Assembly (NCBI GenBank): GCA_027486795.1
Contig: JAIXOI010000048.1
Span: forward strand, 62,001-126,000
Source: Sphingobacteriales bacterium
Lineage (GTDB): Bacteria; Bacteroidota; Bacteroidia; Chitinophagales; CAIOSU01
Direction of reading: 5' to 3'
DNA: 64,000 nt
Positions 1-64,000 of the stretch are shown piece by piece. The notes beneath the pieces are model-generated. The model had not been told where the DNA came from. It did no database searches and worked only from the letters and a program-made list of their open reading frames with translations. The translations under genes and the position numbers were made by a program. How positions within the stretch are numbered: position 1 is the stretch's first letter; every line of letters starts with the position of its first letter.

Positions 1-925
1 ATACACCGTGGCATCGGGCGCAATTGTTGGTAAATATGGTTTGCCCTTCGGCGGCCAGGTTTTGGTCAATTGCTTTAGGATAAGCTGGTGGCTGCAATTG
101 CTCAATCCAAGCCAGTACATCGTCAAAGTTATCGTGTATGCGGTGCGCCTCGGCAGAGTCGGTAATACCTACCAAAGTAACCTGCATCAGCAGTTTCGTA
201 AAATCGCCACGGCCCATGCCATTGTAGTATAGGGCGTGTTTCTTTTTCACGTTCCACAGTGGCGGCACATCCGAAGCGGTAAGGCCAGCTGTTACATCAA
301 AATAGTTTTGTGGCAGCCATGCCACGCTCACTGGGTCGCGATGGGCTACTACCGATTGCTCCAATATAAAGGCAGGGTTAACGCCGGCAAATGGCGTAAC
401 AATATCGGATGCCGAAGCAGATGCCCCGCGAAACAAAGGCGCAAAGGTGATGGCCTCTGGCGAGTTGGCGCCGTATTGGTCGTTTATCAATGCATTAGCC
501 AAAACGAACGAACCCGTGTTGTCATCGGTAAAATCGGAAAAGCTATTGCCCAACCCCAATATAAACTGCCCATCGATACTAGCGGAGTGGCAGCCAAAGC
601 AGGTAATACCACCAACGGCCAAAACCGTATCAACATAATAGGCATTGAAATTGCGCGGAATAACATCATTGGGTGCGGTTCGACCCAGCAAGTTGCTGTT
701 ATCCTGACCAAAAAACTGGGTAAATACATTGTAAGGTATACCACCGCCAATGAAATTGCCGTAGCGCAAAAAGTCGTAGCCCGCAGCGACATTTCCCGTG
801 CTCACTTGCGTGCTAGGTTCAATGTAGATAAGGCCATCGCTAGGGTCAGTATCCTCCTTATCCTTTTTACAGCCTAAAGAAAAGATGAGGTTAACGGATA
901 AGATGAACAGTATATATCGGTGCAC
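1..925 (-). CDS. Di-heme c-type cytochrome lipoprotein, cytochrome c peroxidase/RoxA-like (C-terminus cut by window)
   Basis: The minus strand is open from a GTG at 925-923 to the left edge. The N-terminus is a short hydrophobic stretch ending in the lipobox FSLGC followed by KKDKED, so this is probably a periplasm-facing or surface lipoprotein. Two heme c motifs are visible: CFGCH about 95 residues in, and CARCH at the cut end. Between them lies PPLWNVKKKHALYYNGMG, which resembles the linker seen in di-heme peroxidase-like and RoxA-type proteins. The family transfers electrons or activates peroxide/oxygen; the substrate cannot be read here. The start is inferred because no ATG fits before the lipobox. 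Heme attachment would need the Ccm machinery at 56.8-58.8 kb. It is divergent from the aldolase gene. Confidence 0.75.
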   Translation of the reverse strand, partial: MHRYILFILSVNLIFSLGCKKDKEDTDPSDGLIYIEPSTQVSTGNVAAGYDFLRYGNFIGGGIPYNVFTQFFGQDNSNLLGRTAPNDVIPRNFNAYYVDTVLAVGGITCFGCHSASIDGQFILGLGNSFSDFTDDNTGSFVLANALINDQYGANSPEAITFAPLFRGASASASDIVTPFAGVNPAFILEQSVVAHRDPVSVAWLPQNYFDVTAGLTASDVPPLWNVKKKHALYYNGMGRGDFTKLLMQVTLVGITDSAEAHRIHDNFDDVLAWIEQLQPPAYPKAIDQNLAAEGQTIFTNNCARCHGV

Positions 926-1067
926 GTGCCAGGTTTTTGGTGCGGTTAAATTATGGAAATTCTTAGTTTATTGCATATTCAATCACAATAATTACTAAGA
1001 GCAGCCTAATTCTTTGTTAAGATTGTGCAAATAGTGCAACTCTTAACTAAGAAAATACCATTTTGCC

Positions 1068-1075
1068 TATATTTG
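1068..1075 (+). promoter_or_regulatory. Bacteroidota -7 box (TATATTTG) of the aldolase gene
   Basis: TATATTTG matches the TAnnTTTG consensus and lies 31 bases before the aldolase ATG. No clear TTTG -33 element is seen at the usual 19-base distance. Confidence 0.55.
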
Positions 1076-1106
1076 CACCTGATTTACCAAAGAAAAACAA
1101 TTACGC

Positions 1107-2165
1107 ATGTCATTAAGCAAAATTCAGGAGCTATTGGGCGATCAAGCCAGCTACCTTTTGGAGCACGAGAGCAAGACCGTTAGCAAAGATTTGTTGCACC
1201 TGCCTGGCCCCGATTTTATCGATCGTGTATGGAAAGATAGCAACCGCAGTCCGCAAGTATTGCGCAACTTGGCTGCCATAAACAACCATGGCCGCTTGGC
1301 TGGTACTGGCTACGTTTCTATTTTGCCAGTTGACCAAGGCATTGAGCACACTGCTGGTGCATCGTTTGCCCCTAACCCTATCTATTTTGACTCGGAGAAC
1401 ATCGTGAAATTGGCCATCGAAGGTGGTTGCAATGCTGTGGCTTCAACGTATGGTGTGTTGGGTAGCGTGGCGCGCAAGTATTCGCACAAAATCCCTTTTA
1501 TTGTTAAAATAAACCACAACGAGCTACTTACTTACCCTAATAAGTTCGACCAGATAATGTTCGGCACCGTGAAAAGTGCTTACGACATGGGTGCTGCTGC
1601 TGTGGGAGCTACTATATACTTCGGTTCGGAAGAATCGACCCGCCAGATACAAGAAGTGGCCGAGGCGTTTGAATATGCCCACGAGCTAGGTATGGCTACC
1701 GTGCTTTGGTGCTACTTGCGCAACAACGGTTTTAAGGTTGGTGATAAGGATTTCCACGTTTCGGCTGACATTACCGGGCAAGCAAACCACTTGGGCGTAA
1801 CCATTCAGGCGGATATCATCAAACAAAAACTACCAGAAAACAACGGTGGTTTTAACGAAATCAAATTCGGCAAAACCCACAAGAAGGTTTACAGCGATTT
1901 GAGCACCGACCACCCTATCGACCTTTGCCGCTACCAAGTGGTAAACTGCTACATGGGCCGCAATGGCTTGATTAACTCTGGCGGTGCTTCTAGTGGCGCT
2001 AGCGATTTGTCAGAAGCAGTTGCAACAGCCGTTATCAATAAGCGTGCTGGTGGCATGGGCCTTATCAGTGGCCGTAAAGCATTCCAACGCCCAATGAACG
2101 AAGGTGTTGGCATTTTGAACGCGATACAGGATGTTTACTTGGAGAAAGGTGTTACGATTGCCTAG
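1107..2165 (+). CDS. fbaB: Fructose-bisphosphate aldolase class I (FbaB/DhnA family)
   Basis: This 352-residue cytosolic enzyme cleaves fructose 1,6-bisphosphate to dihydroxyacetone phosphate and glyceraldehyde 3-phosphate in glycolysis and gluconeogenesis. It is collinear with E. coli FbaB over most of its length: LPVDQGIEH near residue 74, the ADIIKQK segment with the probable Schiff-base Lys239, [18 protein letters not shown] near 290, and the end [15 protein letters not shown]...QDVYL. As a class I enzyme it needs no metal. The length is normal for the family. It is monocistronic, with its own promoter box upstream and a strong terminator 56 bases downstream. Nothing looks damaged. Confidence 0.95.
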
Positions 2166-2220
2166 ATTTTAGACTCAAGACGCAAGACATAAGACACAAG
2201 ACTTGCTTCATAAAGTATTA

Positions 2221-2250
2221 ACGGCTCGCAGGTTTGCGGGCCGTTTTTTT
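2221..2250 (+). terminator. Intrinsic terminator of fbaB
   Basis: ACGGCTCGCA and TGCGGGCCGT form a 10-bp stem with one G:T pair and a GGTT loop, followed by seven T. It ends the aldolase transcript. Confidence 0.85.
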
Positions 2251-2264
2251 GTTTTGTCTTCGAT

Positions 2265-2418
2265 CCCTCACCTAACCTCTCCCCCATTCGACAGGCTCAG
2301 GACAGGCTCCGGGCGAGGGATTAAAAAAAGCTTCGCTCATTTTTAACTATTTGAGCAGACTTAATTTTGAGCGAAGCGAAAAAATACCCCTCTCCCACTG
2401 GGAGAGGTTGGGTGAGGG
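2265..2418. repeat. 154-bp element with 19-bp terminal inverted repeats (REP/MITE-like)
   Basis: The left end CCCTCACCTAACCTCTCCC (2265-2283) returns inverted at 2400-2418 with one mismatch. Inside is a second inverted pair built on TTCGCTCA (2332-2339) and TGAGCGAA (2368-2375). There is no reading frame of note. A single half of the same terminal sequence occurs at 28105-28123, so the family is dispersed. It sits between the fbaB terminator and the end of the aldo/keto reductase gene. Confidence 0.7.
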
Positions 2419-2432
2419 CAACGTGGCAGTAT

Positions 2433-3383
2433 TCAATAACCACTCGCGGCATCCAGCAAGGCCAACGCTTCCGCATCCAACTTCAAATGGGCAGCCGCCA
2501 TCAATGCTGTCAACTGCTCAGTATTGGTGGCGCTGGCTATGGGGGCAGCAAGGTTGGAGCGGCTTATGAGCCACGCTAGGGCAACTGTGGCTTGGGTAGT
2601 GTTGTGTTGTGCGCTAACGGTATCCAAAGCTTTTATAATGGCCAGTCCGCGTTCATTGAGGTATTTGCCCATACCGCCGACACGCTTGCTTTTGGTGAAA
2701 TCAGCTTCGGTGCGGTACTTACCTGTAAGAAAACCACTGGCCAGGCTGAAATAGCTTATCACGCTTAGGTTGTTGTTCTGCACCACGGGTAGCAAATCTT
2801 GCTCATATTTTTCGCGGGCATATAGGTTGTATTCGGGTTGCAGGGTTTCATAGCGGGCCCAGTTGTTGGCTGCACTGATATCCAGTGCCTTTTGTAGGCG
2901 CTCACCACTATAATTGCTAGCGCCAATAGCTTTTACCTTACCGTTTTGCACCAGCTCGTTAAAAGTCTCTAATGTTTCTTCTAGCGGGGTTTCGATGTCG
3001 TCTTTATGGGCTTGATATAGGTCAATGTAATCGGTTTGTAGTCGGTTGAGCGACCGCTCTACCGATGCTAAAATATGCTTGCGCGAAAGGCCCTTGCCGT
3101 TCTCCTTCATATCCATGCCCACCTTGGTGGCAATCACCACCTCGCTGCGACGACCGGTTTGCTTTATCCAATTACCAAGTATCGTTTCCGACTCACCGCC
3201 CACATGCCCAAGGTTCCAAATACTGTATACATCGGCCGTGTCAATCAAATTAAAACCACCATCCACAAACTGGTCGAGCAGATTGATCGACATGCCTTCA
3301 TTTATCGTCCAGCCGAATACGTTGCCGCCAAAGGCTAGTGGGGCAATGGTGATGTTGGTTTGGCCTAGGGTTTGGTGTTGCAT
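2433..3383 (-). CDS. Aldo/keto reductase
   Basis: This 316-residue NADPH-dependent oxidoreductase has a TIM-barrel fold. The catalytic tetrad of the superfamily is readable: Asp48 in IDTA, Tyr53 in DVY, Lys87 in VIATK and His126 in LYQAH. The stretch ETFNELVQNGKVKAIGASNYS is typical of the AKR11/YajO-like bacterial branch. The substrate is probably a small aldehyde or ketone, but it cannot be named from the sequence. Length is normal, the ATG is well placed, and it appears to be transcribed alone. The downstream end abuts the inverted-repeat element at 2265-2418. Confidence 0.9.
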   Translation of the reverse strand: MQHQTLGQTNITIAPLAFGGNVFGWTINEGMSINLLDQFVDGGFNLIDTADVYSIWNLGHVGGESETILGNWIKQTGRRSEVVIATKVGMDMKENGKGLSRKHILASVERSLNRLQTDYIDLYQAHKDDIETPLEETLETFNELVQNGKVKAIGASNYSGERLQKALDISAANNWARYETLQPEYNLYAREKYEQDLLPVVQNNNLSVISYFSLASGFLTGKYRTEADFTKSKRVGGMGKYLNERGLAIIKALDTVSAQHNTTQATVALAWLISRSNLAAPIASATNTEQLTALMAAAHLKLDAEALALLDAASGY

Positions 3384-3490
3384 GGTAAGTAAGATTGGTA
3401 ATTGGCAAACATAGGAAATTATGCGTTTCTTAAAAACTACAATACCAAATCACATCCTTTGTTTACCGAACCACCATTACAGGCATAAAA

Positions 3491-3525
3491 ACAAAAAAGG
3501 CCCCGCCGTATAACACGGTGGAGCC
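3491..3525 (-). terminator. Terminator of tRNA-Leu
   Basis: On the minus strand GGCTCCACCG and CGGCGGGGCC form a 10-bp stem with one mismatch and one wobble pair, then a run of six T, just after the tRNA. Confidence 0.75.
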
Positions 3526-3545
3526 AATTAAAGTGCCTGAAAGCG

Positions 3546-3629
3546 TGCCCGGAACAAGATTCGAACTTGCACGTGCGTAAGCACACAACACCCTCAATGT
3601 TGCTTGTCTACCAATTTCAACACCCGGGC
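3546..3629 (-). tRNA. tRNA-Leu (anticodon GAG)
   Basis: The 84-nt cloverleaf has acceptor GCCCGGG/TCCGGGC, the anticodon stem CAACA/TGTTG around loop TTGAGGG (anticodon GAG), a long variable arm as expected for leucine, and T loop TTCGAAT. CCA is not encoded. It reads CUC and, by wobble, CUU codons. Confidence 0.95.
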
Positions 3630-3636
3630 AGGGTGA

Positions 3637-3644
3637 CAAAAGTA
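3637..3644 (-). promoter_or_regulatory. Possible -7 box of tRNA-Leu (TACTTTTG)
   Basis: TACTTTTG fits TAnnTTTG, 7 bases before the mature tRNA end. A terminator between the two tRNA genes implies tRNA-Leu needs its own promoter. No clean -33 element is seen. Confidence 0.5.
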
Positions 3645-3698
3645 ATAAGGTATAAACGATGTAGGTACCGCAATTCGTTCAACCGAAAAATTGTCAAC

Positions 3699-3727
3699 GA
3701 AAAAAGGCAGTTTTTTACAACTGCCTT
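3699..3727 (-). terminator. Terminator of tRNA-Lys
   Basis: AAGGCAGTT and AACTGCCTT form a perfect 9-bp stem on the minus strand, followed by T-rich sequence, directly after the lysine tRNA. Confidence 0.85.
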
Positions 3728-3736
3728 GACTCTCCG

Positions 3737-3809
3737 TGATTTCGCTGGGATTCGAACCCAGGGCCCGTACATTAAAAGTGTACTGCTCTACCAGCTGAGC
3801 TACGAAATC
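3737..3809 (-). tRNA. tRNA-Lys (anticodon TTT)
   Basis: The 73-nt cloverleaf has a perfect acceptor GATTTCG/CGAAATC, D arm GCTCAGCTGGTAGAGC, anticodon stem GTACA/TGTAC with loop CTTTTAA (anticodon TTT), and T arm CTGGG/CCCAG around TTCGAAT. CCA is not encoded. Confidence 0.97.
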
Positions 3810-3838
3810 ATTAATGTGCCTTTTTTTGAAAAGCTTTG

Positions 3839-3869
3839 CAAAGATAGGTCAATAACGGGGTGTAGCAAA
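3839..3869 (-). promoter_or_regulatory. Consensus Bacteroidota promoter of tRNA-Lys
   Basis: On the minus strand TTTG (3869-3866), 19 bases, then TATCTTTG (3846-3839). This is the full TTTG-N19-TAnnTTTG arrangement and the best promoter in the window. It lies 29 bases before the mature tRNA. Confidence 0.85.
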
Positions 3870-3933
3870 ATTATGACACTCTTTTTTTGCAAAAAATGTA
3901 GAATAAAGCAATCGCTTTTACTTTAATTAAGCG

Positions 3934-4434
3934 TTACTCTTTGATAATGACACCAGTAGCTTCAAAAGCCAATACTGGTTCAGGTTGCGTAATTGCGTCA
4001 ATTTCAGCCTCAGTTTTGCCGGCGTCCTCTGCATAGTGCTTCAATTCCTCAACTGTCAGGGTTTCGTAATAAGCCTTACCTTCCATAATTACAGGTTTAC
4101 CTGCACTTTCTAAAGGCACAAAAAAACCATAGTCTTTAAAGGTTACCTTCATTTCCTTGCCATCCGCGAGGGCCACACGCATCCAGCAGCCTTTCTTTTT
4201 GCAGCACGAATTAATTACCGTTTCCACCTTTCCAGTAAAGGTGCTGTCGGTTTGCATTTTTGCTACCAGCTCGGCGGTAGTTATGGCACCATCAGCAGTT
4301 ATGCTATCCCCGTGGTATGTTGCGGTTTCAACGGTTTCGGCAGTGGTAGGCTCTGTTGCAGGCGCTTCGCCACTGGCACAACTGTTTAGAAACATTACTG
4401 CCACTGAGGTAGCAAGGATTAATAGCTTTTTCAT
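3934..4434 (-). CDS. DUF4920 lipoprotein
   Basis: This 166-residue protein has a lipoprotein signal peptide ending at FLNSC (Cys19), then a Thr/Glu-rich linker and a compact C-terminal domain. The domain carries NSCCKKKGCWM and a VTFKDYGFFVP segment, which I recognise from the DUF4920 family of Bacteroidota. The cysteine cluster suggests metal binding or redox chemistry, but no function is established. Its ATG overlaps the last unit of a 7-bp tandem repeat that fills the 5' leader (4433-4480), leaving no visible Shine-Dalgarno site. It is transcribed in the same direction as the FAD oxidoreductase upstream, 123 bases away. Confidence 0.8.
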   Translation of the reverse strand: MKKLLILATSVAVMFLNSCASGEAPATEPTTAETVETATYHGDSITADGAITTAELVAKMQTDSTFTGKVETVINSCCKKKGCWMRVALADGKEMKVTFKDYGFFVPLESAGKPVIMEGKAYYETLTVEELKHYAEDAGKTEAEIDAITQPEPVLAFEATGVIIKE

Positions 4435-4480
4435 TGGTTATTGGTTATTGGTTATTGGTTATTGGTTATTGGTTATTGGA
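4433..4480. repeat. 7-bp tandem repeat (ATTGGTT x6 plus a partial copy)
   Basis: Six perfect head-to-tail copies of ATTGGTT run from 4433 to 4474, with a partial seventh copy. The array forms the 5' leader of the DUF4920 lipoprotein gene, up to and into its start codon. Copy-number change by slippage would alter leader length and could alter expression. Confidence 0.95.
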
Positions 4481-4557
4481 AAATGAACGATGAATGTATT
4501 TAGTTCAAAACAGTTAAAAAGTCTTGTGTCTTGTATCTAGTATCTTATGTCTAGCTT

Positions 4558-5793
4558 TCATTTGTTCAATAGCAAATTTACGTAAAAGCTTGGTTGTTTC
4601 AATCGTTCACGCATGTCCATATCCTCAAACATGCACGAAATGGTTTCTTGCAATGTTTTGCTTTTTTGGGCTTTGTTTACCACCAAATTGAACAACCAAG
4701 GCACTGTAACCAGTTGTTGCATTTTTCGGCTCAACGATAGCTCGCTCCAAAGGCGGCGGTAAACCGCAGTGTCATAAACTGCTAAGCTCCCTTTGGTGAA
4801 GTTGCTGCTAGCAATAACCTGCTGCGCAGCCAGCATACCCGTCATCATGGCATTGCCTATGCCTTCGCCCGTAAATGGATCAATGAGCGATGCGGCATCA
4901 CCGATAAGCATAAAATTGTCGCCTGAAATAAGTCGTTTCTTTGAGCCTAGCGGCAAACCATAGCCGCGCACCTCATCTACCTGCGTTGCCTTCTCAAAGC
5001 GCTTTTTAAGCACTGGGTTGCCTTCAATCACTTGCGGCAGCAATTGCTTTAGGTTTAGCTTTCGTTTGCTTATATAATCACTGCGCACGCCAAGGCCCAC
5101 ATTAGCGCCACCATTGGGCAGCGGAAAAATCCAAAAATAGCCTGGAAGCAAATCCTTTATAAAATGAAGCTCGATAAAATTATCGGCATCCATGCCCTGC
5201 ACACCTTCATAATACGCCCTTATGCCAGCGCAATAATGCTTCGGTTCCATTTGTATACCACCGTGGTGCCGTGCAAACGATGATTGCGCACCATCGGCCA
5301 CCAATAACAATTTGGTGCTAATGGTAACTGTACCATCCTTACCGGCGGCAGTATAGCCATCAAGGGTTTTGGTGTATTGTTCTAGCTTTAGGTTAGGCAA
5401 ATAAGTTACCGATGGGTACTTCAATGCCTCTTGAAGCAGAAAGTGGTCAAAATCAAAGCGCTTGATAATAAAACCTGGGGCTGCATCTTTGGCCTTGTTT
5501 ATACTGGTTTTAAAAGGTACTCTAAGCGCTTTACCATTAGGCGCTATAAAGTTTACGCCCCACGAACCCACTTGCGTTGGCTCAGCTGCCAATCGTTGAG
5601 CAATAATTGGGTCTATTTTTCTGAGCACCTCTACCACCTTGCCACTTAAGGCATCGCCACATATCTTATCGCGAGGAAAATTTGCTTTATCAACCAGCAA
5701 ACATGGCACCCCTGCCCTTCCCAACACCAAAGCTGCCGTAGCCCCGCCAGGGCCAGCACCAACTATACATATCTCGGTGGTATGGTTTGTCAT
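4558..5793 (-). CDS. FAD-dependent oxidoreductase, geranylgeranyl reductase family
   Basis: The 411-residue flavoprotein opens with the Rossmann motif GAGPGGATAA (residues 12-21) and continues with FPRDKICGDALSG, a hallmark of the geranylgeranyl reductase/PHBH-like group. GDAASLIDPFTGEGIGNAM in the C-terminal third is the second FAD-binding motif. Members reduce prenyl chains or hydroxylate or halogenate aromatic rings. A role on menaquinone or another isoprenoid side chain is possible but only inferred. Length and start are normal. It is followed by repeat-rich sequence and the lipoprotein gene. Confidence 0.85.
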   Translation of the reverse strand: MTNHTTEICIVGAGPGGATAALVLGRAGVPCLLVDKANFPRDKICGDALSGKVVEVLRKIDPIIAQRLAAEPTQVGSWGVNFIAPNGKALRVPFKTSINKAKDAAPGFIIKRFDFDHFLLQEALKYPSVTYLPNLKLEQYTKTLDGYTAAGKDGTVTISTKLLLVADGAQSSFARHHGGIQMEPKHYCAGIRAYYEGVQGMDADNFIELHFIKDLLPGYFWIFPLPNGGANVGLGVRSDYISKRKLNLKQLLPQVIEGNPVLKKRFEKATQVDEVRGYGLPLGSKKRLISGDNFMLIGDAASLIDPFTGEGIGNAMMTGMLAAQQVIASSNFTKGSLAVYDTAVYRRLWSELSLSRKMQQLVTVPWLFNLVVNKAQKSKTLQETISCMFEDMDMRERLKQPSFYVNLLLNK

Positions 5794-5819
5794 TAATTTA
5801 ACCGGTAATTAGTTCATTA

Positions 5820-5852
5820 AATTAAGAAAGCGGGCTATCGACCCGCTTTCTT
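5820..5852 (-). terminator. Terminator downstream of the peptidoglycan-binding protein gene
   Basis: AAGAAAGCGGG and CCCGCTTTCTT form a perfect 11-bp stem with a 7-base loop, followed on the minus strand by AATTTAAT. It lies 25 bases past the stop codon at 5877. Confidence 0.75.
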
Positions 5853-5876
5853 ATATACTATTAGTTAACCTAAAGC

Positions 5877-6683
5877 CTATCGTTGTACGCCCAACGCTTG
5901 CAAGGTTTCTAAGCTGATAACCTTGGTAATTGGTAAGTTCTTCTCGCCTTGAAATTTATTCATGGCATCCAAAGATTTACCGCCCCAAGCTCCATCAACC
6001 GGGCCCGCGTCGTATCCTTTGTCAGTAAGAGCTTTTTGCACTTTTTTCACTAATTCTATATTAATCTGGTCGCTGCAAATCACTTCTTTCCAATCAATAA
6101 AGCCTTTCTTTACCAATTGGCGTTTCATTACCGTTTTGTATGTAGCAGGCACTTCATACTCCATTACGCCAGCAGGAGTTTTAAGTATGCGTTTGGTAGC
6201 AATTTTTATTTCAGCAGGAATATTCACCTCGCGAGTATAAGACGGGGTTTCTAATACCTTGCGGCTGTATGTTGTATATTTTGCTGGCACTTCAACCAAG
6301 CAAACCACGCGGCAATCGGCAGGGTTAGTAGAAAGGCAATTAGGATCAATCTTACCAGTTTCCCAACGAGTAGTTGGTGGGGCTACCAATACCGTTTCAA
6401 TAACAGTTGTGTACGTTTCGGCCACTACTTCCAACCTTTTCTCGGCTGGGCGCAATACCAATGTATCGTATACATACTCGTAAATAGCAGGTATACTTAT
6501 AGATTTGGTGTAAGCCGGACGATCAATCTCGGTTACTTCTTTATATTCGTACTCATTGGGAGTATAAACTTGCAAGTAACAGGTACCAGGCTTTGCACTT
6601 GGCGGATATTCGTCTTGCGCGTTAACTTGCACGCATACAAGCGAAACAAGTAAAAACAAGATGTATTTTTTGGCGCTCTGCAT
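5877..6683 (-). CDS. Secreted protein with C-terminal peptidoglycan-binding domain
   Basis: Starting from MQSAKK this is about 268 residues, with a signal peptide ending VQVNAQ. The middle is built of repeats around 'PA-Y/E' phrases (IPAIYEY, VPAKYTT, IPAEIKI, VPATYKT), likely a beta-rich rod. The last 60 residues are a PG_binding_1 domain (VQKALTDKGYDAGPVDGAWG). It probably sits in the periplasm or outer membrane bound to the cell wall. The frame is open further upstream to 6731, but a promoter box lies at 6729-6736, so an internal ATG at 6683 or 6689 must be the start. It is terminated by the hairpin at 5820-5852. Confidence 0.75.
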   Translation of the reverse strand: MQSAKKYILFLLVSLVCVQVNAQDEYPPSAKPGTCYLQVYTPNEYEYKEVTEIDRPAYTKSISIPAIYEYVYDTLVLRPAEKRLEVVAETYTTVIETVLVAPPTTRWETGKIDPNCLSTNPADCRVVCLVEVPAKYTTYSRKVLETPSYTREVNIPAEIKIATKRILKTPAGVMEYEVPATYKTVMKRQLVKKGFIDWKEVICSDQINIELVKKVQKALTDKGYDAGPVDGAWGGKSLDAMNKFQGEKNLPITKVISLETLQALGVQR

Positions 6684-6728
6684 TATCATTGGTAAGTTTT
6701 GTTTAAAACAAACTACTATACGAAAGTA

Positions 6729-6736
6729 CAAATTTA
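6729..6736 (-). promoter_or_regulatory. -7 box TAAATTTG upstream of the peptidoglycan-binding protein gene
   Basis: TAAATTTG matches TAnnTTTG on the minus strand, 45 bases before the ATG at 6683. It overlaps the upstream extension of the reading frame and so rules that extension out. Confidence 0.55.
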
Positions 6737-7183
6737 AGTGTTAGCATTCGAAATAGAAATAAAAAGGTTTTGTTTAATAGCTTTTTACTGAATTATTATC
6801 CACAATAATTGTCTCCTGGGCACTCAACTGTATTGTTATTCATCCAAATACTAGAGCCAGGCTAGCTTTTCAGCAGCATTAGCATTGTACAGCCAATTGC
6901 ACGTTAGTTTAGGAATAATAACATAATGGTATATAGTCAAGCCCACTTAGGGCTTTTACGCACTATTATGTTAGTTTAAATCATAGCATCCAATATGTTT
7001 GGCCTTTTTAATCAAGCCCAAGCAAAAAACCACTAAAAGCATATTCTGCAAAGCTAGATGAGCGCACGACGCCCGAAGAGCTGGGAACATAAAGTTATCT
7101 GGAAAGCTCTAGCTGCCGAAGCCGGAGAAGTGTTGAAATGGTAAGAAGCGTTTTCCGACGGCTAAAAACCCTTATTGTTAATA
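6737..7183. other. Gene-poor interval with palindromes and one DnaA-box-like site
   Basis: I see no convincing gene. TTATCCACA (6796-6804), a perfect DnaA-box consensus, sits in a symmetrical context AATTATT-N6-AATAATT (6791-6810). A longer imperfect inverted repeat around AAGCCC/GGGCTT lies at about 6921-6970. A 28-codon plus-strand frame at 7058-7144 (start MSARRPKSWEHK) is open, but nothing supports it as a gene. Confidence 0.4.
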
Positions 7184-7220
7184 AACAAGAGGGGCAACAC
7201 CATGTGCCGCCCCTCTTGTT
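7184..7220 (-). terminator. Terminator of the duplicated-domain secreted protein
   Basis: AACAAGAGGGGC and GCCCCTCTTGTT form a perfect 12-bp stem with a 13-base loop. On the minus strand it is followed by TATTAACAA, 25 bases past the stop. The stem is symmetrical, so it could also stop plus-strand transcripts. Confidence 0.75.
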
Positions 7221-7245
7221 AATTGTTGTACTAACTCTAGCGAAT

Positions 7246-8091
7246 TTACTTTTTCTTAATGGTTACCATTCCAGAGTTTATCCAAACTTCGTCGGCATTA
7301 TAAACTGAAAATTTATATTCGCCTGCGTCGTAAAAAGTATAGGTGAAATACGGGCGGTCCCAAGTTTCTTTTATATCGTACCTTTTGGTTTCAACAAACT
7401 CGGTGTAGTCATCGCCACCGCGAGGCTTTTTATAAATATCAACCACCAACTGGGTGGTTTTTAGTGCCTTACCGTTGTCCACCTGCAAAGTAAGGTATCC
7501 ACCATCTTTAGGTATTGTAAACTCAGTAGATTCATTAGAAGGCTCATTGTCAATTACTTCTTCGCAGAAAACAATTTTAGAATCGGAATAATAATAGGTA
7601 TCTACTTTTGTACTGCCGGTGCTACGTGGGTTGGGGGTAGTAGTGGTGGTGGTAGTAGAGCCTTTCAACTTCATTATCACGGTTCCAGAGCCAATAAATA
7701 CCTCGTCGGCATTGTACACATAGAATTTATAATCACCTACTCCTGCAAAAGTATACTCAAAGTAAGGCTTGTTCCAAGTTTCTTTAATATCGTAGTTCTT
7801 GGTTTCAACAAATTCGGTGTAATCAGAACCGCCAGAAGGCTTTTTATAAATATCCACTATCATTTGGGTGGTTTTCAATGGCTTACTGCCATTGTTTACT
7901 TGAACCGTTAAGCTACCACCTGAGCTTGGTATAATAAATGACGATGCTTCATTTACAGGTTCATTGTCGACAACCTCTTCGCAAAAAACAATTCTCGCAT
8001 CGGAGTAATAATAGGTATCTACTTGCGCCAACAGTTGGCTAGCAGTGGTAAGTAGTAGCAATACCACTGTAATAGGAATGAATTTTTTCAT
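7246..8091 (-). CDS. Secreted protein with two tandem copies of one domain; function unknown
   Basis: The 281-residue protein has a signal peptide ending LLAQ. It then carries two near-identical domains of about 120 residues (roughly 23-142 and 164-281), joined by a linker with seven consecutive Thr. Each copy begins VDTYYYSD, contains FCEEV and DNEP, has a IVDIYKKP strand and ends with YKF-VYNADEV. The pattern suggests an all-beta fold. One cysteine per domain is conserved. I recognise no family. The duplication is still clear at DNA level, so it is fairly recent or kept alike. It has its own terminator. Confidence 0.8.
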   Translation of the reverse strand: MKKFIPITVVLLLLTTASQLLAQVDTYYYSDARIVFCEEVVDNEPVNEASSFIIPSSGGSLTVQVNNGSKPLKTTQMIVDIYKKPSGGSDYTEFVETKNYDIKETWNKPYFEYTFAGVGDYKFYVYNADEVFIGSGTVIMKLKGSTTTTTTTPNPRSTGSTKVDTYYYSDSKIVFCEEVIDNEPSNESTEFTIPKDGGYLTLQVDNGKALKTTQLVVDIYKKPRGGDDYTEFVETKRYDIKETWDRPYFTYTFYDAGEYKFSVYNADEVWINSGMVTIKKK

Positions 8092-8161
8092 GCTTCGCTG
8101 TTTAGTAGTTGTGAACTTGGGTTAAAATTAATTAAAGGGAATCAACAAATCATTATTAATG

Positions 8162-8430
8162 CTATAATTTGAAGTAATTAGCGCCAAAAATACCCATCAC
8201 TACGTACAGTTCACCAACCCAAACATCAGGATAATTCGGTAGCTTTTGCCAACGGCTGATGTGAGCCCAAAAAATAGGCTGCACTAATCTTTCGCAACCA
8301 AATAAGTAATAGCCAACAGTGTGCCAAAATGTGCAAAGATATACCGACGATAACCCAAAGCGGTGAAAGCTACTAAATACAACACTTTGATAGCATAAAA
8401 TGGGCGCCAATAATGTATATCTTTATATAC
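8162..8430 (-). pseudogene. Possible frameshifted remnant of a small membrane protein
   Basis: Two minus-strand frames look protein-like over adjacent segments. One reads HYWRPFYAIKVLYLVAFTAL and stops at 8284-8286. The other takes over near there, with QPIFWAHISRWQKLPNYPDV, and runs to the stop at 8162. Joined by a one-base shift they would give a small protein with two hydrophobic stretches. There is no good ATG. Either a decayed gene or chance; I cannot name a family. Confidence 0.25.
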
Positions 8431-8461
8431 AATAGGCAATAAACACTATACAGAAAGGCAA

Positions 8462-8495
8462 ACAAAAAGGGCCTTGTGTTTCCACAAAGCCCTTT
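8462..8495 (-). terminator. Terminator of the rpsF-rpsR-rplI operon
   Basis: AAAGGGCTTTGTG and CACAAGGCCCTTT pair on the minus strand around a 4-base loop with one mismatch, followed by a T-rich tract, 26 bases past rplI. Confidence 0.85.
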
Positions 8496-8521
8496 AGGTA
8501 TTTAGAGTCATTGGCAAAAGC

Positions 8522-8968
8522 TTATTCAGCAAAAACCTCGAAGTTCAAATCCACTTTCAAATCCTTGTGAAGATCAACCACTGCTACAAAAGCACCAAGG
8601 GTTTTAACTTCTTCAGGCATTTGGATTTTCTTACGATCGATAGGAATGTTCAGTTGTTTTTTAATTGCATCGGCCAATTGAAGGCTGGTAACGGTACCAA
8701 ACAATTTCTCGTTAGTACCAGCTTTAGCGCCCACCTTAACGATAGCAGCTTGTAGCTTGCCTACAACTGATTGCAATTCTTTCATGAGCTTGTCCTCGCG
8801 GCGAGCATCTTGGCGTTTCATGTCTTCCCAAGCTCTTTTGTTAGAGTCATTGGCAATAATAGCCAAACCTTGCGGGATTAGATAGTTACGTCCGTATCCG
8901 GGTTTCACTTTCACTAGGTCATTTTTGTCGCCTAGTTTATCTACGTCATTTGTTAGGATAACTTCCAT
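8522..8968 (-). CDS. rplI: 50S ribosomal protein L9
   Basis: The 148 residues are the usual size. The N-terminal rRNA-binding domain (VDKLGDKNDLVKVKPGYGRN) carries the family signature GYGRNYLIP, followed by a long helix and a C-terminal domain containing LFGTVTS. L9 binds 23S rRNA at the base of the L1 stalk and helps frame maintenance. It is the last gene of the rpsF-rpsR-rplI operon, 6 bases after rpsR, and is followed by a strong terminator. Confidence 0.97.
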   Translation of the reverse strand: MEVILTNDVDKLGDKNDLVKVKPGYGRNYLIPQGLAIIANDSNKRAWEDMKRQDARREDKLMKELQSVVGKLQAAIVKVGAKAGTNEKLFGTVTSLQLADAIKKQLNIPIDRKKIQMPEEVKTLGAFVAVVDLHKDLKVDLNFEVFAE

Positions 8969-8974
8969 CTTCGC

Positions 8975-9241
8975 TTATTTTAAAAGGTCAGCTACATAAG
9001 GCATTAGGGCCAAGTGGCGCGCACGCTTCACAGCGGTAGAAACTTTACGTTGAAATTTCAACGAGTTACCGGTTAGGCGACGTGGCAATATCTTACCTTG
9101 TTCGTTAATGAACTTGAGCAAAAACTCAGCGTCCTTATAATCTACGTGACGTATGCCAGACTTCTTGAAGCGGCAATACTTTTTTTTCTGAACGCCAATC
9201 TTTGGCGAAGTCAGAAATTTGATGTCTTTGTTCTGTGCCAT
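8975..9241 (-). CDS. rpsR: 30S ribosomal protein S18
   Basis: The 88-residue protein contains [18 protein letters not shown] and the signature [17 protein letters not shown]. It binds 16S rRNA together with S6 on the platform of the small subunit. It lies 5 bases after rpsF and 6 before rplI, in the operon order common across bacteria. Confidence 0.97.
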
Positions 9242-9246
9242 TGATC

Positions 9247-9624
9247 TTAAGCTTTTTCAGTTTCTACTGATTTGGAGTCTTTCCTCTTCTTGCCTACTAG
9301 GCCTTGACGTTTACGGTCGTTGAAATCTTGGGCAAAACTGTCCAATTTCACCGATAAGAAGCGCAGGATACTTTCGTCCCTACGGTAAAGCAACTCCAGC
9401 TTGTCAATCAGGTCACCTTCGGCTTTAAATTCTACTGCATAGTAGAAGCCAGAAGTTTTCTTCTTAATAGGGTAAGCTAATTGCTTCATGCCCCAAAAGT
9501 CTTCGTGAACGATTTCCGCACCATTACTTTTCAAAAAATCGATGTAACCGGAGAGCAGTTGCTTTAGTTCCGTGTCCGTCAACACAGGAGTTACAATCAC
9601 TGTTGATTCGTACTGTTTAATCAT
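9247..9624 (-). CDS. rpsF: 30S ribosomal protein S6
   Basis: The 125 residues show the S6 fold: [13 protein letters not shown] at the start, then [19 protein letters not shown] and [16 protein letters not shown]. The basic, Lys-rich tail is typical. It pairs with S18 on the ribosome and is the first gene of the operon. A -7 box TATCTTTG lies 36 bases upstream of the ATG. Confidence 0.97.
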
Positions 9625-9660
9625 GTACTTATTTTGCGGTTAATAAATTAAAACGGACTG

Positions 9661-9668
9661 CAAAGATA
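9661..9668 (-). promoter_or_regulatory. -7 box (TATCTTTG) of the rpsF operon
   Basis: TATCTTTG on the minus strand matches TAnnTTTG, 36 bases before rpsF. It separates the ribosomal operon from the collagen-like cluster that reads toward it. Confidence 0.6.
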
Positions 9669-9745
9669 GCAATAGTTTTTCAAGAAAAACAGGGTGTAAT
9701 AAAAAATAATAATTGCTTACTGATTCACCTGTGTATCCCTGTGCA

Positions 9746-10102
9746 TTATTGCACAACATTAAACTCCAAAATACTTACGTAACAGCCATAGCTGCCGCCA
9801 TTGTAAAACTTCATGGTGGTGCCAGCTGGCAACCACAAAGGCAAAGCGCCCGACGAACCACCAGTATTGATTGTATGAGAAATACGCAAGCCATTAAGCT
9901 CATATAAGGCCAAACTATTTGAGCAACCCGCACCTTCTATTTTCCAAACGGTTCCTGTCGGAACGGTGTACAAAGAAGATAGATAAGGAGAAGTATTACT
10001 GTTGAAAGTTAGCAATACCACTTGATTAAACTGCAAATTACCTTGGGCCTTAACGGCAGTGCCAAAGGCCAAAACAAAGATGACTAAAATGAGCTGTTTC
10101 AT
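9746..10102 (-). CDS. Small secreted protein of the collagen-cluster paralogue family (member 1)
   Basis: The 118-residue protein has a signal peptide ending AVKAQ, then the family core: NLQFNQV just after the cleavage site, VPTGTVWKIE mid-protein, LPLWLPAGT and a terminal ILEFNV strand. It is the shortest of four closely related neighbours and the last gene of the cluster. Two cysteines (CS near residue 55, YGCYV near 108) are not shared with the others. The pattern suggests a small beta-sandwich. No named domain is recognised. A six-base gap to the next gene supports co-transcription. Confidence 0.8.
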   Translation of the reverse strand: MKQLILVIFVLAFGTAVKAQGNLQFNQVVLLTFNSNTSPYLSSLYTVPTGTVWKIEGAGCSNSLALYELNGLRISHTINTGGSSGALPLWLPAGTTMKFYNGGSYGCYVSILEFNVVQ

Positions 10103-10108
10103 AGTATA

Positions 10109-10540
10109 TTAGGGTGTTATGTTAAATTCTATGCCTGTAATGCCGCCATAAACACGGTTGCCAATATTGCCACTATTTGACATTGATAAAGTAAGTGTAT
10201 ATGTACCTTCAGGTAACCACATAGGTAAATAGCCTCCCACATCGGTAGGACTGCTGGAGCTGTAAAAGTGCACCAGCTTTTTGTTAATCATTACCTGAAC
10301 TGCAGGAATATAAGAGGGGTTAGTACTTCCGGTATTCTCAAAGGTTCCATGTGCCGATTCCAACTTCCAAACCTTACCCGCAGGCACTGTAAAGCTAATG
10401 TCCGTTTTTTCGAATGAATTGATTGTGGCAACTGTGAAGCTGGATTCCAGAAAAAACACCCTATTGAATTGTAGGTTGCCCTGGGCAAACGATGACAAAG
10501 CAAACAAGACTAAGCTCAAAAAAAGTGATACCTTTTTCAT
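10109..10540 (-). CDS. Small secreted protein of the collagen-cluster paralogue family (member 2)
   Basis: The 143-residue protein has a signal peptide ending SSFAQ. It shares with its neighbours GNLQFN, SFTVPAGKVWKLES, LPMWLPEGTYTLTLS and the end GITGIEFNI. It is longer than member 1 because of an inserted mid-domain loop. It probably folds as a beta-sandwich exported across the inner membrane. There is no lipobox and no T9SS tail, so its final location (periplasm, surface or medium) is unknown. Spacing to its neighbours is 6 and 9 bases. Confidence 0.8.
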   Translation of the reverse strand: MKKVSLFLSLVLFALSSFAQGNLQFNRVFFLESSFTVATINSFEKTDISFTVPAGKVWKLESAHGTFENTGSTNPSYIPAVQVMINKKLVHFYSSSSPTDVGGYLPMWLPEGTYTLTLSMSNSGNIGNRVYGGITGIEFNITP

Positions 10541-10549
10541 AATGGAACT

Positions 10550-10969
10550 CTAAGGGATTACATTAAACTCAATAGCCGAAATACCACCGTAAAGCTCATT
10601 GACACTACCACTGGTACTCTGATTATAAATATACCTAATGGTATAAGTACCCTCGGGCAACCAAATGGGAAAACTTGCAACATTGCCCGTACTGAAAATA
10701 ATCTTTTTATTAAGCATTACGGTTCCACTAGTTGAGAAACCAGGGTTGGGTGATGTACTATTTTGGAAGAAACTTGACATGACTGACTCTATCTTCCATA
10801 CTTTACCAGCAGGTACAGTAATGCTTTGTTCTGTAAAAGCATTGGATACATTCGCAGGTAATACAATACTCTTTTCCAAGAAAATTACTTGATTGAATTG
10901 CAAGTTGCCCTGCGCCTTAGCAGCCGTTAATGCGCCAATCAAAAGTAAAAAGGTGAGTAGCTGTTTCAT
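10550..10969 (-). CDS. Small secreted protein of the collagen-cluster paralogue family (member 3)
   Basis: The 139-residue protein has a signal peptide ending AAKAQ, followed by GNLQFNQVIFLEKS, SITVPAGKVWKIES, FPIWLPEGTYTIRY and GGISAIEFNV. It is very close to members 2 and 4 in layout, differing mainly in loops. Function unknown. It lies 64 bases after member 4, the largest gap in the set, which holds no obvious promoter or terminator. Confidence 0.8.
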   Translation of the reverse strand: MKQLLTFLLLIGALTAAKAQGNLQFNQVIFLEKSIVLPANVSNAFTEQSITVPAGKVWKIESVMSSFFQNSTSPNPGFSTSGTVMLNKKIIFSTGNVASFPIWLPEGTYTIRYIYNQSTSGSVNELYGGISAIEFNVIP

Positions 10970-11033
10970 ATTTGTAGAAGATTAAGTTCAAAAGCCAGTT
11001 ACAATTAGGATTTTTAGGATAATGTTATTCTTG

Positions 11034-11459
11034 TTATGGTGCAACATTAAATTCAATAGCTGAAATACGTCCACTCGTTATGGCACCAGCTGAGGTACTT
11101 GCAGACGTTACTAATGTTACGTCGTAAGTTCCAGCAGGTAACCAAATTGGTAAAGGTGCATCCTTATATGCACCTGAACCACTTGCATAAAAGGTTAGGT
11201 TTACGCCATCTAACACTAAAGTGGAAGTTGGGCTAACATAGTTGGAGCCAGAATTTTGCGAAGACGCTACCGCCGATTCAATTTTCCAAACCTTACCCGC
11301 AGGTACCGTAATGGTATAATCGGCTTTTTGATAGCTATTGCTGTTAGGCAGCACATAGCTATATTTCAAGTAGATAACTTGGTTAAACTGCAAGTTTGCT
11401 TGCGCCTTTGCAATAAAAGCGCATAGACACAACATTGCTATAATTATAAAATGCTTCAT
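11034..11459 (-). CDS. Small secreted protein of the collagen-cluster paralogue family (member 4)
   Basis: The 141-residue protein has a signal peptide ending FIAKAQ. The family motifs are ANLQFNQVIYL, YTITVPAGKVWKIES, LPIWLPAGTYDVTLV and GRISAIEFNV. It is 12 bases downstream of the collagen-like gene, so the two are probably on one mRNA. The repeated association suggests these proteins decorate or cap the collagen-like filament, but this is inference only. Confidence 0.8.
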   Translation of the reverse strand: MKHFIIIAMLCLCAFIAKAQANLQFNQVIYLKYSYVLPNSNSYQKADYTITVPAGKVWKIESAVASSQNSGSNYVSPTSTLVLDGVNLTFYASGSGAYKDAPLPIWLPAGTYDVTLVTSASTSAGAITSGRISAIEFNVAP

Positions 11460-11471
11460 GATTGCTTTTCG

Positions 11472-13733
11472 TCAAAATCCATCAATAGTGTACAATAGGG
11501 TATTCACATCGCCATTGCCAGAGCCGCTGCCGCTGGCATTAATTTTCTGGATATAAACACGGGTGTACACCTCATCATCGCCAAAGCCCGCAGCAGTGCC
11601 AAAACCTACTGTTGCTTGCGTGGTAGTGCAACGATGCTCTACACGGAAAGTAGTAGTAGCCGCTACGGTTATAATACCACGTATTTGGCTCGGATTGTTG
11701 CTAGTGCTGGTGTTGCCAAGCAATGAAACGGCCGCGCCTGTAATGTTGTACAACCTCGATTGGTGGGCACCAACGGTACCTGCTGGGGCAGTAGCCTCAA
11801 TATAATATGTGCCGGCCTCTAGGGTAATAACCGAAGTGCCGGTATTCAGAGAGATATCAGAGCCTTGGGTTACGGCTACATAGTTGAGCACACGGTTTTG
11901 CCAAGCACCATTGGTAAAAGTACCGCCATTGGTACCAGTAGTTTGGCGATCTTCGAAAATGGCATAATCAGACAACCCAGATAGACCTTGCGTACCCTGA
12001 CTGCCCGTTGATCCCGTAGCTCCTGTTGGGCCCGTTGGGCCAGCAACACCTGCAACACCTACTGGGCCAGTAGGACCAGTTAAGCCTATTGAGCCAGTTG
12101 AGCCAGTCGAACCCGTTGCACCTGTTGGGCCGGCAACGCCAACACCTGTTGCCCCTGTAGCGCCAGTGGCACCTGTTGCACCCGTTGCACCTGTAACACC
12201 TGTTGCACCCGCGGAACCTGTCAAACCTATAGCGCCTGTGGCACCCGTTGCTCCGGTAGCTCCTGCAGCACCCGTTGAGCCTGCGGCACCTGTAGCACCA
12301 GTGGCACCCGTTGCTCCGGTAACTCCTGTGGCACCCGTTGCACCAGTGGCACCTGCAGCACCCGTTGAGCCTGCGGCACCTGTAGCACCAGTGGCACCAA
12401 CTGCGCCGGTTACACCAATACTACCTGTTGCACCCGTTGCACCAGTAGCCCCCCTAGCACCAGTTGCACCGGCAGGGCCTTGTATATTGCCTGCATTACT
12501 CCAAGTGTTGTTGGTTACATCCCATACGTATAGGTCGCCACCGATAAGGTAAGCATCTCCAGCAGCACCTGTACCTGGCAAGCTACCAGTACTCGGTAAA
12601 CTACCCAATATATTCACTCCTGTTCCAGCGGCACCAGTCGCACCCGTTGCACCTGCTGGGCCAGTAGCACCTGTTGCACCAGCAACGCCAACACCCGTTG
12701 CACCCGTGGCACCCGTAGCACCAATGGCGCCCGTATTACCTGTTGGGCCTGTTAAACCAGTAGCTCCAGTTGCACCAGTATTTCCGGTAGCACCAGCAAC
12801 ACCAGTAGCTCCTGTTGCACCTGTGGCGCCTGCAGCACCAGTGGCTCCCACTGCACCTGTAGCTCCGGTCACGCCTGCTGGGCCTTGTATATTACCTGCA
12901 TTGCCCCAAGTATTGTTGGTTACATCCCATACATAAAGATCGCCTCCAATAAGGTAAGCATCTCCAGCAGCGCCTGTACTTGGCAAGCTACCTGTGCCAG
13001 GCAAACTGCCCAAAATATTGATACCTGTACCAGGTGCGCCTGTAGCACCAGTAGCGCCGGTGGCGCCTGTTGCACCCACCAATCCAGCAGGGCCAGTTGG
13101 ACCTGTTGGTCCTGATGCCAAAATTGGGCCGAGGACGATGCTGCCGCCACCGCTCAGGGTAAGGGTATCTCCGCTTAGGGTAAGGTCCTGCAACTCATTG
13201 GTAGGGTCATTATCCAAGAGGTCGACAGCCACCCAATTATTACCATCCCAGCTTAAAACTTGGCCAGCAGTTGCGCCGGTTACGTTTAGCCCGTCAATTT
13301 GAGAAATGGAAATATTGCCAACTACCTTGCCAGCAAATAATGCGTAAGGCACCGATACAAACTGGGTAGTACCAAAATCAATAAAGGTACCCGAGCCATT
13401 GGTCATCTCAACCTTTAAAAAGTGTAGATCGCCTCCCCACTCAATATCGGCAAAGTTGGTTCTTATGCCAGCGGTACGGGTACCTTCCCCGATTTTCAAT
13501 GTAAACAAACCATAGCTATTGGTATTTACAGCATGGGTCTCTACCCACTCAATAGTACCTGTTGCAGTTGTTGATATTATGCTGATGCGCACCGTTACCG
13601 ATTGGCCTGCTAGCAGGTTACCGCTGTTGTCTCGGGCAACTGCTTGGTAGTTAATAGCCTGCGGCACCTGTGCAAGTAGCATGGCAGGTAGGCATACAGC
13701 CATCAAAAGCAATAAAATTCTTACTTGTTTCAT
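11472..13733 (-). CDS. Collagen-like surface protein with Gly-X-Y tracts and C-terminal globular head
   Basis: The 753-residue exported protein has, in order: a signal peptide ending MLLAQ; an N-terminal domain (about 23-140) beginning [13 protein letters not shown], common at the start of Bacteroidota surface proteins; a short linker; Gly-X-Y tracts at about 209-236, 286-370 and 420-588, mostly GAT triplets; two nearly identical 50-residue inserts between tracts (INILGSLP...[12 protein letters not shown]); and a C-terminal C1q/TNF-like beta head from about 590. Bacterial proteins of this type trimerise into stalks used in adhesion or matrix. There is no T9SS tail. The start is the ATG at 13733. 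Antisense frames rich in Ala-Pro-Val are shadows of the triplet repeat. Confidence 0.85.
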
Positions 13734-13765
13734 CAAAGTAGGCTTATAATATTATAATTAGTTAG

Positions 13766-14092
13766 TCATTTCAGTTTAATCACCTTCAGTGAGTACATTC
13801 CATTCGATTTTCCATCGCCCAACAACTGGGCTTCTATGCTCCATATGGGTGCTACCCAATTGTAGTTGGCTTTCAGGGTGTCTGGCCCTTCCCATTTAAC
13901 CGCCATCCCGTAAGTTCCTTCACTATAATGTAAGCTCAAAAAGCGCCACTCTTCCCCTTCTGGCACGGTTATGCTACCACCTGCCATTATAGTACGCTGC
14001 AACGTATCGCCAACCGCCTTTTGTGCTTGAACGCTATTGGCTGCAAACAACAGCGCAACCGAGCAAAACATATATAGAAAAGTACGCCTCAT
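13766..14092 (-). CDS. Small secreted protein, divergent relative of the collagen-cluster family
   Basis: Starting at MRRTFLYM, this is 108 residues with a signal peptide ending SVQAQ. It lacks NLQFNQ, but SITVPEGEEWRFLSL matches the SITVPAGKVWKIES strand of the four downstream proteins, and VAPIWSIEAQ matches their LPIWLP region. It is therefore a probable fifth, distant member. It lies 32 bases before the collagen-like gene and would be the first gene of a six-gene unit. Function unknown. No clear promoter box is seen upstream. Confidence 0.65.
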   Translation of the reverse strand: MRRTFLYMFCSVALLFAANSVQAQKAVGDTLQRTIMAGGSITVPEGEEWRFLSLHYSEGTYGMAVKWEGPDTLKANYNWVAPIWSIEAQLLGDGKSNGMYSLKVIKLK

Positions 14093-14238
14093 TTTTACAG
14101 GCTGCAAGATAACAAAGTGCCTTTGAAAAGCGACATCAAGAAAAATTTATTTAACGGGGTAAATTACATTTCCAAGAGCTTGGAAAACACAATCAAAACA
14201 CTTGTGAGGTATAGTTATAACACCATATCAAAGACTCA

Positions 14239-14526
14239 TCACACGCCCTCAATCAAGGTCCAAGCCTCGGGTTTGGCATCGAAATAATTTTTCGCTTTAC
14301 CCCAAACTTGCTCAAACAACTCCGATTGGCGGTAGTCTTCTAAAGCTTCCTCGCTTTCCCATTCGCTGATGGTGAAGAATATGTTTTGGTGGGCAGCATC
14401 CCGAAACACCTTTACCCCATTGCAACCTTCAAAAGCATTAATGCGGCTTTGGGTGGCGTTAAATATGCCAATAAAATCGTCCGCCGCATCGGGGCGAAAG
14501 GTCATTTTCACAATCCTAGTAATCAT
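14239..14526 (-). CDS. Antibiotic biosynthesis monooxygenase (ABM) family protein
   Basis: The 95-residue protein has the dimeric alpha-beta barrel pattern of ABM/heme-degrading monooxygenases: an N-terminal IVKMTFRPD strand, FEGCNGVKVFRD, then FFTISEWESEEALEDYRQS. Members act on quinones, heme or small aromatics without a flavin or metal cofactor of their own, but many are of unknown substrate. Its ATG overlaps the stop of the SAM hydrolase gene by four bases (ATGA), so the two are translationally coupled. Confidence 0.8.
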   Translation of the reverse strand: MITRIVKMTFRPDAADDFIGIFNATQSRINAFEGCNGVKVFRDAAHQNIFFTISEWESEEALEDYRQSELFEQVWGKAKNYFDAKPEAWTLIEGV

Positions 14527-15299
14527 ATAAACTCAATTAAAATCTGGTCTCCGTATGTAAGCCCAAGCAAACTGGCCGCTTGCCCGCCATTAATGGCTAT
14601 CTCTAAATAGCCTGCGGTATTGAAAATACACAATTTTTCGCCAAACGGAACTTCATAGTAAAACCTGCTTATCTCTTGTATCCGCTCCCTGCGAAACTGA
14701 ATTATGAAAGTGCGTCCGTTGCGTCTTTGCTCAAACATTTCGCGGGTAACATTGGTTACTACGTTCTTAAACGAATCGATATATAACACCGCACCTTTAA
14801 TAGACGACGGCTGCACTTGCGGCCTTAAGGCTGTAATACGCCTAATCTCTTGCACAGGGCGGCCAATCTCACGCAATGGCTTACCCGAATTGATAAACGC
14901 ACACAACTTGGCATACAATTCGGTTAAACCTATTTTGCCCGCACGTTGTTCTTGAGCTAAGGTAGGCTCAAAAGTCAGTTCAGGTTCCATGTCGAATGCA
15001 AGGCTAAACAGCCCAGTATCGGCACCCAGAAAAAAGTGATCGTGATGCTGAATGGCCAAAAAACGGGAGGCTTCGTCGGCCTCATCGTTTATGCTCACAA
15101 TGTGGATAGTACCTTTAGGGAAATGATGATAAGCGCTGCGCAGCGCAAAAGCCGCTTCAGAAAAATTGCCTATGGCAATATCGTGGCTCACGTCCACCAA
15201 GTGCACGTCGCCGCAAGCCTTTAAAATAGCGCCTTTAAGCGCCCCGGCGTAAAAATCGCGGTAGCCGAAATCGGTAATAAGGCTTACGGTGCGCGCCAT
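14523..15299 (-). CDS. S-adenosyl-L-methionine hydrolase (adenosine-forming), DUF62 family
   Basis: The 258-residue protein belongs to the SAM hydroxide adenosyltransferase family, related to fluorinase/chlorinase. The start VSLITDFGYRDFYAGALKG with DVSHDI, and the C-terminal domain with IDSFKNVVTNV, are the family marks. The usual reaction splits SAM to adenosine and methionine; halogenase activity would need a longer loop that is not evident here. It is coupled to the ABM gene and divergent from phoH, with the start codons only about 50 bases apart. Confidence 0.85.
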   Translation of the reverse strand: MARTVSLITDFGYRDFYAGALKGAILKACGDVHLVDVSHDIAIGNFSEAAFALRSAYHHFPKGTIHIVSINDEADEASRFLAIQHHDHFFLGADTGLFSLAFDMEPELTFEPTLAQEQRAGKIGLTELYAKLCAFINSGKPLREIGRPVQEIRRITALRPQVQPSSIKGAVLYIDSFKNVVTNVTREMFEQRRNGRTFIIQFRRERIQEISRFYYEVPFGEKLCIFNTAGYLEIAINGGQAASLLGLTYGDQILIEFI

Positions 15300-15309
15300 T
15301 GAAAAATTG

Positions 15310-15317
15310 TATATTTG
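15310..15317 (+). promoter_or_regulatory. -7 box (TATATTTG) of phoH
   Basis: TATATTTG matches TAnnTTTG. It lies 29 bases before the TTG at 15347 and inside the upstream extension of the phoH frame, so it decides the start. Confidence 0.55.
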
Positions 15318-15346
15318 AGAGTATCACAGCAAAAATAGATAAAAAG

Positions 15347-16354
15347 TTGAGCGAGGTTATTATAAATATCGACGGGGTGAACCCATTAGCGTTCTATGGA
15401 GTGAACAACTCGAAGCTAAATCTGCTAAAAAAGGCATTTCCGAAGCTAAAAATAGTATCGAGGGGCACCAAAGTAAAATTGGCTGGCAACGAAGACGATA
15501 TTCAAACCGTGCAGGAAAAAATAAACCTCATGCTGCGCTTACTGGAACGCGACGGGCACCTGAGTGATAACAGCGTAGAGGAAATGTTGAGCGAAGAACA
15601 GAACTTTGAGATAACGGAGCCTAGTGGCTCTAGGGAAGTGCTGGTGCATGGCCGAAACGGCTTGCAAGTGAAGCCCCGCACTATGAACCAAAAACGCATG
15701 GTAGAGGCGAGCGAGCGCAGCGATATTGTTTTCGCAATTGGCCCTGCCGGAACGGGCAAAACATACACGGCTGTAGCATTGGCAGTACGGGCACTGAAAA
15801 ACAAGTTGGTAAAGAAAATCATCCTTACCCGACCAGCGGTAGAAGCAGGTGAAAGCCTAGGATTTTTGCCTGGCGACTTAAAGGAAAAGATTGACCCATA
15901 CTTGCGCCCACTATATGATGCGCTGGATGATATGATACCCATAGAGAAGCTAAACTACTACATGGAGAACCGTGTGATTGAGGTGGCACCGCTGGCATTT
16001 ATGCGCGGCCGTACCCTCGATCATGCCTTTATTATTTTGGACGAGGCGCAAAATACCACGCACTCGCAATTAAAGATGTTCCTTACCCGCATAGGGCCAT
16101 CGGCAAAGTGTATGATTACGGGCGACCTTACGCAAATTGACCTGCCCCGAAACCAAGAGAGTGGCCTGCGCAGGGGCATTAGCCTATTGAGCGATATTGA
16201 GGGCATTGATGTAATATACCTTAACGAGCACGATGTAATACGCCACCGATTGGTGAAACTGATTGTACAGGCATATAACAAAGACGCCGAAGCCAATGGA
16301 GACCTTGGCAACGATAACTTGCGGAGCAAAAATAACGGCAAGCGGAGAGATTAG
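15347..16354 (+). CDS. phoH: PhoH-like ATPase
   Basis: The PhoH family is a cytosolic P-loop ATPase linked to RNA metabolism in many bacteria. The Walker A motif is GPAGTGKT, and Walker B is FIILDEAQN. TGDLTQIDLPRNQ and the N-terminal FYGVNN region are family signatures. The frame is open from TTG 15299, but a promoter box at 15310-15317 lies within that extension. The TTG at 15347 (reading LSEVIINIDG) gives the family's usual N-terminus and 335 residues. The last 20 residues are polar and basic. It is divergent from the SAM hydrolase gene. Confidence 0.88.
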   Translation: MSEVIINIDGVNPLAFYGVNNSKLNLLKKAFPKLKIVSRGTKVKLAGNEDDIQTVQEKINLMLRLLERDGHLSDNSVEEMLSEEQNFEITEPSGSREVLVHGRNGLQVKPRTMNQKRMVEASERSDIVFAIGPAGTGKTYTAVALAVRALKNKLVKKIILTRPAVEAGESLGFLPGDLKEKIDPYLRPLYDALDDMIPIEKLNYYMENRVIEVAPLAFMRGRTLDHAFIILDEAQNTTHSQLKMFLTRIGPSAKCMITGDLTQIDLPRNQESGLRRGISLLSDIEGIDVIYLNEHDVIRHRLVKLIVQAYNKDAEANGDLGNDNLRSKNNGKRRD

Positions 16355-16410
16355 TTTTTGGTCCGCAGACGATGGTCGACAGTCCGCAGATACTTGTTTG
16401 GAGCAATACT

Positions 16411-16535
16411 CGTCCTCGCTTCCAGCGAGGAAGGTTTAACACCGAGCTTGCAGCTCGCACGAAACAGGTAACTGCCCTAATGGTGTGGCGAGCTGGAAGC
16501 TCGCAGTTAGTATATTTTCGTTGGAAACGAGGACC
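16411..16535. repeat. 125-bp structured repeat element, copy 1
   Basis: This aligns without gaps to 17699-17823, with about 22 mismatches in 125 (about 82 percent identity by eye). Both ends carry CGTCCTCG / CGAGGAC and hence terminal inversion, and the interior folds as GAGCTTGCAGCTC and GCGAGCTGGAAGCTCGC hairpins. There is no reading frame. The rest of the interval from 16355 to 16668 holds only low-complexity sequence with repeated GGTCCGCAGA-like words. Confidence 0.85.
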
Positions 16536-16668
16536 AAGCAAAGATGGTTCAAGTTGTTGGATTGTTAGAGATTGTATAAACGAATGACAGATGGCAATAA
16601 ATAGATGAGGATGTTAGGCGCCTAATATGTTACAAATATTAATATCGAATCTTGATTAAGACAAATTA

Positions 16669-17205
16669 ATGTTGGTAAGTAAAGACAATTGGATTGAGGT
16701 AGGCTATACTGTATTTGCGCTTCAGGGGCCAAAAGGTATTAAAATAGAAGCACTATCAAAGCAAGTCAAAGTAAGTAAGTCTTCTTTTTACCACTATTTT
16801 GCCGATGTTGAAATTTTCATCGGGCATTTAGCCAAACATCACCTAGTTAAATCTGCTATCATTGCGCGTAAAGAAAACAATGCGCAAAGCATCGACCCTG
16901 ATTTGATAAATATACTGGTTGAGCATAAAATAGACTTGTTATTCAACCGCCAACTTAGAATCAATAGGGAGAACAAACTGTTTCAAGATACATTGATAAA
17001 ATCAAACAATATTATCGGTAATGGTTTTGTGAACTTATGGGCTAAAGATTTGAGATTGAACCTATCTAACCGCCAGTTGCAAAGCATTTTTGAACTGGCA
17101 CTTGAAAATTTCTACCTGCAAATAAACCCAGAGAATCTTAATACGGAATGGCTATCCGCATACTTTTCCAATTTAAGAACATTGGCCAAAAACTTGCAAT
17201 CGTAA
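16669..17205 (+). CDS. TetR/AcrR-family transcriptional regulator
   Basis: The 178-residue protein has an N-terminal helix-turn-helix: GIKIEALSKQVKVSKSSFYH is the classic TetR recognition region, ending with YHYF. The C-terminal ligand domain (about 60-178) shows no recognisable family. It probably represses a nearby transporter or itself; the membrane protein 64 bases downstream is the obvious candidate partner. Both genes lie between the two 125-bp repeats, suggesting they moved or were retained as a unit. Base composition is AT-richer than the flanking phoH gene. Confidence 0.8.
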   Translation: MLVSKDNWIEVGYTVFALQGPKGIKIEALSKQVKVSKSSFYHYFADVEIFIGHLAKHHLVKSAIIARKENNAQSIDPDLINILVEHKIDLLFNRQLRINRENKLFQDTLIKSNNIIGNGFVNLWAKDLRLNLSNRQLQSIFELALENFYLQINPENLNTEWLSAYFSNLRTLAKNLQS

Positions 17206-17269
17206 TTGTACGCTCCCGTATATAAAAACTTATAGCTCATGGTTAGGTTTGTCGAAAACAAAACCAAAC

Positions 17270-17683
17270 ATGAACATTTCACACAAGTCTTACCTGAAAT
17301 TTACGGCGTTTGTAATTGGCTCATTTGGGCCGATATTTTTTCTAGGAACCCTATCCGAGACATCGGAGTTTGCCCGATTGACTCTTGATTTGTTGAGTTG
17401 GCCCATTGATGATGCTCAAAACTACGAAGCACCAACAACCCGATTCCTTTCTGCCCTAACGGGTGGTTTCTTAATGGGCTGGGGCGTTTGTGTTTGGGGG
17501 CTACAAAAATGGGTTTATGATTCATCTCCGGAAGGTGTTAGAAAAGCGGTTCTGAGCGGTATATTGGCTTGGTTCATATTCGACAGCACAGGGTCAATTG
17601 CTTCAGGCAATGCATCCAACGCGCTATTTAACGTGGTTGTGCTCTTACTAGCAGTAGGCCCTATGTGGAGACCGGAGAAATAA
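17270..17683 (+). CDS. Small membrane protein of unknown function
   Basis: The 137-residue protein from MNISHKSY has about four hydrophobic segments (near residues 8-25, 58-75, 88-102, 115-130). The loop PTTRFLSALTGGFLMGWGV between the first two is distinctive, and similar 'tGgFl.GWG' membrane proteins are common in Bacteroidota, but I know no function. The frame extends to a TTG at 17249; the ATG at 17270 is preferred. It is probably co-transcribed with the TetR gene upstream. Confidence 0.7.
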   Translation: MNISHKSYLKFTAFVIGSFGPIFFLGTLSETSEFARLTLDLLSWPIDDAQNYEAPTTRFLSALTGGFLMGWGVCVWGLQKWVYDSSPEGVRKAVLSGILAWFIFDSTGSIASGNASNALFNVVVLLLAVGPMWRPEK

Positions 17684-17698
17684 TACCGAACTGCAATT

Positions 17699-17823
17699 CG
17701 TCCTCGCTGGAAGCGAGGATGGTTTAACACAGAGCTTGTAGCTCGCATGCTACAGGTATTTGCCCGCATGGTGTGCCGAGCTGGAAGCTCGCGGTTAGCG
17801 AATCCTCGTTGGAAACGAGGACT
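17699..17823. repeat. 125-bp structured repeat element, copy 2
   Basis: This is the partner of 16411-16535. It begins 15 bases after the membrane-protein stop and ends exactly at the stop codon (17822-17824, minus strand) of the dipeptidase gene. Its inner hairpins are CCTCGCTGGAAGCGAGG, CGAGCTGGAAGCTCG and CCTCGTTGGAAACGAGG. It may act as a terminator for both convergent genes. Confidence 0.85.
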
Positions 17824-19156
17824 AGTCAAGATTACTATTGTAACGCAAATCAAAATTCCCTCGCCTTTCCAAAAAGCCTTCCCAAATTTGCAAGAAGCGC
17901 TCACTGCTGCGCTTAATGGGGGCAAGGTCGGTGCCGTGGTCTTGTAGCCATTGCCAGTGGTGCTCTAGCATTCCGGGGTGCGGCATACCGAGGGTTTCTA
18001 TGGGGTTGTAGGTTTTGGTTGAGTCGAAGGGGTAACAGCCCTCGGGGCCTACGCGGGGGCGCTCGTGGCTGGTCCAGCCGTTAAAGTCGGTTTGGAAACC
18101 GATGCTAAAGAGTACCTTTTTTGCTTCGGGCAAATCTTCAAAACGAGTGCCTAATAGTTTATAGGCGTAGCTTTTAATGAGGCTATCTACAATGTCGTAA
18201 GTAAACTTATACGAATCAATGCTACCTGGGCAAAAGTTGGGCAGGGCATCCAAGCGCGCTTGGTACTCGGGGTAAGGATTATATTCAGCCATGGCAACGG
18301 GCAACGACACCAGCCCGCCAATGCAATAAATCAATAGTATCTGCTCTGGCGACAATGCGCGTGTATTGTTCTGTATTGGCTGAAAGCTCTCATGCGTGGA
18401 GATGGGCGCAATTTCGTGTTCCTCCATAAACGCCAGCGCATCGGCACGGGCATTCGGCGACATGTGGGTAATGTCGGTAATAATGCCTGCATTGGCCAAC
18501 CATATAATGGCGCGCTTACCTTCATCGGTCAATCCCTTACTATTGCTGCCATGTATTATAGTGCGTAAACTACCTCTATAATTAATAAGCCGCGTGGGCA
18601 ACTGCGGCAAGGTAGCCGCACCACCAAACCGGCCATCAATAAGGTGTATCAGTGTCATAAAGGCAATGCCTTGGTCGGCCCAAAAGCAAGCATCTTCCTG
18701 GTTGTGTACTATCTTCTCTGCACCTTCTACGCTGTGTATTATTACCGTTTTGTTGGTAGTGTTTATATAGTGTCGTACTTCTTGCGGGGTTTTAGCCACC
18801 ACAAACTTATCGGGGTTTGCGGCTGCAAAATCGTTAACGTACTTTAATTGCTCCAATATCGATTCGCGAGCTTTCTTAGGAGTTACCCATAGCTCCTTTA
18901 CTATTGCACCGTTAATAATAATCCGAGCGCCTTTGTTATCCTCCCAATAGTTGGCATAGTTTACATTGGTAAGCGTGTGGTTATAGCTCAGCGGTGGTGG
19001 GCTATCGGCATCAAAGTATAGCAGGTTTTGCTTAAACAATGGGTGCGCCATGTGCATGGTGCCGTGGCACTGTAAGTCCATATACTCACGTATCTCTTGG
19101 GCGTGTGCCGGTACCCAGCACACCACTAGCAGCCATACCATTAAAGCAAAGCGCAT
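17822..19156 (-). CDS. Secreted membrane-dipeptidase-like hydrolase (peptidase family M19)
   Basis: The 444-residue protein has a signal peptide ending VPAHAQ. Features of renal-dipeptidase-like zinc enzymes are visible: HSVEGAE with the bridging glutamate, LTDEGKRAIIWLANAGIITD followed by ITHMS, and ISTHES. The N-terminal metal motif, normally HxD in a DGHND context, is replaced by DLQCHGTMHMAH, so the first zinc site is altered. Long insertions make it larger than typical M19 enzymes. It probably cleaves dipeptides or D-amino-acid-containing peptides in the periplasm, but activity is uncertain. The stop codon abuts repeat copy 2. Confidence 0.75.
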   Translation of the reverse strand: MRFALMVWLLVVCWVPAHAQEIREYMDLQCHGTMHMAHPLFKQNLLYFDADSPPPLSYNHTLTNVNYANYWEDNKGARIIINGAIVKELWVTPKKARESILEQLKYVNDFAAANPDKFVVAKTPQEVRHYINTTNKTVIIHSVEGAEKIVHNQEDACFWADQGIAFMTLIHLIDGRFGGAATLPQLPTRLINYRGSLRTIIHGSNSKGLTDEGKRAIIWLANAGIITDITHMSPNARADALAFMEEHEIAPISTHESFQPIQNNTRALSPEQILLIYCIGGLVSLPVAMAEYNPYPEYQARLDALPNFCPGSIDSYKFTYDIVDSLIKSYAYKLLGTRFEDLPEAKKVLFSIGFQTDFNGWTSHERPRVGPEGCYPFDSTKTYNPIETLGMPHPGMLEHHWQWLQDHGTDLAPIKRSSERFLQIWEGFLERRGNFDLRYNSNLD

Positions 19157-19232
19157 ACTAATTTATTTGTTGCAATGATAGGGATTTTTAAACAGAGGTT
19201 GCTTAGCCGTGTTGGTATCGGCCGCGCAACGC

Positions 19233-19925
19233 TCAGCAAATCATCAATAACCTCAATTGCCCGGCTTTTTCAATGGGTGCGCGATGCACACAAGGCAACA
19301 CAGGGCTATCGGGATGATCGACGGCCAAGCGCCATAGGTTACCAAGCCCTAAATTGATGGTCTGGGCATTGGGCAGAGGTTGATAGTGTAAATCGAAGAA
19401 ATACTCGGTTAAAAACGCTTCGAAACCATCTTCAGCGCCATCATACAGCTCTTTAAGCGCTGCCCGTATTTCGGGCACCAGTATCTTCTGCACACATTGC
19501 GCATTGGATATTATTTCACTTGGCTCGCCATAGTAGGTACACAAAAAGGTAGCAGTCGGTATTGGCGATCGGTCAACATGAAAAGAATACACATCGGTCG
19601 GAAAAAACGGGAAGTCCTCGTCCCTATCATAGTACTCAATTACGTTCAGCACCGGCAATGCGCCGTGTGCCTCCAACAACTTCCAATCGTTTAAAATAAT
19701 GTCGCGGGCCAGTTGCCCTTGCTCGCTCAAGTCGAGTGCCAGCAATTGGCTTTGTTCCACTACGGTTACATTTCCGTTGCGTGTTATCTTCGCTACTAGC
19801 TCCGCAAAATCCCCTATCAGTTCACGCTCCCAACCAATTGCATTGATTGCTCCTTGAAATGGGGTGGCTACCAAATCTTGGAAGTTGGTGACTTGGAGGG
19901 TTTGAGGGTGGGTTACGCTTGTCAT
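19233..19925 (-). CDS. Uncharacterised protein, DUF1826-like
   Basis: The 230-residue cytosolic protein has no signal peptide or membrane segment. YSFHVDRSPIPTATFLCTYYG contains an H-x-D pair reminiscent of 2-oxoglutarate/iron oxygenases and of DUF1826. PVLPCVHRAPIEK near the end supplies a second histidine in the expected place (HxD...H). I cannot assign a substrate. It stands alone between the dipeptidase gene and a repeat-rich accessory stretch. Confidence 0.6.
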   Translation of the reverse strand: MTSVTHPQTLQVTNFQDLVATPFQGAINAIGWERELIGDFAELVAKITRNGNVTVVEQSQLLALDLSEQGQLARDIILNDWKLLEAHGALPVLNVIEYYDRDEDFPFFPTDVYSFHVDRSPIPTATFLCTYYGEPSEIISNAQCVQKILVPEIRAALKELYDGAEDGFEAFLTEYFFDLHYQPLPNAQTINLGLGNLWRLAVDHPDSPVLPCVHRAPIEKAGQLRLLMIC

Positions 19926-20199
19926 GTAGAGTGCAAGTATACGGGTATTGGGGGGATTGTCGTGGGTGCTGGGTTGTTTCTAGCGCAAGTTTTTCAACTT
20001 GTTCTTGGATTTAGGCAAGTATTTACTTGCTATTCTGAACGTATAAATTCTTAATTAAAGTTTTAAGGATGATGTTTATAAGATTAAGGTTCATAAGTTA
20101 AAACTAGCTCCAAAACAGTCACAAATTGTATAACTTGCGCCAGGTAATACATAAATTTAGGCTAGAAGTAGATTTTGAATAATAATTGTATATTTTTTT

Positions 20200-21390
20200 A
20201 TGAAACTGCTAATAAACTCCTCAGATTTAGAAAAGGAATTTCTGCGCCTTGCAAAACAATATAAAAAATACTTTTGGGTTGCAGCATGGGCTGGAGTTAC
20301 CTCTAAAGTCTTCAATGATTTGGTATCAAGAAAAGAAAAAATTGAAAGAATTACAGTAGGAATTCATTTTTACCAAACACATCCAGACTTCATTGAAACC
20401 TTTCTTAAAACGAAATCAGTTCGGTTTATTATGCAACCTTCTGGCACATTTCATCCCAAATTATACTTGTTCTATAACAGCAATAATGATTGGGAAATAT
20501 TGGTTGGAAGTGCGAATTTCACTAGTGCCGCATTTTCACTAAATACGGAGGCAACAATATTGTTAAATAGCAAAGGTGATAATTCCGGCGAAATTTTAAA
20601 ATCCGCTTTTAAACTCATTGATGAAAGTTGGGCGAACGCAAAAAATGTATCCAACACTGAACTTGAACATTATCGAATAGCATGGAAAAACCATAAACCC
20701 AAAGTAGATAGTTTATTAGGTCAATATGGTAGTTCAAAGAAAGTAAGGAAACCTCTTCATCAAGCACCTATTGCCACTATGACCTGGAGGGAGTTTATTC
20801 GAAAGGTTAATAACGAACCGCATAATCGTTCAGTTGAGCGTTTAGAGGTCATTTCAAAATGTCAAGAATTATTTGAGAGTGTTGATCATTTCTATCAACT
20901 TAAAGATGAGGAAAGGAAATTTATTTCTGGTATTCCAAATAAAATGGAAGGAGTTGAAAGATTGGAATGGGGTCTATTCGGAAGCATGAAAGGCGCTGGT
21001 GTTTTTAAAAATAAAATAATAAGAAATGATGTTAATTTATCCAACGCCTTAGATCAAATTCCCTTACACGGTCCAGTCACAAAAGCCCAATATGATAATT
21101 TTACAAAGCATTTTTCAAAGTCATTTTCAGGGGTAGGAACTGCTTCAAGGCTTTTAGCTATGAAGAGACCCGACACATTCATATGTTTTGTAAGCAAAAA
21201 CAAATCTCGTCTTTGCAAAGATTTCGGAATTCAGCAAGCTCATATGGATTATGAAAGATATTGGACTGAGGTCATAGTAAGGATATTTGACTCAGAATGG
21301 TGGCTTAATCCGTCTCCTAAAAATAATCAAGAAGTAAAGATTAGCGAGGCAAGAGCCGCTTTTTTAGATGCTTTATACTATGAAGGTTAA
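20200..21390 (+). CDS. Orphan phospholipase D-family nuclease, defence-like
   Basis: The 396-residue protein has an N-terminal PLD-type nuclease domain (about 1-160) with one HKD-like motif: His85 and Lys87 in FHPKLYLF, then GSANFTSAAF with Asn106. Single-motif enzymes of this group (BfiI, NgoFVII-type restriction enzymes, Nuc) act as dimers. The C-terminal half (about 190-396) has FSGVGTASRLLAMKRPDTF and an aromatic YERYWTEV end, perhaps DNA-binding, with no family I can name. There is no methylase or other partner next to it. The gene is visibly AT-richer than its neighbours and lies between unique sequence and about 1 kb of repeats, suggesting acquisition. TATATTTT before the ATG is a near-match to the -7 box. 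Confidence 0.75.
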   Translation: MKLLINSSDLEKEFLRLAKQYKKYFWVAAWAGVTSKVFNDLVSRKEKIERITVGIHFYQTHPDFIETFLKTKSVRFIMQPSGTFHPKLYLFYNSNNDWEILVGSANFTSAAFSLNTEATILLNSKGDNSGEILKSAFKLIDESWANAKNVSNTELEHYRIAWKNHKPKVDSLLGQYGSSKKVRKPLHQAPIATMTWREFIRKVNNEPHNRSVERLEVISKCQELFESVDHFYQLKDEERKFISGIPNKMEGVERLEWGLFGSMKGAGVFKNKIIRNDVNLSNALDQIPLHGPVTKAQYDNFTKHFSKSFSGVGTASRLLAMKRPDTFICFVSKNKSRLCKDFGIQQAHMDYERYWTEVIVRIFDSEWWLNPSPKNNQEVKISEARAAFLDALYYEG

Positions 21391-21397
21391 CGTAGCC

Positions 21398-21447
21398 GCG
21401 TCGGATTTATAAATCCGACGCAACGGAGCTGTGGATTTGCAATCCAC
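21398..21447. repeat. 24-nt perfect palindrome plus second hairpin, after the PLD nuclease gene
   Basis: GCGTCGGATTTA is followed immediately by its own reverse complement (21398-21421). GTGGATT-TGC-AATCCAC follows at 21431-21447. They start 8 bases after the nuclease stop and could act as a terminator or be a REP-type pair. Confidence 0.8.
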
Positions 21448-21565
21448 TAGTTTACGAATCCTTAAAAGAACACTATTACTAAATAGACTGACGACTATTT
21501 TAGGGATTGACAATTCTTTGCAAATCTTGCTCGTGAGATTCTAAAATTCGAATGGGCGGTGCAAA

Positions 21566-21716
21566 GTCCTGTAGGGACTATAGGTTGGTAGAAATAAGCA
21601 AGCTTTCAGTTTGAGGTAGTCCCGTAGGGACGATACCACGCTTGTTGGGTAACATCCCTATGGGATTTTTTAATTTAGGGTTACTCTTGTCTACCAACAT
21701 TACATCCCTAAAGGGA
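21566..21716. repeat. Cluster of REP-like palindromes (TCCCTA-GGGA type)
   Basis: Four short palindromes follow one another: AGTCCTGTAGGGACT (21565-21579), GTCCCGTAGGGAC (21619-21631), ATCCCTATGGGAT (21654-21666) and ATCCCTAAAGGGAT (21704-21717). GTTGGTAG at 21584-21591 recurs inverted as CTACCAAC at 21691-21698. This is typical of dispersed REP doublets. There is no gene in the interval 21448-22402. Confidence 0.75.
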
Positions 21717-21876
21717 TTTATCTCGCCCAAGGCGAGACGGAATAACAATATGGTGAAAATGCAACTGGCTATTAATCAACCTATTATATTATAAAAACCA
21801 ATACAAAACATTAATAATCAACCAGTTACACCTTTCCTCTTATCAATTTCGTTAATCGCTACAATCCGCTCCACAA

Positions 21877-22266
21877 CTCACTTCCTGGACGACAAAACCC
21901 TTCCTTTTGTCGGAATCAGAATAGGCAGAATTAAAGAATTATAGAATTTACTCAAAATGCAAACCCGCGCCAAATCTCACTTCGTGCACGACAAAACCCT
22001 TTCGGACAATGGCTGCTTTAAAACCAATCAACCGATTAACCAATTGACCAATAACCGCCTCACAACCCCTCGCCCAAGGCGAGACAAGCCTCATGAAATC
22101 TCACTTCCTGAACGACAAAACTATTTGGTCGATGGTCAATAGTCGATAGCTTGCCTCGTTTCAAACGAGGGTCCATGGCCTGATTCAAAACCAATCAACC
22201 AGTAAACAAATCAACCAATAACCGCCCCACAACCCTCATCAAACCTCACTTCCTGCACGACAAAAC
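21877..22266. repeat. Four 22-bp direct repeats (CTCACTTCCTGnACGACAAAAC)
   Basis: Copies lie at 21877-21898, 21976-21997, 22100-22121 and 22245-22266, differing at one or two positions. A longer shared block (ACCAATCAACC...CCAATAACCGCC) precedes copies 3 and 4, so the unit is about 145 bp and degenerate. The spacing is 99, 124 and 145 bases, too irregular for CRISPR. A palindrome GCCTCGTTTCAAACGAGG at 22153-22170, related to the ends of the 125-bp element, is embedded. Confidence 0.85.
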
Positions 22267-22402
22267 TCGGGATTCAGCAACTTACCAAATGCTTCTAAAT
22301 CCCCAAATAAATCCACGGTTAAAAATGGCTTTCAATCGTACATCGTAAATCGTACATCGTACATAAAAGAAGTCTTGTGTCTAATAACTAACTTTACACC
22401 CG

Positions 22403-24097
22403 ATGCTGGATACGGACAAATTTTGGATAAAAGACCTGGTGAACATCTGCGCCCGCAAAGGGTTGCGGTATGTGGTTTTTTCGCCGGGCTCGCGGTGCGC
22501 GCCGCTGGTTATTAGCTTCAACCAACACCCTGGCATTAAGTGCATCAGTATTATCGATGAGCGCAGTGCGGCGTTCTTTGCCTTGGGCATGGCGCAGCAG
22601 TTGCAGCAGCCCGTGGGGTTGGTGTGCACCAGCGGCTCGGCTACTTTGAACTACGCCCCTGCAGTGGCCGAGGCATATTATAGCAAGGTGCCTTTGGTAC
22701 TGTTTACCGCCGACCGCCCCAACGAGTGGATAGGCCAAGCCGATGGGCAGGCCATCAGGCAGTTCGAGATATATCGCAACTACATAAAGAAAAGCTACGA
22801 GCTGCCCAACGACATTAAAAACGATGATAAGCTGTGGTATAGCAACCGTATGGTAAGCGAGGCCCTGAACGCGGCCATGATACCCGATATGGGCCCAGTG
22901 CACATCAATGTGCCGCTAAGCGAACCGCTATATAACCTTGCTGAATATGAGAGCTACGACGAGCCGCGCATCATTGACAGCACGCCCGTTAAGCACTACC
23001 TAAGCCCCGAGGCTGAAGAACGATTGGTAAAAAGCTGGAACCAATACCAGCGCATATTGATTGTTGCCGGCTCATTGACTCCCGACCATAGGCTGCAAAG
23101 CTTAATAAACCGCATTAGCGACAAAGGCTATGTGCCCGTACTAGCCGAAATAACCAGCAACCTGAACGGCCCCAACCTAATTAAGGTGCTTGACCCTGCG
23201 CTAGAGGTAATACCGAAGGACCAAAAAGAAATCTTTCAGCCCGATTTGCTGATAACCTTTGGCGGAGCGGTGGTTTCCAAAAAACTAAAACGATACTTGC
23301 GCCAGTACCAACCCGTTGAGCATTGGTACATAGACGAAAGTGGCGACCATACGGATACGTACCAAACGCTTACCAACGTTATACGCTTGCACCCTGCCGA
23401 CTTTATAGAAATGATGCTGGACGGAGCTACCATGCCCAACCCCGACTACTGGCGACTTTGGCAGCAAGCCTATGACCGAGCGCTTGATAGGCACGAGGAA
23501 ATACTGGAAGCAGCCCCTTATTGCGACCTTGTGGTATTTGACCAAATACTGAAACACCTACCCGAAGGCACCAATCTACAACTGGCCAATAGTACCCCGG
23601 TGCGTTATGTAGGTTTGTTTGATACCAATAAACTGCTCAATGCTACCATTAACTGCAACCGCGGCACTAGCGGCATTGATGGCACCGTAAGCACTGCCGC
23701 AGGTGCTGCCTATGTAAATGGCAAGCCTACTACGGTAGTTACGGGCGACCTCTCGTTTTTGTATGATAGCAATGCGCTATGGAACAAGCACCTGAGTGGT
23801 AATTTGCGCATTATTGTTATAAACAACGGTGGGGGCAATATTTTCCGCATTATACCTGGGCCAGCGGGGTTGGGCAAAGAGATATTGGAGAACTTTTTTG
23901 AGACCAAACACAATGCTGATATTAGTCACCTTGCCCAAGCTTTCGGCATTCCTTATTACATTTGCGATAGTTTGGAAGGGCTGGAGGAAACTTTACCTAC
24001 TTTTTATCAACCACACGATAACAAATGTGTTATACTGGAGGTAAAAACACCAAATGATACGAGTGCAAACATTCTTAAAAAATACCTCAACATATAA
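22403..24097 (+). CDS. menD: SEPHCHC synthase, MenD (menaquinone biosynthesis)
   Basis: The 564-residue ThDP-dependent enzyme joins 2-oxoglutarate (after decarboxylation) to isochorismate. The start [27 protein letters not shown] and [14 protein letters not shown] are MenD signatures. The ThDP-binding end shows [14 protein letters not shown] and TGDLSFLYD followed by NNGGGNIF. Full length. It leads a menD-menB-menA run with 5 bases between menD and menB. The upstream 100 bases hold the low-complexity words TCGTACATCGTAAATCG and GTCTTGTGTCTAA, then TAACTTTA close to a -7 box. Confidence 0.95.
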
Positions 24098-24102
24098 CAG
24101 GC

Positions 24103-24924
24103 ATGAGCGAACGTAAGTGGACCACCATTAAAGAGTATAACGAAATACTGTTCGATTTTTACGAAGGCATTGCCAAAATAACCATTAACCGCCCGCGCTA
24201 CCGCAACGCATTTACACCGCAAACCAATCAGGAAATGATTGATGCGATGCATATTTGCCGCGAAAACCCAGACATTAACGTAGTGATACTAACGGGTGCT
24301 GGCGACAAGGCTTTTTGCAGCGGTGGCGACCAAAACCTGAAAGGGGTTGGTGGTTATATGGGCACCGATAAAGTACCGCGCCTAAACGTGCTTGACCTGC
24401 AGAAAATGATACGTAGCCTACCTAAACCTGTAATAGCCATGGTAAATGGCTATGCTATTGGTGGTGGACACGTACTTCACGTAGTGTGCGACCTTACCCT
24501 TGCCAGCGACAATGCCATTTTTGGCCAAACTGGCCCGAAAGTAGGTAGCTTTGATGGTGGCTTTGGCTCATCATTCTTGGCACGCCACGTGGGCCAAAAG
24601 AAAGCCCGCGAGATATGGTTCCTGTGCGAGCAATACACCGCCCAAGAAGCCTTAGATATGGGAATGGTAAACAAAGTAGTGCCTTTGGCTGAGCTAGAAA
24701 ACGAAACCGTGCGCTGGTGCAAAACCATTATGAAACGTAGCCCTTTGGCACTTCGCATGCTTAAGTCGGCGTTTAATGCCGAGTTGGACGGACAGGCAGG
24801 TATACAGGAGTTGGCTGGCAACGCTACCCTACTTTACTATTTTACAGAGGAGGCGCAAGAAGGCAAAAATGCTTTCTTGGAGAAACGCGACCCCGACTTT
24901 AGCAAGTATCCGAAGTTTCCATAG
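24103..24924 (+). CDS. menB: 1,4-dihydroxy-2-naphthoyl-CoA synthase, MenB
   Basis: The 273-residue crotonase-fold enzyme closes the second ring of the naphthoquinone. It has [20 protein letters not shown], typical of MenB rather than generic enoyl-CoA hydratases, an oxyanion-hole [15 protein letters not shown], and [19 protein letters not shown] with the family's Ser/Asp. The C-terminal SKYPKFP is also normal. It lies five bases after menD and is clearly co-transcribed. Confidence 0.95.
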
Positions 24925-24985
24925 TTTTTAGACACAAGACGCGAGACACAAGACACAAGACTGCTTCAAAAGCATATAATGGTTT

Positions 24986-25031
24986 CCCCTCCTTCGCGAG
25001 GCCTTTTTGAGCGTATTTGGCCAAGGAGGGG
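24986..25031. repeat. Inverted repeat CCCCTCCTT...AAGGAGGGG between menB and menA
   Basis: The two 9-base arms are separated by 28 bases. Related arms form a hairpin at 26762-26791 upstream of mnmA. The bases just before, 24929-24958, are an imperfect array of AGACACAAG words. It could weaken or modulate read-through from menB to menA. Confidence 0.6.
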
Positions 25032-25053
25032 ATAGGGGTGGTCAAAACGCAAC

Positions 25054-25986
25054 ATGAACAACAACAATTCACCCATAAAACTTTGGCTAGAGGCATTTCG
25101 TCTTCGCACACTGCCGCTAGCATTGAGCACCATAGTTATGGGTACGTTTTTGGCCGCTGATGCCTTTGCGTTTAGATGGCCAGTATTCATTTTAGCTGTT
25201 ACCACTACCCTATTTCTACAAATACTAAGCAACCTTGCCAACGACTATGGCGACCACCAACACGGTGCCGATAACGACGAGCGGATTGGCCCCAAACGCA
25301 GTGTGCAAAGTGGCGCCATTAGTGCTACCGATATGCGCATGGCTATGATAGTTTTTGCGCTGCTTGCACTAATAAGCGGAATAGCCCTGCTAGCCGTATC
25401 GTTTACAGATTGGACCAAAATGCTGCTCTTTCTGGGTTTAGGGCTAGCGGCTATTGCCGCTGCCGTAAAATATACGGCTGGCAGTAACCCGTATGGTTAT
25501 CGTGGTATGGGCGATGTATTCGTCTTTATCTTTTTTGGTTTGGTGGGTACGGCTGGAACCTACTATTTATATGCCAACTCTTTGGCGGAAGACCCATTAG
25601 GGTTTCTGGTTTTTCTGCCCGCCATCAGTATGGGTTGCCTTAGCACGGGCGTATTGAATCTGAACAACATGCGCGACCACGTACCCGACGAAAAAGCCGG
25701 TAAAATAACCCTGGTAGTGCGCTTAGGTTATGCCAGGGCCAAACAATACCATCAAACATTAATATTGACTGCATTTGGCTCGGCTTTGCTGTTTATCCTA
25801 GCGCACTACCAAAGCATTTGGCAGTTTTCGTTTATGCTCGCTGCTCCAATATTTTTGAAGCATTTGCGTGATGTGGCGCAAACCCAAGAGCCAGCTCTAC
25901 TCGACCCTCAATTAAAGATATTGGCGCTGAGCACACTACTTTTCAGCGTTTTGTTTGGGGTTGGACTATTTTTCTCTATCGGTTGA
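25054..25986 (+). CDS. menA: 1,4-dihydroxy-2-naphthoate polyprenyltransferase, MenA
   Basis: The 310-residue UbiA-family integral membrane protein attaches the prenyl chain to DHNA, giving demethylmenaquinone. The first Asp-rich motif is NLANDYGDHQHGADNDER, and the second is NNMRDHVPDEKAGK. About eight or nine hydrophobic helices span the rest. It is in the same direction as menD-menB and follows after a 129-base gap of repeat sequence. menF, menC, menE and the methyltransferase are not in this window. Confidence 0.93.
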   Translation: MNNNNSPIKLWLEAFRLRTLPLALSTIVMGTFLAADAFAFRWPVFILAVTTTLFLQILSNLANDYGDHQHGADNDERIGPKRSVQSGAISATDMRMAMIVFALLALISGIALLAVSFTDWTKMLLFLGLGLAAIAAAVKYTAGSNPYGYRGMGDVFVFIFFGLVGTAGTYYLYANSLAEDPLGFLVFLPAISMGCLSTGVLNLNNMRDHVPDEKAGKITLVVRLGYARAKQYHQTLILTAFGSALLFILAHYQSIWQFSFMLAAPIFLKHLRDVAQTQEPALLDPQLKILALSTLLFSVLFGVGLFFSIG

Positions 25987-26098
25987 AAGGCTAACGTAGG
26001 AATTAACCCATCAACTAATTAGCCAATATCCCATCCTTTTACTTATTTTCGACAATAAGCCACACAAATTGGCGTTTCTGAATCGAAAAAACCGACAA

Positions 26099-26467
26099 AT
26101 GAAATCTATCTATACTTTTGCATTTTCAGCATTTTTGCTGTTTGCCACTTCTTGTGAAACCAAGCCCGCCTTTGATACGGCCTTATTTGAAGGGGCATGG
26201 AAATGCGCCGTAATGGTTACTGACGGCACTGAAGACCTAAACCCGCAAAATATTGTCTTCGATTTTAAGAAAGACAGCACCTACAGCTACACAGGCGGCA
26301 GTTATACCGAAGCTGGTAAATGGTATCTGGAAGGCAACAAGCTGGTAACAATAGCCAACGACGATTTGGAAAAGAAAGTAGAGATAGAAAAAATAAATGC
26401 CGATACCCTGATAATGAACATGAACGACCGTGGCACCGAAGTGAAGCTCATTCTTCTGGCACAATAA
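26099..26467 (+). CDS. Small lipocalin-like lipoprotein
   Basis: The 122-residue protein from MKSIYTFA has a signal peptide ending in the lipobox LLFATSC. The mature part reads as repeated short beta strands (GAWKCAVMVTDG, NIVFDFKKDSTYSYTGG, AGKWYLEGNKLVTI), the layout of lipocalin-like domains found in many Bacteroidota lipoproteins. Ligand and role unknown. The frame extends to a TTG at 26069, but the signal peptide places the start at the ATG. Confidence 0.75.
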   Translation: MKSIYTFAFSAFLLFATSCETKPAFDTALFEGAWKCAVMVTDGTEDLNPQNIVFDFKKDSTYSYTGGSYTEAGKWYLEGNKLVTIANDDLEKKVEIEKINADTLIMNMNDRGTEVKLILLAQ

Positions 26468-26553
26468 TTTTGGTAGAGATTAACGCAGTAATTGCAATTA
26501 TTGCAGTGAAAATAATTTTACCTCCACTTGCATTATTATCGTCGTTATTTCCT

Positions 26554-26561
26554 TAAATTTG
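26554..26561 (+). promoter_or_regulatory. -7 box (TAAATTTG) of tRNA-His
   Basis: TAAATTTG matches TAnnTTTG, 13 bases before the tRNA. A TTG at 26528-26530 is 23 bases upstream, at the edge of the accepted spacing. Confidence 0.6.
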
Positions 26562-26574
26562 CACTCCATTACAT

Positions 26575-26649
26575 GGTAGTTGTAGCTCAGTCGGTTAGAG
26601 CGCCTGATTGTGGTTCAGGAGGTCGCCGGTTCGAACCCGGTCTTCTACC
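26575..26649 (+). tRNA. tRNA-His (anticodon GTG)
   Basis: The cloverleaf has D arm GCTCAGTCGGTTAGAGC, anticodon stem CTGAT/GTTCAG with loop reading TTGTGGT (anticodon GTG), and T loop TTCGAAC. The encoded extra 5' G (26575) faces the discriminator C (26649), as required for histidine identity. The acceptor stem GTAGTTG/CTTCTAC has two adjacent U-U mismatches at positions 5:68 and 6:67. CCA is not encoded. Confidence 0.93.
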
Positions 26650-26655
26650 CTACTG

Positions 26656-26694
26656 AAAAGGGCAATCCCGTTACCGCGTGGTTGCCCTTTTTTA
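26656..26694 (+). terminator. Terminator of tRNA-His
   Basis: AAAAGGGCAA (26656-26665) pairs perfectly with TTGCCCTTTT (26682-26691), followed by more T, seven bases after the tRNA end. Confidence 0.85.
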
Positions 26695-26928
26695 TTGTTA
26701 TAAATGCTAGTCGCGAGTTGCAGCTTGTTAATGGTCAATATTCGTGCAACGAAATAAACCTCCATTTCCCTCCTTGTTAGGAGGGAAGTGGTTTGTGCTC
26801 ATATTAGCCTTATTATTGGAACTGAAAGAACAAGCATTCCGTTTGCATTTCAAGCCTTACATTGAGGCTTTAATTTCATTAACAAAACAAACTATGGACC
26901 ATCGACTATGGACCATGGACCGAATAAA

Positions 26929-28035
26929 ATGTCGAAAGGAAAAGTTTTAGTAGCCATGAGCGGCGGTATAGATAGTACCGTGGCCGCCGTTATGCTTCAT
27001 CAGCAAGGATATGAGGTAATTGGCATCACCATGAAAACATGGGACTATGCAACTTCTGGCGGCAGCAAAAAGGAAACCGGCTGTTGCAGCCTGGATAGTA
27101 TAAACGATGCCCGTCAAGTGGCCGTTGAGGTAGGTTTCCCGCATTACATCATCGATATCCGCAACGAGTTTGGCGATTATGTGATTGACAACTTTGTAGA
27201 GGAATATCTAGCTGGTCGCACACCTAACCCTTGCGTGCTCTGCAATACCCACATTAAATGGGAAGCTTTGTTAAAGCGTGCCGATGCCATGGGCTGCGAT
27301 TTTATTGCCACAGGCCACTACGCCCGCCTGCGGTACGAAAATGGACGTCACATCATTAGCAAAGCCAAAGACTTAGGTAAAGACCAGAGCTATGTGCTTT
27401 GGGGTGTGAGCCAAAAGTGCTTAGCTCGCACTATTTTCCCGTTGGCTGAGTTTATGAAGCCCGACATCAGGAAAATGTGTGAAGAGTGGGGCTATAGCGA
27501 ATTGGCAAAAAAAGCGGAGAGCTATGAGATTTGCTTTGTGCCTGATAACGATTACCGTGGTTTCTTAAAACGCCGTGTTCCTAACTTGCAGGAGGAAGTA
27601 AATGGCGGCTTGTTTGTAGATACGCAAGGTAACATCCTTGGTAAGCACGAAGGTTATCCATTCTATACCATTGGCCAACGCAAAGGCTTGGGCATTGCGC
27701 TGGGCGAACCGATGTATGTAACCGAAATACACCCTGCTACCAATACGGTAGTATTGGGCCGCGACGAAGATTTGCAAAAAACCACCATGATTGTGGGCGG
27801 TCTGAACCTAATTAAGTTTGCCGAAGTGCCAGAGGGTATTGAGTCGGTAACCAAAATACGGTACAAAGATGCTGGTGCCATAAGCACCCTGCACCCACAA
27901 CCCGATGGAAAAATAGTAGTTGAATTTGAGGCCGTGGTAAGAGCCATTGCCCCCGGCCAATCGGCAGTATTTTACGAAGGCGATGATTTAATTGGCGGGG
28001 GCATTATTCATGCACCGGTGGCGGTTATGGTTTAG
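26929..28035 (+). CDS. mnmA: tRNA-specific 2-thiouridylase MnmA
   Basis: This enzyme installs sulfur on wobble U34 of Lys, Glu and Gln tRNAs. The PP-loop is MSGGIDST, the catalytic cysteines lie in NPCVLCNTHIKW and SYEICFVPDNDYRGF, and FATGHYAR- and YTIGQRKGLG-type motifs are present. The length of 368 residues is normal. The frame is open from ATG 26908, but that ATG is inside a low-complexity ATGGACCAT array and adds nothing conserved, so MSKGKVLVAMSGG at 26929 is chosen. A hairpin at 26762-26791 lies upstream. Confidence 0.93.
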   Translation: MSKGKVLVAMSGGIDSTVAAVMLHQQGYEVIGITMKTWDYATSGGSKKETGCCSLDSINDARQVAVEVGFPHYIIDIRNEFGDYVIDNFVEEYLAGRTPNPCVLCNTHIKWEALLKRADAMGCDFIATGHYARLRYENGRHIISKAKDLGKDQSYVLWGVSQKCLARTIFPLAEFMKPDIRKMCEEWGYSELAKKAESYEICFVPDNDYRGFLKRRVPNLQEEVNGGLFVDTQGNILGKHEGYPFYTIGQRKGLGIALGEPMYVTEIHPATNTVVLGRDEDLQKTTMIVGGLNLIKFAEVPEGIESVTKIRYKDAGAISTLHPQPDGKIVVEFEAVVRAIAPGQSAVFYEGDDLIGGGIIHAPVAVMV

Positions 28036-28104
28036 TGCAATCCTACAAATTAAAAAAAGTGAACAGGTACAAGTTTACCATCCATTTTAGATTTGAACAT
28101 GTTA

Positions 28105-28256
28105 CACCCCTCACCTAACCTCTCCCATAGGGAGAGGGACTCTTACCTTTTTGATAAAAAAATAAATACTGCAATCCTATTCCGTATTTAATTTGTTTCA
28201 TTTTCAATTGTACATCGTAAATCGTACTTCGTACATTGATTGTCTTGTGTCTAAAA
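28105..28256. repeat. Half of a CCCTCACCTAACCTCTCCC element plus low-complexity leader
   Basis: CCCTCACCTAACCTCTCCC at 28105-28123 matches the terminal repeat at 2265-2283, followed by ATAGGGAGAGGG, making a short hairpin. At 28202-28256 the words TGTACATCGTAAATCGTAC and GTCTTGTGTCTAA recur in the same order as upstream of menD (22334-22380). Confidence 0.7.
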
Positions 28257-28273
28257 TTCCATAACTTTAAGCT

Positions 28274-29002
28274 ATGAAGAACACTTGGGGCTTTTTGTGT
28301 GCCATTTTCCTCGCTAGCATATTTGTTTTGCCTTCCTGCAACAAGGATGATTCGTTTGTAGCTGACTTCAAATATGAGTATTTCCCGACTGATAGTGGCC
28401 GATATGTTATTTACGATGTTGACTCTATTATTTTCAACTCGTTTTTTACCCCACCGCTAAAAGACACCATCCGGTTTCAAGTACGCGAGGTATATGGCGA
28501 GACTTTTATTGATGGGGAAGGCAACCGATTGAGGCGCATTGAGCGTTTCCGCCGGAACGATACTATAGGCAATTGGGGCCTTACCGATGTATGGTACGCA
28601 GGTATCATCAACAACCAAGCCATTTGGGTCGAAGAAAATCTTCGTTTCCTTAAATTCGTTTTCCCTCCCAGAGCTACCTCTAAATGGAATGGCAACCAAT
28701 ACATTGAGATAACCGAGGGTATAGAGTTTATGGCGGATTGGGAATATAAAATGTCGGAACTAGATGTACCTAAAAGCATAAATGGCCTAAACTTTGATTC
28801 GACGGCAACGGTAATACTTGCATACGATACGGCTTCGAAGATAGAAAGAATAACGGCTACTGAAACCTATGCCAAGGGAGTTGGGTTAATATACAAAGAT
28901 TGGGCCTGGCTAAGGAAACAAAACGTTATTGCTCAGTTTCCCCAAGGCACCGAGGATGGATTCATAGTTCGCATGTGGGTTAAAGAATATGGTAACTTAT
29001 GA
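28274..29002 (+). CDS. Lipoprotein of unknown function
   Basis: The 242-residue protein has a signal peptide and lipobox VLPSC near residue 21, then NKDDSF, an acidic start that may favour surface export. The mature part is rich in aromatic and Asp residues (YEYFPTDSGRYVIYDVDSI), with no family I can name with confidence. Its last codon overlaps the start of the S8 protease gene (ATGA), so the two are made together and may work together. TAACTTTA near the ATG resembles the menD upstream box. Confidence 0.75.
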   Translation: MKNTWGFLCAIFLASIFVLPSCNKDDSFVADFKYEYFPTDSGRYVIYDVDSIIFNSFFTPPLKDTIRFQVREVYGETFIDGEGNRLRRIERFRRNDTIGNWGLTDVWYAGIINNQAIWVEENLRFLKFVFPPRATSKWNGNQYIEITEGIEFMADWEYKMSELDVPKSINGLNFDSTATVILAYDTASKIERITATETYAKGVGLIYKDWAWLRKQNVIAQFPQGTEDGFIVRMWVKEYGNL

Positions 29003-30660
29003 CAAAGGCTTTTACTACTGTAACCTTATTTACCTTGCTGCTGCTGGCAGCCAGCGCGTTTGCACAAGGCGATGGCAAGTATTATAACAAATATTGGGTG
29101 CATTTTGCCGACAAGCAAGACAATGGATACTCTATTGAAAACCCGAGTGATTATTTATCGCCTAGGGCACTTGAGCGTAGGGAGAAATTCGGCATTGGAA
29201 TAGACTCTACCGATTTGCCCATTACCGAAGCCTATATTGAACAAGTAAAACTGGCAGGAGGCGCCGTACTGCACCGCAGTAAATGGTTCAATGCCATAAG
29301 TGTGGAAGTGGACGATAGCAACGAAGTAAATGCCATACGCGAGCTGCCCTTTGTAATACAAATGGAACCTGTTGCAGCTACCCAAATACAATCGATTGAA
29401 GATTGTGAGGATGGGCCAACCAGCCGTAAAAGCACCGCTACTCGTAACACTGAATATGGCCAAAGCACTACCCAAACAACCATGGTAAAGGGACATTACC
29501 TGCACGAGCTTGGGTTTAGAGGCGAGGGCATGTACATTGCTATATTTGATGCCGGTTTTGAGCAAGTAGACCAAATTTCAGCTTTTGATAGCTTACGTTC
29601 ACACAACCGCATATTGGGCACCTATGACTTTGTGCGCGTGCAAGAAAACGTTTACGACCTTGGCAGCCACGGCCGCAACGTATTTTCTATAATGGCCGGA
29701 AACTTGCCTAACGAGTTTTTAGGCAGTGCGCCCAATGCCTCCTACTTCCTTTTTAGAACCGAAGAAGGAGTTACCGAATACAAAATTGAAGAAGACAACT
29801 GGGTAGCCGCCGTTGAACGTGCAGATAGCCTTGGTGTTGATTTAGTAAACACATCGCTTGGCTATACTGACTACGACGACCCTACAATGAGCTACACCTA
29901 TAGCGATATGAACGGAAGGGTTGCCCGAATTAGCATTTCAGCCACAATTGCTGCCCGTAAAGGCATGATAATAGTAAGTAGCGCTGGCAATATGGGCAAC
30001 AGCAGTTGGCGTTATATTTCAGCACCAGGCGATGCCGATAGCATACTTACTATTGGGGCAGTAAACGGCTCTGGCTCGTTTGCCCGGTTTAGTTCTTATG
30101 GCCCAACAGCCGACGGTCGAGTAAAACCAGATATAGTGGGTATGGGGCAGGGCACCTCTTACATTGGTGTTTCAGGAACCGTTGAACAGGGCAATGGCAC
30201 CTCGTATTCTGCACCTTTACTTGCAGGGTTTGTAGCCTGCCTGTGGCAAAGCAACCCAACCTTGCAACCGCAGCAACTTATTCAATTAGTACGCGAATCG
30301 GCTAGTAGCTTTAGCAAACCAACCGACTCTATTGGCTATGGCATACCCGATTTTCAGAAAGCACACTATGAGATTCTCAAAAACCAAAATCCTGTATATG
30401 GCAACATGATGCCGGTAGTATACCCTAATCCATTTGTTGACAAGGTAGATATTGTATTGAATGCCGAGATAACTGGCGACTACAAGCTGGAAATGGTTGA
30501 TTTAATGGGTAGCAGGGTGTACACTGAAGATAGAAACGTAAGTGTAGCCTCTTATCAAACCTATACTTTAACAGACCTGGGCAGATTGGCATCTGGCCTA
30601 TATGTAGTGCGCATAACTTACCCAGCAGGTACTGTTAAGCTCAAAATACTGAAATACTAG
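28999..30660 (+). CDS. Secreted subtilisin-like serine protease (S8) with T9SS sorting domain
   Basis: The 553-residue protein has a signal peptide ending ASAFAQ, a prodomain region of about 25-160, then the S8 catalytic domain: Asp184 in IFDAGF, His224 in GSHGRNV, oxyanion Asn331 in SSAGNMG, and Ser402 in GNGTSYSAP. The last 80 residues, from VVYPNPFVDKV to VKLKILKY, are a type A T9SS C-terminal domain, so it is exported through the outer membrane. It probably degrades extracellular proteins. It is coupled to the lipoprotein gene upstream, and its stop codon overlaps that of the convergent HAD gene by four bases. Confidence 0.92.
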   Translation: MTKAFTTVTLFTLLLLAASAFAQGDGKYYNKYWVHFADKQDNGYSIENPSDYLSPRALERREKFGIGIDSTDLPITEAYIEQVKLAGGAVLHRSKWFNAISVEVDDSNEVNAIRELPFVIQMEPVAATQIQSIEDCEDGPTSRKSTATRNTEYGQSTTQTTMVKGHYLHELGFRGEGMYIAIFDAGFEQVDQISAFDSLRSHNRILGTYDFVRVQENVYDLGSHGRNVFSIMAGNLPNEFLGSAPNASYFLFRTEEGVTEYKIEEDNWVAAVERADSLGVDLVNTSLGYTDYDDPTMSYTYSDMNGRVARISISATIAARKGMIIVSSAGNMGNSSWRYISAPGDADSILTIGAVNGSGSFARFSSYGPTADGRVKPDIVGMGQGTSYIGVSGTVEQGNGTSYSAPLLAGFVACLWQSNPTLQPQQLIQLVRESASSFSKPTDSIGYGIPDFQKAHYEILKNQNPVYGNMMPVVYPNPFVDKVDIVLNAEITGDYKLEMVDLMGSRVYTEDRNVSVASYQTYTLTDLGRLASGLYVVRITYPAGTVKLKILKY

Positions 30661-31331
30661 CCCTTCAATTTACCCAAAGGAAATTGCAACAGGTTTGGTA
30701 ATACTACTTGGGCACCTGCTTTAGCCAATACACCCGTGCCTGCAAAATCTACCCCTACAAAATCAATACCCAATTCAGTGGATACTTGCCAATCGTAAAC
30801 CCTATCGCCCACATACACCACTTGCTGGTATAATTGGTGGCCATATTGCTTTTGGGCTAACTCAAATACCTCTTTTATCGAGTCTACTTTAGAGTATGAC
30901 TTGTCAGCCCCAACAAACGGCACTTCATTGGCTGGTATGCCTATAACCTCGAGCTTAAACTGTGCCGGATGCCGCCAAGCACCAGTTGCTATACCCAAAT
31001 GTACATCGGAAAGCGACAACAAATGATTGAAAGTGGCGCTGGCACCTGGTATTTCTTCAAAATACTGGGGGTGCGATTGGTACCGTTGTTCTAGCTTTTG
31101 CCTAAAGCCCAATTTCAATGCCTCCACCTCTTCTACAAAAGCATTGCGCTGGTGCAATTGTTGAAAGAAGTGATCAGTAACGGCTGAATCGGTTACGTGC
31201 TTGCAACTTAAAAAATCGAGCCCAAGCAAACTATGTCCCGTTACTTCTTGAAAAGCCTCGGCATAGCAAAGGTCTTTTTCGTAATCAGTATTGGCCAAAG
31301 TGCCATCAATATCAAAAATGATTAACCGCAT
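30657..31331 (-). CDS. HAD-superfamily hydrolase (phosphoglycolate phosphatase-like)
   Basis: The 224-residue protein begins MRLIIFDIDGTLANTDYEKD, with the catalytic DxD motif. ATGAWRHPAQFKLE gives the Thr of motif II, and VVYVGDRVYDWQVS supplies the acidic motif IV. The alpha cap is of the PGP/beta-phosphoglucomutase type. Substrate unknown. The frame extends to 31370, but that extension (MFCGLPAFF...) is the translated hairpin of the terminator at 31342-31384, so the start is 31331. It overlaps the S8 gene end by four bases. Confidence 0.85.
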   Translation of the reverse strand: MRLIIFDIDGTLANTDYEKDLCYAEAFQEVTGHSLLGLDFLSCKHVTDSAVTDHFFQQLHQRNAFVEEVEALKLGFRQKLEQRYQSHPQYFEEIPGASATFNHLLSLSDVHLGIATGAWRHPAQFKLEVIGIPANEVPFVGADKSYSKVDSIKEVFELAQKQYGHQLYQQVVYVGDRVYDWQVSTELGIDFVGVDFAGTGVLAKAGAQVVLPNLLQFPLGKLKG

Positions 31332-31341
31332 AGTGCTATTA

Positions 31342-31384
31342 TAAAAAAAGGCGGGCAAACCACAAAACATGGTTTGCCCGCCTT
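31342..31384 (-). terminator. Terminator of the BNR-repeat T9SS gene
   Basis: AAGGCGGGCAAACC pairs perfectly with GGTTTGCCCGCCTT (14 bp, 9-base loop), followed by seven T on the minus strand, 15 bases after the stop at 31399 and 11 bases before the HAD start. Confidence 0.9.
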
Positions 31385-31398
31385 CTATAAATTATCTA

Positions 31399-34191
31399 TT
31401 ATTTAGAAACCACAAACTGCCGGGTAATAACGCCCGTCGGAGTTTCGATGGCTACAATGTATGTACCCGATGACAATTGGCTTACATCGGCAGCAAGCAA
31501 GGTTTGGCCTATTGACTTATTACCAAATTGCTGGCTATACACTTCGCGGCCCATTATATCTACTATGTGAACTGTTACCTTACCAGCTTTGGTCAAATTA
31601 AGATCAACATTCAAGTTGTTACTTGCTGGGTTTGGATACAAACTAACAGTGGTATTCAATGCTGCTTTGGGTTTGTTTGGCAGTATGCTACTAACCAAAT
31701 TACAGGTAGAGTTGTTCTTTTCGGTAAGCGTAGTGCTACGGAACATACCGCGACCGTATGAAGCAACATACAACACGTAGCAATCTTCATTGTAAAGGCC
31801 TCTTTGCTTTAACGAATAGATAGGTGTGTTGTATAAGCCACCATCAACCTCTTGGATCCAACTTGTACCGCCATCGCTGCTCGACCATACACCAAAATCA
31901 GTACCCACGATTAGGTTGTTAGGGTCGTAGAAATCGATTACAGAACTGTAAACAGGCATGTTTGGCAAATCGCCTTGCGCGCTGGTAAACACTGGTGTTG
32001 AAGCAAGAGCATCATTGCTCACAAAAACGTTGTTTGGTAAACCATAACCACCAAATGTAACTACAATGTGTGCTGAGTTGTTAGGGTCAACACCTATAGA
32101 TGACAAGTATCGAGCGTTGGTAGTACCCGGCCATTGTGAGCCAGAACGCAATTGCCTTACAGTAATACCGGTAACGGTGTTGGTTGGCCTATCATAGGTA
32201 GCGGTTCTAAGTCCGGTAACAATGTACAGGTTGCCACTGGTAGTGCCGATATAAAAATCACCTTCAGGTGTTGGGCTAACTGCGCTTACCGCGCCAGCAA
32301 CGGTACGGCTGTACCAGTAAATACCGCCTGCATCTAGCGCATCGGGTGTAATCATAATTCGGCTGTTAGCGCCAAAAATCATGTACCCTTTGTTATCAAG
32401 CGACCTAAAGGTATCAGCAATTGAGGTAGTACTATCTACTACAATGCTATCAATTACCGATACTTGCTCTTCCCACATATCATATGGTGCTATAAACTGG
32501 CTTGAGCCTTCGCTGCCCATGCCCAAACTTGTGGCATAGCTATCCCAAACACTTCCAAAGCCATCTCCGCGATTCAAGGAGCGACTAACGGCACCATATT
32601 GAACTTCAGAGAAAATAACATTTGGCTCGAGTCTCGAGATAACACAATATCCGCCATCGCCGCCTCTCAAATCAGTACCAGTAGCTATGGTGTTTCCTTG
32701 GTAATCGATATATATCGTTCCATTATCTTGTGCACCTGCCATTACTTCGCCGCTAGGGCTTGCTGCTATATCGTAAAACTGGGTAGTTACATAGTTTTTG
32801 TTACGAGGCGTAAACGTAGGGAACTGTTGCGATGCGTTGGTAGACTTACTAATACCACCATCCGAGCAAACATACAATATATCGGGGTTGTTGTTGTCAT
32901 AAACAGCAAAGTGCATGTCGGCATGGATGTAATAAGGGTTGTTCGGCGTTTCTGGTATCCAGTAAGCTACCAAATCCCAGCCAACATCCAATCCACCTTT
33001 CCACATCTCCAACTGACCGCCAATAACCACTTCATTCTTGTTTGAAGGGCTTACCGCAAACGAAATATTGTAAGAACCCTGTTGGCCTAACGGATTAAAC
33101 ACTGAAGAATTTTCTTGTGAATAAGGCACCCAAGAAATACCTGCATCAATAGATTTGTAAATACCCCTTAATCCGTTGCTGCTGTTGCAAATTGCTGCGT
33201 AAACATAGTTAGGATCTTGAGGTGTAACACCAAACTCAATGCGGTTAACATTAGTTGCGGGGAAACCATTAGTGCCCGAAATCAAAGCAAAGGTAGCCCC
33301 ATCTGTAGAGCGGTAATATTTCCTGTTAATTTCAGCAAAAACAATTCCATCACTATTTACTTTCACATCTCTCGACTCCCTACCTGCATCAGCAGGGGCA
33401 ATACCTTGTGCAGCTATCCAATTGCTACCACCATCTAGTGTGTAGTACAAACCACCATTGGCAGCAGCATAAATTTTGTTCGGGTCGTAAGGATCGGCAG
33501 CCAATTTGCTCACATACGACCAAATGCTATTTGCATTGTTTGGGGCTGGCTCGGTAGATGCCAACAAATTGAAGCTAACGCCATTATCAACCGATTTATA
33601 GATACCACCACCAATATGTCCATCAGTATTTTGTTGGGTAAACACAAAAGTTTCGCCCGTTCCCACATAAATATCACCATTAGAAGATTGAATGATACTG
33701 CTAATAGAAGTTGACAGGAACTTACTATTATCAGGGTGTTCGGTCCAGTTCAACGCACCATCGTTAGAGACAAACAGACCACCGGTTACGCTTCCAGCTA
33801 TCAATCGGTTACTGTTGTTTTTGTCAATCAACAGCGCCCGGGTGCGACCGCCTACGTTATCAGGACCTAAGCTTTCCCATTTTAAACCAAGCGTTTGTTG
33901 CTTATTGGCGGAATTGTTGCGCATTTGCATAGCCTGCCTGCGCGCCTTGATTACATCGTTTATATCTAGCAAACCAGTAGCAGGGTTTACGCGCATTTGC
34001 GACATCCACAGCATGGCCTCTTTTATTCCTTCTTCATGTTCCTTTTTAGGACCGAATGCTTCGTGCTGCTCTTTATGATACTGAGCACTAAGTTTAGAAG
34101 CCTCTTGCTGTTGAGAGCAAGAGCCGAAAAACAAAGCAAGCGATAAAATAGCCAGAATACCGCTAGCCTTTACTGAAGCCGATTTAATCAT
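31399..34191 (-). CDS. Large exported BNR/sortilin-like repeat protein with lipobox and T9SS sorting domain
   Basis: The 930-residue protein has an N-terminal hydrophobic stretch ending FGSC, a lipobox, then QQQEAS. Repeated SxDxGxxW-type phrases (SNDGALNWTE, SVDNGVSF, TLDGGSNW, SIDAGISW, SSDGGTSWIQ) form a BNR/VPS10-like beta-propeller covering about residues 100-800. The end, SLYPNPASNNLNVD to TRQFVVSK, is a type A T9SS domain. Such propellers occur in glycoside hydrolases and adhesins, and no catalytic residues can be assigned. A lipobox together with a T9SS tail is unusual. A -7 box lies at 34242-34249 and a strong terminator follows. Confidence 0.85.
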   Translation of the reverse strand: MIKSASVKASGILAILSLALFFGSCSQQQEASKLSAQYHKEQHEAFGPKKEHEEGIKEAMLWMSQMRVNPATGLLDINDVIKARRQAMQMRNNSANKQQTLGLKWESLGPDNVGGRTRALLIDKNNSNRLIAGSVTGGLFVSNDGALNWTEHPDNSKFLSTSISSIIQSSNGDIYVGTGETFVFTQQNTDGHIGGGIYKSVDNGVSFNLLASTEPAPNNANSIWSYVSKLAADPYDPNKIYAAANGGLYYTLDGGSNWIAAQGIAPADAGRESRDVKVNSDGIVFAEINRKYYRSTDGATFALISGTNGFPATNVNRIEFGVTPQDPNYVYAAICNSSNGLRGIYKSIDAGISWVPYSQENSSVFNPLGQQGSYNISFAVSPSNKNEVVIGGQLEMWKGGLDVGWDLVAYWIPETPNNPYYIHADMHFAVYDNNNPDILYVCSDGGISKSTNASQQFPTFTPRNKNYVTTQFYDIAASPSGEVMAGAQDNGTIYIDYQGNTIATGTDLRGGDGGYCVISRLEPNVIFSEVQYGAVSRSLNRGDGFGSVWDSYATSLGMGSEGSSQFIAPYDMWEEQVSVIDSIVVDSTTSIADTFRSLDNKGYMIFGANSRIMITPDALDAGGIYWYSRTVAGAVSAVSPTPEGDFYIGTTSGNLYIVTGLRTATYDRPTNTVTGITVRQLRSGSQWPGTTNARYLSSIGVDPNNSAHIVVTFGGYGLPNNVFVSNDALASTPVFTSAQGDLPNMPVYSSVIDFYDPNNLIVGTDFGVWSSSDGGTSWIQEVDGGLYNTPIYSLKQRGLYNEDCYVLYVASYGRGMFRSTTLTEKNNSTCNLVSSILPNKPKAALNTTVSLYPNPASNNLNVDLNLTKAGKVTVHIVDIMGREVYSQQFGNKSIGQTLLAADVSQLSSGTYIVAIETPTGVITRQFVVSK

Positions 34192-34241
34192 TTTGAAGTT
34201 TGTTAAGTAGACTTTTAAAAATTGTTAGCCAAAAATGAAGA

Positions 34242-34249
34242 CAAATATA
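34242..34249 (-). promoter_or_regulatory. -7 box (TATATTTG) of the BNR-repeat T9SS gene
   Basis: On the minus strand TATATTTG matches TAnnTTTG, giving a leader of about 45 bases before the ATG at 34191. Confidence 0.5.
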
Positions 34250-34296
34250 ACCCCTGAATAGTTGCAGGAGAAATTAATTTTAACATCACATGTTCA

Positions 34297-37200
34297 TTAC
34301 TCTAACACCAGTTTATGCACAAATGTTTGTTGAGCGCTGCGCACCACCACCAGATAAGTACCCGATGGATGAGTTGATATGTCCAACGGCTCATTAAGAT
34401 TGATTACGCTAGCCACCTTTTGCTGGTGCAACAATACTCCGAGCATATTATACACATCAATAGTTATATCCGAAGGCTGGTAAAACAAGCCTCGCAGCAA
34501 TACTTGGCCTTTTGTGGGGTTGGGGTACAAGGTTACATACGATTTAGGACCATCAATCTCTCTAATAGCGGTTGTATCGCGCGTTGGCTCGGTGCATATA
34601 TCCTTCAACGGAAACTGGCCAACACCGTAACCTACCATAAACTGGTGGGTAAACTTTTCGCCAAAGTTTGGTTCGAAAACTTTTATGGCTGTATTGTTGG
34701 CATAATTCCTAAAACGCACTGTTCCGTTGCCATCATTGCTCAAAAAGAAATTTAAACCATCTTCTTGCGAATCGAAAAAGGAAAGTTTGTAGCACCCTGG
34801 GCTAAACCTAAAGGTATCGTTTACAGTGGTATTGTTTGGGAAATTATCGCCAGCATGAACAATGCTGTCGTTCTCGTCGGTAATATTAAAAGAAGTTGCA
34901 GCCCCGGCAGCATTGGTTTTAGTGGCCATTATAAATACTGAATCGTAAATTGGCACCATCTGGAATGCACTGCTGGCGGTGTTATTTGTTTTGTTTTGGT
35001 CGCCACGGCCATTTGGGTAATCAACCGTTACGTGAAAACGAGGATTGCTTACATCCAAGCCATTCCAATCAAAGGTTGGCAAAGTTACTTCAGTTTCTTC
35101 CAAAAATCCTAAGCTACCGGTCCAGGTGTAATAGCAATCGAAGCCACCATCAACCCCGAACGAAAAATCGGCTTGGGTAAGTGTTTCAGAACCATTGTTG
35201 CGTATACGAACCACCGGGTAGTTGCATACAGGGTTGTAGCGGGTATACTCGTCGGTAGTACTTGGCGATACAATGTCCATTAGCTCCACATCGCGTTCAA
35301 AATTTGGCTCGCCATAGCTTACCAACTGTATGTGTAGTATGTTATAACCATAGTCGTCAGATTCTACGGTGTACAATAGTTCAGCACTGCTACTGCCTTC
35401 AGCAATATAGGGCGTAAGCTCGTGGTCGTATTGGTCAACGGGTTCACCAGGGCACCACCCTGCTCTATCAAACAACCAAGAGCCTCCTTGCGGGAATACT
35501 GGAATCTGGCCACAATCAGTCCAGTTTTGCCAACTACTCACCTGTATACCATTGGCATATACTTGGTGTGTTTTAGGACAAAACTCGGCACAATTAGTCG
35601 GGTTATCCCAGTGGTGACCACTGGCGCGCGTTTTGAGCCTAAAAGTGCTCGCTGCTGGGTCGAGGGTAATGGTTTTGGGTAGCAGGGTTTGGTCGGTATT
35701 GCTTAGGTAATAATCGCCTTTCCAAACATTCTCCACCTTTATCACATCGCGTGCTGGCGTGCCATGAATAAAAATAAACTTCAAATCCAACAGCTCCTGC
35801 CAGTTGCCCGCCGATAAGTGCACCGAATCGGATAACAAAGGGCGGTAATCGGTTACATCGTAAGTCCAAGTAAAACCATCGCCTAAATCCAAGCCATTGC
35901 CATACGGGGTAATAAATCGGCCTATTTCATATTGTTCAACCACTTCAAATCGCTCATAATAAGGCAAGGTAGTTTTTATCAAACTATCCACCGCTGTAAC
36001 AAGCGTAGAGTCGGTGGCATTGCCATTGGCATCGTACACATAGCTATTGTAGTAGGGAGGCCAATAATAGAAAGTATCCGTAGGAGATGTTGGGTTTGCT
36101 GCATTGGTAAATACCTGAACCGTAAGTGGAGCCTGCTCAATAGTATCCACAACAACCACCGTAACAGTATCTTGCAAAAAGCTACCTTGCTCAAAAACTA
36201 CTTGCGGGCGTAAATCACTATACTGATAGTTGCGGAAACCTTCATTATTAAACAAAGTGCTCCAACGCGGTGCACCCCACATTTGGCCGTCAAAGCTGTT
36301 GGGGCTTGCATCGGTAGCTACTAGTCCAGTTCCTTCATCAAACTTATAGTAGGCGCGCAAGTTTTGATAGTTGGGGTGCGTGGCGTCAATGTCTTTATAC
36401 ATCCATTGTTTCACAGTATTTACATCCAACGCCTTATCCCAAACCTGAAACTCATTTATCAGTCCATCATAAAACAGTCCGCCATTCGCACCTGAGCCGA
36501 TTCTGAATTTAACAATACCGTCCATTAAGGCAGTTTTGTTATTAAAGCTCAACCAAACGTTACCATTCAAATATATGCGCATCAAACCCGTGGCCACATC
36601 CTTTGTAAAGGCCCAGTGGTTCCATTTACCTTCAAAAAGCGATGCATTAGCTGCTTTGCTAGCCCTATCGCCTAAGGTGCCGTTTGTACCTGCATCCCAA
36701 TAAACTTTGGCATCGCCCCAAGGCAAATGACAGTTCAAAACTCTAATGCCATCGGCATTGATACCTTCAAAAATGATATCGTTCTGGGGTTGCAGGGCGG
36801 CATCGCCATACTGCCAAAAGCTAATGGTTATATGGCTATCAACGGAATTAAACACAGCTGCTGGTATCTCTATGTAGTCGGCCCCTTCAAAATCGAGCAC
36901 CTTATCATTGCCAGTTGCCTCTTTGGTGCTTTCAAAGCCACAATTGTCGGCAGCCAAGGTGTAGTCGGTGCCGTTAGTGCTGTTATCGAAACTAAAGCGC
37001 ACTAGAATATTCGAAGTGCCATCCCAATTGAAAGGCGCTACAAAAGCCAACGAATTGAAACCGCTGGTAAGTGCTTGGCTGAATTGATAAACCGTGGTAA
37101 AACTATTGGGCAATGTAGTATTAGCAGTAAGTGTATCGGCAGCAGTAGATGCAAAATCGACCCTTAATTTATTCAAAAAGCTACCGGGTACGTTTACATT

Positions 37201-37752
37201 CAACCTAAGGCCTGTAATGTTTCCGGTGGTAAGCCCAGCTGCGGTCAACTCGCTTGCACGCCATAGATAATAAGCCTCACCATCGGTTTGGCTGCTGCGC
37301 AAAGTTGCACTGGTGTTGCTAGCCGCTGCACCCACGGTTGCTGTGGTAAGCGAAAGCGTATCGGTATAGTTTATAGTGGTTTCTAGCCTAGGTACATACA
37401 AGTATGATGGGCTGGTGATATAGCCAAACGTATCGGGACTGGCGCCATCTACAATAAAGCTTGGCTGTTGTTTCAATGTTGAGTCGTAAATACCCAAGTG
37501 GTCGTATAGGAAAGTATGGGTAGTATAGTCCCACTCGCCGCAGGCAGGGCTCTGTGCAGGGTTGCACTTCAGGGTATATTGCATCAATATTTTCTGGTAC
37601 CGCTCGGTTGCTGCCGGAAAATTGAACCAATAATCTTGTTTGCTACCAAAAGTAAACGTTTGCAGCACGGTAGTGTCAGCAGCCGTTTGCCCAGACATGA
37701 AATTGAAGCCAAACAACAAAGCGAGGAGGAGTAATAAACGCATAATGAGCAT
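34297..37752 (-). CDS. PNGase F-like secreted amidase with inserted LamG domain and T9SS sorting domain
   Basis: The 1151-residue protein has a signal peptide (hydrophobic to about residue 22). An N-terminal PNGase F-like segment carries CGEWDY with Asp75, which matches the catalytic Asp60 region of Flavobacterium PNGase F. A LamG/concanavalin-like domain follows at about 285-475 (YIEIPAAVFN, KWNHWAFTKD, INEFQVWDKAL). A second PNGase F-like segment at about 590-840 contains RASGHHWDNPTNCAEFC, the usual site of the second catalytic acid. The tail, VTLYPNPTKGQVLL to FVHKLVLE, is a T9SS domain. The known family removes N-glycans from glycoproteins; this substrate is inferred. ATG 37752 or 37743 are both possible starts. 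Confidence 0.85.
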   Translation of the reverse strand: MLIMRLLLLLALLFGFNFMSGQTAADTTVLQTFTFGSKQDYWFNFPAATERYQKILMQYTLKCNPAQSPACGEWDYTTHTFLYDHLGIYDSTLKQQPSFIVDGASPDTFGYITSPSYLYVPRLETTINYTDTLSLTTATVGAAASNTSATLRSSQTDGEAYYLWRASELTAAGLTTGNITGLRLNVNVPGSFLNKLRVDFASTAADTLTANTTLPNSFTTVYQFSQALTSGFNSLAFVAPFNWDGTSNILVRFSFDNSTNGTDYTLAADNCGFESTKEATGNDKVLDFEGADYIEIPAAVFNSVDSHITISFWQYGDAALQPQNDIIFEGINADGIRVLNCHLPWGDAKVYWDAGTNGTLGDRASKAANASLFEGKWNHWAFTKDVATGLMRIYLNGNVWLSFNNKTALMDGIVKFRIGSGANGGLFYDGLINEFQVWDKALDVNTVKQWMYKDIDATHPNYQNLRAYYKFDEGTGLVATDASPNSFDGQMWGAPRWSTLFNNEGFRNYQYSDLRPQVVFEQGSFLQDTVTVVVVDTIEQAPLTVQVFTNAANPTSPTDTFYYWPPYYNSYVYDANGNATDSTLVTAVDSLIKTTLPYYERFEVVEQYEIGRFITPYGNGLDLGDGFTWTYDVTDYRPLLSDSVHLSAGNWQELLDLKFIFIHGTPARDVIKVENVWKGDYYLSNTDQTLLPKTITLDPAASTFRLKTRASGHHWDNPTNCAEFCPKTHQVYANGIQVSSWQNWTDCGQIPVFPQGGSWLFDRAGWCPGEPVDQYDHELTPYIAEGSSSAELLYTVESDDYGYNILHIQLVSYGEPNFERDVELMDIVSPSTTDEYTRYNPVCNYPVVRIRNNGSETLTQADFSFGVDGGFDCYYTWTGSLGFLEETEVTLPTFDWNGLDVSNPRFHVTVDYPNGRGDQNKTNNTASSAFQMVPIYDSVFIMATKTNAAGAATSFNITDENDSIVHAGDNFPNNTTVNDTFRFSPGCYKLSFFDSQEDGLNFFLSNDGNGTVRFRNYANNTAIKVFEPNFGEKFTHQFMVGYGVGQFPLKDICTEPTRDTTAIREIDGPKSYVTLYPNPTKGQVLLRGLFYQPSDITIDVYNMLGVLLHQQKVASVINLNEPLDISTHPSGTYLVVVRSAQQTFVHKLVLE

Positions 37753-37898
37753 GTTTTCAATGGGATAGATGGCTAAAATAACCTTTTTTAACCTTAAGTT
37801 AAAGTTAATTGAAGCTTTTTATAAACTAGCCCAAAGCTAGGCCCCAAGCCAATAACCACGAAAAATGGACTGCACGACAAAACCAGCATAAAAAGCCG

Positions 37899-37906
37899 TA
37901 TTTTTG
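37899..37906 (+). promoter_or_regulatory. -7 box (TATTTTTG) immediately before era
   Basis: TATTTTTG matches TAnnTTTG and ends four bases before the era ATG, so transcription would start at or beside the start codon (leaderless or nearly so). Confidence 0.5.
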
Positions 37907-37910
37907 CAAA

Positions 37911-38813
37911 ATGGAAAGTAGTGCTCCACACCGTGCTGGTTTTATTAATATCATAGGGAGGCCCAATGTGGGCAAGAGTACCTTAATGAACGCACTGGTA
38001 GGTGAGCACTTATCTGTTATCAGCCCAAAGGCGCAAACTACCAGGCACCGTATTTTAGGTTTGGTAAATGGCGATGACTACCAACTGGTGTTCAGCGATA
38101 CGCCTGGTATTATTCACGAACCCAAGTATGCCTTACACAAGGCCATGAACGAGTTTGTGAAAATATCTTTGGAAGATGCGGATGTGCTGCTCTTTATCTC
38201 GGAAATATACGAGCACCCCACAGACCTAGCCAATGTATTGACTGCTTTGCAAGGCGTAACTGCCCGAAAACTGCTATTGCTAAATAAAGTAGACCAAGCT
38301 AAAGGCGACAGAGTGGCCGAGCTCACCCAAGCCTGGAAGGATACAGAACTGTTTGAAGAAATTATCCCCATTTCGGCACAAGAAAACCTTGGGTTGGATG
38401 TGGTGATGGCTAAGATAGTTGAGAACCTGCCCGAAAGCCCACCGTACTATGCTAAAGATGAACTGACAGATAAGCCTGAACGCTTTTTTGTATCGGAAAT
38501 AATAAGGGGGAAAATATTTACTACTTACAGCAAAGAGATACCATACTGTACCGAAGTAATAATTGAAAGCTTTAAGGATGAGCCTGATATCACACGAATA
38601 AGCGCCGTTATCTTTGTGGAGCGAAATTCACAGAAACCAATAGTAATTGGTAAAGGCGGAGATAAGTTGAAAAAAGTAGGCACCGAATCGCGATTAGAGA
38701 TGGAGGAGTTTTTGGGTCGAAAGGTATTTTTAGAACTGTTTGTAAAAGTAAAGGAAAACTGGCGCAACGACCCTCGGCTGCTTAAAAGCCTCGGGTACGA
38801 CCAGAGTAAATAA
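37911..38813 (+). CDS. era: GTPase Era
   Basis: The 300-residue ribosome-assembly GTPase binds 16S rRNA near its 3' end. G1 is GRPNVGKST, G2/effector includes TTRHRI, G3 is DTPG, G4 is NKVD, and the C-terminal KH domain contains VIGKGGDKLKKVG. Length is normal. It is followed 146 bases later by der in the same direction. The only ATG that keeps the N-terminal strand (GFINIIGRPNVG) is 37911. Confidence 0.96.
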   Translation: MESSAPHRAGFINIIGRPNVGKSTLMNALVGEHLSVISPKAQTTRHRILGLVNGDDYQLVFSDTPGIIHEPKYALHKAMNEFVKISLEDADVLLFISEIYEHPTDLANVLTALQGVTARKLLLLNKVDQAKGDRVAELTQAWKDTELFEEIIPISAQENLGLDVVMAKIVENLPESPPYYAKDELTDKPERFFVSEIIRGKIFTTYSKEIPYCTEVIIESFKDEPDITRISAVIFVERNSQKPIVIGKGGDKLKKVGTESRLEMEEFLGRKVFLELFVKVKENWRNDPRLLKSLGYDQSK

Positions 38814-38959
38814 AAAATAACAAATAAGAGATGAGAAATTAGAAATAGAAATTACACTAAATAGCGTAATGTCTTTTTGTTCTTTCTTGTTCTAAACACA
38901 ATTAAAAAAAATGACACTGGGCTTTTCTCATTTGTCATTTCAACTTTCATATTTGAATC

Positions 38960-40276
38960 ATGGGTTTTACAGTAGCTATAGTCGGACGACCAAACGTAGG
39001 TAAGTCAACATTTTTTAACCGCTTAGTGGGCGATAGACAAGCCATTGTTGAGAACATTAGTGGCGTTACCCGCGATCGCCAATATGGCACCTCGTACTGG
39101 AACGGTCGTAACTTTGATGTGGTAGATACTGGAGGATTTGTGAAACACAGCGAAGATGTGTTTGAGAAAGCAATACGCACCCAAGTTGAAATTGCCATAC
39201 AAGAAGCATCTGCCATTGTATTTTTGGTTGATACTACCACCGGTGTAACAGATTTGGACCAAGAAATGGCCAACATGTTGCGTAAATCGCCAAAGCGGGT
39301 GTTTTTGGCTGTGAATAAGTGCGATAACCAGCAACGCCTTTTAGACGCAAATGAATTTTACAGCTTGGGTTTTAAAGATTTGTATCCGCTGGCCGCAATT
39401 AGTGGTGCAGGTACTGGCGAGTTATTAGATGCATTGACCCAACTAATAACAGAAGACCAACCAGAAGATCAATTTGAGGGCATGCCCAAAATTGCTATCG
39501 TTGGCCAACCAAACGTGGGCAAATCATCATTATTGAATGCTCTAATTGGCCAAGAGCGTAATATTGTTACCCCTATTGCCGGCACCACTCGCGATGCCAC
39601 GCATACACATTACAACATGTATGGCAAAGACTTGGTGCTTTTGGATACCGCTGGTATTCGTAAAAAAAGCAAGGTATTTGAGCAGCTAGAGTTTTACAGC
39701 GTTATCCGTGCCATAAAAGCAATTGACGAATCTGACGTGTGTATAGTAGTATTAGATGCCACCCTAGGCATTGAAGGTCAGGATTTGAGCATCATTGGCC
39801 AAGTGGAGCGCAAAAAGAAAGGATTGGTCATAGCCGTAAACAAATGGGATTTGGTAGAAGACAAAGACACCAACACCAGCAAAAAGTTTGAAGAGGCCAT
39901 TTTGCACCGCCTGCAACCATTTACCGATGTGCCAATTCTATTTATCTCGGTACTAGAGAAACAGCGCATTCACAAAGTGCTGGATACTGCCCTTGAAGTA
40001 TACAAAAACCGCACCCGCCGCATCCCAGGTAGCCAATTGAACGATGTTATGCTGGATGCAATCGAGAAAAACCACCCCCCAGCATACAAAGGAAAGTTTA
40101 TAAAGATAAAGTATGTGAGCCAGTTGCCTACCCCTTCACCTAACTTTGCATTTTTTGGCAATAACGTTAAATATATACGCGAGAACTACAAAAACTATCT
40201 GGAGAACAAATTACGCGAGTCGTTTGATTTTAATGGAGTACCCATAATATTGGTATTCAGAGACAAAGCAAACTAA
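38960..40276 (+). CDS. der: GTPase Der (EngA)
   Basis: The 438-residue protein has two consecutive GTPase domains: GRPNVGKSTFF (about residues 8-18) with DTGG and NKCD, and GQPNVGKSSLL (about 181-191) with DTAGIRKKSK and NKWD. A C-terminal KH-like domain follows. It acts in 50S subunit assembly. CATATTTG, one mismatch from the -7 consensus, ends four bases before the ATG, the same arrangement as era. The two ribosome-assembly GTPases sit side by side but are separated by AT-rich sequence. Confidence 0.96.
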   Translation: MGFTVAIVGRPNVGKSTFFNRLVGDRQAIVENISGVTRDRQYGTSYWNGRNFDVVDTGGFVKHSEDVFEKAIRTQVEIAIQEASAIVFLVDTTTGVTDLDQEMANMLRKSPKRVFLAVNKCDNQQRLLDANEFYSLGFKDLYPLAAISGAGTGELLDALTQLITEDQPEDQFEGMPKIAIVGQPNVGKSSLLNALIGQERNIVTPIAGTTRDATHTHYNMYGKDLVLLDTAGIRKKSKVFEQLEFYSVIRAIKAIDESDVCIVVLDATLGIEGQDLSIIGQVERKKKGLVIAVNKWDLVEDKDTNTSKKFEEAILHRLQPFTDVPILFISVLEKQRIHKVLDTALEVYKNRTRRIPGSQLNDVMLDAIEKNHPPAYKGKFIKIKYVSQLPTPSPNFAFFGNNVKYIRENYKNYLENKLRESFDFNGVPIILVFRDKAN

Positions 40277-40409
40277 CAGCTGTTGGTATCCCTTTTAGTA
40301 AAGTGGTGATAAAAACATTAATATTGCGAATGCCGCATCGCTGCCACTAAAAGGTTTAGGGCTCCCTTACAGCAAATGTATCAACATACAACCTAAAATC
40401 ATCTTCCAA

Positions 40410-40718
40410 ATGAAAAAAATCATGCAATTGTCGTTTGCCGTTTTTTGCGCGGCAGTAATGCTAGCAAGCTGTAGCGGAGACACCCTAGAGGCCGATGTAG
40501 CCAAAACCAAAGCTTACCTTTGCAAAGGCATGGAGCTTGGCAAAAAAGCCCAAGCTGGCGACGAAGCCGCTATGGCCGAAATTGAAACATTGGGCAAAGA
40601 ATTGGAAACCTACATGGCAACCCTTAAAGAAAAATACCCTGAAGGCTCTGAACAAGCCGATGCTTTTGAAGTAGAAATGAAAAAAATAATGGCCGACCCA
40701 GAAGGCTCTTGCAAATAA
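40410..40718 (+). CDS. Small helical lipoprotein
   Basis: The 102-residue protein has a signal peptide and lipobox MLASC (Cys21). The mature part is almost entirely alpha-helical, rich in Lys, Glu and Ala (TKAYLCKGMELGKKAQ, IETLGKELETYMATLKEKY), with an internal cysteine and a terminal SCK. Related short lipoproteins are common in Bacteroidota, with no known role. It is followed by a terminator. Confidence 0.75.
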   Translation: MKKIMQLSFAVFCAAVMLASCSGDTLEADVAKTKAYLCKGMELGKKAQAGDEAAMAEIETLGKELETYMATLKEKYPEGSEQADAFEVEMKKIMADPEGSCK

Positions 40719-40741
40719 GCAGCAAGTAAGCAACCAAAAAT

Positions 40742-40783
40742 AAAAATGCCTGCCAAGTTAGTCACTAGGCGGGCATTTTTATG
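40742..40783 (+). terminator. Terminator after the small helical lipoprotein gene
   Basis: AAAAATGCCTGCC and GGCGGGCATTTTT pair over 13 bases with one mismatch and a 13-base loop. Confidence 0.8.
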
Positions 40784-41320
40784 CGCGTGTTAGATTGTAG
40801 ACAAAAAAATAGCCCACACAGTATAAAACAGGGTTTTCGAAAAAACCTCTAAAAATCAGGGTTGAAGGAGCTGCCAAAGTTTTGTAATCCCGCTGTCTCA
40901 CTTGGAGAATCAATAACCGAAGTTATTAATTCGGGCCCGCCATTACCTTTACAAACCGACCTCCATGTGATAAAATGTTAAGTTTTCGAACCAAAAAATT
41001 TATACCGAGTGGGCCGACGCAAAGCGTCTAGATTTTATACAAAGAACGTTGTTCAAAATTGTCTCTAATTCAACTAAAGTACAAAACGGCCTACCAAAAG
41101 GCAATTAATAGCAAGGGTATTTTGATTTTTGTTGATAACTTTTCCGACATGTCACATTCAATAAATGTGTACACGCCATCAGTCATTTACAACAAATGAA
41201 GCCAAATAGTGTTTAACATTTTATACACTGGCTCAAATTTTTTTGTGGTCGCATACCCACTAAGAATTCATGTATTGTAAGGATTTTCTTATTTTGCCAA
41301 TAGATACGCGAAGGAAGTTT
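40784..41320. other. Intergenic interval without a recognisable gene
   Basis: It is AT-rich. I found no convincing frame, RNA fold or repeat copy. GTTTTCGAAAAAAC (40832-40845) is a small hairpin, and AATAACCGAAGTTATT (40911-40926) is a second palindromic stretch. GAAGGAAG, ending three bases before the ATG at 41321, is one of the few Shine-Dalgarno-like sites in the window. Confidence 0.4.
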
Positions 41321-42676
41321 ATGAATGGAGTTTTCAAATTAAATTTTAGGGTTTTAGTAAGTTTTATACTACTAGTGTTTTGTTCAGTCAACGCTCAGTC
41401 GCAAGACCTAGAGGGCGAAGAAGATGATACTACTGTAATAGTGGCGATAGTAGATGTGGCTCCACTTTTAGAGAAAGCAAAACTGAACTTCGAATCGGAG
41501 AACTACAACAAGGCAATCGAATACCTCGATTCTGCCGTGTTAAAAATGAACAATACCAATCTCGAGATACAATATTGGCTAGCCAAAAGCAATTATGCCC
41601 TTGGCCGCTACAAACAAGCTAGGGTTGATGCGGTTAAGTTTTTGGAGTTTGCTGATGCCAATTTACACTTGGGCTACCTTGAAATAACCCAGATTAAAGC
41701 CGATGTAGATGCAAAGATAGGTGTGGAAGATACCGTGGTTCGCGATGTGTCAAATTTAGTGGGGGGTGGCTTTACCGAAAGCGAGACTTGGGATTTTGCC
41801 CGAAAAACAGGCAACTTACAAGCATACCGAAACTACATTAAATTCTACCCCGATGGTCCCCATGTGGCAGAGGCTAAATCAATAGTTGAGTTTCAAGAAA
41901 AGCTAAATCAAGAACCCAGTAAACTATTGGCTGAGGCCGTAAAACGCGGCGATATGAAAATGGTGCGCGACTTGTTGGACAGAGGTGCAGATGTAAACTA
42001 CGCCGAAAACTATACCCGCATATTTGAGCGTTCCGAAGGTAAAGTATATGAAATAAACTTCGAAATGCCACTTTACGCGGCAGTAATGAAAATGGACTAC
42101 GCCATGACCAAGTTTTTACTTGAAAATGGTGCCGATCCAAACCGTTTTGTTTACCGCAAAGTTTATACTTACCAATCTGGAGGAAAGAGCAAAACTATAT
42201 TGGAAAGTCTTATCATTGCGACTTCGCAAAACGGCCGCTACCCCAATCACGATGATCAACTGATTGAATTGATAGACCTAATGCTGAAGCATGGTTTAGA
42301 TGTTAACTTTTATAATGGCTCACCACTAAGCACTGCTGTATACTACCACGATGCAAAAAAATATAGACGTACCAAACTGATTAGGTACTTGTTAAGAAAA
42401 GGAGCCGACCCGAAACTGTTTGGCTGGAACGATGGCGAACGCAGCGCCTTGGATATTGCTAAAGAGCGCGAAGACAAGCGAATGCTGCAAACCCTTAAGG
42501 AAAAACGATATAAAACAATCAGAAAAGAACTTGCTAAAAAGCAGCTCGAAAAACTTAAACAATACCGTAAAGAGCAGATAGAACTCGAAAAGCAGGCCAA
42601 AGAGAAGGCCAAGCAAGAAAAGTTACTGCAGCAGCAAAACGAAAACAATACCGCACCAAGTACCCCCAAACCTTAG
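41321..42676 (+). CDS. Exported TPR-ankyrin repeat protein
   Basis: About 451 residues from MNGVFKLN, with a signal peptide ending SVNAQSQ. An N-terminal TPR-like segment (LNFESENYNKAIEYLDSAV, ALGRYKQARVDAV) is followed by three or four ankyrin repeats (DLLDRGADVN, FLLENGADPN, LMLKHGLDVN, YLLRKGADPK), and a highly charged Lys/Glu/Gln C-terminal coil of about 70 residues. Both repeat types bind proteins, so a periplasmic scaffold is likely. The frame also opens at 41270, but the signal peptide and the GGAAG before 41321 support the later start. It precedes the Rof-like gene. Confidence 0.8.
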   Translation: MNGVFKLNFRVLVSFILLVFCSVNAQSQDLEGEEDDTTVIVAIVDVAPLLEKAKLNFESENYNKAIEYLDSAVLKMNNTNLEIQYWLAKSNYALGRYKQARVDAVKFLEFADANLHLGYLEITQIKADVDAKIGVEDTVVRDVSNLVGGGFTESETWDFARKTGNLQAYRNYIKFYPDGPHVAEAKSIVEFQEKLNQEPSKLLAEAVKRGDMKMVRDLLDRGADVNYAENYTRIFERSEGKVYEINFEMPLYAAVMKMDYAMTKFLLENGADPNRFVYRKVYTYQSGGKSKTILESLIIATSQNGRYPNHDDQLIELIDLMLKHGLDVNFYNGSPLSTAVYYHDAKKYRRTKLIRYLLRKGADPKLFGWNDGERSALDIAKEREDKRMLQTLKEKRYKTIRKELAKKQLEKLKQYRKEQIELEKQAKEKAKQEKLLQQQNENNTAPSTPKP

Positions 42677-42698
42677 GAATTATTTGGACCCGTAACGG

Positions 42699-42726
42699 GT
42701 TATGTTTGTGTATCAACAAACATAAC
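42699..42726 (+). promoter_or_regulatory. Perfect 11-bp hairpin/operator abutting the Rof-like start codon, overlapping a -7 box
   Basis: GTTATGTTTGT (42699-42709) pairs with ACAAACATAAC (42716-42726), one base before the ATG at 42728. The left arm contains TATGTTTG (42701-42708), a TAnnTTTG match. The inverted repeat could be a protein-binding operator on the promoter or, in a longer transcript, a hairpin hiding the translation start. Confidence 0.6.
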
Positions 42727-42727
42727 G

Positions 42728-42976
42728 ATGACCGAAAAATACGACCCAATTGCCTGTGGACTTTATGACCGTTTGGAAGCTGAAGCCACTTTAAAACATA
42801 CCGTGCGCCTTACTGTAAAAGAAGATGATGGCGCGGTGCACCAAGTTATAGGCCTTATTCGTACTTTCAGCGCACACAACGGTGTTGAACACCTAATTAT
42901 GGAAGACAATACCAAAATTAGGCTCGATAAAGTAACACACTTAAACGGTCAGTTGTTTGTAGCAGATATAGCCTAA
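42728..42976 (+). CDS. Rho-binding antiterminator-like protein (Rof/YaeO family)
   Basis: The 82-residue protein matches the Rof pattern: YDPIACGLYDRLEAEATLKH at the start, followed by an Sm-like beta barrel ending in NTKIRLDKVTHLNGQ. E. coli Rof binds the Rho primary RNA site and inhibits Rho-dependent termination. The role in Bacteroidota is inferred. A perfect hairpin overlapping a promoter box immediately precedes the ATG, suggesting tight control. It converges with the AEC transporter gene, overlapping by four bases. Confidence 0.8.
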   Translation: MTEKYDPIACGLYDRLEAEATLKHTVRLTVKEDDGAVHQVIGLIRTFSAHNGVEHLIMEDNTKIRLDKVTHLNGQLFVADIA

Positions 42977-43887
42977 ATAGCACTGCCCATAACCCAATAC
43001 CAAAACAGTAAGGTACCAAAAGCTAAAGGTATGCCTATGCCAACAAACAAGCTGGCAAGCCGTGGGTTGAGGTTGTTTTGCGATGCTAGTATAGCACCCG
43101 TAATCATGGGTGCCATTGCCGCCTCCATAACACTTACTTGTGCCGGAATACCCTGCATTTTAATGCCAATTACAAAAATGGCGTAAATACTAGCAGGTGC
43201 GAGCAGCAGTTTGTAAGTTAGCCCAACCCTAAGCGCTTTGCCCAAACCATTAAGTTTATCAAACTTTAACTGCATACCTACCGATAGCAACGCCAAAGGA
43301 GTGATGGTGCGCCCCAAAGGCTCCAATATATCGCGGGTTAGCTCAGTATGATGGAAGTCGATAGCCTTTAAAAGCAGCGCAGCAATAAATGCCAACATCG
43401 GCGGAAAAGTAAATAACTTGTGAGCCATTGCCGTTATTGATGGAGTGCCCGAGCTGTACCAAACCGCAACCCAAATGCCAAGGGTGCTCAATACTAAAAA
43501 CGAACCTGGTTGATCTACCAACAGTGCTTGTTGTAAACCATCCTTGCCATAGAGCGCTTCTATAATGGGGAAACCGATAAATGAGGAATTGAAAAGCCCG
43601 CAACATAAAATAATGCAGCCAATGGTAGCTTTGTCAAAGCCCAACGGCTTTCCCCAAAGCCCAAAAATAATCCAAGCTAATACGAATACTATCCAAGCGG
43701 TAGATATGGGAACCAAACTAGTTAAGCTCCAATCCATTTCGGGCAAATACAAGAGGCTAAGGGCTGGTAGCGATACACCCAACACAAATTGGTTGAGCGC
43801 TAAGTGCGCATCTTTGGCAAACCAACCGGCACGCCGCAACAAAATGCCTAAAACCAGACTTACGAATATGAGTAACAAATTGGTCAT
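42973..43887 (-). CDS. AEC family (auxin efflux carrier-type) permease
   Basis: The 304-residue integral membrane protein has about ten hydrophobic helices. The conserved N-terminal LNQFVLGVSLPALSLLYL and the mid-protein CGLFNSSFIGFPIIEALYG (asparagine-containing crossover) are typical of bacterial AEC/malonate-type transporters, and PLALLSVGMQL in the second half repeats the fold. The substrate cannot be read from sequence; relatives export or import organic acids or amino acids. It is convergent with the Rof-like gene. Confidence 0.88.
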   Translation of the reverse strand: MTNLLLIFVSLVLGILLRRAGWFAKDAHLALNQFVLGVSLPALSLLYLPEMDWSLTSLVPISTAWIVFVLAWIIFGLWGKPLGFDKATIGCIILCCGLFNSSFIGFPIIEALYGKDGLQQALLVDQPGSFLVLSTLGIWVAVWYSSGTPSITAMAHKLFTFPPMLAFIAALLLKAIDFHHTELTRDILEPLGRTITPLALLSVGMQLKFDKLNGLGKALRVGLTYKLLLAPASIYAIFVIGIKMQGIPAQVSVMEAAMAPMITGAILASQNNLNPRLASLFVGIGIPLAFGTLLFWYWVMGSAI

Positions 43888-44020
43888 GTAGATACAAACC
43901 TAGCCAATTAAAACAAGGCAGATAACAGTAGTCAAAAAAAATGTGGTTTTGCTAAACATAAACTTGAATCTTTGATTTGGCGGAACTATCTTACCTATGC
44001 AACAAGAACAGAACTATAAT

Positions 44021-44635
44021 ATGAAGAGACTATCGCAGATCATCTTTTTGCTAGGAATTGTTATTTGCTTCAGCGCTTTTATCGACAACAAGGCTCCTGC
44101 CATTAACAGGCAAGAGCTAACCGCGCCGAGCATGATGCCCAAGAAGCCAAGTTTTGCACTCAATAAGCAGGAACCTCTGCACCCATTGCTTACCGAAGTA
44201 TTATTGCCCAGCAAAGGTGGTTTAATACGCGGCGTTGATTTTGGCATGACCAGGCTGCAGATAAACCAATTAGAAGAGGCCTGCGAAGAAGCTGCTGGCG
44301 ATTTCAGGTCGAAATACTCAATTGCTTGCTCGATTCCAGAAATGGCTGCCTTTGCCGATGTAGTTTATGACTTTCAGGCAAATGGCCAAATGGACATGAT
44401 AACCATTGACTATTACCTGCAAGATGCTTACATAGCCAAAGCCATTTTCCACGATTTGCTAAAATACTACAGCAGCCAATTCGGGCAAAAGTATTATACC
44501 GACAGCGATGGTTATGTAATATGGGAAGCGAAACGCAATGCAACAGATGGCAAGCCACAAGACCTTACCGTGTACCTGAAAAAAATCGGCCGTGGCGAAG
44601 ACTCAGGAGTAAGCTTGCAGTTTGTAAAAAAGTAA
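44021..44635 (+). CDS. Exported protein of unknown function
   Basis: About 204 residues from MKRLSQII. The N-terminus is a signal peptide or membrane anchor (IIFLLGIVICFSAF). The mature part has a proline-rich linker then a mixed domain with GVDFGMTRLQINQLEE and repeated aromatic strands (YYLQDAYIAKAIF, YYSSQFGQKYY, GYVIWEAKR). I recognise no family. An ATG at 43997 is also in frame and would add eight polar residues; the later start gives a better signal peptide. It converges with the DUF5686 gene, 5 bases apart. Confidence 0.65.
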   Translation: MKRLSQIIFLLGIVICFSAFIDNKAPAINRQELTAPSMMPKKPSFALNKQEPLHPLLTEVLLPSKGGLIRGVDFGMTRLQINQLEEACEEAAGDFRSKYSIACSIPEMAAFADVVYDFQANGQMDMITIDYYLQDAYIAKAIFHDLLKYYSSQFGQKYYTDSDGYVIWEAKRNATDGKPQDLTVYLKKIGRGEDSGVSLQFVKK

Positions 44636-44640
44636 ACTTA

Positions 44641-47100
44641 CTACTGTCCAAACTCAATACCTACACGCACCCCAAACTCTCGGGTGCGGTTGCTGCTAAA
44701 ACCTGATACAAAATCAATACGCAGTATCCTAAATATATTCTCAATGCCCACGTTTACCTCGCCATAGTGGCCATATTCTGGGGTATATACGTAGTGGCCT
44801 CCCGCTACCAATTGCCATTTTAGCTTACGAATGCCTGGTATTTTATTAAACAAAAAACCATCGAAATGGTGCACATAGTGGCCCTCTACAAACCAATTAT
44901 TGGTGCTGTTTATATAGTACCGTAATAGTTGGAAACCATCTAAGTAGTTTTTTCCAAAAATGGTCCTATCGCCATAAAAGTGACGATAATCTTGAAAAGG
45001 TACTAACTTATTGTTCGCGAAACCACCCGTTTTTACTATAATACGAGAAGTACCCGCAAGGCCAAGTTTTATCTCTTCCGATATTTCAAACTCCAAATAG
45101 TCGTAGTTGGTTATGCTTCCGCCCACATTGGGTATACCTTTGCGATATGACAAATAGAAGGTTGGAAACTTACTACCCAATACAATCTTTTGGTCGGGCC
45201 GGGTGATATACTTGCTACCTGGGGTCCACCGCAGCCTTACGTTAAACGAAAGCGAGCGGTGCGTTCCATAATCGGCCCTTTCGTATTCAGGGTTTTGTGG
45301 TTGATTGGGTTCAAAATCGCGACTCTTTATTTTAAAAAGCGAAAGCAAATGGGTGTTCTCCAAGTTCCTGCGCTCTGTGAAGCCACCACCTGCCCAAACC
45401 ATCAAACCATTAACCACTTCAATACGATGCGAAAAGCGAACGAAGCGTTCTTCGTATGCTTTCAAAAAATTACGCTTGATAAACAAGGTATAAAAGGTGT
45501 TCATCAAATCACTAATAGCCTCGTCGCGGTTAAATTGGTAAACATACTGCCCCACCTCAAAACCTACAGAAGCATATTTACTTCGGTTGTAATAGTACGT
45601 GCTGGCTAAATAACCATTCCAGTGTCGATTGGTAAACCCATAACGCAACGCTGGGTCAACAATAAGCAATCTGCGCTTAGAAAACTCCTTAGTAATAGTG
45701 GGTTTAAAACGCAGGTTCCAACCCTCCATGGTATTGAAATGGATTAAATCATTAGTGATAGAGTTTGTTCTGATTGAAAATTTTCGATAGAAATTATTCC
45801 AAGTATACCCAAGCAATAAATCGAGTGGTTTAAACTTATTTGACTTGCGACTCAACGAATCAAGATAGGGCTTAGAGTTCATTAACACTTCTAAACTGTC
45901 TTTCCGCACATAATCATTCATCTCGGTTTCGGTAAGAGGCACTGGTCGATTGGCGTCCCAGTAGCTGCTATCCTTTTCATTCGATTCTTTAGATACCGAC
46001 AGCACCTCGTTGCTAAAGTCCTTTTTGCTTACCGGAGGGTTCAGTATATAATCTCTGTAAACTGCGACGAAATAGCCAGCGCCGTTAATACCCAATATGC
46101 TAAACGTAAAATCGATGTACTGCGATACTGGCATCCAAACGCTATCGTTTACGGGCACATAGGTATAGTTGAAATTAAGCGTATCCAAATAGTTTATTTG
46201 CGACTCTTTAACGAGCGTAAGTTCGGTGCTATGTATTCGCCAATCGTTTTCTACTATATAAATAAACCCCCTAAAAACAGGGTCAGATGGCCGCTTTGGT
46301 ATAACGGCTATTTTATTGATTAACTTGCCATCTTCGCTAAAAACCCCTTCTAGCCTAAATTTATAGTAATTAAATGCATTATCTGATAGTGGTGAAATGA
46401 ATATACGTTCACTTAAAAAATCTATCCTTAGGCTCGAAAGATAAAAATCAAATTCTGCCAAATCGCTGGCCCGGTTCCAGCTAAAGGTTCTGCTATCGCC
46501 ACTCACTTTGCTCGATATCATAACCTCCTTTACCTTGTCGGGCTTCATTACCGTAAGATCTGATATTGACTCGGACAAGTATACAATACCCGCATTGTTG
46601 CTGTCTAAGGTGCCATCAAAATTAACCTCAAACCCAAACACCTTGTCGGGTGCACTGGTTAGGCGCTGCATGCCCTTTACATATGCCTGGCAATTGAAGG
46701 CTTGCACTTGGTTATAGTATTCGTCGCGCTTGGCTATAGCCTTTCGCATAACCGGATACGCCGCGTCTTCCGATCCGCTTACCACCACCTCATCTAGCTT
46801 AAAGTCTTCGGCCTCCAGGGTTATGTCTTGCCGAAGCGCTTGGCTACCGATAACAATCTCAATAACCTGCTTTTTGTACCCAATAAACTGGTAAACAATT
46901 TGGTGTGTGCCCGCAGTAAGTTCAAGCTTGTAATTACCTTCTTCGTTGGTAGTAGTACCTAAAGTGGTGCCCTGCACATATACGTTGGCGAAAGGCAGCG
47001 GCTGGCCTTCTGCACTAGTTACTTTACCGGTTAAATCGCCACCATGGAGCCCCAACGAAATACAACACAGCGCAATAAAAAATATCAGCTCTTTTTTCAT
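44641..47100 (-). CDS. DUF5686 outer-membrane protein with carboxypeptidase regulatory-like domain
   Basis: The 819-residue protein has a signal peptide ending GLHGG. A CarboxypepD_reg-like domain (about 22-105: LTGKVTSAEGQPLPFANVYV, GTTTNEEGNYKLEL) precedes a KLDEVVV linker. The remaining 700 residues are the DUF5686 part, rich in alternating aromatic strands and ending in a beta-barrel with a terminal FGVRVGIEFGQ, the usual outer-membrane targeting end. The family resembles TonB-dependent receptors in layout but lacks a plug with known substrate. It is divergent from an intergenic region of 446 bases. Confidence 0.88.
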   Translation of the reverse strand: MKKELIFFIALCCISLGLHGGDLTGKVTSAEGQPLPFANVYVQGTTLGTTTNEEGNYKLELTAGTHQIVYQFIGYKKQVIEIVIGSQALRQDITLEAEDFKLDEVVVSGSEDAAYPVMRKAIAKRDEYYNQVQAFNCQAYVKGMQRLTSAPDKVFGFEVNFDGTLDSNNAGIVYLSESISDLTVMKPDKVKEVMISSKVSGDSRTFSWNRASDLAEFDFYLSSLRIDFLSERIFISPLSDNAFNYYKFRLEGVFSEDGKLINKIAVIPKRPSDPVFRGFIYIVENDWRIHSTELTLVKESQINYLDTLNFNYTYVPVNDSVWMPVSQYIDFTFSILGINGAGYFVAVYRDYILNPPVSKKDFSNEVLSVSKESNEKDSSYWDANRPVPLTETEMNDYVRKDSLEVLMNSKPYLDSLSRKSNKFKPLDLLLGYTWNNFYRKFSIRTNSITNDLIHFNTMEGWNLRFKPTITKEFSKRRLLIVDPALRYGFTNRHWNGYLASTYYYNRSKYASVGFEVGQYVYQFNRDEAISDLMNTFYTLFIKRNFLKAYEERFVRFSHRIEVVNGLMVWAGGGFTERRNLENTHLLSLFKIKSRDFEPNQPQNPEYERADYGTHRSLSFNVRLRWTPGSKYITRPDQKIVLGSKFPTFYLSYRKGIPNVGGSITNYDYLEFEISEEIKLGLAGTSRIIVKTGGFANNKLVPFQDYRHFYGDRTIFGKNYLDGFQLLRYYINSTNNWFVEGHYVHHFDGFLFNKIPGIRKLKWQLVAGGHYVYTPEYGHYGEVNVGIENIFRILRIDFVSGFSSNRTREFGVRVGIEFGQ

Positions 47101-47546
47101 TAAGTGGGTTTAAAACGCAGGTAGGTTACGCTAAATTATAAAAATGGTTGGTAAGGTAACAGAAAATAATAATTCGACACCTAAACCCGCTCAACTATGC
47201 GCTTTAAAACAAAGCCCAATCTTGTGCTATTATTGGTAGGGCTTGTAAGTTGATAATATTGATTAAGTCATTTACCTAAGGCCTTGAGTGCAATAACTGC
47301 ATCAACAAAAATTTTGCCGTGACCTTACTAAAGGCTTGCACCGAACCTTTTAGAAAAAAAGTACTTTGCAGCTATTTGAAGGCCAACGAAGAGCAAAACC
47401 GAAATATCTATACACACAAATTTGTTGAGTAATATATCAAGTCAACCTCTTATGATATAGTATAAAATCAAGCTCCCCCTAATTTTATACTAATGCTACT
47501 TCAATAAATGATTTAACAAAATCGGGTCGCTTAGCGACGAAATGAA
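47101..47546. other. Intergenic interval, possible short decayed frame
   Basis: It is AT-rich, with no clear promoter. A 50-codon plus-strand frame at 47283-47432 (starting GLECNNCINKNFAVTLLKAC) contains CNNC but has no ATG and no recognisable homology. I treat it as chance or a remnant. Confidence 0.35.
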
Positions 47547-48485
47547 TTAACCTCTTTTATTTTGCTCGGCTAGCAAGTAAAGCACTGCCATACGGATGGC
47601 TACGCCGTTCTCAACTTGCTGAAGGATTATGGACTGGTCGCTATCTGCCGCATCACTGCTTAACTCCACTCCCCTATTGATGGGACCTGGGTGCATAATG
47701 GTAATTTTCTTTGAAAGGCTATCCAGCAACTCTTTATTCACCCCGTAATACAAACTGTATTCGCGTAAGCTAGGGAAGTATTTAATATCTTGTCGTTCCA
47801 ATTGTATGCGCAGCACATTTGCCACATCACACCAGTTAAGGGCCTCTTTTACGTTGTGTGTTACGCGCACGCCAAGCGCTTCTATATGCTTCGGTATTAA
47901 AGTTGGTGGTCCGCAAAGCAGCACCTCGGCTCCAAGTTTGGTTAGGCAAAAAATGTTTGACAAGGCCACACGCGAGTGAGTAATGTCGCCCAATATAGCT
48001 ACCCGTAAGCCTTTAAAGTCTGTCAATTTCAGTTTCTCGCGCATCGAGAACGCATCTAACAGGGCCTGTGTGGGGTGCTCGTGGGTTCCATCGCCTGCAT
48101 TTATTATCTGGGCATTGATATGCCTAGCCAAAAAAACACAGGCTCCTGGGCTGGCATGGCGCATAACCACCATATCCACTTTCATAGCCAGTATGTTGTT
48201 CACAGTATCTATCAGCGTCTCGCCCTTTTTGGTTGACGAGGTTGAGGCCGAGAAATTAATGGTATCAGCAGAGAGGCGTTTTTCTGCCAGCTCAAATGAA
48301 ATGCGGGTTCGGGTTGAGTTCTCGAAAAACAGGTTAGCAATGGTGATATCCCGCAGGGATGGTACCTTCTTAATGGGCCTGTTTAATACATCCTTAAATT
48401 GGTCGGCTGTTTTGAATATGAGTTCAATGTCTTCGGTGTTTAGGTTCTTTATACCTAGAAGATGATTTACACTCAGGGCTGCCAT
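47547..48485 (-). CDS. pyrB: Aspartate carbamoyltransferase catalytic chain
   Basis: The enzyme transfers a carbamoyl group to aspartate, the committed step of pyrimidine synthesis. The 312 residues include the signature FFENSTRTRISFE, the GDGTHEHPTQALLD loop and MHPGPINRG near the C-terminus. Its ATG (48485) overlaps the last base of the pyrR stop (TGATG), so translation is coupled. No pyrI regulatory chain is nearby. The upstream TTG at 48488 is unnecessary. Confidence 0.96.
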   Translation of the reverse strand: MAALSVNHLLGIKNLNTEDIELIFKTADQFKDVLNRPIKKVPSLRDITIANLFFENSTRTRISFELAEKRLSADTINFSASTSSTKKGETLIDTVNNILAMKVDMVVMRHASPGACVFLARHINAQIINAGDGTHEHPTQALLDAFSMREKLKLTDFKGLRVAILGDITHSRVALSNIFCLTKLGAEVLLCGPPTLIPKHIEALGVRVTHNVKEALNWCDVANVLRIQLERQDIKYFPSLREYSLYYGVNKELLDSLSKKITIMHPGPINRGVELSSDAADSDQSIILQQVENGVAIRMAVLYLLAEQNKRG

Positions 48486-49036
48486 CAATTATCTTTATTA
48501 GTGGTTAATATCCAAACTTTGTCGGCTCCATCTTGGTCGTTCCACTCGACGCGTACTACTTCCGAAGCAATAGAATCAATTTTTTTGCCTACATAGTTGG
48601 CCTCGATAGGTAAGTGGCGCGTAAAGCGCCTATCAATTAGCGTTAGCAACTCTACTTGCCGTGGTCGTCCAAAATCCAGCAGGGCATCCATAGCTGCTCG
48701 AATAGTGCGGCCAGTGTACAACACATCATCTACCAATACTACTTTTTTACCTTCGATGCTAAAGTTAAGCTCCGTTTCGTTGGCAGCCAATGGTGTCTCG
48801 CGCCTACGAAAATCATCGCGATAAAAAGTAATATCTAGCTTGCCATAATCCAGTCTCAAACTTGGCTTAAGCTCCTTCAGGCGCTGGTATATGCGGTTGC
48901 TAAGATGGATACCCCTCGGCTGCACGCCAATTAAAACAGTATCTGTAAAATCGTTGTGATTTTCAATCAATTGGTAGCACAGCCTATCAATGGTAAGGGC
49001 AAACTGGGGTGTATCAAGTATTACACGTGGTTGCAT
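48485..49036 (-). CDS. pyrR: Bifunctional PyrR: pyr operon regulator / uracil phosphoribosyltransferase
   Basis: The 183-residue PRTase-fold protein has the PRPP loop VVLVDDVLYTGRTIRAAMDAL. IGVQPRGIHLSNRI and ITFYRDDFRR are typical of PyrR rather than Upp. In Gram-positive bacteria PyrR binds mRNA to attenuate pyr genes, but no attenuator fold is apparent here, so its regulatory role is uncertain. It is first of a two-gene unit with pyrB. A -7 box lies at 49055-49062. Confidence 0.93.
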   Translation of the reverse strand: MQPRVILDTPQFALTIDRLCYQLIENHNDFTDTVLIGVQPRGIHLSNRIYQRLKELKPSLRLDYGKLDITFYRDDFRRRETPLAANETELNFSIEGKKVVLVDDVLYTGRTIRAAMDALLDFGRPRQVELLTLIDRRFTRHLPIEANYVGKKIDSIASEVVRVEWNDQDGADKVWILTTNKDN

Positions 49037-49054
49037 AAGCAGAGGCTATCGGTG

Positions 49055-49062
49055 CAAATATA
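49055..49062 (-). promoter_or_regulatory. -7 box (TATATTTG) of pyrR-pyrB
   Basis: On the minus strand TATATTTG matches TAnnTTTG, 18 bases before the pyrR ATG. Confidence 0.55.
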
Positions 49063-49171
49063 CGAAAGGCAATTTGAAAATTCGGGAATTTGAAAATTTG
49101 AAAATTGAACAGATCACTTCTGCACAAAACAAAAACCATTTCCAAATTTTCAAATTAGCACATTTCCAAAA

Positions 49172-49813
49172 TTATCGCCCCCAACTCTCAGGTGCTTTGC
49201 GCCAATCTTGTAGAAGGGTCAATTGGTCTTGCTTTATTAAACCTTGCTCAACCGCTATTGGCAACAAATACTCATAGTTGCTCAAGGTATAATAGGGCAC
49301 TTTTGCTTCGGCAAAGTTCTTTTCGGCAACGCCAAAACCATAGTCGAATATGGCTACTACGCCCAGTACTTCGCAACCAGCGTCGCGCACTGCTTTTACG
49401 GCTTTTAGCGAGCTTCCTCCTGTGGATACCAAATCTTCCACCAACACCACTTTTTGGCCTTTCTCCATACGACCCTCTATTTGCTGTCCGGTACCGTGGC
49501 CCTTAGGTTCTGGGCGCACATAGGCATACGGTAGGTTCATTAAATCAGCCATAAGCGCTCCCTGGGCTATACCCGCCGTTGCTACACCCGCTATTATATC
49601 TACTGCTTCGAAACGCTCTTGAACCAAATCGACCAAACTTTCTTTGATAAAAGTTCGGATGCCTTGGTCGGACAGGGTAATACGGTTATCGCAGTATATA
49701 GGCGATTTCCAGCCCGACGACCATGTGAACGGTTCTTGTGGTTGTAGTTTGATTGCTTTAATTTGCAACAGTTTTAAAGCAATTTGATTTGCGATAGCTT
49801 GTTTTATGACCAT
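49172..49813 (-). CDS. pyrE: Orotate phosphoribosyltransferase
   Basis: The 213-residue enzyme makes orotidine 5'-phosphate from orotate and PRPP. It has FTWSSGWKSPIYCDNR at the N-terminus, the PRPP motif VVLVEDLVSTGGSSLKAV, and ARY-type core strands, all standard. It lies upstream of pyrR in the same direction, with about 135 AT-rich bases between. Its ATG overlaps the start of the divergent Nudix gene by eight bases. Confidence 0.95.
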   Translation of the reverse strand: MVIKQAIANQIALKLLQIKAIKLQPQEPFTWSSGWKSPIYCDNRITLSDQGIRTFIKESLVDLVQERFEAVDIIAGVATAGIAQGALMADLMNLPYAYVRPEPKGHGTGQQIEGRMEKGQKVVLVEDLVSTGGSSLKAVKAVRDAGCEVLGVVAIFDYGFGVAEKNFAEAKVPYYTLSNYEYLLPIAVEQGLIKQDQLTLLQDWRKAPESWGR

Positions 49814-50396
49814 ACCACTAAATTATACAATATTTAGCAATACCAATAGGCTGGTACTGCTCCAAAACGATAATTTACCCTTTTTTAACGGTGAACTGTC
49901 CGATGCCGTGCGCGAGTTTGAAGATGGTTTGGAGGAGGAAATTATTCTCAACTTTGCCGACTTAGATGCTGGCCTTGGGCGCGTTAAAGCCTGCTACCAA
50001 CAAGTAATATTTGCGGCTGGCGGATTAGTAAAAACACCCCAAGGCAAGCTGCTGGTAATAAACCGCTTGGGCTGCTGGGACCTACCCAAAGGCAAAGTAG
50101 AACCCGGTGAAACCATGGACCTTGCCGCCCTGCGCGAAGTGGAGGAAGAAACGGGGCTGCAACGCATTAACCTTGGCCCAATGCTTATCAAAACCTTCCA
50201 TACTTACCCACTAAAGGGGCACCAAGTGTTTAAAGAAACGCATTGGTACGCCATGACCGCCCCTGAACAAAAGCTAATCGCCCAAACCGAAGAAGACATT
50301 ACCCAGGCCATCTGGATTACCCCCAATGAGCTCCCCGGAATATTGCAGGATACTTATGGGAATATTAGGTTGGTGATTGAGGCGGGGGCGAAATAG
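49806..50396 (+). CDS. Nudix hydrolase
   Basis: The 196-residue protein has a complete Nudix box GKVEPGETMDLAALREVEEETGL (GX5EX7REUXEEXGU) at about residues 97-119. The N-terminal 75 residues are an extra domain common in Bacteroidota homologues. The family hydrolyses nucleoside diphosphates linked to another moiety; the substrate is unknown. It overlaps pyrE head to head by eight bases, so the two promoters must lie within each other's coding start. The motif is intact. Confidence 0.88.
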   Translation: MTIPLNYTIFSNTNRLVLLQNDNLPFFNGELSDAVREFEDGLEEEIILNFADLDAGLGRVKACYQQVIFAAGGLVKTPQGKLLVINRLGCWDLPKGKVEPGETMDLAALREVEEETGLQRINLGPMLIKTFHTYPLKGHQVFKETHWYAMTAPEQKLIAQTEEDITQAIWITPNELPGILQDTYGNIRLVIEAGAK

Positions 50397-50435
50397 CAAC
50401 AATATCACACTTTATGGTGTTACCCTAGGTAAATT

Positions 50436-50885
50436 ATGAAAACCCACCACATACTAATAGAAACCAAAGTGGAGCAAGATTACACCACGGTGTTTAATCA
50501 GTTTGATGAGAAGTTGTTTGATGCGCTGCAGCCGCCTTTTCCACCATCGGAGATATTGCGGTTTGATGGCAGCGAGGTGGGTGATGAGGTGCACATCAAA
50601 CTGTTCACAGGTTTTAAATGGCAGGTTTGGAAAAGCATCATCATCGAACGCACTTACGGCGAAACGCAGCATGTGTTTGTTGACAAAGGCATACAACTAC
50701 CATTCTTTTTGAAACACTGGGAGCACCGCCACCGTGTGCGTAAAGAAACCAACGGCAGCACTATTATCGATGATATTACCTTGGCTTTCACCTCACCACT
50801 ACTCTACCCTTTTTTTTATCCTGCTACTTATGCTCAATTTGCAATGCGCGTACCCATTTACAAAAAAGTGTTCAAAAAAAAATGA
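50436..50885 (+). CDS. SRPBCC-like (START/Bet v 1 fold) ligand-binding protein
   Basis: The 149-residue cytosolic protein has the layout of SRPBCC proteins: an N-terminal strand HHILIETKVEQDYTTVF, a helix-loop, several long beta strands (EVHIKLFTGFKWQVWKSIII, THHRVRKE-like region HWEHRHRVRKET) and a C-terminal helix. Ligand unknown. It ends in a run of lysine codons whose A-tract doubles as the U-tract of the lepA terminator on the opposite strand. Confidence 0.65.
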   Translation: MKTHHILIETKVEQDYTTVFNQFDEKLFDALQPPFPPSEILRFDGSEVGDEVHIKLFTGFKWQVWKSIIIERTYGETQHVFVDKGIQLPFFLKHWEHRHRVRKETNGSTIIDDITLAFTSPLLYPFFYPATYAQFAMRVPIYKKVFKKK

Positions 50886-50909
50886 GGATAAGCTTTAGCC
50901 ATCCTCATT
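50874..50909 (-). terminator. Terminator of lepA, overlapping the 3' end of the SRPBCC gene
   Basis: AATGAGGAT and ATCCTCATT form a perfect 9-bp stem. On the minus strand it is followed by a run of at least eight T, which is the poly-Lys codon run of the convergent gene. Confidence 0.85.
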
Positions 50910-50939
50910 CTATATCTACTTGGTTAGCAATTATTGCTA

Positions 50940-52730
50940 TTAATCTTCATTTAGTTTCAACACCGCCATAAAAGCTGCCTGCGGCACCTCTACGTTACCC
51001 ACTTGGCGCATGCGTTTCTTACCTTTCTTCTGCTTTTCCAATAGCTTACGTTTACGCGATATATCGCCACCATAACACTTGGCAGTTACGTCTTTACGCA
51101 TGGCGCTAATGGTTTCGCGAGCAATAATTTTGGCACCAATGGCTGCCTGTATCGCAATTACGAACTGTTGTTTCGGTACCAGGTCTTTCAACTTGGCGCA
51201 CAAACGGCGACCGAAATCATAAGCCTTATCGCGGTGTATAAGCGATGAGAACGCATCCACGTTTTCGCTATTCAGCTTAATGTCCATCTTCACCATATCG
51301 CCCACTTCATAGCCACTCATGTGGTAATCGAATGAGGCATAACCTTTTGAAATGGATTTCAATCGATCATAAAAATCGAACACAATTTCGGCCAACGGCA
51401 TATGGAAGGTAAGCTCCACGCGGGTTGGGGTAAGGTAGCTTTGGTTTCTAAGAATGCCACGCTTGTCCATACACAACTTCATGATGCTGCCTATGTATTC
51501 TGGCTTGGTTATCACCTGAGCCTTGATGTAAGGTTCCTCAACGTGGTCCAAGGTAGTTGGATCGGGCAAGTCGCTCGGGTTGTTTACCACCAGCTTTTCG
51601 CCCTTAGTAGTATATGCATAATACGACACGTTGGGCACGGTAGTTATTACCGTCATATCAAATTCGCGCTCGAGGCGTTCCTGTACAATATCCAAATGCA
51701 ACATGCCCAAGAAACCGCAACGGAAACCAAAACCTAGGGCAACGGAGCTTTCCGGTTCAAATATCAACGAGGCGTCGTTCAATTGCAACTTCTCCAACGA
51801 TTCGCGAAGTTCCTCAAAATCGTCATTATCAATTGGGTAAATACCCGCAAATACCATCGGTTTCACATCCTCAAAACCCTTAATACTCGGGGCAGAACTT
51901 GAAAAGTGCGTAATGGTATCGCCCACCTTAATCTCCCTTGAAACCTTTATACCCGTAATAATGTAACCTACGTTTCCAGCACTGATGCTTTCTTTGGGTT
52001 CGTCTTTAAAACGAAGGATACCTACCTCATCGGCTACGTATACTTTGCCTGTATTCACAAATTTTACCTTGTCAAACTTCTTTAGTGTGCCGTTTATGAT
52101 CCTAAAATAAGCCACCACCCCACGGAACGGGTTGAAGAACGAATCGAAAATCAAGGCTTGCAATGGGGCTTCTGGGTCGCCTTTAGGGGCCGGAATGCGC
52201 TCAACTATGGCCGCCAAAATACCCTCCATGCCAATGCCTGTTTTGCCACTGGCCAGCAGTATGTCTTCGGCTTTACAGCCTACCAAGTCAACTATCTGGT
52301 CGGTTACTTCCTCTATCATCGCACCGTCCATGTCAATCTTGTTAATCACCGGGATGATTTCAAGGTTGTTTTCGATGGCAAGGTATAGGTTGCTTATGGT
52401 TTGAGCTTGTATGCCTTGTGAGGCATCCACCAACAACAAAGCACCCTCGCAAGCAGCCAATGCACGCGATACTTCGTATGAGAAATCTACGTGGCCGGGA
52501 GTATCTATCAGGTTAAAGGTGTACTCCTCGCCATTGTGCGGATAATACATTTGTATGGCGTGGCTCTTAATAGTAATGCCACGCTCCCGCTCCAAATCCA
52601 TATTATCGAGCACCTGGTCTTGCATTTCGCGTTCGCCCACCGTTTTGGTAAGGGTAAGCAATCGGTCGGCCAATGTACTCTTGCCATGGTCAATATGCGC
52701 TATTATACAGAAGTTGCGAATGTTCTTCAT
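50940..52730 (-). CDS. lepA: Elongation factor 4 (LepA)
   Basis: The 596-residue translational GTPase acts on the ribosome, assisting initiation/biogenesis. G1 is AHIDHGKST and G2 includes [17 protein letters not shown] and NKIDMDGA follow, then the EF-G-like domains and the LepA-specific C-terminal domain ([17 protein letters not shown]). The start [16 protein letters not shown] at 52730 is normal. The frame extends to a TTG at 52739, but that lies within a TAATTTTG -7 box. Transcription would begin close to the ATG. Confidence 0.97.
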
Positions 52731-52736
52731 AGACTG

Positions 52737-52744
52737 CAAAATTA
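52737..52744 (-). promoter_or_regulatory. -7 box (TAATTTTG) immediately before lepA
   Basis: TAATTTTG on the minus strand ends six bases before the lepA ATG, so the message would be leaderless or have a leader of only a few bases. Confidence 0.5.
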
Positions 52745-52969
52745 GCGTTTTTTGGCTGAAAAAATCACCTTAAAATTGGGGTTTACAGGTTAGTTTAAAT
52801 TATGGCCTAACTGCATACCTACCAACATTGTTAAACACCTTATCGGTTTGAATGCAATTGTTATTGCCGTAACACTTGTTTATTTATGATTATTTTATTC
52901 AAATTAAACACATACCCTATTTATGGGTACCTCAAAAAATGGATAAACCACCAACGATGTGCATAAATA

Positions 52970-52995
52970 TATTTTTGGTTATCAACAGCTGTTGA
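52970..52995. promoter_or_regulatory. Palindrome TCAACAGCTGTTGA with a DnaA-box-like site and a -7 box between lepA and dnaB
   Basis: TATTTTTG (52970-52977) matches the -7 consensus. TTATCAACA (52979-52987) differs by one base from the DnaA box. TCAACAGCTGTTGA (52982-52995) is a perfect 14-nt palindrome. The rest of the 453-base gap is AT-rich with no gene. It could be a control region for dnaB. Confidence 0.4.
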
Positions 52996-53139
52996 AAACG
53001 CAAATAGTGCGGCTGCTTAAGCCCTCAATAACAACGGATAACGAATGCTTGCATAGGTTTGATTTTGTGGGTAAATACGTGGAGAAATATTGCACATTTT
53101 TAATCGCGTTTGCGTTCTTCTAAATAGGAATGATGGTGG

Positions 53140-53147
53140 TATCTTTG
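53140..53147 (+). promoter_or_regulatory. -7 box (TATCTTTG) of dnaB
   Basis: TATCTTTG matches TAnnTTTG, 36 bases before the ATG at 53184 and inside the upstream extension of the frame; it therefore supports the later start. Confidence 0.55.
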
Positions 53148-53183
53148 AACCCCTTGCAAAAAACAACTAACACTCACTTAACA

Positions 53184-54731
53184 ATGGCCGACCAACCAAA
53201 TACCACCCGAAGAGGCTCTTTTACCGACCGCAAGAAGAATTTCGAAACCTCGGAGTTTGGAAAGGTGCCGCCACAGGCCCGCGATTTGGAAGAGGCCGTA
53301 TTGGGTGCTTTGATGTTGGAAAAAGATGCCGTGAGTGCCGTAATCGATATTCTTAAACCAGATAGCTTTTACGTTAACAGCCATCAGCATATTTACCGCG
53401 CCATATTGAGCTTGTTTGGTGCCTCGCAGCCTATTGATATGCTCACTGTAAGCGAAGAGCTTAAGAAGCTTGGTGTGATGGAAGAGGCGGGCGGATTGAT
53501 GTACATAACTGGGCTTACCAACAAGGTAGCCTCGGCTGCCAACGTAGAGCACCACGCGCGTATCATCAGCCAAAAACACATTCAACGTGAACTGATTCGC
53601 ATCAGCAGCGAAATCATCCGCGATTCATATGAAGATACCACCGACGTTTTCCAGCTATTGGACAAGGCAGAGCAAAACCTATTTTCGGTAGCGGAGCAAA
53701 ACTTGAGCCGCAGCTACGATAGCATGAGCAGCCTATTGAGCCAAGCCATCAAACAAATAGAAGACCTTCGCGACCAAGAAGATGGCCTTACCGGGGTACC
53801 TACAGGTTTCACGGCCTTGGATAGGTTGACAGGCGGTTGGCAAAAATCAGATTTGATTATTACGGCAGCCCGCCCAGGTATGGGTAAAACATCTTTTGTA
53901 TTGGCTATAGCCCGCAATGCGGCAGTCGACTTTAAGAAACCGGTAGCGTTGTTCTCACTAGAGATGAGCTCGTTGCAGTTGGTAAATAGGTTGATAAGCA
54001 TGGAAGCCGAAATACCAGGCGACAAGCTGCGCCGCGGTACGTTGGAGAAGTGGGAGTGGGAGCAATTGACCCATAAGATTGACTGCCTAAGCGATGCGCC
54101 GATATTTATTGACGATACCCCTGCCATCAACATTTTTGAGCTACGCGCCAAATGCCGCCGTTTGAAAATGCAGCACGATATACAAATGGTTATTGTGGAT
54201 TACTTGCAGCTAATGACGGGCGGTAGCGGCGATGGCAAAGGCGGTGGCAACCGTGAGCAAGAGATTAGCTCCATATCGCGTGGCTTAAAGGCCTTGGCGA
54301 AGGAGTTGCAGATACCGGTAATAGCCCTGTCGCAGTTGAGCCGTGCCGTGGAAACCCGTGGCGGCGACAAACGCCCGCAATTGAGTGACCTTCGTGAATC
54401 GGGTGCGATAGAGCAAGATGCGGATTTGGTAATTTTCCTATACCGCCCCGAGTACTATGGAATGGATACCGACGAAAACGGCATGAGCCTGAAAGGTATT
54501 GGCGAAGTTATTATTGCCAAGCACCGTAACGGCGCATTGGAAACCGTACGTACCAAGTTCGTGAGCAAGTTTGCCAAGTTCATGGACCTAGAGGACGATA
54601 GCTTCAATGCTATGGGAAGTGGCCCTATACCCCGCCCTAGCGAAGACGACTTCAACGATTTCAACTCCAACGCCATCGTTCGCCAAAGCAAAATGAACCG
54701 GCCAGTGGAAGATGATGATGTGCCGTTTTAA
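53184..54731 (+). CDS. dnaB: Replicative DNA helicase DnaB
   Basis: The 515-residue hexameric helicase unwinds DNA at the replication fork. The N-terminal domain contains PPQARDLEEAVLGALMLEKD. The RecA-like domain has Walker A ARPGMGKTSF, Walker B VIVDYLQLM, and the DnaB motifs ALSQLSRAVETR and DLRESGAIEQDADLV. No intein is present. The frame is open from 53130, but MADQPNTT at 53184 fits the promoter box and family start. It is followed by very AT-rich repetitive sequence (54732-54800). Confidence 0.95.
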   Translation: MADQPNTTRRGSFTDRKKNFETSEFGKVPPQARDLEEAVLGALMLEKDAVSAVIDILKPDSFYVNSHQHIYRAILSLFGASQPIDMLTVSEELKKLGVMEEAGGLMYITGLTNKVASAANVEHHARIISQKHIQRELIRISSEIIRDSYEDTTDVFQLLDKAEQNLFSVAEQNLSRSYDSMSSLLSQAIKQIEDLRDQEDGLTGVPTGFTALDRLTGGWQKSDLIITAARPGMGKTSFVLAIARNAAVDFKKPVALFSLEMSSLQLVNRLISMEAEIPGDKLRRGTLEKWEWEQLTHKIDCLSDAPIFIDDTPAINIFELRAKCRRLKMQHDIQMVIVDYLQLMTGGSGDGKGGGNREQEISSISRGLKALAKELQIPVIALSQLSRAVETRGGDKRPQLSDLRESGAIEQDADLVIFLYRPEYYGMDTDENGMSLKGIGEVIIAKHRNGALETVRTKFVSKFAKFMDLEDDSFNAMGSGPIPRPSEDDFNDFNSNAIVRQSKMNRPVEDDDVPF

Positions 54732-54806
54732 TTGAATTGAAAATTTAAAATTCAAGATTAAAATTAAGAGCAATTTTAAATTTTCAATTTTAAATTTTGA
54801 ATTACC

Positions 54807-55265
54807 TTGTCACACGCCTTCTCCATCCCCTTTCCGAAATACAACCTAAAGTTCCGCGTTGTGGAGCAGCGGAGGGAGGTGTGGGATATTATCCGTAAAA
54901 AGTACGTGGTGCTTACGCCCGAAGAGTGGGTGCGGCAGTTGCTTATCCATTATTTGGTGGAGGAGAAAGGTTATACGGCTAGCTTGCTGGCTGTAGAGAA
55001 GGGCATAAACCTGAACGGCACCCAAAAGCGCTGCGACATAGTAGCCTATAACACAACCGGGACTCCGCAACTCATTGTAGAGTGCAAAGCCCCGGAAGTA
55101 TTGTTAACGGATGCCGCTATGGAACAAGCGGCGCGTTATAATCTCGTTTTGCGGGTTCCGTATCTGTTGGTTGGCAACGGTAACGATTTTTACTGTGTAG
55201 CCCTGGATCTAGCTAAAAGTACCTACCGTTTCCTCCCGAGTATTCCGGAGTTTAATCAATTGTAA
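54807..55265 (+). CDS. Stand-alone HsdR N-terminal-like (PD-(D/E)XK) protein
   Basis: The 152-residue protein starts at a TTG and matches the type I restriction enzyme R protein N-terminal domain (HSDR_N): EEWVRQLLIHYLVEEKGY, then KRCDIVAY and the nuclease-core strand PQLIVECKAPE (D...ExK, complete). There is no helicase part and no hsdM or hsdS nearby. Such short proteins are widespread in Bacteroidota and their role is unknown; a nuclease or a DNA-binding helper is plausible. Low-complexity AT arrays flank it on both sides. Confidence 0.8.
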   Translation: MSHAFSIPFPKYNLKFRVVEQRREVWDIIRKKYVVLTPEEWVRQLLIHYLVEEKGYTASLLAVEKGINLNGTQKRCDIVAYNTTGTPQLIVECKAPEVLLTDAAMEQAARYNLVLRVPYLLVGNGNDFYCVALDLAKSTYRFLPSIPEFNQL

Positions 55266-55344
55266 ATTTTAGATTGAAGATTTATGATTGAGCTGTAAAT
55301 TCAAATTTTCAATCGTAAATCTATAATCGTAAATCGTAAATCCC

Positions 55345-56778
55345 TTATGGGAAAATGCCCATAGCCATGTACGATTCAGATATTTTTTGAATAGCTACCA
55401 CAAATGCTGCGGTGCGCATACTCTTCATATCCCTATGTTTTTTGGCTACTTCGCGTATTTGCCTGTAGGCCTCAATCATAGTTTCTTCCAAGCCTGAGTT
55501 TACAATGTCAATCTCATCCGCACCTCGGGTAATCAAACCACGTTCTTTTTCGCCCAACTGACGGCCAGTTAAGCGCTCAACGGTGCTAATAATGTTGTTG
55601 TAAGTGCTTTCATCAGCACGCTTTTGCATACGACCAAAGCGCACGTGCGAAAGGTTTTTCAACCATTCAAAGTAAGAAACCGTAACACCTCCTGCATTCA
55701 AGTACATGTCAGGAATAATCAAACAACCTTTCTCCAGCAAAATTTCCTCACCCATCGGTGTAACTGGGCCATTGGCCGCCTCGGCAATAATTTTGGCCTT
55801 AACTCGGGATGCGTTCTCTTCTGTAATCTGGTTCTCCAAAGCAGCCGGAATCAAAATGTCACACTCCAATTCAAGGGCAGCAGCACTGATAGCAATGTTG
55901 GTAGCCCCAGGGAAGTTAAGAATTGAGCCCGTGTCCTTGCGGTGCTTAACCAATTTCATTACATCTAGACCGTTGGGGTCGTGTATGGCACCTTCCAGCT
56001 CGGCAATGGCAATGATTTTGCAGCCCTCTTCTTCCATGAATTTGGCAGCATAATACCCCACATTACCCAAACCTTGAATTACAACGGTTTTGTCTTTCAG
56101 GCCCACAGTCATGCCAATGGCTTTCATGTCGTCCTTATAACTCACAATCTCGCGGAGGCCAAACATCACACCTCGGCCAGTAGCCTCGGTACGTCCACGT
56201 ATGCCACCTTGGCTTACGGGCTTACCAGTTACACAACCATAGCCATCAATTTGGCCCGGGTGGTAACTCATGTACGTATCCAAAATCCAAGCCATTTCTC
56301 GCTCACCGGTACCGTAATCGGGCGCTGGTACATCAATTCCAGGGCCAATAAAGTTTTTCTTAATCAGCTCCACGGTGTAGCGGCGGGTTATACGCTCCAA
56401 TTGTTTTGCGGTAGTATTACGTGGGCTGATTTTGATACCTCCTTTTGCACCTCCAAACGGTACATCCACAATAGCACACTTGTAAGTCATAAGGGCGGCC
56501 AAGGCCATTACCTCATCTTGATTTACATGGATACTGTAGCGGATACCACCTTTGGTGGGCATGCGGTGATGACTGTGTTGGGCACGATAAGCTTCAATTA
56601 CTTGGTATTCGTTTCCCATTTTCACGGGAAAATGCATCGTGTAAACAGAGTTACACACTTTAATCTGCTCGAGCAGACCTTTAGGCAGCTTGGTAAAAAC
56701 AGCCGCCTTGTCAAAGTACATCTCTACGTTTTGGTAAAAGCTGTACTTGGCAATCTTCGCATTAGGGTCATTTGCCAT
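55345..56778 (-). CDS. Glu/Leu/Phe/Val-family dehydrogenase, probably glutamate dehydrogenase
   Basis: The 477-residue enzyme interconverts glutamate and 2-oxoglutarate plus ammonia. [13 protein letters not shown] holds one substrate lysine, and [12 protein letters not shown] holds the catalytic-lysine region. The Rossmann motif [10 protein letters not shown] and the NGPVTPMG segment are normal. Coenzyme preference cannot be read. Its ATG overlaps the end of ccmD by eleven bases, so the gene is probably transcribed with ccmB-ccmC-ccmD, an unusual operon partner. Confidence 0.92.
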
Positions 56779-57022
56779 AATTGTTGTTTTTGTTCATAAT
56801 ATCCCCTTCCAGGCGGGAAATTCTTGACTCCAAATGTAGGAGAAATGCAGTGATTCCAAAAAAGATTAATGCTAATACCGAAATCACGACAAATATCTTA
56901 CCTGTGTTCCACAGGTTTTCGTTGTTTATTGTGTACTTGCCCGTATTGGCCAAATACAATGCAGTAGCGGCTAATGCGATAAACGCTACACCCAAAATTA
57001 TCTTAGGAAACCATGCTTTCAT
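56768..57022 (-). CDS. ccmD: CcmD-like cytochrome c maturation protein
   Basis: The 84-residue membrane protein has two hydrophobic helices ([17 protein letters not shown] and [19 protein letters not shown]), followed by the motif [13 protein letters not shown] typical of CcmD proteins. CcmD releases holo-CcmE from the CcmABC complex. It overlaps the end of ccmC (57003-57022) and the start of the glutamate dehydrogenase gene, showing tight packing. Two helices rather than the usual one is a little odd. Confidence 0.7.
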
Positions 57023-58079
57023 ATGGGGTATCTATTTGTTCTTGCTGTTTATCCAGCAATAAAGTATATCGAATGCGCAAACTCATAATCCAGTAGCCAA
57101 TGCCAGTGAAGCCGATAACTGCCGCGTAAAAAACAGGGCGCAACCGGTTATCCAAATCATAATTGCTAAATGCAGGGTTGCCGCCATTGCCTGGGTGTAA
57201 CGAATCGCTTAGGCGCGGCAGCACAAATATGAAGATGATGTAAATAATAAAGGCAAAAATACCATACACCGCCGATACCTTGGCGCGTTGATCGCGCTGG
57301 GTAAGCGAACCACGTAGCACAAAGTAGGCCAAATAGGTAAGCATACCGACAGCAGCACCGTTTAGTTTAGGGTCGTTGGTCCAAGGGGTGCCCCAAGTGA
57401 AGTTAGCCCAGGTCATGCCCGTTACTATACCCAATGCACCAAACAGCATAGCTACAAATGCCGCTTCTTTGGCAAACACATCGTAAAGCATATTATTGCT
57501 GTTGAGGTACGCAATACTGCTACCAAAAGAGCATACCAACAAAAGCAACATTGCAAACCACAGTGGTACGTGGTAAAACAGGTTACGGATGCTCTCGTAT
57601 AATATTTCCCTATATGGGTAGCTCATATTGGCGCTAGCATGTATCTCCAAATCTTTAGCACAAGTGTGGGTTGCGCCGTTAGAGGGGTTGCTACCTGCCA
57701 AAACAACAGCGCTACGCAAGAAAAAAGTGCCGCCTACTGCATCGTCAATGACAACATTGAAAGGCTTGGTGCCATTAATGCCCAAGGAATCGGGTATATT
57801 GAAAACAGCAGTTAAATTAACGGGCGACAATATAGTAACCGCATTGGCGCAAAAAAACAACTCATTGCCCCTCAAATAAACCTTGGGTACCTTATTGTTT
57901 TCAAAATTTGTGTTGTAAGTAGTTATGGCAAGCGAAAGTGTTTGGCCTTCAGTTGCTTTTTCGGGCCCAACGGCTGTAATACCCGAGCTTAATGGAAAGT
58001 ACATTCCGGCTACCAGAGCGACTAGCAAAAAAGCCACCGATACAAATTTCCACCAACGTTTCCTGAGCAAGTTCAGCAT
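57003..58079 (-). CDS. ccmC: CcmC/CcsA-like heme handling protein for cytochrome c maturation
   Basis: About 358 residues from MLNLLRKRW. An N-terminal helix is followed by a periplasmic insert of about 100 residues (TYNTNFENNKVPKVYLRG), then five or more helices containing the tryptophan-rich WWD-type motif GMTWANFTWGTPWTNDPKL, which binds heme. The family loads heme onto CcmE. The frame extends to 58142, but the ATG at 58079 follows just after the ccmB stop (58087). The extra periplasmic insert is common to Bacteroidota members. Confidence 0.85.
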   Translation of the reverse strand: MLNLLRKRWWKFVSVAFLLVALVAGMYFPLSSGITAVGPEKATEGQTLSLAITTYNTNFENNKVPKVYLRGNELFFCANAVTILSPVNLTAVFNIPDSLGINGTKPFNVVIDDAVGGTFFLRSAVVLAGSNPSNGATHTCAKDLEIHASANMSYPYREILYESIRNLFYHVPLWFAMLLLLVCSFGSSIAYLNSNNMLYDVFAKEAAFVAMLFGALGIVTGMTWANFTWGTPWTNDPKLNGAAVGMLTYLAYFVLRGSLTQRDQRAKVSAVYGIFAFIIYIIFIFVLPRLSDSLHPGNGGNPAFSNYDLDNRLRPVFYAAVIGFTGIGYWIMSLRIRYTLLLDKQQEQIDTPYESMVS

Positions 58080-58086
58080 AATTTTC

Positions 58087-58761
58087 TCAGTCTCTCCAGA
58101 GATATGGGAATAAAATAAATGATAAAGCCACCAACATGGCATCCAAAGCTAGCAAAGTTACCAGCAATCCCGAAACATCAGCAAAAGAAGCTTCGGCCAC
58201 GAATGCAAAGCGCGACAATTTTAACAATATCAAAATCAAAGGTAGTATAACTGGGAAACTTAAAATAGCCATTAGGGTAGCATTGTTGCCAGCCTTGGCC
58301 GCAATGGCCGAAATCATGCTCAATAAAAAAGAAAAACCCAGCCCACCCAAAAGCACCACCACACTGAATATGGCCCACTGCCCTACTGGCGAACCCAACA
58401 TAACCGTGAACACAGCCAAAGCTATAACAGTGAGTAAAATCATCAGCCCAGCATTGTACACCATCTTACTAAGTATTACCGCTTGCGGGCTCATCAGGGT
58501 ATAATAATAGAGGTTGCGTTCCCTATTTTCTTGCGTAAAACTTTTGGCAATGGCATTAACGGCCGTAAAAAGGAGGGTAATCCAGAAAAGTACGTTCCAA
58601 GTAGTTTTTGCTAGCTCTTCGTTGCCTTGGTTGAGGCTGGTGTAAATAACGAACACTGTTGATACCACATACAAGGCAATACCCCCTAGGGCATATTTCT
58701 GCCTCCATTCCAGCAGCAACTCTTTGGCTACCAAGTACCGTACTTCTTGTGCGAGGTTCAT
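58087..58761 (-). CDS. ccmB: Heme exporter protein B (CcmB)
   Basis: The 224-residue membrane protein has six hydrophobic helices. KELLLEWRQKYALGG at the N-terminus and FTQENRERNLYYYTLMSP in the first loop are standard for CcmB. With CcmA and CcmC it forms the ABC complex that handles heme for c-type cytochrome assembly. It is the first gene of the ccmB-ccmC-ccmD run. No ccmA (ATPase) lies in the window next to it. Confidence 0.9.
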   Translation of the reverse strand: MNLAQEVRYLVAKELLLEWRQKYALGGIALYVVSTVFVIYTSLNQGNEELAKTTWNVLFWITLLFTAVNAIAKSFTQENRERNLYYYTLMSPQAVILSKMVYNAGLMILLTVIALAVFTVMLGSPVGQWAIFSVVVLLGGLGFSFLLSMISAIAAKAGNNATLMAILSFPVILPLILILLKLSRFAFVAEASFADVSGLLVTLLALDAMLVALSFILFPYLWRD

Positions 58762-58785
58762 CTAATAGCAAAGATAGCAACAGTT

Positions 58786-58905
58786 GCGAGTTACGAGTTG
58801 CGGGTTGCGGGTTAATTTGAAAATAGCATAGCTAAACTTATCTGAAACTGCCTATCAATTTAATCGTTCGTTACCAATCGTACCTCGTAAATCGCACTTC
58901 GTAAA
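58786..58905. repeat. Low-complexity tandem words (GAGTTGCGGGTTGC and TCGTAAATCG)
   Basis: GCGAGTTACGAGTTGCGGGTTGCGG at 58788-58812 is made of imperfect 7-base units. ATCGTACCTCGTAAATCGC at about 58875-58893 repeats the TCGTAAATCG words seen at 22338 and 28205. No gene is present between 58762 and 59005. Confidence 0.6.
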
Positions 58906-59005
58906 TCAATATTACCCCAACATTAATTCCTGGACCCCTTGCAACCAATTGCCACATATAGTTTTCTAGTAACCGAACCGCTACCAATCTAAATTAACCT
59001 AATCA

Positions 59006-60922
59006 ATGATACCCCAGCTACCTAGTTTCCGCGCAGCAATGCTCGCAATGCTTTTATTTATAACCCTTCCAACTTTTGCCTTTCTACCAGGCGATAAAAA
59101 CACCCCAGAAAAAGTAAGCAAGGTGGGTGTTTACCAAGGTTATACCGAGGCTGCTTATAATGGCTTTAGCTATAGTTCGCTTTACCTGCCCATGCGCGAT
59201 AGCGTGCAAATTGCCACCGACATTTTCTTGCCGAAGGGACTGAAAGATGGTGAGAAAATACCTACTATATTATACATTACCCGCTATGGACGGTCGTTAA
59301 AAGCCAAATGGCCGATGAGTTGGCTTAAAAACCCTATACTAGTGGTAGTGGATGAAAAAGAAGTACAATATTTCACATCACATGGCTATGCGGTATTGAT
59401 AGTGGATGCCCGTGGCACCGGAGCCTCCAGCAGCCGACGTACCATGGAGTTTAGCCCCGAAGAAGTGGCCGATGGTGGAGAAATTGTGGATTGGATCATA
59501 TCTCAGCCTTGGAGCAACGGTAAGGTAGGCACATCGGGCATATCGTATGGCGCCACCACCGCCGAACAACTGCTATTTAATCAGCACCCTGCTGTAAAGT
59601 CCTGCATACCTCGCTCAGGTATATTCGATTTGTACAACCACCTCATGTTCCCTGGTGGGGTGCGCCAAGCGCAGTTTATTGACATTTGGGGTTACACTAC
59701 CCGCTCGCTAGACCAAAACAACTTGAGTGTATTTGGCAAAAAAGCCAAGCGATTAATTAAGGGTATTCAACCTGTGGAAGGAGATAAGGGCGGGAAAATA
59801 CAGAAGCACAATATTGAGGTGCACAAAGGCAATTTTGATGTGTATGATGGTATATATGGGGTTGTTTGCCGCGAAGACAAGCACCCTGAAATGCTGCGCA
59901 GCAGCGATGTATACAGCAACCACTGCAATGCCGATAGAATTGGTAGCTGTGGTGCTGGCATTTACCGCATGGGCGGCTGGTATGATGGCGGATTGGCTAA
60001 ATCGTTGATAGAAGGTTTTTGGAATACCGGAAACACCGAAAAAGTATTGATAGGCCCATGGGACCATGGCCCAGCCGACAACGCAAGCCCCTTCTCACCT
60101 ACTACCGACCTTGAATTTGATATTTATGCCGAAATGCTGCGCTACTTTGATTACCACTTGAAGGGTATCGAAAATGAAGTATTGAACGACGATAAACTAT
60201 ACTACTACGTGGTTGGGGCTGAAACTTGGAAGAGCACTAACGTTTGGCCCCCAGCTTATGTGGAAGACCAACCGCTATACTTATCCACTAACAACACTTT
60301 GGTTAGCCAAGCTAATGAAATGCAAACCGGTACAAACATATACCCGATAAACTTTGAAGCAAACACCGATAGCCATAGCAGGTGGAACAGTGTAACCGCC
60401 CTATACAAGCACGGCCCTACCACCTACGGCAACCGCAAGGAGGCCAGTGCTGCTCTGTTGCATTATGATTTCGCCCCCTTTACTGCCGACGTAGAAATGA
60501 CCGGCAGCCCAATTGCCCACCTATTTGTAAGCGCCAACAACAAAAACGCAGATGTGTTTGTGTATATCGAAGATGTGCACCCCGATGGCACGGTTTATAT
60601 GGTAACCGAAGGCATGCTGCGTGGCGCGCACCGTAAGGTGTCAGAAGATACCGATAAATACAAACAAATTGGCCCCTACCATAGCTATACAAGGGAAGAT
60701 ATGGAATACTTAGCCCCTGGCGAGGTTACCGAGTTTGCTTTGGATTTATTGCCAATTGCCTACCAATTTAAGAAAGGACACCAGTTACGTATCTCTATTG
60801 CAGGTACTGATAACTTACATTTCGATTTGCCGAAAGAAGATGTATCTACTGAGCTACAATTGCACTGCTCGCCGCAATACCCGTCAAGGATAGTATTGCC
60901 GTTGGCAAAGGGGAGTTTGTGA
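59006..60922 (+). CDS. CocE/NonD-type hydrolase (X-Pro dipeptidyl-peptidase S15 family)
   Basis: The 638-residue exported protein has a signal peptide (AMLAMLLFITLPTFAF). The alpha/beta hydrolase domain carries nucleophile Ser180 in GTSGISYGA, with DARGTGASS upstream and GPWDHGP supplying the histidine near residue 354. A C-terminal jelly-roll domain (LHYDFAPFTADVEMTGSP) is the usual S15 end. Members cleave Xaa-Pro peptides, cocaine-type esters or glutaryl groups, so the substrate is open. No T9SS tail. It is monocistronic. Confidence 0.88.
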   Translation: MIPQLPSFRAAMLAMLLFITLPTFAFLPGDKNTPEKVSKVGVYQGYTEAAYNGFSYSSLYLPMRDSVQIATDIFLPKGLKDGEKIPTILYITRYGRSLKAKWPMSWLKNPILVVVDEKEVQYFTSHGYAVLIVDARGTGASSSRRTMEFSPEEVADGGEIVDWIISQPWSNGKVGTSGISYGATTAEQLLFNQHPAVKSCIPRSGIFDLYNHLMFPGGVRQAQFIDIWGYTTRSLDQNNLSVFGKKAKRLIKGIQPVEGDKGGKIQKHNIEVHKGNFDVYDGIYGVVCREDKHPEMLRSSDVYSNHCNADRIGSCGAGIYRMGGWYDGGLAKSLIEGFWNTGNTEKVLIGPWDHGPADNASPFSPTTDLEFDIYAEMLRYFDYHLKGIENEVLNDDKLYYYVVGAETWKSTNVWPPAYVEDQPLYLSTNNTLVSQANEMQTGTNIYPINFEANTDSHSRWNSVTALYKHGPTTYGNRKEASAALLHYDFAPFTADVEMTGSPIAHLFVSANNKNADVFVYIEDVHPDGTVYMVTEGMLRGAHRKVSEDTDKYKQIGPYHSYTREDMEYLAPGEVTEFALDLLPIAYQFKKGHQLRISIAGTDNLHFDLPKEDVSTELQLHCSPQYPSRIVLPLAKGSL

Positions 60923-60979
60923 TAATTATAAAAGAGTGGGACTAAATCTTTTTTGGTAAAAGTGCGTTATCTTAGTGAT

Positions 60980-61225
60980 ATGAACATAGAAGCAAGAAAA
61001 CTTCACTTAATTGCTCTGCTTACACGTACAGAAGACGTTAGGCTTTTAACTCGCATTGAGAGACTTGTAGGAGAAACCGCAACAGAGCGATATAAACGTG
61101 AATTTGGTAATGGCAGTGCCGACTCATTGATTCAAATGGTTAAGGAAGGAGAAGAAGATATAGCTGCCGGAAGGACATATACTTCTGACGAAGTAGCCAC
61201 TTACTTCAGGAATAAGCGCAAATGA
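60980..61225 (+). CDS. Antitoxin-like protein of a type II toxin-antitoxin pair
   Basis: The 81-residue protein from MNIEARKLHLIALLT is helical and acidic, ending SDEVATYFRNKRK. It resembles the small antitoxins that precede ParE/RelE toxins in Bacteroidota, with an N-terminal helix pair and a C-terminal toxin-neutralising tail. An upstream TTG at 60953 is in frame but unlikely. Its stop codon overlaps the toxin ATG (ATGA). It probably neutralises the toxin and represses the promoter. Confidence 0.75.
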   Translation: MNIEARKLHLIALLTRTEDVRLLTRIERLVGETATERYKREFGNGSADSLIQMVKEGEEDIAAGRTYTSDEVATYFRNKRK

Positions 61226-61527
61226 GTTTTTCCATCAATTGGACAATTAAAGCACTTGACCAACTTGAAGCATTGGACGAATATTTGTTTGAAAATGCCC
61301 CAGAACATGTGGACCGTATTTTAAAAGAAATCCAATTGGTACCCAATATTTTGATCACTTATCCAGAAGCTGGGAGTATTGAACCCATGTTGGCAAAAGT
61401 TGGGACCTTTAGGTACCTTGTTTATAGCCATTACAAATTGATTTATAGAGTGCATTTAACACGTGTTTACATTGTTTCAATATTTGACACTCGCCAAAAT
61501 CCAGATAAAATTTTTGATGGCTTATAA
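61222..61527 (+). CDS. ParE/RelE-type toxin
   Basis: The 101-residue protein has the RelE/ParE fold: WTIKALDQLEALDEYLFENA helices, then YPEAGSIEPMLAKVGTFRYLVYSHYKLIYRV strands and VYIVSIFDTRQNP at the end, the usual ParE closing motif. ParE toxins poison gyrase and RelE toxins cut mRNA; the target here is not certain. It is coupled to the antitoxin by a four-base overlap. Confidence 0.88.
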   Translation: MSFSINWTIKALDQLEALDEYLFENAPEHVDRILKEIQLVPNILITYPEAGSIEPMLAKVGTFRYLVYSHYKLIYRVHLTRVYIVSIFDTRQNPDKIFDGL

Positions 61528-61592
61528 GACAACAATTCTCCCCCTAACATTTAATTTACAATCGCAGTATCTTTTTACTGTAAATCAAGGTA

Positions 61593-62429
61593 ATGGAAGT
61601 AGCAGCAGTAAAAGCCAAAGAAGCATTTCGCGATTATAAAAATGGTGATGAAGCCATTTTGGCCGTAGTAAAAGATAACTATTACAAAATGCGCACCCGC
61701 CAAACGGTGGAGTATGCACAGCGTATGCGCCGCGAATACCTAAAGTTCAATCGCCCAATGAACGTGTGGGATGCGATGATGGAGCTAACGGCTTTTGTTG
61801 ACCTGAGCGACCCTGATATTACGCTACCGAATGTGGTACACTTGATACAATCGGCAGAGGCCATGCGCGAGCAAGGCAGGCCCGATTGGATGCAGTTGAC
61901 AGGCTTGATTCACGACTTGGGCAAAGTAATGTTCCTTTGGGGTAAAGACGAAGATGGAACCTCGCTTAAAGAGCAGTGGGGCTTGGTGGGCGACATATTT
62001 ATATTAGGCTGCAAATTGCCTGATACTTGCATTTATCCAGAGTTTAATGCTGAAAACCCCAACATGGCCGACCCTCGCTACAACACCGAGCTGGGTATGT
62101 ATGAGGCCAATTGCGGATTGGACAATTGCCTGACCGCTTGGGGCCACGACGAGTATTTGTACCAAGTATTGAAAAACCACCCAGAAAATAATTTGCCCGA
62201 AGCGGCTATGGTAATGATTCGGTACCACTCGTTTTATCCTTGGTATACCGGCAATAGCTATGAGGCTTTGCTTGGACCAAAAGATGCTCAATACAAAGAG
62301 TGGATTAAGGATTTCAACCAATATGACCTTTACACCAAATGCACCAAAACATTTGATATGGAGGAAATTAAGGCCTACTATATGCCGCTAATTGAGAAGT
62401 ATTTGGGCAAAGGTCCTGTTTACTTTTAA
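61593..62429 (+). CDS. myo-Inositol oxygenase
   Basis: The 278-residue HD-type di-iron oxygenase converts myo-inositol plus O2 to D-glucuronate. The metal ligands known in mammalian MIOX are all in place: His83 in NVVHLIQSAE, His107 and Asp108 in LIHDLGK, His185 in WGHDEYLY, His212 in IRYHSFYPW, and Asp245 in QYDLYTKC. Length equals the animal enzyme. No inositol transporter or glucuronate pathway gene is adjacent. TATCTTTT lies about 20 bases upstream, one base from the -7 consensus. Confidence 0.93.
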   Translation: MEVAAVKAKEAFRDYKNGDEAILAVVKDNYYKMRTRQTVEYAQRMRREYLKFNRPMNVWDAMMELTAFVDLSDPDITLPNVVHLIQSAEAMREQGRPDWMQLTGLIHDLGKVMFLWGKDEDGTSLKEQWGLVGDIFILGCKLPDTCIYPEFNAENPNMADPRYNTELGMYEANCGLDNCLTAWGHDEYLYQVLKNHPENNLPEAAMVMIRYHSFYPWYTGNSYEALLGPKDAQYKEWIKDFNQYDLYTKCTKTFDMEEIKAYYMPLIEKYLGKGPVYF

Positions 62430-62430
62430 G

Positions 62431-62985
62431 TTACTGAACCGCGTTAAACGTTGCTCCTGCAGCTAATGTTTTGGCATAAACGGAGCAACCACGATGATGG
62501 GCACCAGGCAAATAACCAGTACTCATTAAAAACTCATTTACTATTTCGCCGCCTGTAAATTTGAAGGTCTTTTTGAAGATTTTCACCCATTCGGCTTTGG
62601 TTTTGGGATGGTAGTGCTCAATCCATTTTTTGAATGAGCCGTGATCAGTTTGCAGCCCTCTTATCATTTGGGCATTGTGTATGGCAGCATTTATCTTCAA
62701 TCGGTTGCGAATGATGCCCGCATCGCCCATTAAGCGATTGAAGTCGGCCTCGCCATAAGCAGCTACCTTATCAATATTAAACCCATCATAAGCCTTGCGG
62801 AAGTTATCCTGCTTTAGCAAAATGGTATTCCAACTGAGGCCTGCTTGGTTAATCTCTAATATCAACCGCCCGAACAGTTCGTTGTCATCGGCAATAGGGA
62901 AGCCGTATTGTTTGTCGTGGTATACAACATGTACGTTGTTAGGTTGGCTATCGCGAAGGCTATCCACGTATTTACAGTAGCTCAT
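62431..62985 (-). CDS. tag: DNA-3-methyladenine glycosylase I
   Basis: The 184-residue DNA repair enzyme removes 3-methyladenine. Tag signatures are present: Cys4 near the N-terminus, YHDKQYGFPI, LEINQAGLSWNTILLKQ, and the C-terminal zinc-site pair in GAHHRGC. IIRNRLKINAAIHNAQ is the DNA-binding helix-hairpin region. Length is normal. It converges with the inositol oxygenase gene, one base apart. Confidence 0.95.
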   Translation of the reverse strand: MSYCKYVDSLRDSQPNNVHVVYHDKQYGFPIADDNELFGRLILEINQAGLSWNTILLKQDNFRKAYDGFNIDKVAAYGEADFNRLMGDAGIIRNRLKINAAIHNAQMIRGLQTDHGSFKKWIEHYHPKTKAEWVKIFKKTFKFTGGEIVNEFLMSTGYLPGAHHRGCSVYAKTLAAGATFNAVQ

Positions 62986-63036
62986 GGTTTGGTTTCATGT
63001 ATTAGATATGTTGTTGGAAGGTGACAATAACAATTG

Positions 63037-63921
63037 CTAATAAGAGTCACTCGGTGGCGATGAATATAGTTTGTGGTAAATAGTAAAAAGTTCGTCAATT
63101 CTATCAGCATTCATTTTCATCTTATACAGCTTACGATGTATAACTTGAATCTCTTCTTCAAATGTAGTTGGGTTTAAAACGGTAGTTTCAAGGAAAATTT
63201 GATAATTATCATTACCAAATTTGCGTATTAAGAACCTTCCAATTTGATGCCAACAAAACGATTCACCAGCGATGATAAAATCCTCCGGTGAAAAAACCAA
63301 AGCATTTTTTTTGTATCGCTTTATTGCCTTTGCCAAATCAAAAGAAAAGAAAAATACACCAACGAGACTAACAGCGATAAATATCCAATGCTGTTTCTCG
63401 TTTATGTCCAAGAAAAATATGAGGATAGGTAAAACTAAAAATAATAATGTACCAAAAAGATTCTCCCATAAAGGAGCATTAGAATATGCTACTTCAATTC
63501 TGCCCTGTTGCGGAATCAATAATTTCAAACTTAGCACTTCGTCTTCGCTATCAATTTTTAGCCATGCAGCTTCTACTTCGGCGGAACTAACTCCAATTTT
63601 GGGATAAATGTAGTTTAACCAACTCCCTTTTGGAAACATAACGCCACTCCGTAAAAGACTGTGATATAGCAAAGTTGGTGTAGCAACATTGTTCATGGCC
63701 CAAACAAACCAGCGCATAAAACCAAACAATGCCCATAAAAGGCCCAAAGGAAACCCTGCGAAAATCAACAATAGATACGATTTATTTGATGTTACCATAG
63801 CTAACACAAAACCTATTACAAGGCCAGACGCAAAAATGGCATACATCGGATATTTGATGGTGCGATCGTATTGAGCGTATACATCTTCTATCAATAACTT
63901 TTTTTTATCCATCTCCATCAT
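63037..63921 (-). CDS. Membrane protein of unknown function
   Basis: The 294-residue protein has two pairs of hydrophobic segments (about 22-72 and 160-195) separated by a cytosolic stretch, and a soluble C-terminus (KNALVFSPEDFIIAGESFCWHQIGRF onward) that resembles the YcxB-like C-terminal domain of membrane proteins. No enzymatic motif is visible. Its ATG overlaps the stop of the DinB-like gene upstream by four bases (ATGA), so the two are coupled. Confidence 0.65.
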   Translation of the reverse strand: MMEMDKKKLLIEDVYAQYDRTIKYPMYAIFASGLVIGFVLAMVTSNKSYLLLIFAGFPLGLLWALFGFMRWFVWAMNNVATPTLLYHSLLRSGVMFPKGSWLNYIYPKIGVSSAEVEAAWLKIDSEDEVLSLKLLIPQQGRIEVAYSNAPLWENLFGTLLFLVLPILIFFLDINEKQHWIFIAVSLVGVFFFSFDLAKAIKRYKKNALVFSPEDFIIAGESFCWHQIGRFLIRKFGNDNYQIFLETTVLNPTTFEEEIQVIHRKLYKMKMNADRIDELFTIYHKLYSSPPSDSY

Positions 63922-64000
63922 ACCAACCCCTGCATGGTCTTTAAATGATGCCGGTTGTGATACAGGGTAAAGTATGCCAGCTCTCGCAAGGTAAGCTTGC
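63918..64000 (-). CDS. C-terminal end of a DinB-like protein (5' end beyond the window)
   Basis: The last 26 codons are visible: KLTLRELAYFTLYHNRHHLK followed by TMQGLV and a stop. The Y-H-x-x-H-H pattern near the C-terminus is typical of DinB/DUF664 four-helix metal proteins, which supply a final histidine from this region. The fragment is too short for a firm assignment. It is coupled to the membrane protein gene by ATGA. Confidence 0.55.
   Translation of the reverse strand, partial: KLTLRELAYFTLYHNRHHLKTMQGLV

Follow-up and report, generated by a model that had tools for sequence, protein, structure and literature searches.

Bdellovibrio mosaic adhesive trimer (MAT) fibres carry a signal peptide, an N-terminal domain of about 130 aa, a long fibre and varied C-terminal tips, and occur in many copies per genome (PMC10769870). 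The F-ENA of Firmicutes are endospore appendages that include the collagen-like proteins F-Anchor and F-BclA; F-BclA is proposed to dock via a short terminal peptide resembling the subunits' own hook (PMC11952670, preprint). The Mfa1 (type V) fimbriae of Bacteroidota are built from several secreted subunits of one cluster, with a shaft and a tip (PMC5789003), and Lcl of Legionella (PMC11162425) and SclA/SclB of Streptococcus have a Gly-X-Y stalk and a terminal binding domain; homologues of Lcl, delimited in that study by DUF1566, were reported in Bacteroidota including Fluviicola (PMC11162425).

The cluster analysed here lies in a window of 64,000 nucleotides (the whole stretch of Sphingobacteriales contig JAIXOI010000048.1 that was analysed) and consists of six minus-strand ORFs, from 14092 to 9746, which encode a collagen-like fibre protein together with S1 to S4 and T, all five of them small exported beta proteins (Table 1). 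Judged by its plan, the closest analogue is F-ENA with its collagen-like F-BclA, with which the cluster shares the partnership of small beta proteins and collagen-like proteins; the subunits are DUF4183 proteins there and S here, the docking peptide is N-terminal in F-BclA and its putative counterpart here is C-terminal, F-ENA stand on spores instead of Gram-negative cells, and one main subunit is described there against many conserved paralogues here (PMC11952670). With the Bdellovibrio MAT fibres the locus and its relatives share the signal peptide, an N-terminal domain (about 130 aa) that appears related, the long fibre with its varied C-terminal tips and the presence of many copies per genome; unlike them, it has a collagen stalk, a C-terminal linker and tag, and a row of S/T partner genes, and the words 'collagen', 'Bacteroid' and 'operon' are absent from the main text of PMC10769870. 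Several secreted subunits in one cluster recall Mfa1 fimbriae (PMC5789003), from which the locus differs in its collagen-like partner and in the lack of fimbrillin families among the S matches. The Gly-X-Y stalk with a terminal domain is common to Lcl and SclA/SclB, but the terminal domains differ and neither S genes nor the tag are mentioned in the accessible parts of those descriptions. The first-pass annotation knew of no described system with this composition: a literature search, mostly of papers outside subscription, gave no account of this cluster among the matches listed and no match for the string LIYTTDGF, but a similar plan with other proteins exists in F-ENA (PMC11952670). A fibre that is tagged where S partners follow points to a type of multi-part adhesive fibre that appears not to have been described.

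Table 1 Features of the fibre cluster, in transcription order (positions within the window).
Feature	Position	Strand	Basis
T, 108 aa, divergent member of the small exported beta proteins; first gene transcribed	13766..14092	-	ORF; profile match to S
Collagen-like fibre protein, 753 aa	11472..13733	-	ORF; ATG 13733; Pfam Collagen
Fibre: signal peptide and MAT-type N-terminal domain	13329..13733	-	NCBIfam NF053851 Bdello_MAT_N
Fibre: Gly-X-Y region, 95 triplets, five tracts	11970..13112	-	Triplet count
Fibre: first 46-residue insert, between Gly-X-Y tracts	12885..13022	-	
Fibre: second 46-residue insert, 42/46 residues as in the first	12480..12617	-	
Fibre: C-terminal head domain, common to phage tail fibres	11541..11969	-	Sequence matches
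Fibre: Ser/Gly-rich linker, 12 residues	11505..11540	-	
Fibre: C-terminal tag, 10 residues, abuts stop codon	11475..11504	-	
S1, 141 aa, small exported protein modelled as a jelly roll	11034..11459	-	ORF; AlphaFold2 model
S2, 139 aa	10550..10969	-	ORF; likeness to S1
S3, 143 aa	10109..10540	-	ORF; likeness to S1
S4, 118 aa	9746..10102	-	ORF; likeness to S1

Results

Organization of the cluster and the collagen-like fibre protein

The intergenic gaps measure, in transcription order, 32, 12, 64, 9 and 6 bases, in agreement with the six minus-strand genes with short gaps (6-64 bases) first annotated. The cluster proteins carry signal peptides (by inspection), the cluster adjoins ribosomal genes in the window and in genomes G001 and G002, and the source lineages are uncultured bacteria, apparently from freshwater.

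The fibre protein has the long uninterrupted Gly-X-Y tracts of a collagen-like protein (tract lengths 7-38) and matches PF01391 (E 6e-37); 42 of its triplets are GAT, in line with the dominance of Gly-Ala-Thr noted earlier. The two inserts had been called identical; the repeat is real and near-identical, with 118 of 138 bases alike. Matches to Kelch families, about 20 residues long and located at the edge of an insert, were taken as chance; NCBIfam models of collagen-like adhesins align solely with the collagen part and score far under their cut-offs. The N-terminus matches the Bdello_MAT_N model with an E-value of 1.8e-11 and 44.1 bits, below the curated cut-off of 60, and the same model matches all 33 aligned MAT-type domains, that of the window included, at E <= 0.01 (33 of 38 candidate domains were aligned; five partial or overlong ones were excluded). 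By sequence, the domain appears related to the Bdellovibrio MAT domain, yet stands under the curated line. MAT-like fibres are found in many Bacteroidota (26 of the 40 genomes searched, the window's own among them).

A C1q/TNF-like head, as proposed from the sequence alone, could not be confirmed at sequence level: the window head matched nothing in Pfam, and neither single sequences nor profiles matched PDB sequences. The head matches phage tail-fibre families and has relatives in 25 viral contigs, and 13 of the 19 viral relatives examined terminate within four residues past the head. One of 18 head sequences matches Mfa_like_2 (E 0.008; a head, not an S protein), and profile comparison revealed no kinship between S and the head.

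The small exported proteins

S2-S4 are 41-50% identical to S1, and the four share, with small variations, the strands NLQFNQ, VPAGKVWKIES, PxWLPAGT and IEFNV, as had been reported. T, previously described as a distant relative, was recovered by a profile iterated from the family (E 0.002); a class of 16 T sequences aligned with the S family in hhalign with a probability of 98% (E 2e-14), a partly circular comparison since the class was chosen with the family profile itself. Exactly one T is present in each of the 24 T-bearing contigs; its position in the row is not always last, and the G001 orthologue (L167 10555-10881) lies upstream of the fibre gene.

The AlphaFold check suggested for the small proteins was run for S1 and returned a confident jelly roll (AlphaFold2 pLDDT 93, pTM 0.84). 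No convincing match to the S family was found in Pfam, NCBIfam (best E 0.067), PHROGs (best E 0.23, against 0.01 for T) or PDB sequences (best E 0.073). The 127 S proteins compared with Pfam-A at E <= 0.1 touched 17 families, each with 1-3 members, and both DUF4183 and the fimbrillin families were absent; the best match, DUF4813 (E 6e-4, three of the 127 members), was taken as chance. Foldseek comparison of the S1 model with the PDB gave nothing at E <= 0.001, with carbohydrate-binding modules among the weak matches; VIA-align gave a best Z of 8.2 (Arabidopsis HDT3, with many ties), a level that the tool rates as common; and a viral structure library gave nine matches at E <= 0.001 (best 4e-4), all uncharacterised or unnamed. 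We read the neighbours of the modelled fold as those of a common jelly roll only.

Association of S with fibre genes and with a C-terminal tag

Small genes occur in rows of 1-19. The two sets of S loci used overlap. Among 49 distinct contigs gathered via the small family, 37 have S within 5 kb of a gene that is MAT-type, tagged or of Gly-X-Y type, and 23 have a Gly-X-Y gene at that distance; the small genes are thus mostly accompanied by a fibre-type gene, and the first-pass concern that they might lie mostly away from collagen-like genes did not materialise. Of the 12 contigs without a nearby fibre-type gene, five are truncated where the small genes begin or shortly ahead of that point. S loci without a nearby fibre include five of the six in G102, one in G145, one in G001, L071 and L090-L094, and some small-gene rows are divergent from the fibre gene instead of behind it. 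L083 contains a fusion of a MAT domain with an S-like domain (E 2e-7), which stands at the position that linker and tag occupy in other proteins.

Fibres encoded directly upstream of S terminate in the linker and tag (consensus NTLIYTxDGF). The tag was found in all 25 MAT-type genes with an S start at most 300 bases downstream and in none of 63 other MAT-type genes (complete C-termini, duplicates removed); the tag expression was defined on part of the same data and the Fisher test of the pairing ignores shared ancestry. A ten-residue C-terminal peptide marks the fibres with S partners, with no exception among the 88 genes compared; a stricter, first tag expression recovered 24 of the 25, the exception being L044. 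The comparison genes were 53 from 60 MAT places hand-picked out of 131 and 10 from S-carrying contigs, where some lie in tandem with a tagged gene, and they include four other MAT genes of the window's genome (L114, L125, L132 and L133). Because the tag codons vary synonymously (33 distinct DNA versions), selection appears to act on the tag peptide, and a cause at the DNA level is disfavoured.

Eight of the 25 tagged genes upstream of S lack any stretch of five consecutive Gly-X-Y triplets, so that S tracks the tag and not the collagen stalk. The small proteins had been proposed to cap or line the stalk; these genes without repeats disfavour lining, and a putative cap at the end fits the tag pairing better. 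When linker, tag and S1 were modelled with AlphaFold2 as one artificial chain, the stop codon being read through, neither docking nor strand pairing was seen and the tag was coil of low confidence (10-residue blocks with pLDDT 54 and 63), in a single chain that keeps the signal peptide between tag and S1.

The tag segment TLIYT is faintly like the S N-terminus NLQFN, a likeness too short for testing.

Discussion

We lean towards interpreting the cluster as a multi-part cell-surface adhesive fibre, with S jelly-roll subunits on the C-terminal tag at the tip. The collagen-like protein would form a trimeric stalk and be fastened to the cell through its MAT-type N-terminal domain, and its C-terminal head would bear the flexible linker ending in the tag. 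S, and probably also T, would be exported via ordinary signal peptides and would assemble on the tags as a set hetero-oligomer, the distal tip. The tag-S pairing, the synonymous tag codons, the L083 fusion, the old paralogues, the single T and the ends of the viral head relatives argue for such a tip; the undocked tag model, the S loci without a fibre and the divergent rows count against it. If the tag binds S, uncultured lineages would have a further way of building adhesive fibres from several proteins, and partner sets would be predictable from sequence.

Alternatively, S could be free secreted binding proteins (e.g. lectins), merely co-expressed with the fibre, and the tag a processing or anchoring signal that does not bind S. 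We consider this unlikely: it agrees with the solo S genes, with the carbohydrate-binding modules among the weak Foldseek matches and with the unpaired tag of the AlphaFold2 model, but explains neither the MAT-S fusion nor why the tag is missing in the 63 MAT genes without S directly behind them. A further alternative is a role of S as dedicated periplasmic or outer-membrane assembly factors, which would hold the tag chaperone-like during fibre export and be absent from the finished fibre. Such a role accounts for the tag-S pairing and the signal peptides, and related MAT fibres without S, which are tagless, would presumably take another route; it appears improbable, however, as many old, divergent paralogues per cluster are unexpected for a chaperone, the fusion puts S at the fibre end, and two S domains whose halves are swapped carry a Gly_rich_2 domain.

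A phage or tailocin remnant, with a tail fibre and receptor-binding proteins, is suggested by the likeness of the head and Gly-X-Y regions to phage tail fibres, and we regard it as very improbable. No S was found in 2.9 million viral contigs (pattern-seeded scans with two different alignments), the MAT domain was found in just three viral contigs (pattern-seeded scan), the head alone being widely shared, and the signal peptides and the ribosomal genes beside the cluster speak against a phage origin as well.

A more specific form of the tip interpretation, which we offer tentatively and with some doubt, is a Bacteroidota assembly system, absent from the papers searched, in which the tag of a MAT-type trimer would act as a starting strand on which old, non-interchangeable S proteins would join in set order via their N-terminal strands, with T as a single terminator or adaptor, yielding a modular, hetero-oligomeric tip on a collagen-like stalk. 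By sequence comparison, most S and T paralogues are old and conserved between genomes: 208 of the 231 small genes in rows of at least three (T counted) are closer to a gene of another contig than to the paralogues of their own, and 144 of 219 genes fall into 26 clades in which each contig is represented once. That S expanded recently, to serve as a switching repertoire, was rejected for most rows, but 7 of 67 tree cherries, compared with a shuffled mean of 2.1, join genes of one contig; they are found in L070, L044 and L080.

Gene cluster and fibre protein

The open reading frames of the window bore out the six-gene cluster and the gene order proposed in the first-pass annotation: T, a divergent relative of the small exported beta-protein family S, is followed by the collagen-like fibre gene and by S1-S4 (gaps in order of 12, 64, 9 and 6 bases), and a signal peptide was recognised by inspection at the start of all six genes. 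Downstream lie three ribosomal protein genes, which we take to be rpsF, rpsR and rplI; upstream lie genes encoding an ABM-domain protein and a SAM hydroxide adenosyltransferase. The ribosomal flank is conserved in G001 (contig L043) and G002 (contig L042), both of the window's genus, and the upstream flank of G001 is, T excepted, unlike that of the window. The ribosomal genes of the window adjoin a gene for an exported protein in which a TYYYSD repeat unit occurs twice and for which a Pfam search gave nothing above cut-off; a similar protein is encoded near the ribosomal genes of G001.

Coordinates of the features described in the window and in other loci (L-numbers).
Locus	Feature	Position	Strand	Remark
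Window	T	13766-14092	minus	108 aa, first gene in order
Window	Fibre gene	11472-13733	minus	753 aa, second in order, 32 bases after T
Window	Fibre head	11541-11969		compared with viral relatives
Window	S1-S4	9746-11459		compared with L042
Window	TYYYSD repeat protein	7246-8091		281 aa
L043	Similar protein	8606-9436		276 aa
Window	AP-rich ORF	12166-12552	plus	opposite Gly-X-Y region
Window	AP-rich ORF	12994-13302	plus	opposite Gly-X-Y region
L083	MAT/S-like fusion	3737-4615
L084	Swapped-half S protein	4978-5955		~320 aa, including glycine-rich part
L081	Swapped-half S protein	3822-4808		~320 aa, including glycine-rich part
L029	Swapped-half S protein	18-977		~320 aa, including glycine-rich part
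L085	Swapped-half S protein	837-1781		~320 aa, including glycine-rich part
L044	T9SS-tail small protein	2319-2816		PF18962
L045	T9SS-tail small protein	3826-4299		PF18962
L050	T9SS-tail small protein	2716-3195		PF18962
L068	T9SS-tail small protein	4725-5195		PF18962
L163	T9SS-tail small protein	3891-4394		PF18962
L167	T9SS-tail small protein	897-1412		PF18962

Residues 1-135 of the fibre protein comprise a signal peptide and a domain matching Bdello_MAT_N (NCBIfam NF053851), the N-terminal domain of the mosaic adhesive trimers (MAT) of Bdellovibrio, at E 1.8e-11, below the curated cut-off; the same model was matched at E <= 0.01 by 33 of 33 aligned domain members, the window included (38 candidates, five partial or overlong ones dropped). 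The middle of the protein holds 95 Gly-X-Y triplets (GAT in 42 cases), interrupted by two 46-residue inserts with the same residue at 42 positions. The AP-rich ORFs on the opposite strand are probably mirror artefacts of this repeat. The head (about residues 589-731) gave PHROG tail-fibre matches and is followed by a Ser/Gly-rich linker, then [10 protein letters not shown]. Relatives of the head occur in 25 viral contigs (L169-L193), the 14 aligned being 35-48% identical; in 13 of the 19 examined (near-duplicates omitted) the chain ends at most 4 residues past the head. The occurrence of this head in viral contigs and in the window fibre may mean that phages and cellular fibres have exchanged tip domains.

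Fold and distribution of the small family

Searches of Pfam, NCBIfam, PHROGs and PDB sequences with the S proteins gave nothing convincing. The AlphaFold2 model of S1, computed from 127 members of a non-redundant set of 147 (omitting the T class and others), is a confident all-beta fold (pLDDT 93, pTM 0.84), a predicted jelly roll whose structural neighbours were generic. The family is rare: it was found in 10 of 149 genomes among relatives, the window's own counted, and in one of 395 drawn from the phylum, again the window's own (ten best candidates scored per genome). By most record titles, the named relatives belong to environmental Bacteroidota bins, several from lakes or ponds.

A C-terminal tag accompanies S

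In the 53 loci found via S, which represent 49 distinct contigs, the C-terminus encoded by fibre genes immediately preceding S is a tag with the consensus N-T-L-I-Y-T-x-D-G-F; the search expression was built on these same data and widened twice, allowing H and F for Y. A sample of 60 of 131 MAT places, hand-picked with same-genus genomes favoured and the window's fibre included, yielded 55 distinct genes whose C-terminus was complete; the two before S were tagged and 53 were untagged. When all data were pooled and duplicates removed, the tag was present in 25 of 25 genes with S within 300 bases downstream (24 with the stricter first expression) and in none of 63 others (Fisher p 1.7e-22, uncorrected for shared ancestry), ten of which sit on S-carrying contigs. 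The tag DNA exists in 33 distinct versions, in which the Thr, Leu, Tyr and Gly codons vary synonymously. The tag tracks S and not collagen: a run of five Gly-X-Y triplets is missing from eight of the 25 tagged MAT genes (L050, L054, L083, L084, L087, L163 and a pair in L168).

Within 5 kb of S, a MAT gene was found in 27 of the 49 contigs, a Gly-X-Y gene in 23, a tagged gene in 29 and at least one of these in 37; five of the 12 remaining contigs (L046, L048, L049, L064, L067) are truncated at the first S gene or immediately ahead of it. For rough comparison, with six MAT genes in the 3.9 Mb of the window genome, about 2% of random 12-kb stretches would contain one; up to 15 occur in some relatives. 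In a second set of 14 loci around the relatives' S genes, overlapping the first (judged by length and content, L155, L164 and L167 correspond to L047, L086 and L043), a tagged gene adjoins S in seven and is absent in seven, five of these from the single genome G102. That S can also function away from a tagged fibre is shown by the solo S genes, most of them from G102 and L090-L094. In G102 they lie on several contigs (L155-L158, L160), no fibre gene being found nearby.

Age and order of the paralogues

Rows of small genes contain 1-19 members, T counted. In rows of at least three, 208 of the 231 small genes have their best match in another contig, above the paralogues of their own, a comparison in which near-relative contigs favour cross-contig matches; S2 and S3 of the window share 92% and 96% identity with their L042 counterparts vs 42-45% with their best own paralogue. 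A tree of 219 small genes (T omitted) contains 26 clades of at least three in which no contig is represented twice, 144 genes in all, and 60 of its 67 cherries pair genes of different contigs. Each of the 24 T-bearing contigs has a single T, last in the row in 20; in L076 and L086 it stands mid-row, and in the window and G001 ahead of the fibre gene.

Against L042, the outer genes S1 and S4 are 64% and 69% identical (dS 1.3 and 4.1) and S2 and S3, between them, have dS of 0.45 and 0.26; given this low identity and high dS beside the conserved inner pair, S1 and S4 were possibly swapped between strains.

Proposed docking and comparison with known fibres

The simplest reading is that S would dock to the C-terminal end of a MAT-type fibre and form a tip module there. 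Because old paralogues have been kept between genomes, we suggest that they would form a hetero-oligomer with set places and not a switching repertoire. Linker, tag and S1 were modelled in one chain (stop read as glycine, 88 sequences); S1 folded as before and the tag was a low-confidence coil. The intervening signal peptide and the single-chain format limit this prediction, but it lends no support to docking of the tag onto a single S1.

Bdellovibrio MAT fibres have varied tips, TNF-like included, and the authors state that the surface partner of the N-terminal domain is still to be identified (PMC10769870); the window cluster resembles them in that domain and in the idea of varied tips. The Firmicutes F-ENA fibres have small beta subunits joined to collagen-like proteins, F-BclA via a short peptide that imitates the hook of the subunits in an AlphaFold3 prediction (PMC11952670); the plan is alike, whereas the proteins differ and the peptide is at the opposite end.

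Fusions and MAT neighbours

In L083 linker and tag are absent and the MAT N-terminal domain is fused straight to an S-like domain. Reading of the sequences suggested S halves in swapped order in L013, L029, L081 and L085, the L013 gene apparently being that of L084; Pfam Gly_rich_2 was detected in the L084 and L081 proteins, the two scanned. Directly upstream of MAT-type fibre genes, six loci encode a small exported protein that bears a T9SS sorting tail, and a profile match for it was obtained upstream of 20 of 103 MAT genes, some matching by the generic tail only. The protein is a candidate for the missing anchor that would hold the MAT N-terminal domain at the surface. Two contigs of G007 (C107 and C276) carry tandem MAT-domain ORFs of ~320-400 aa, with six matches each, mostly ~1 kb apart.
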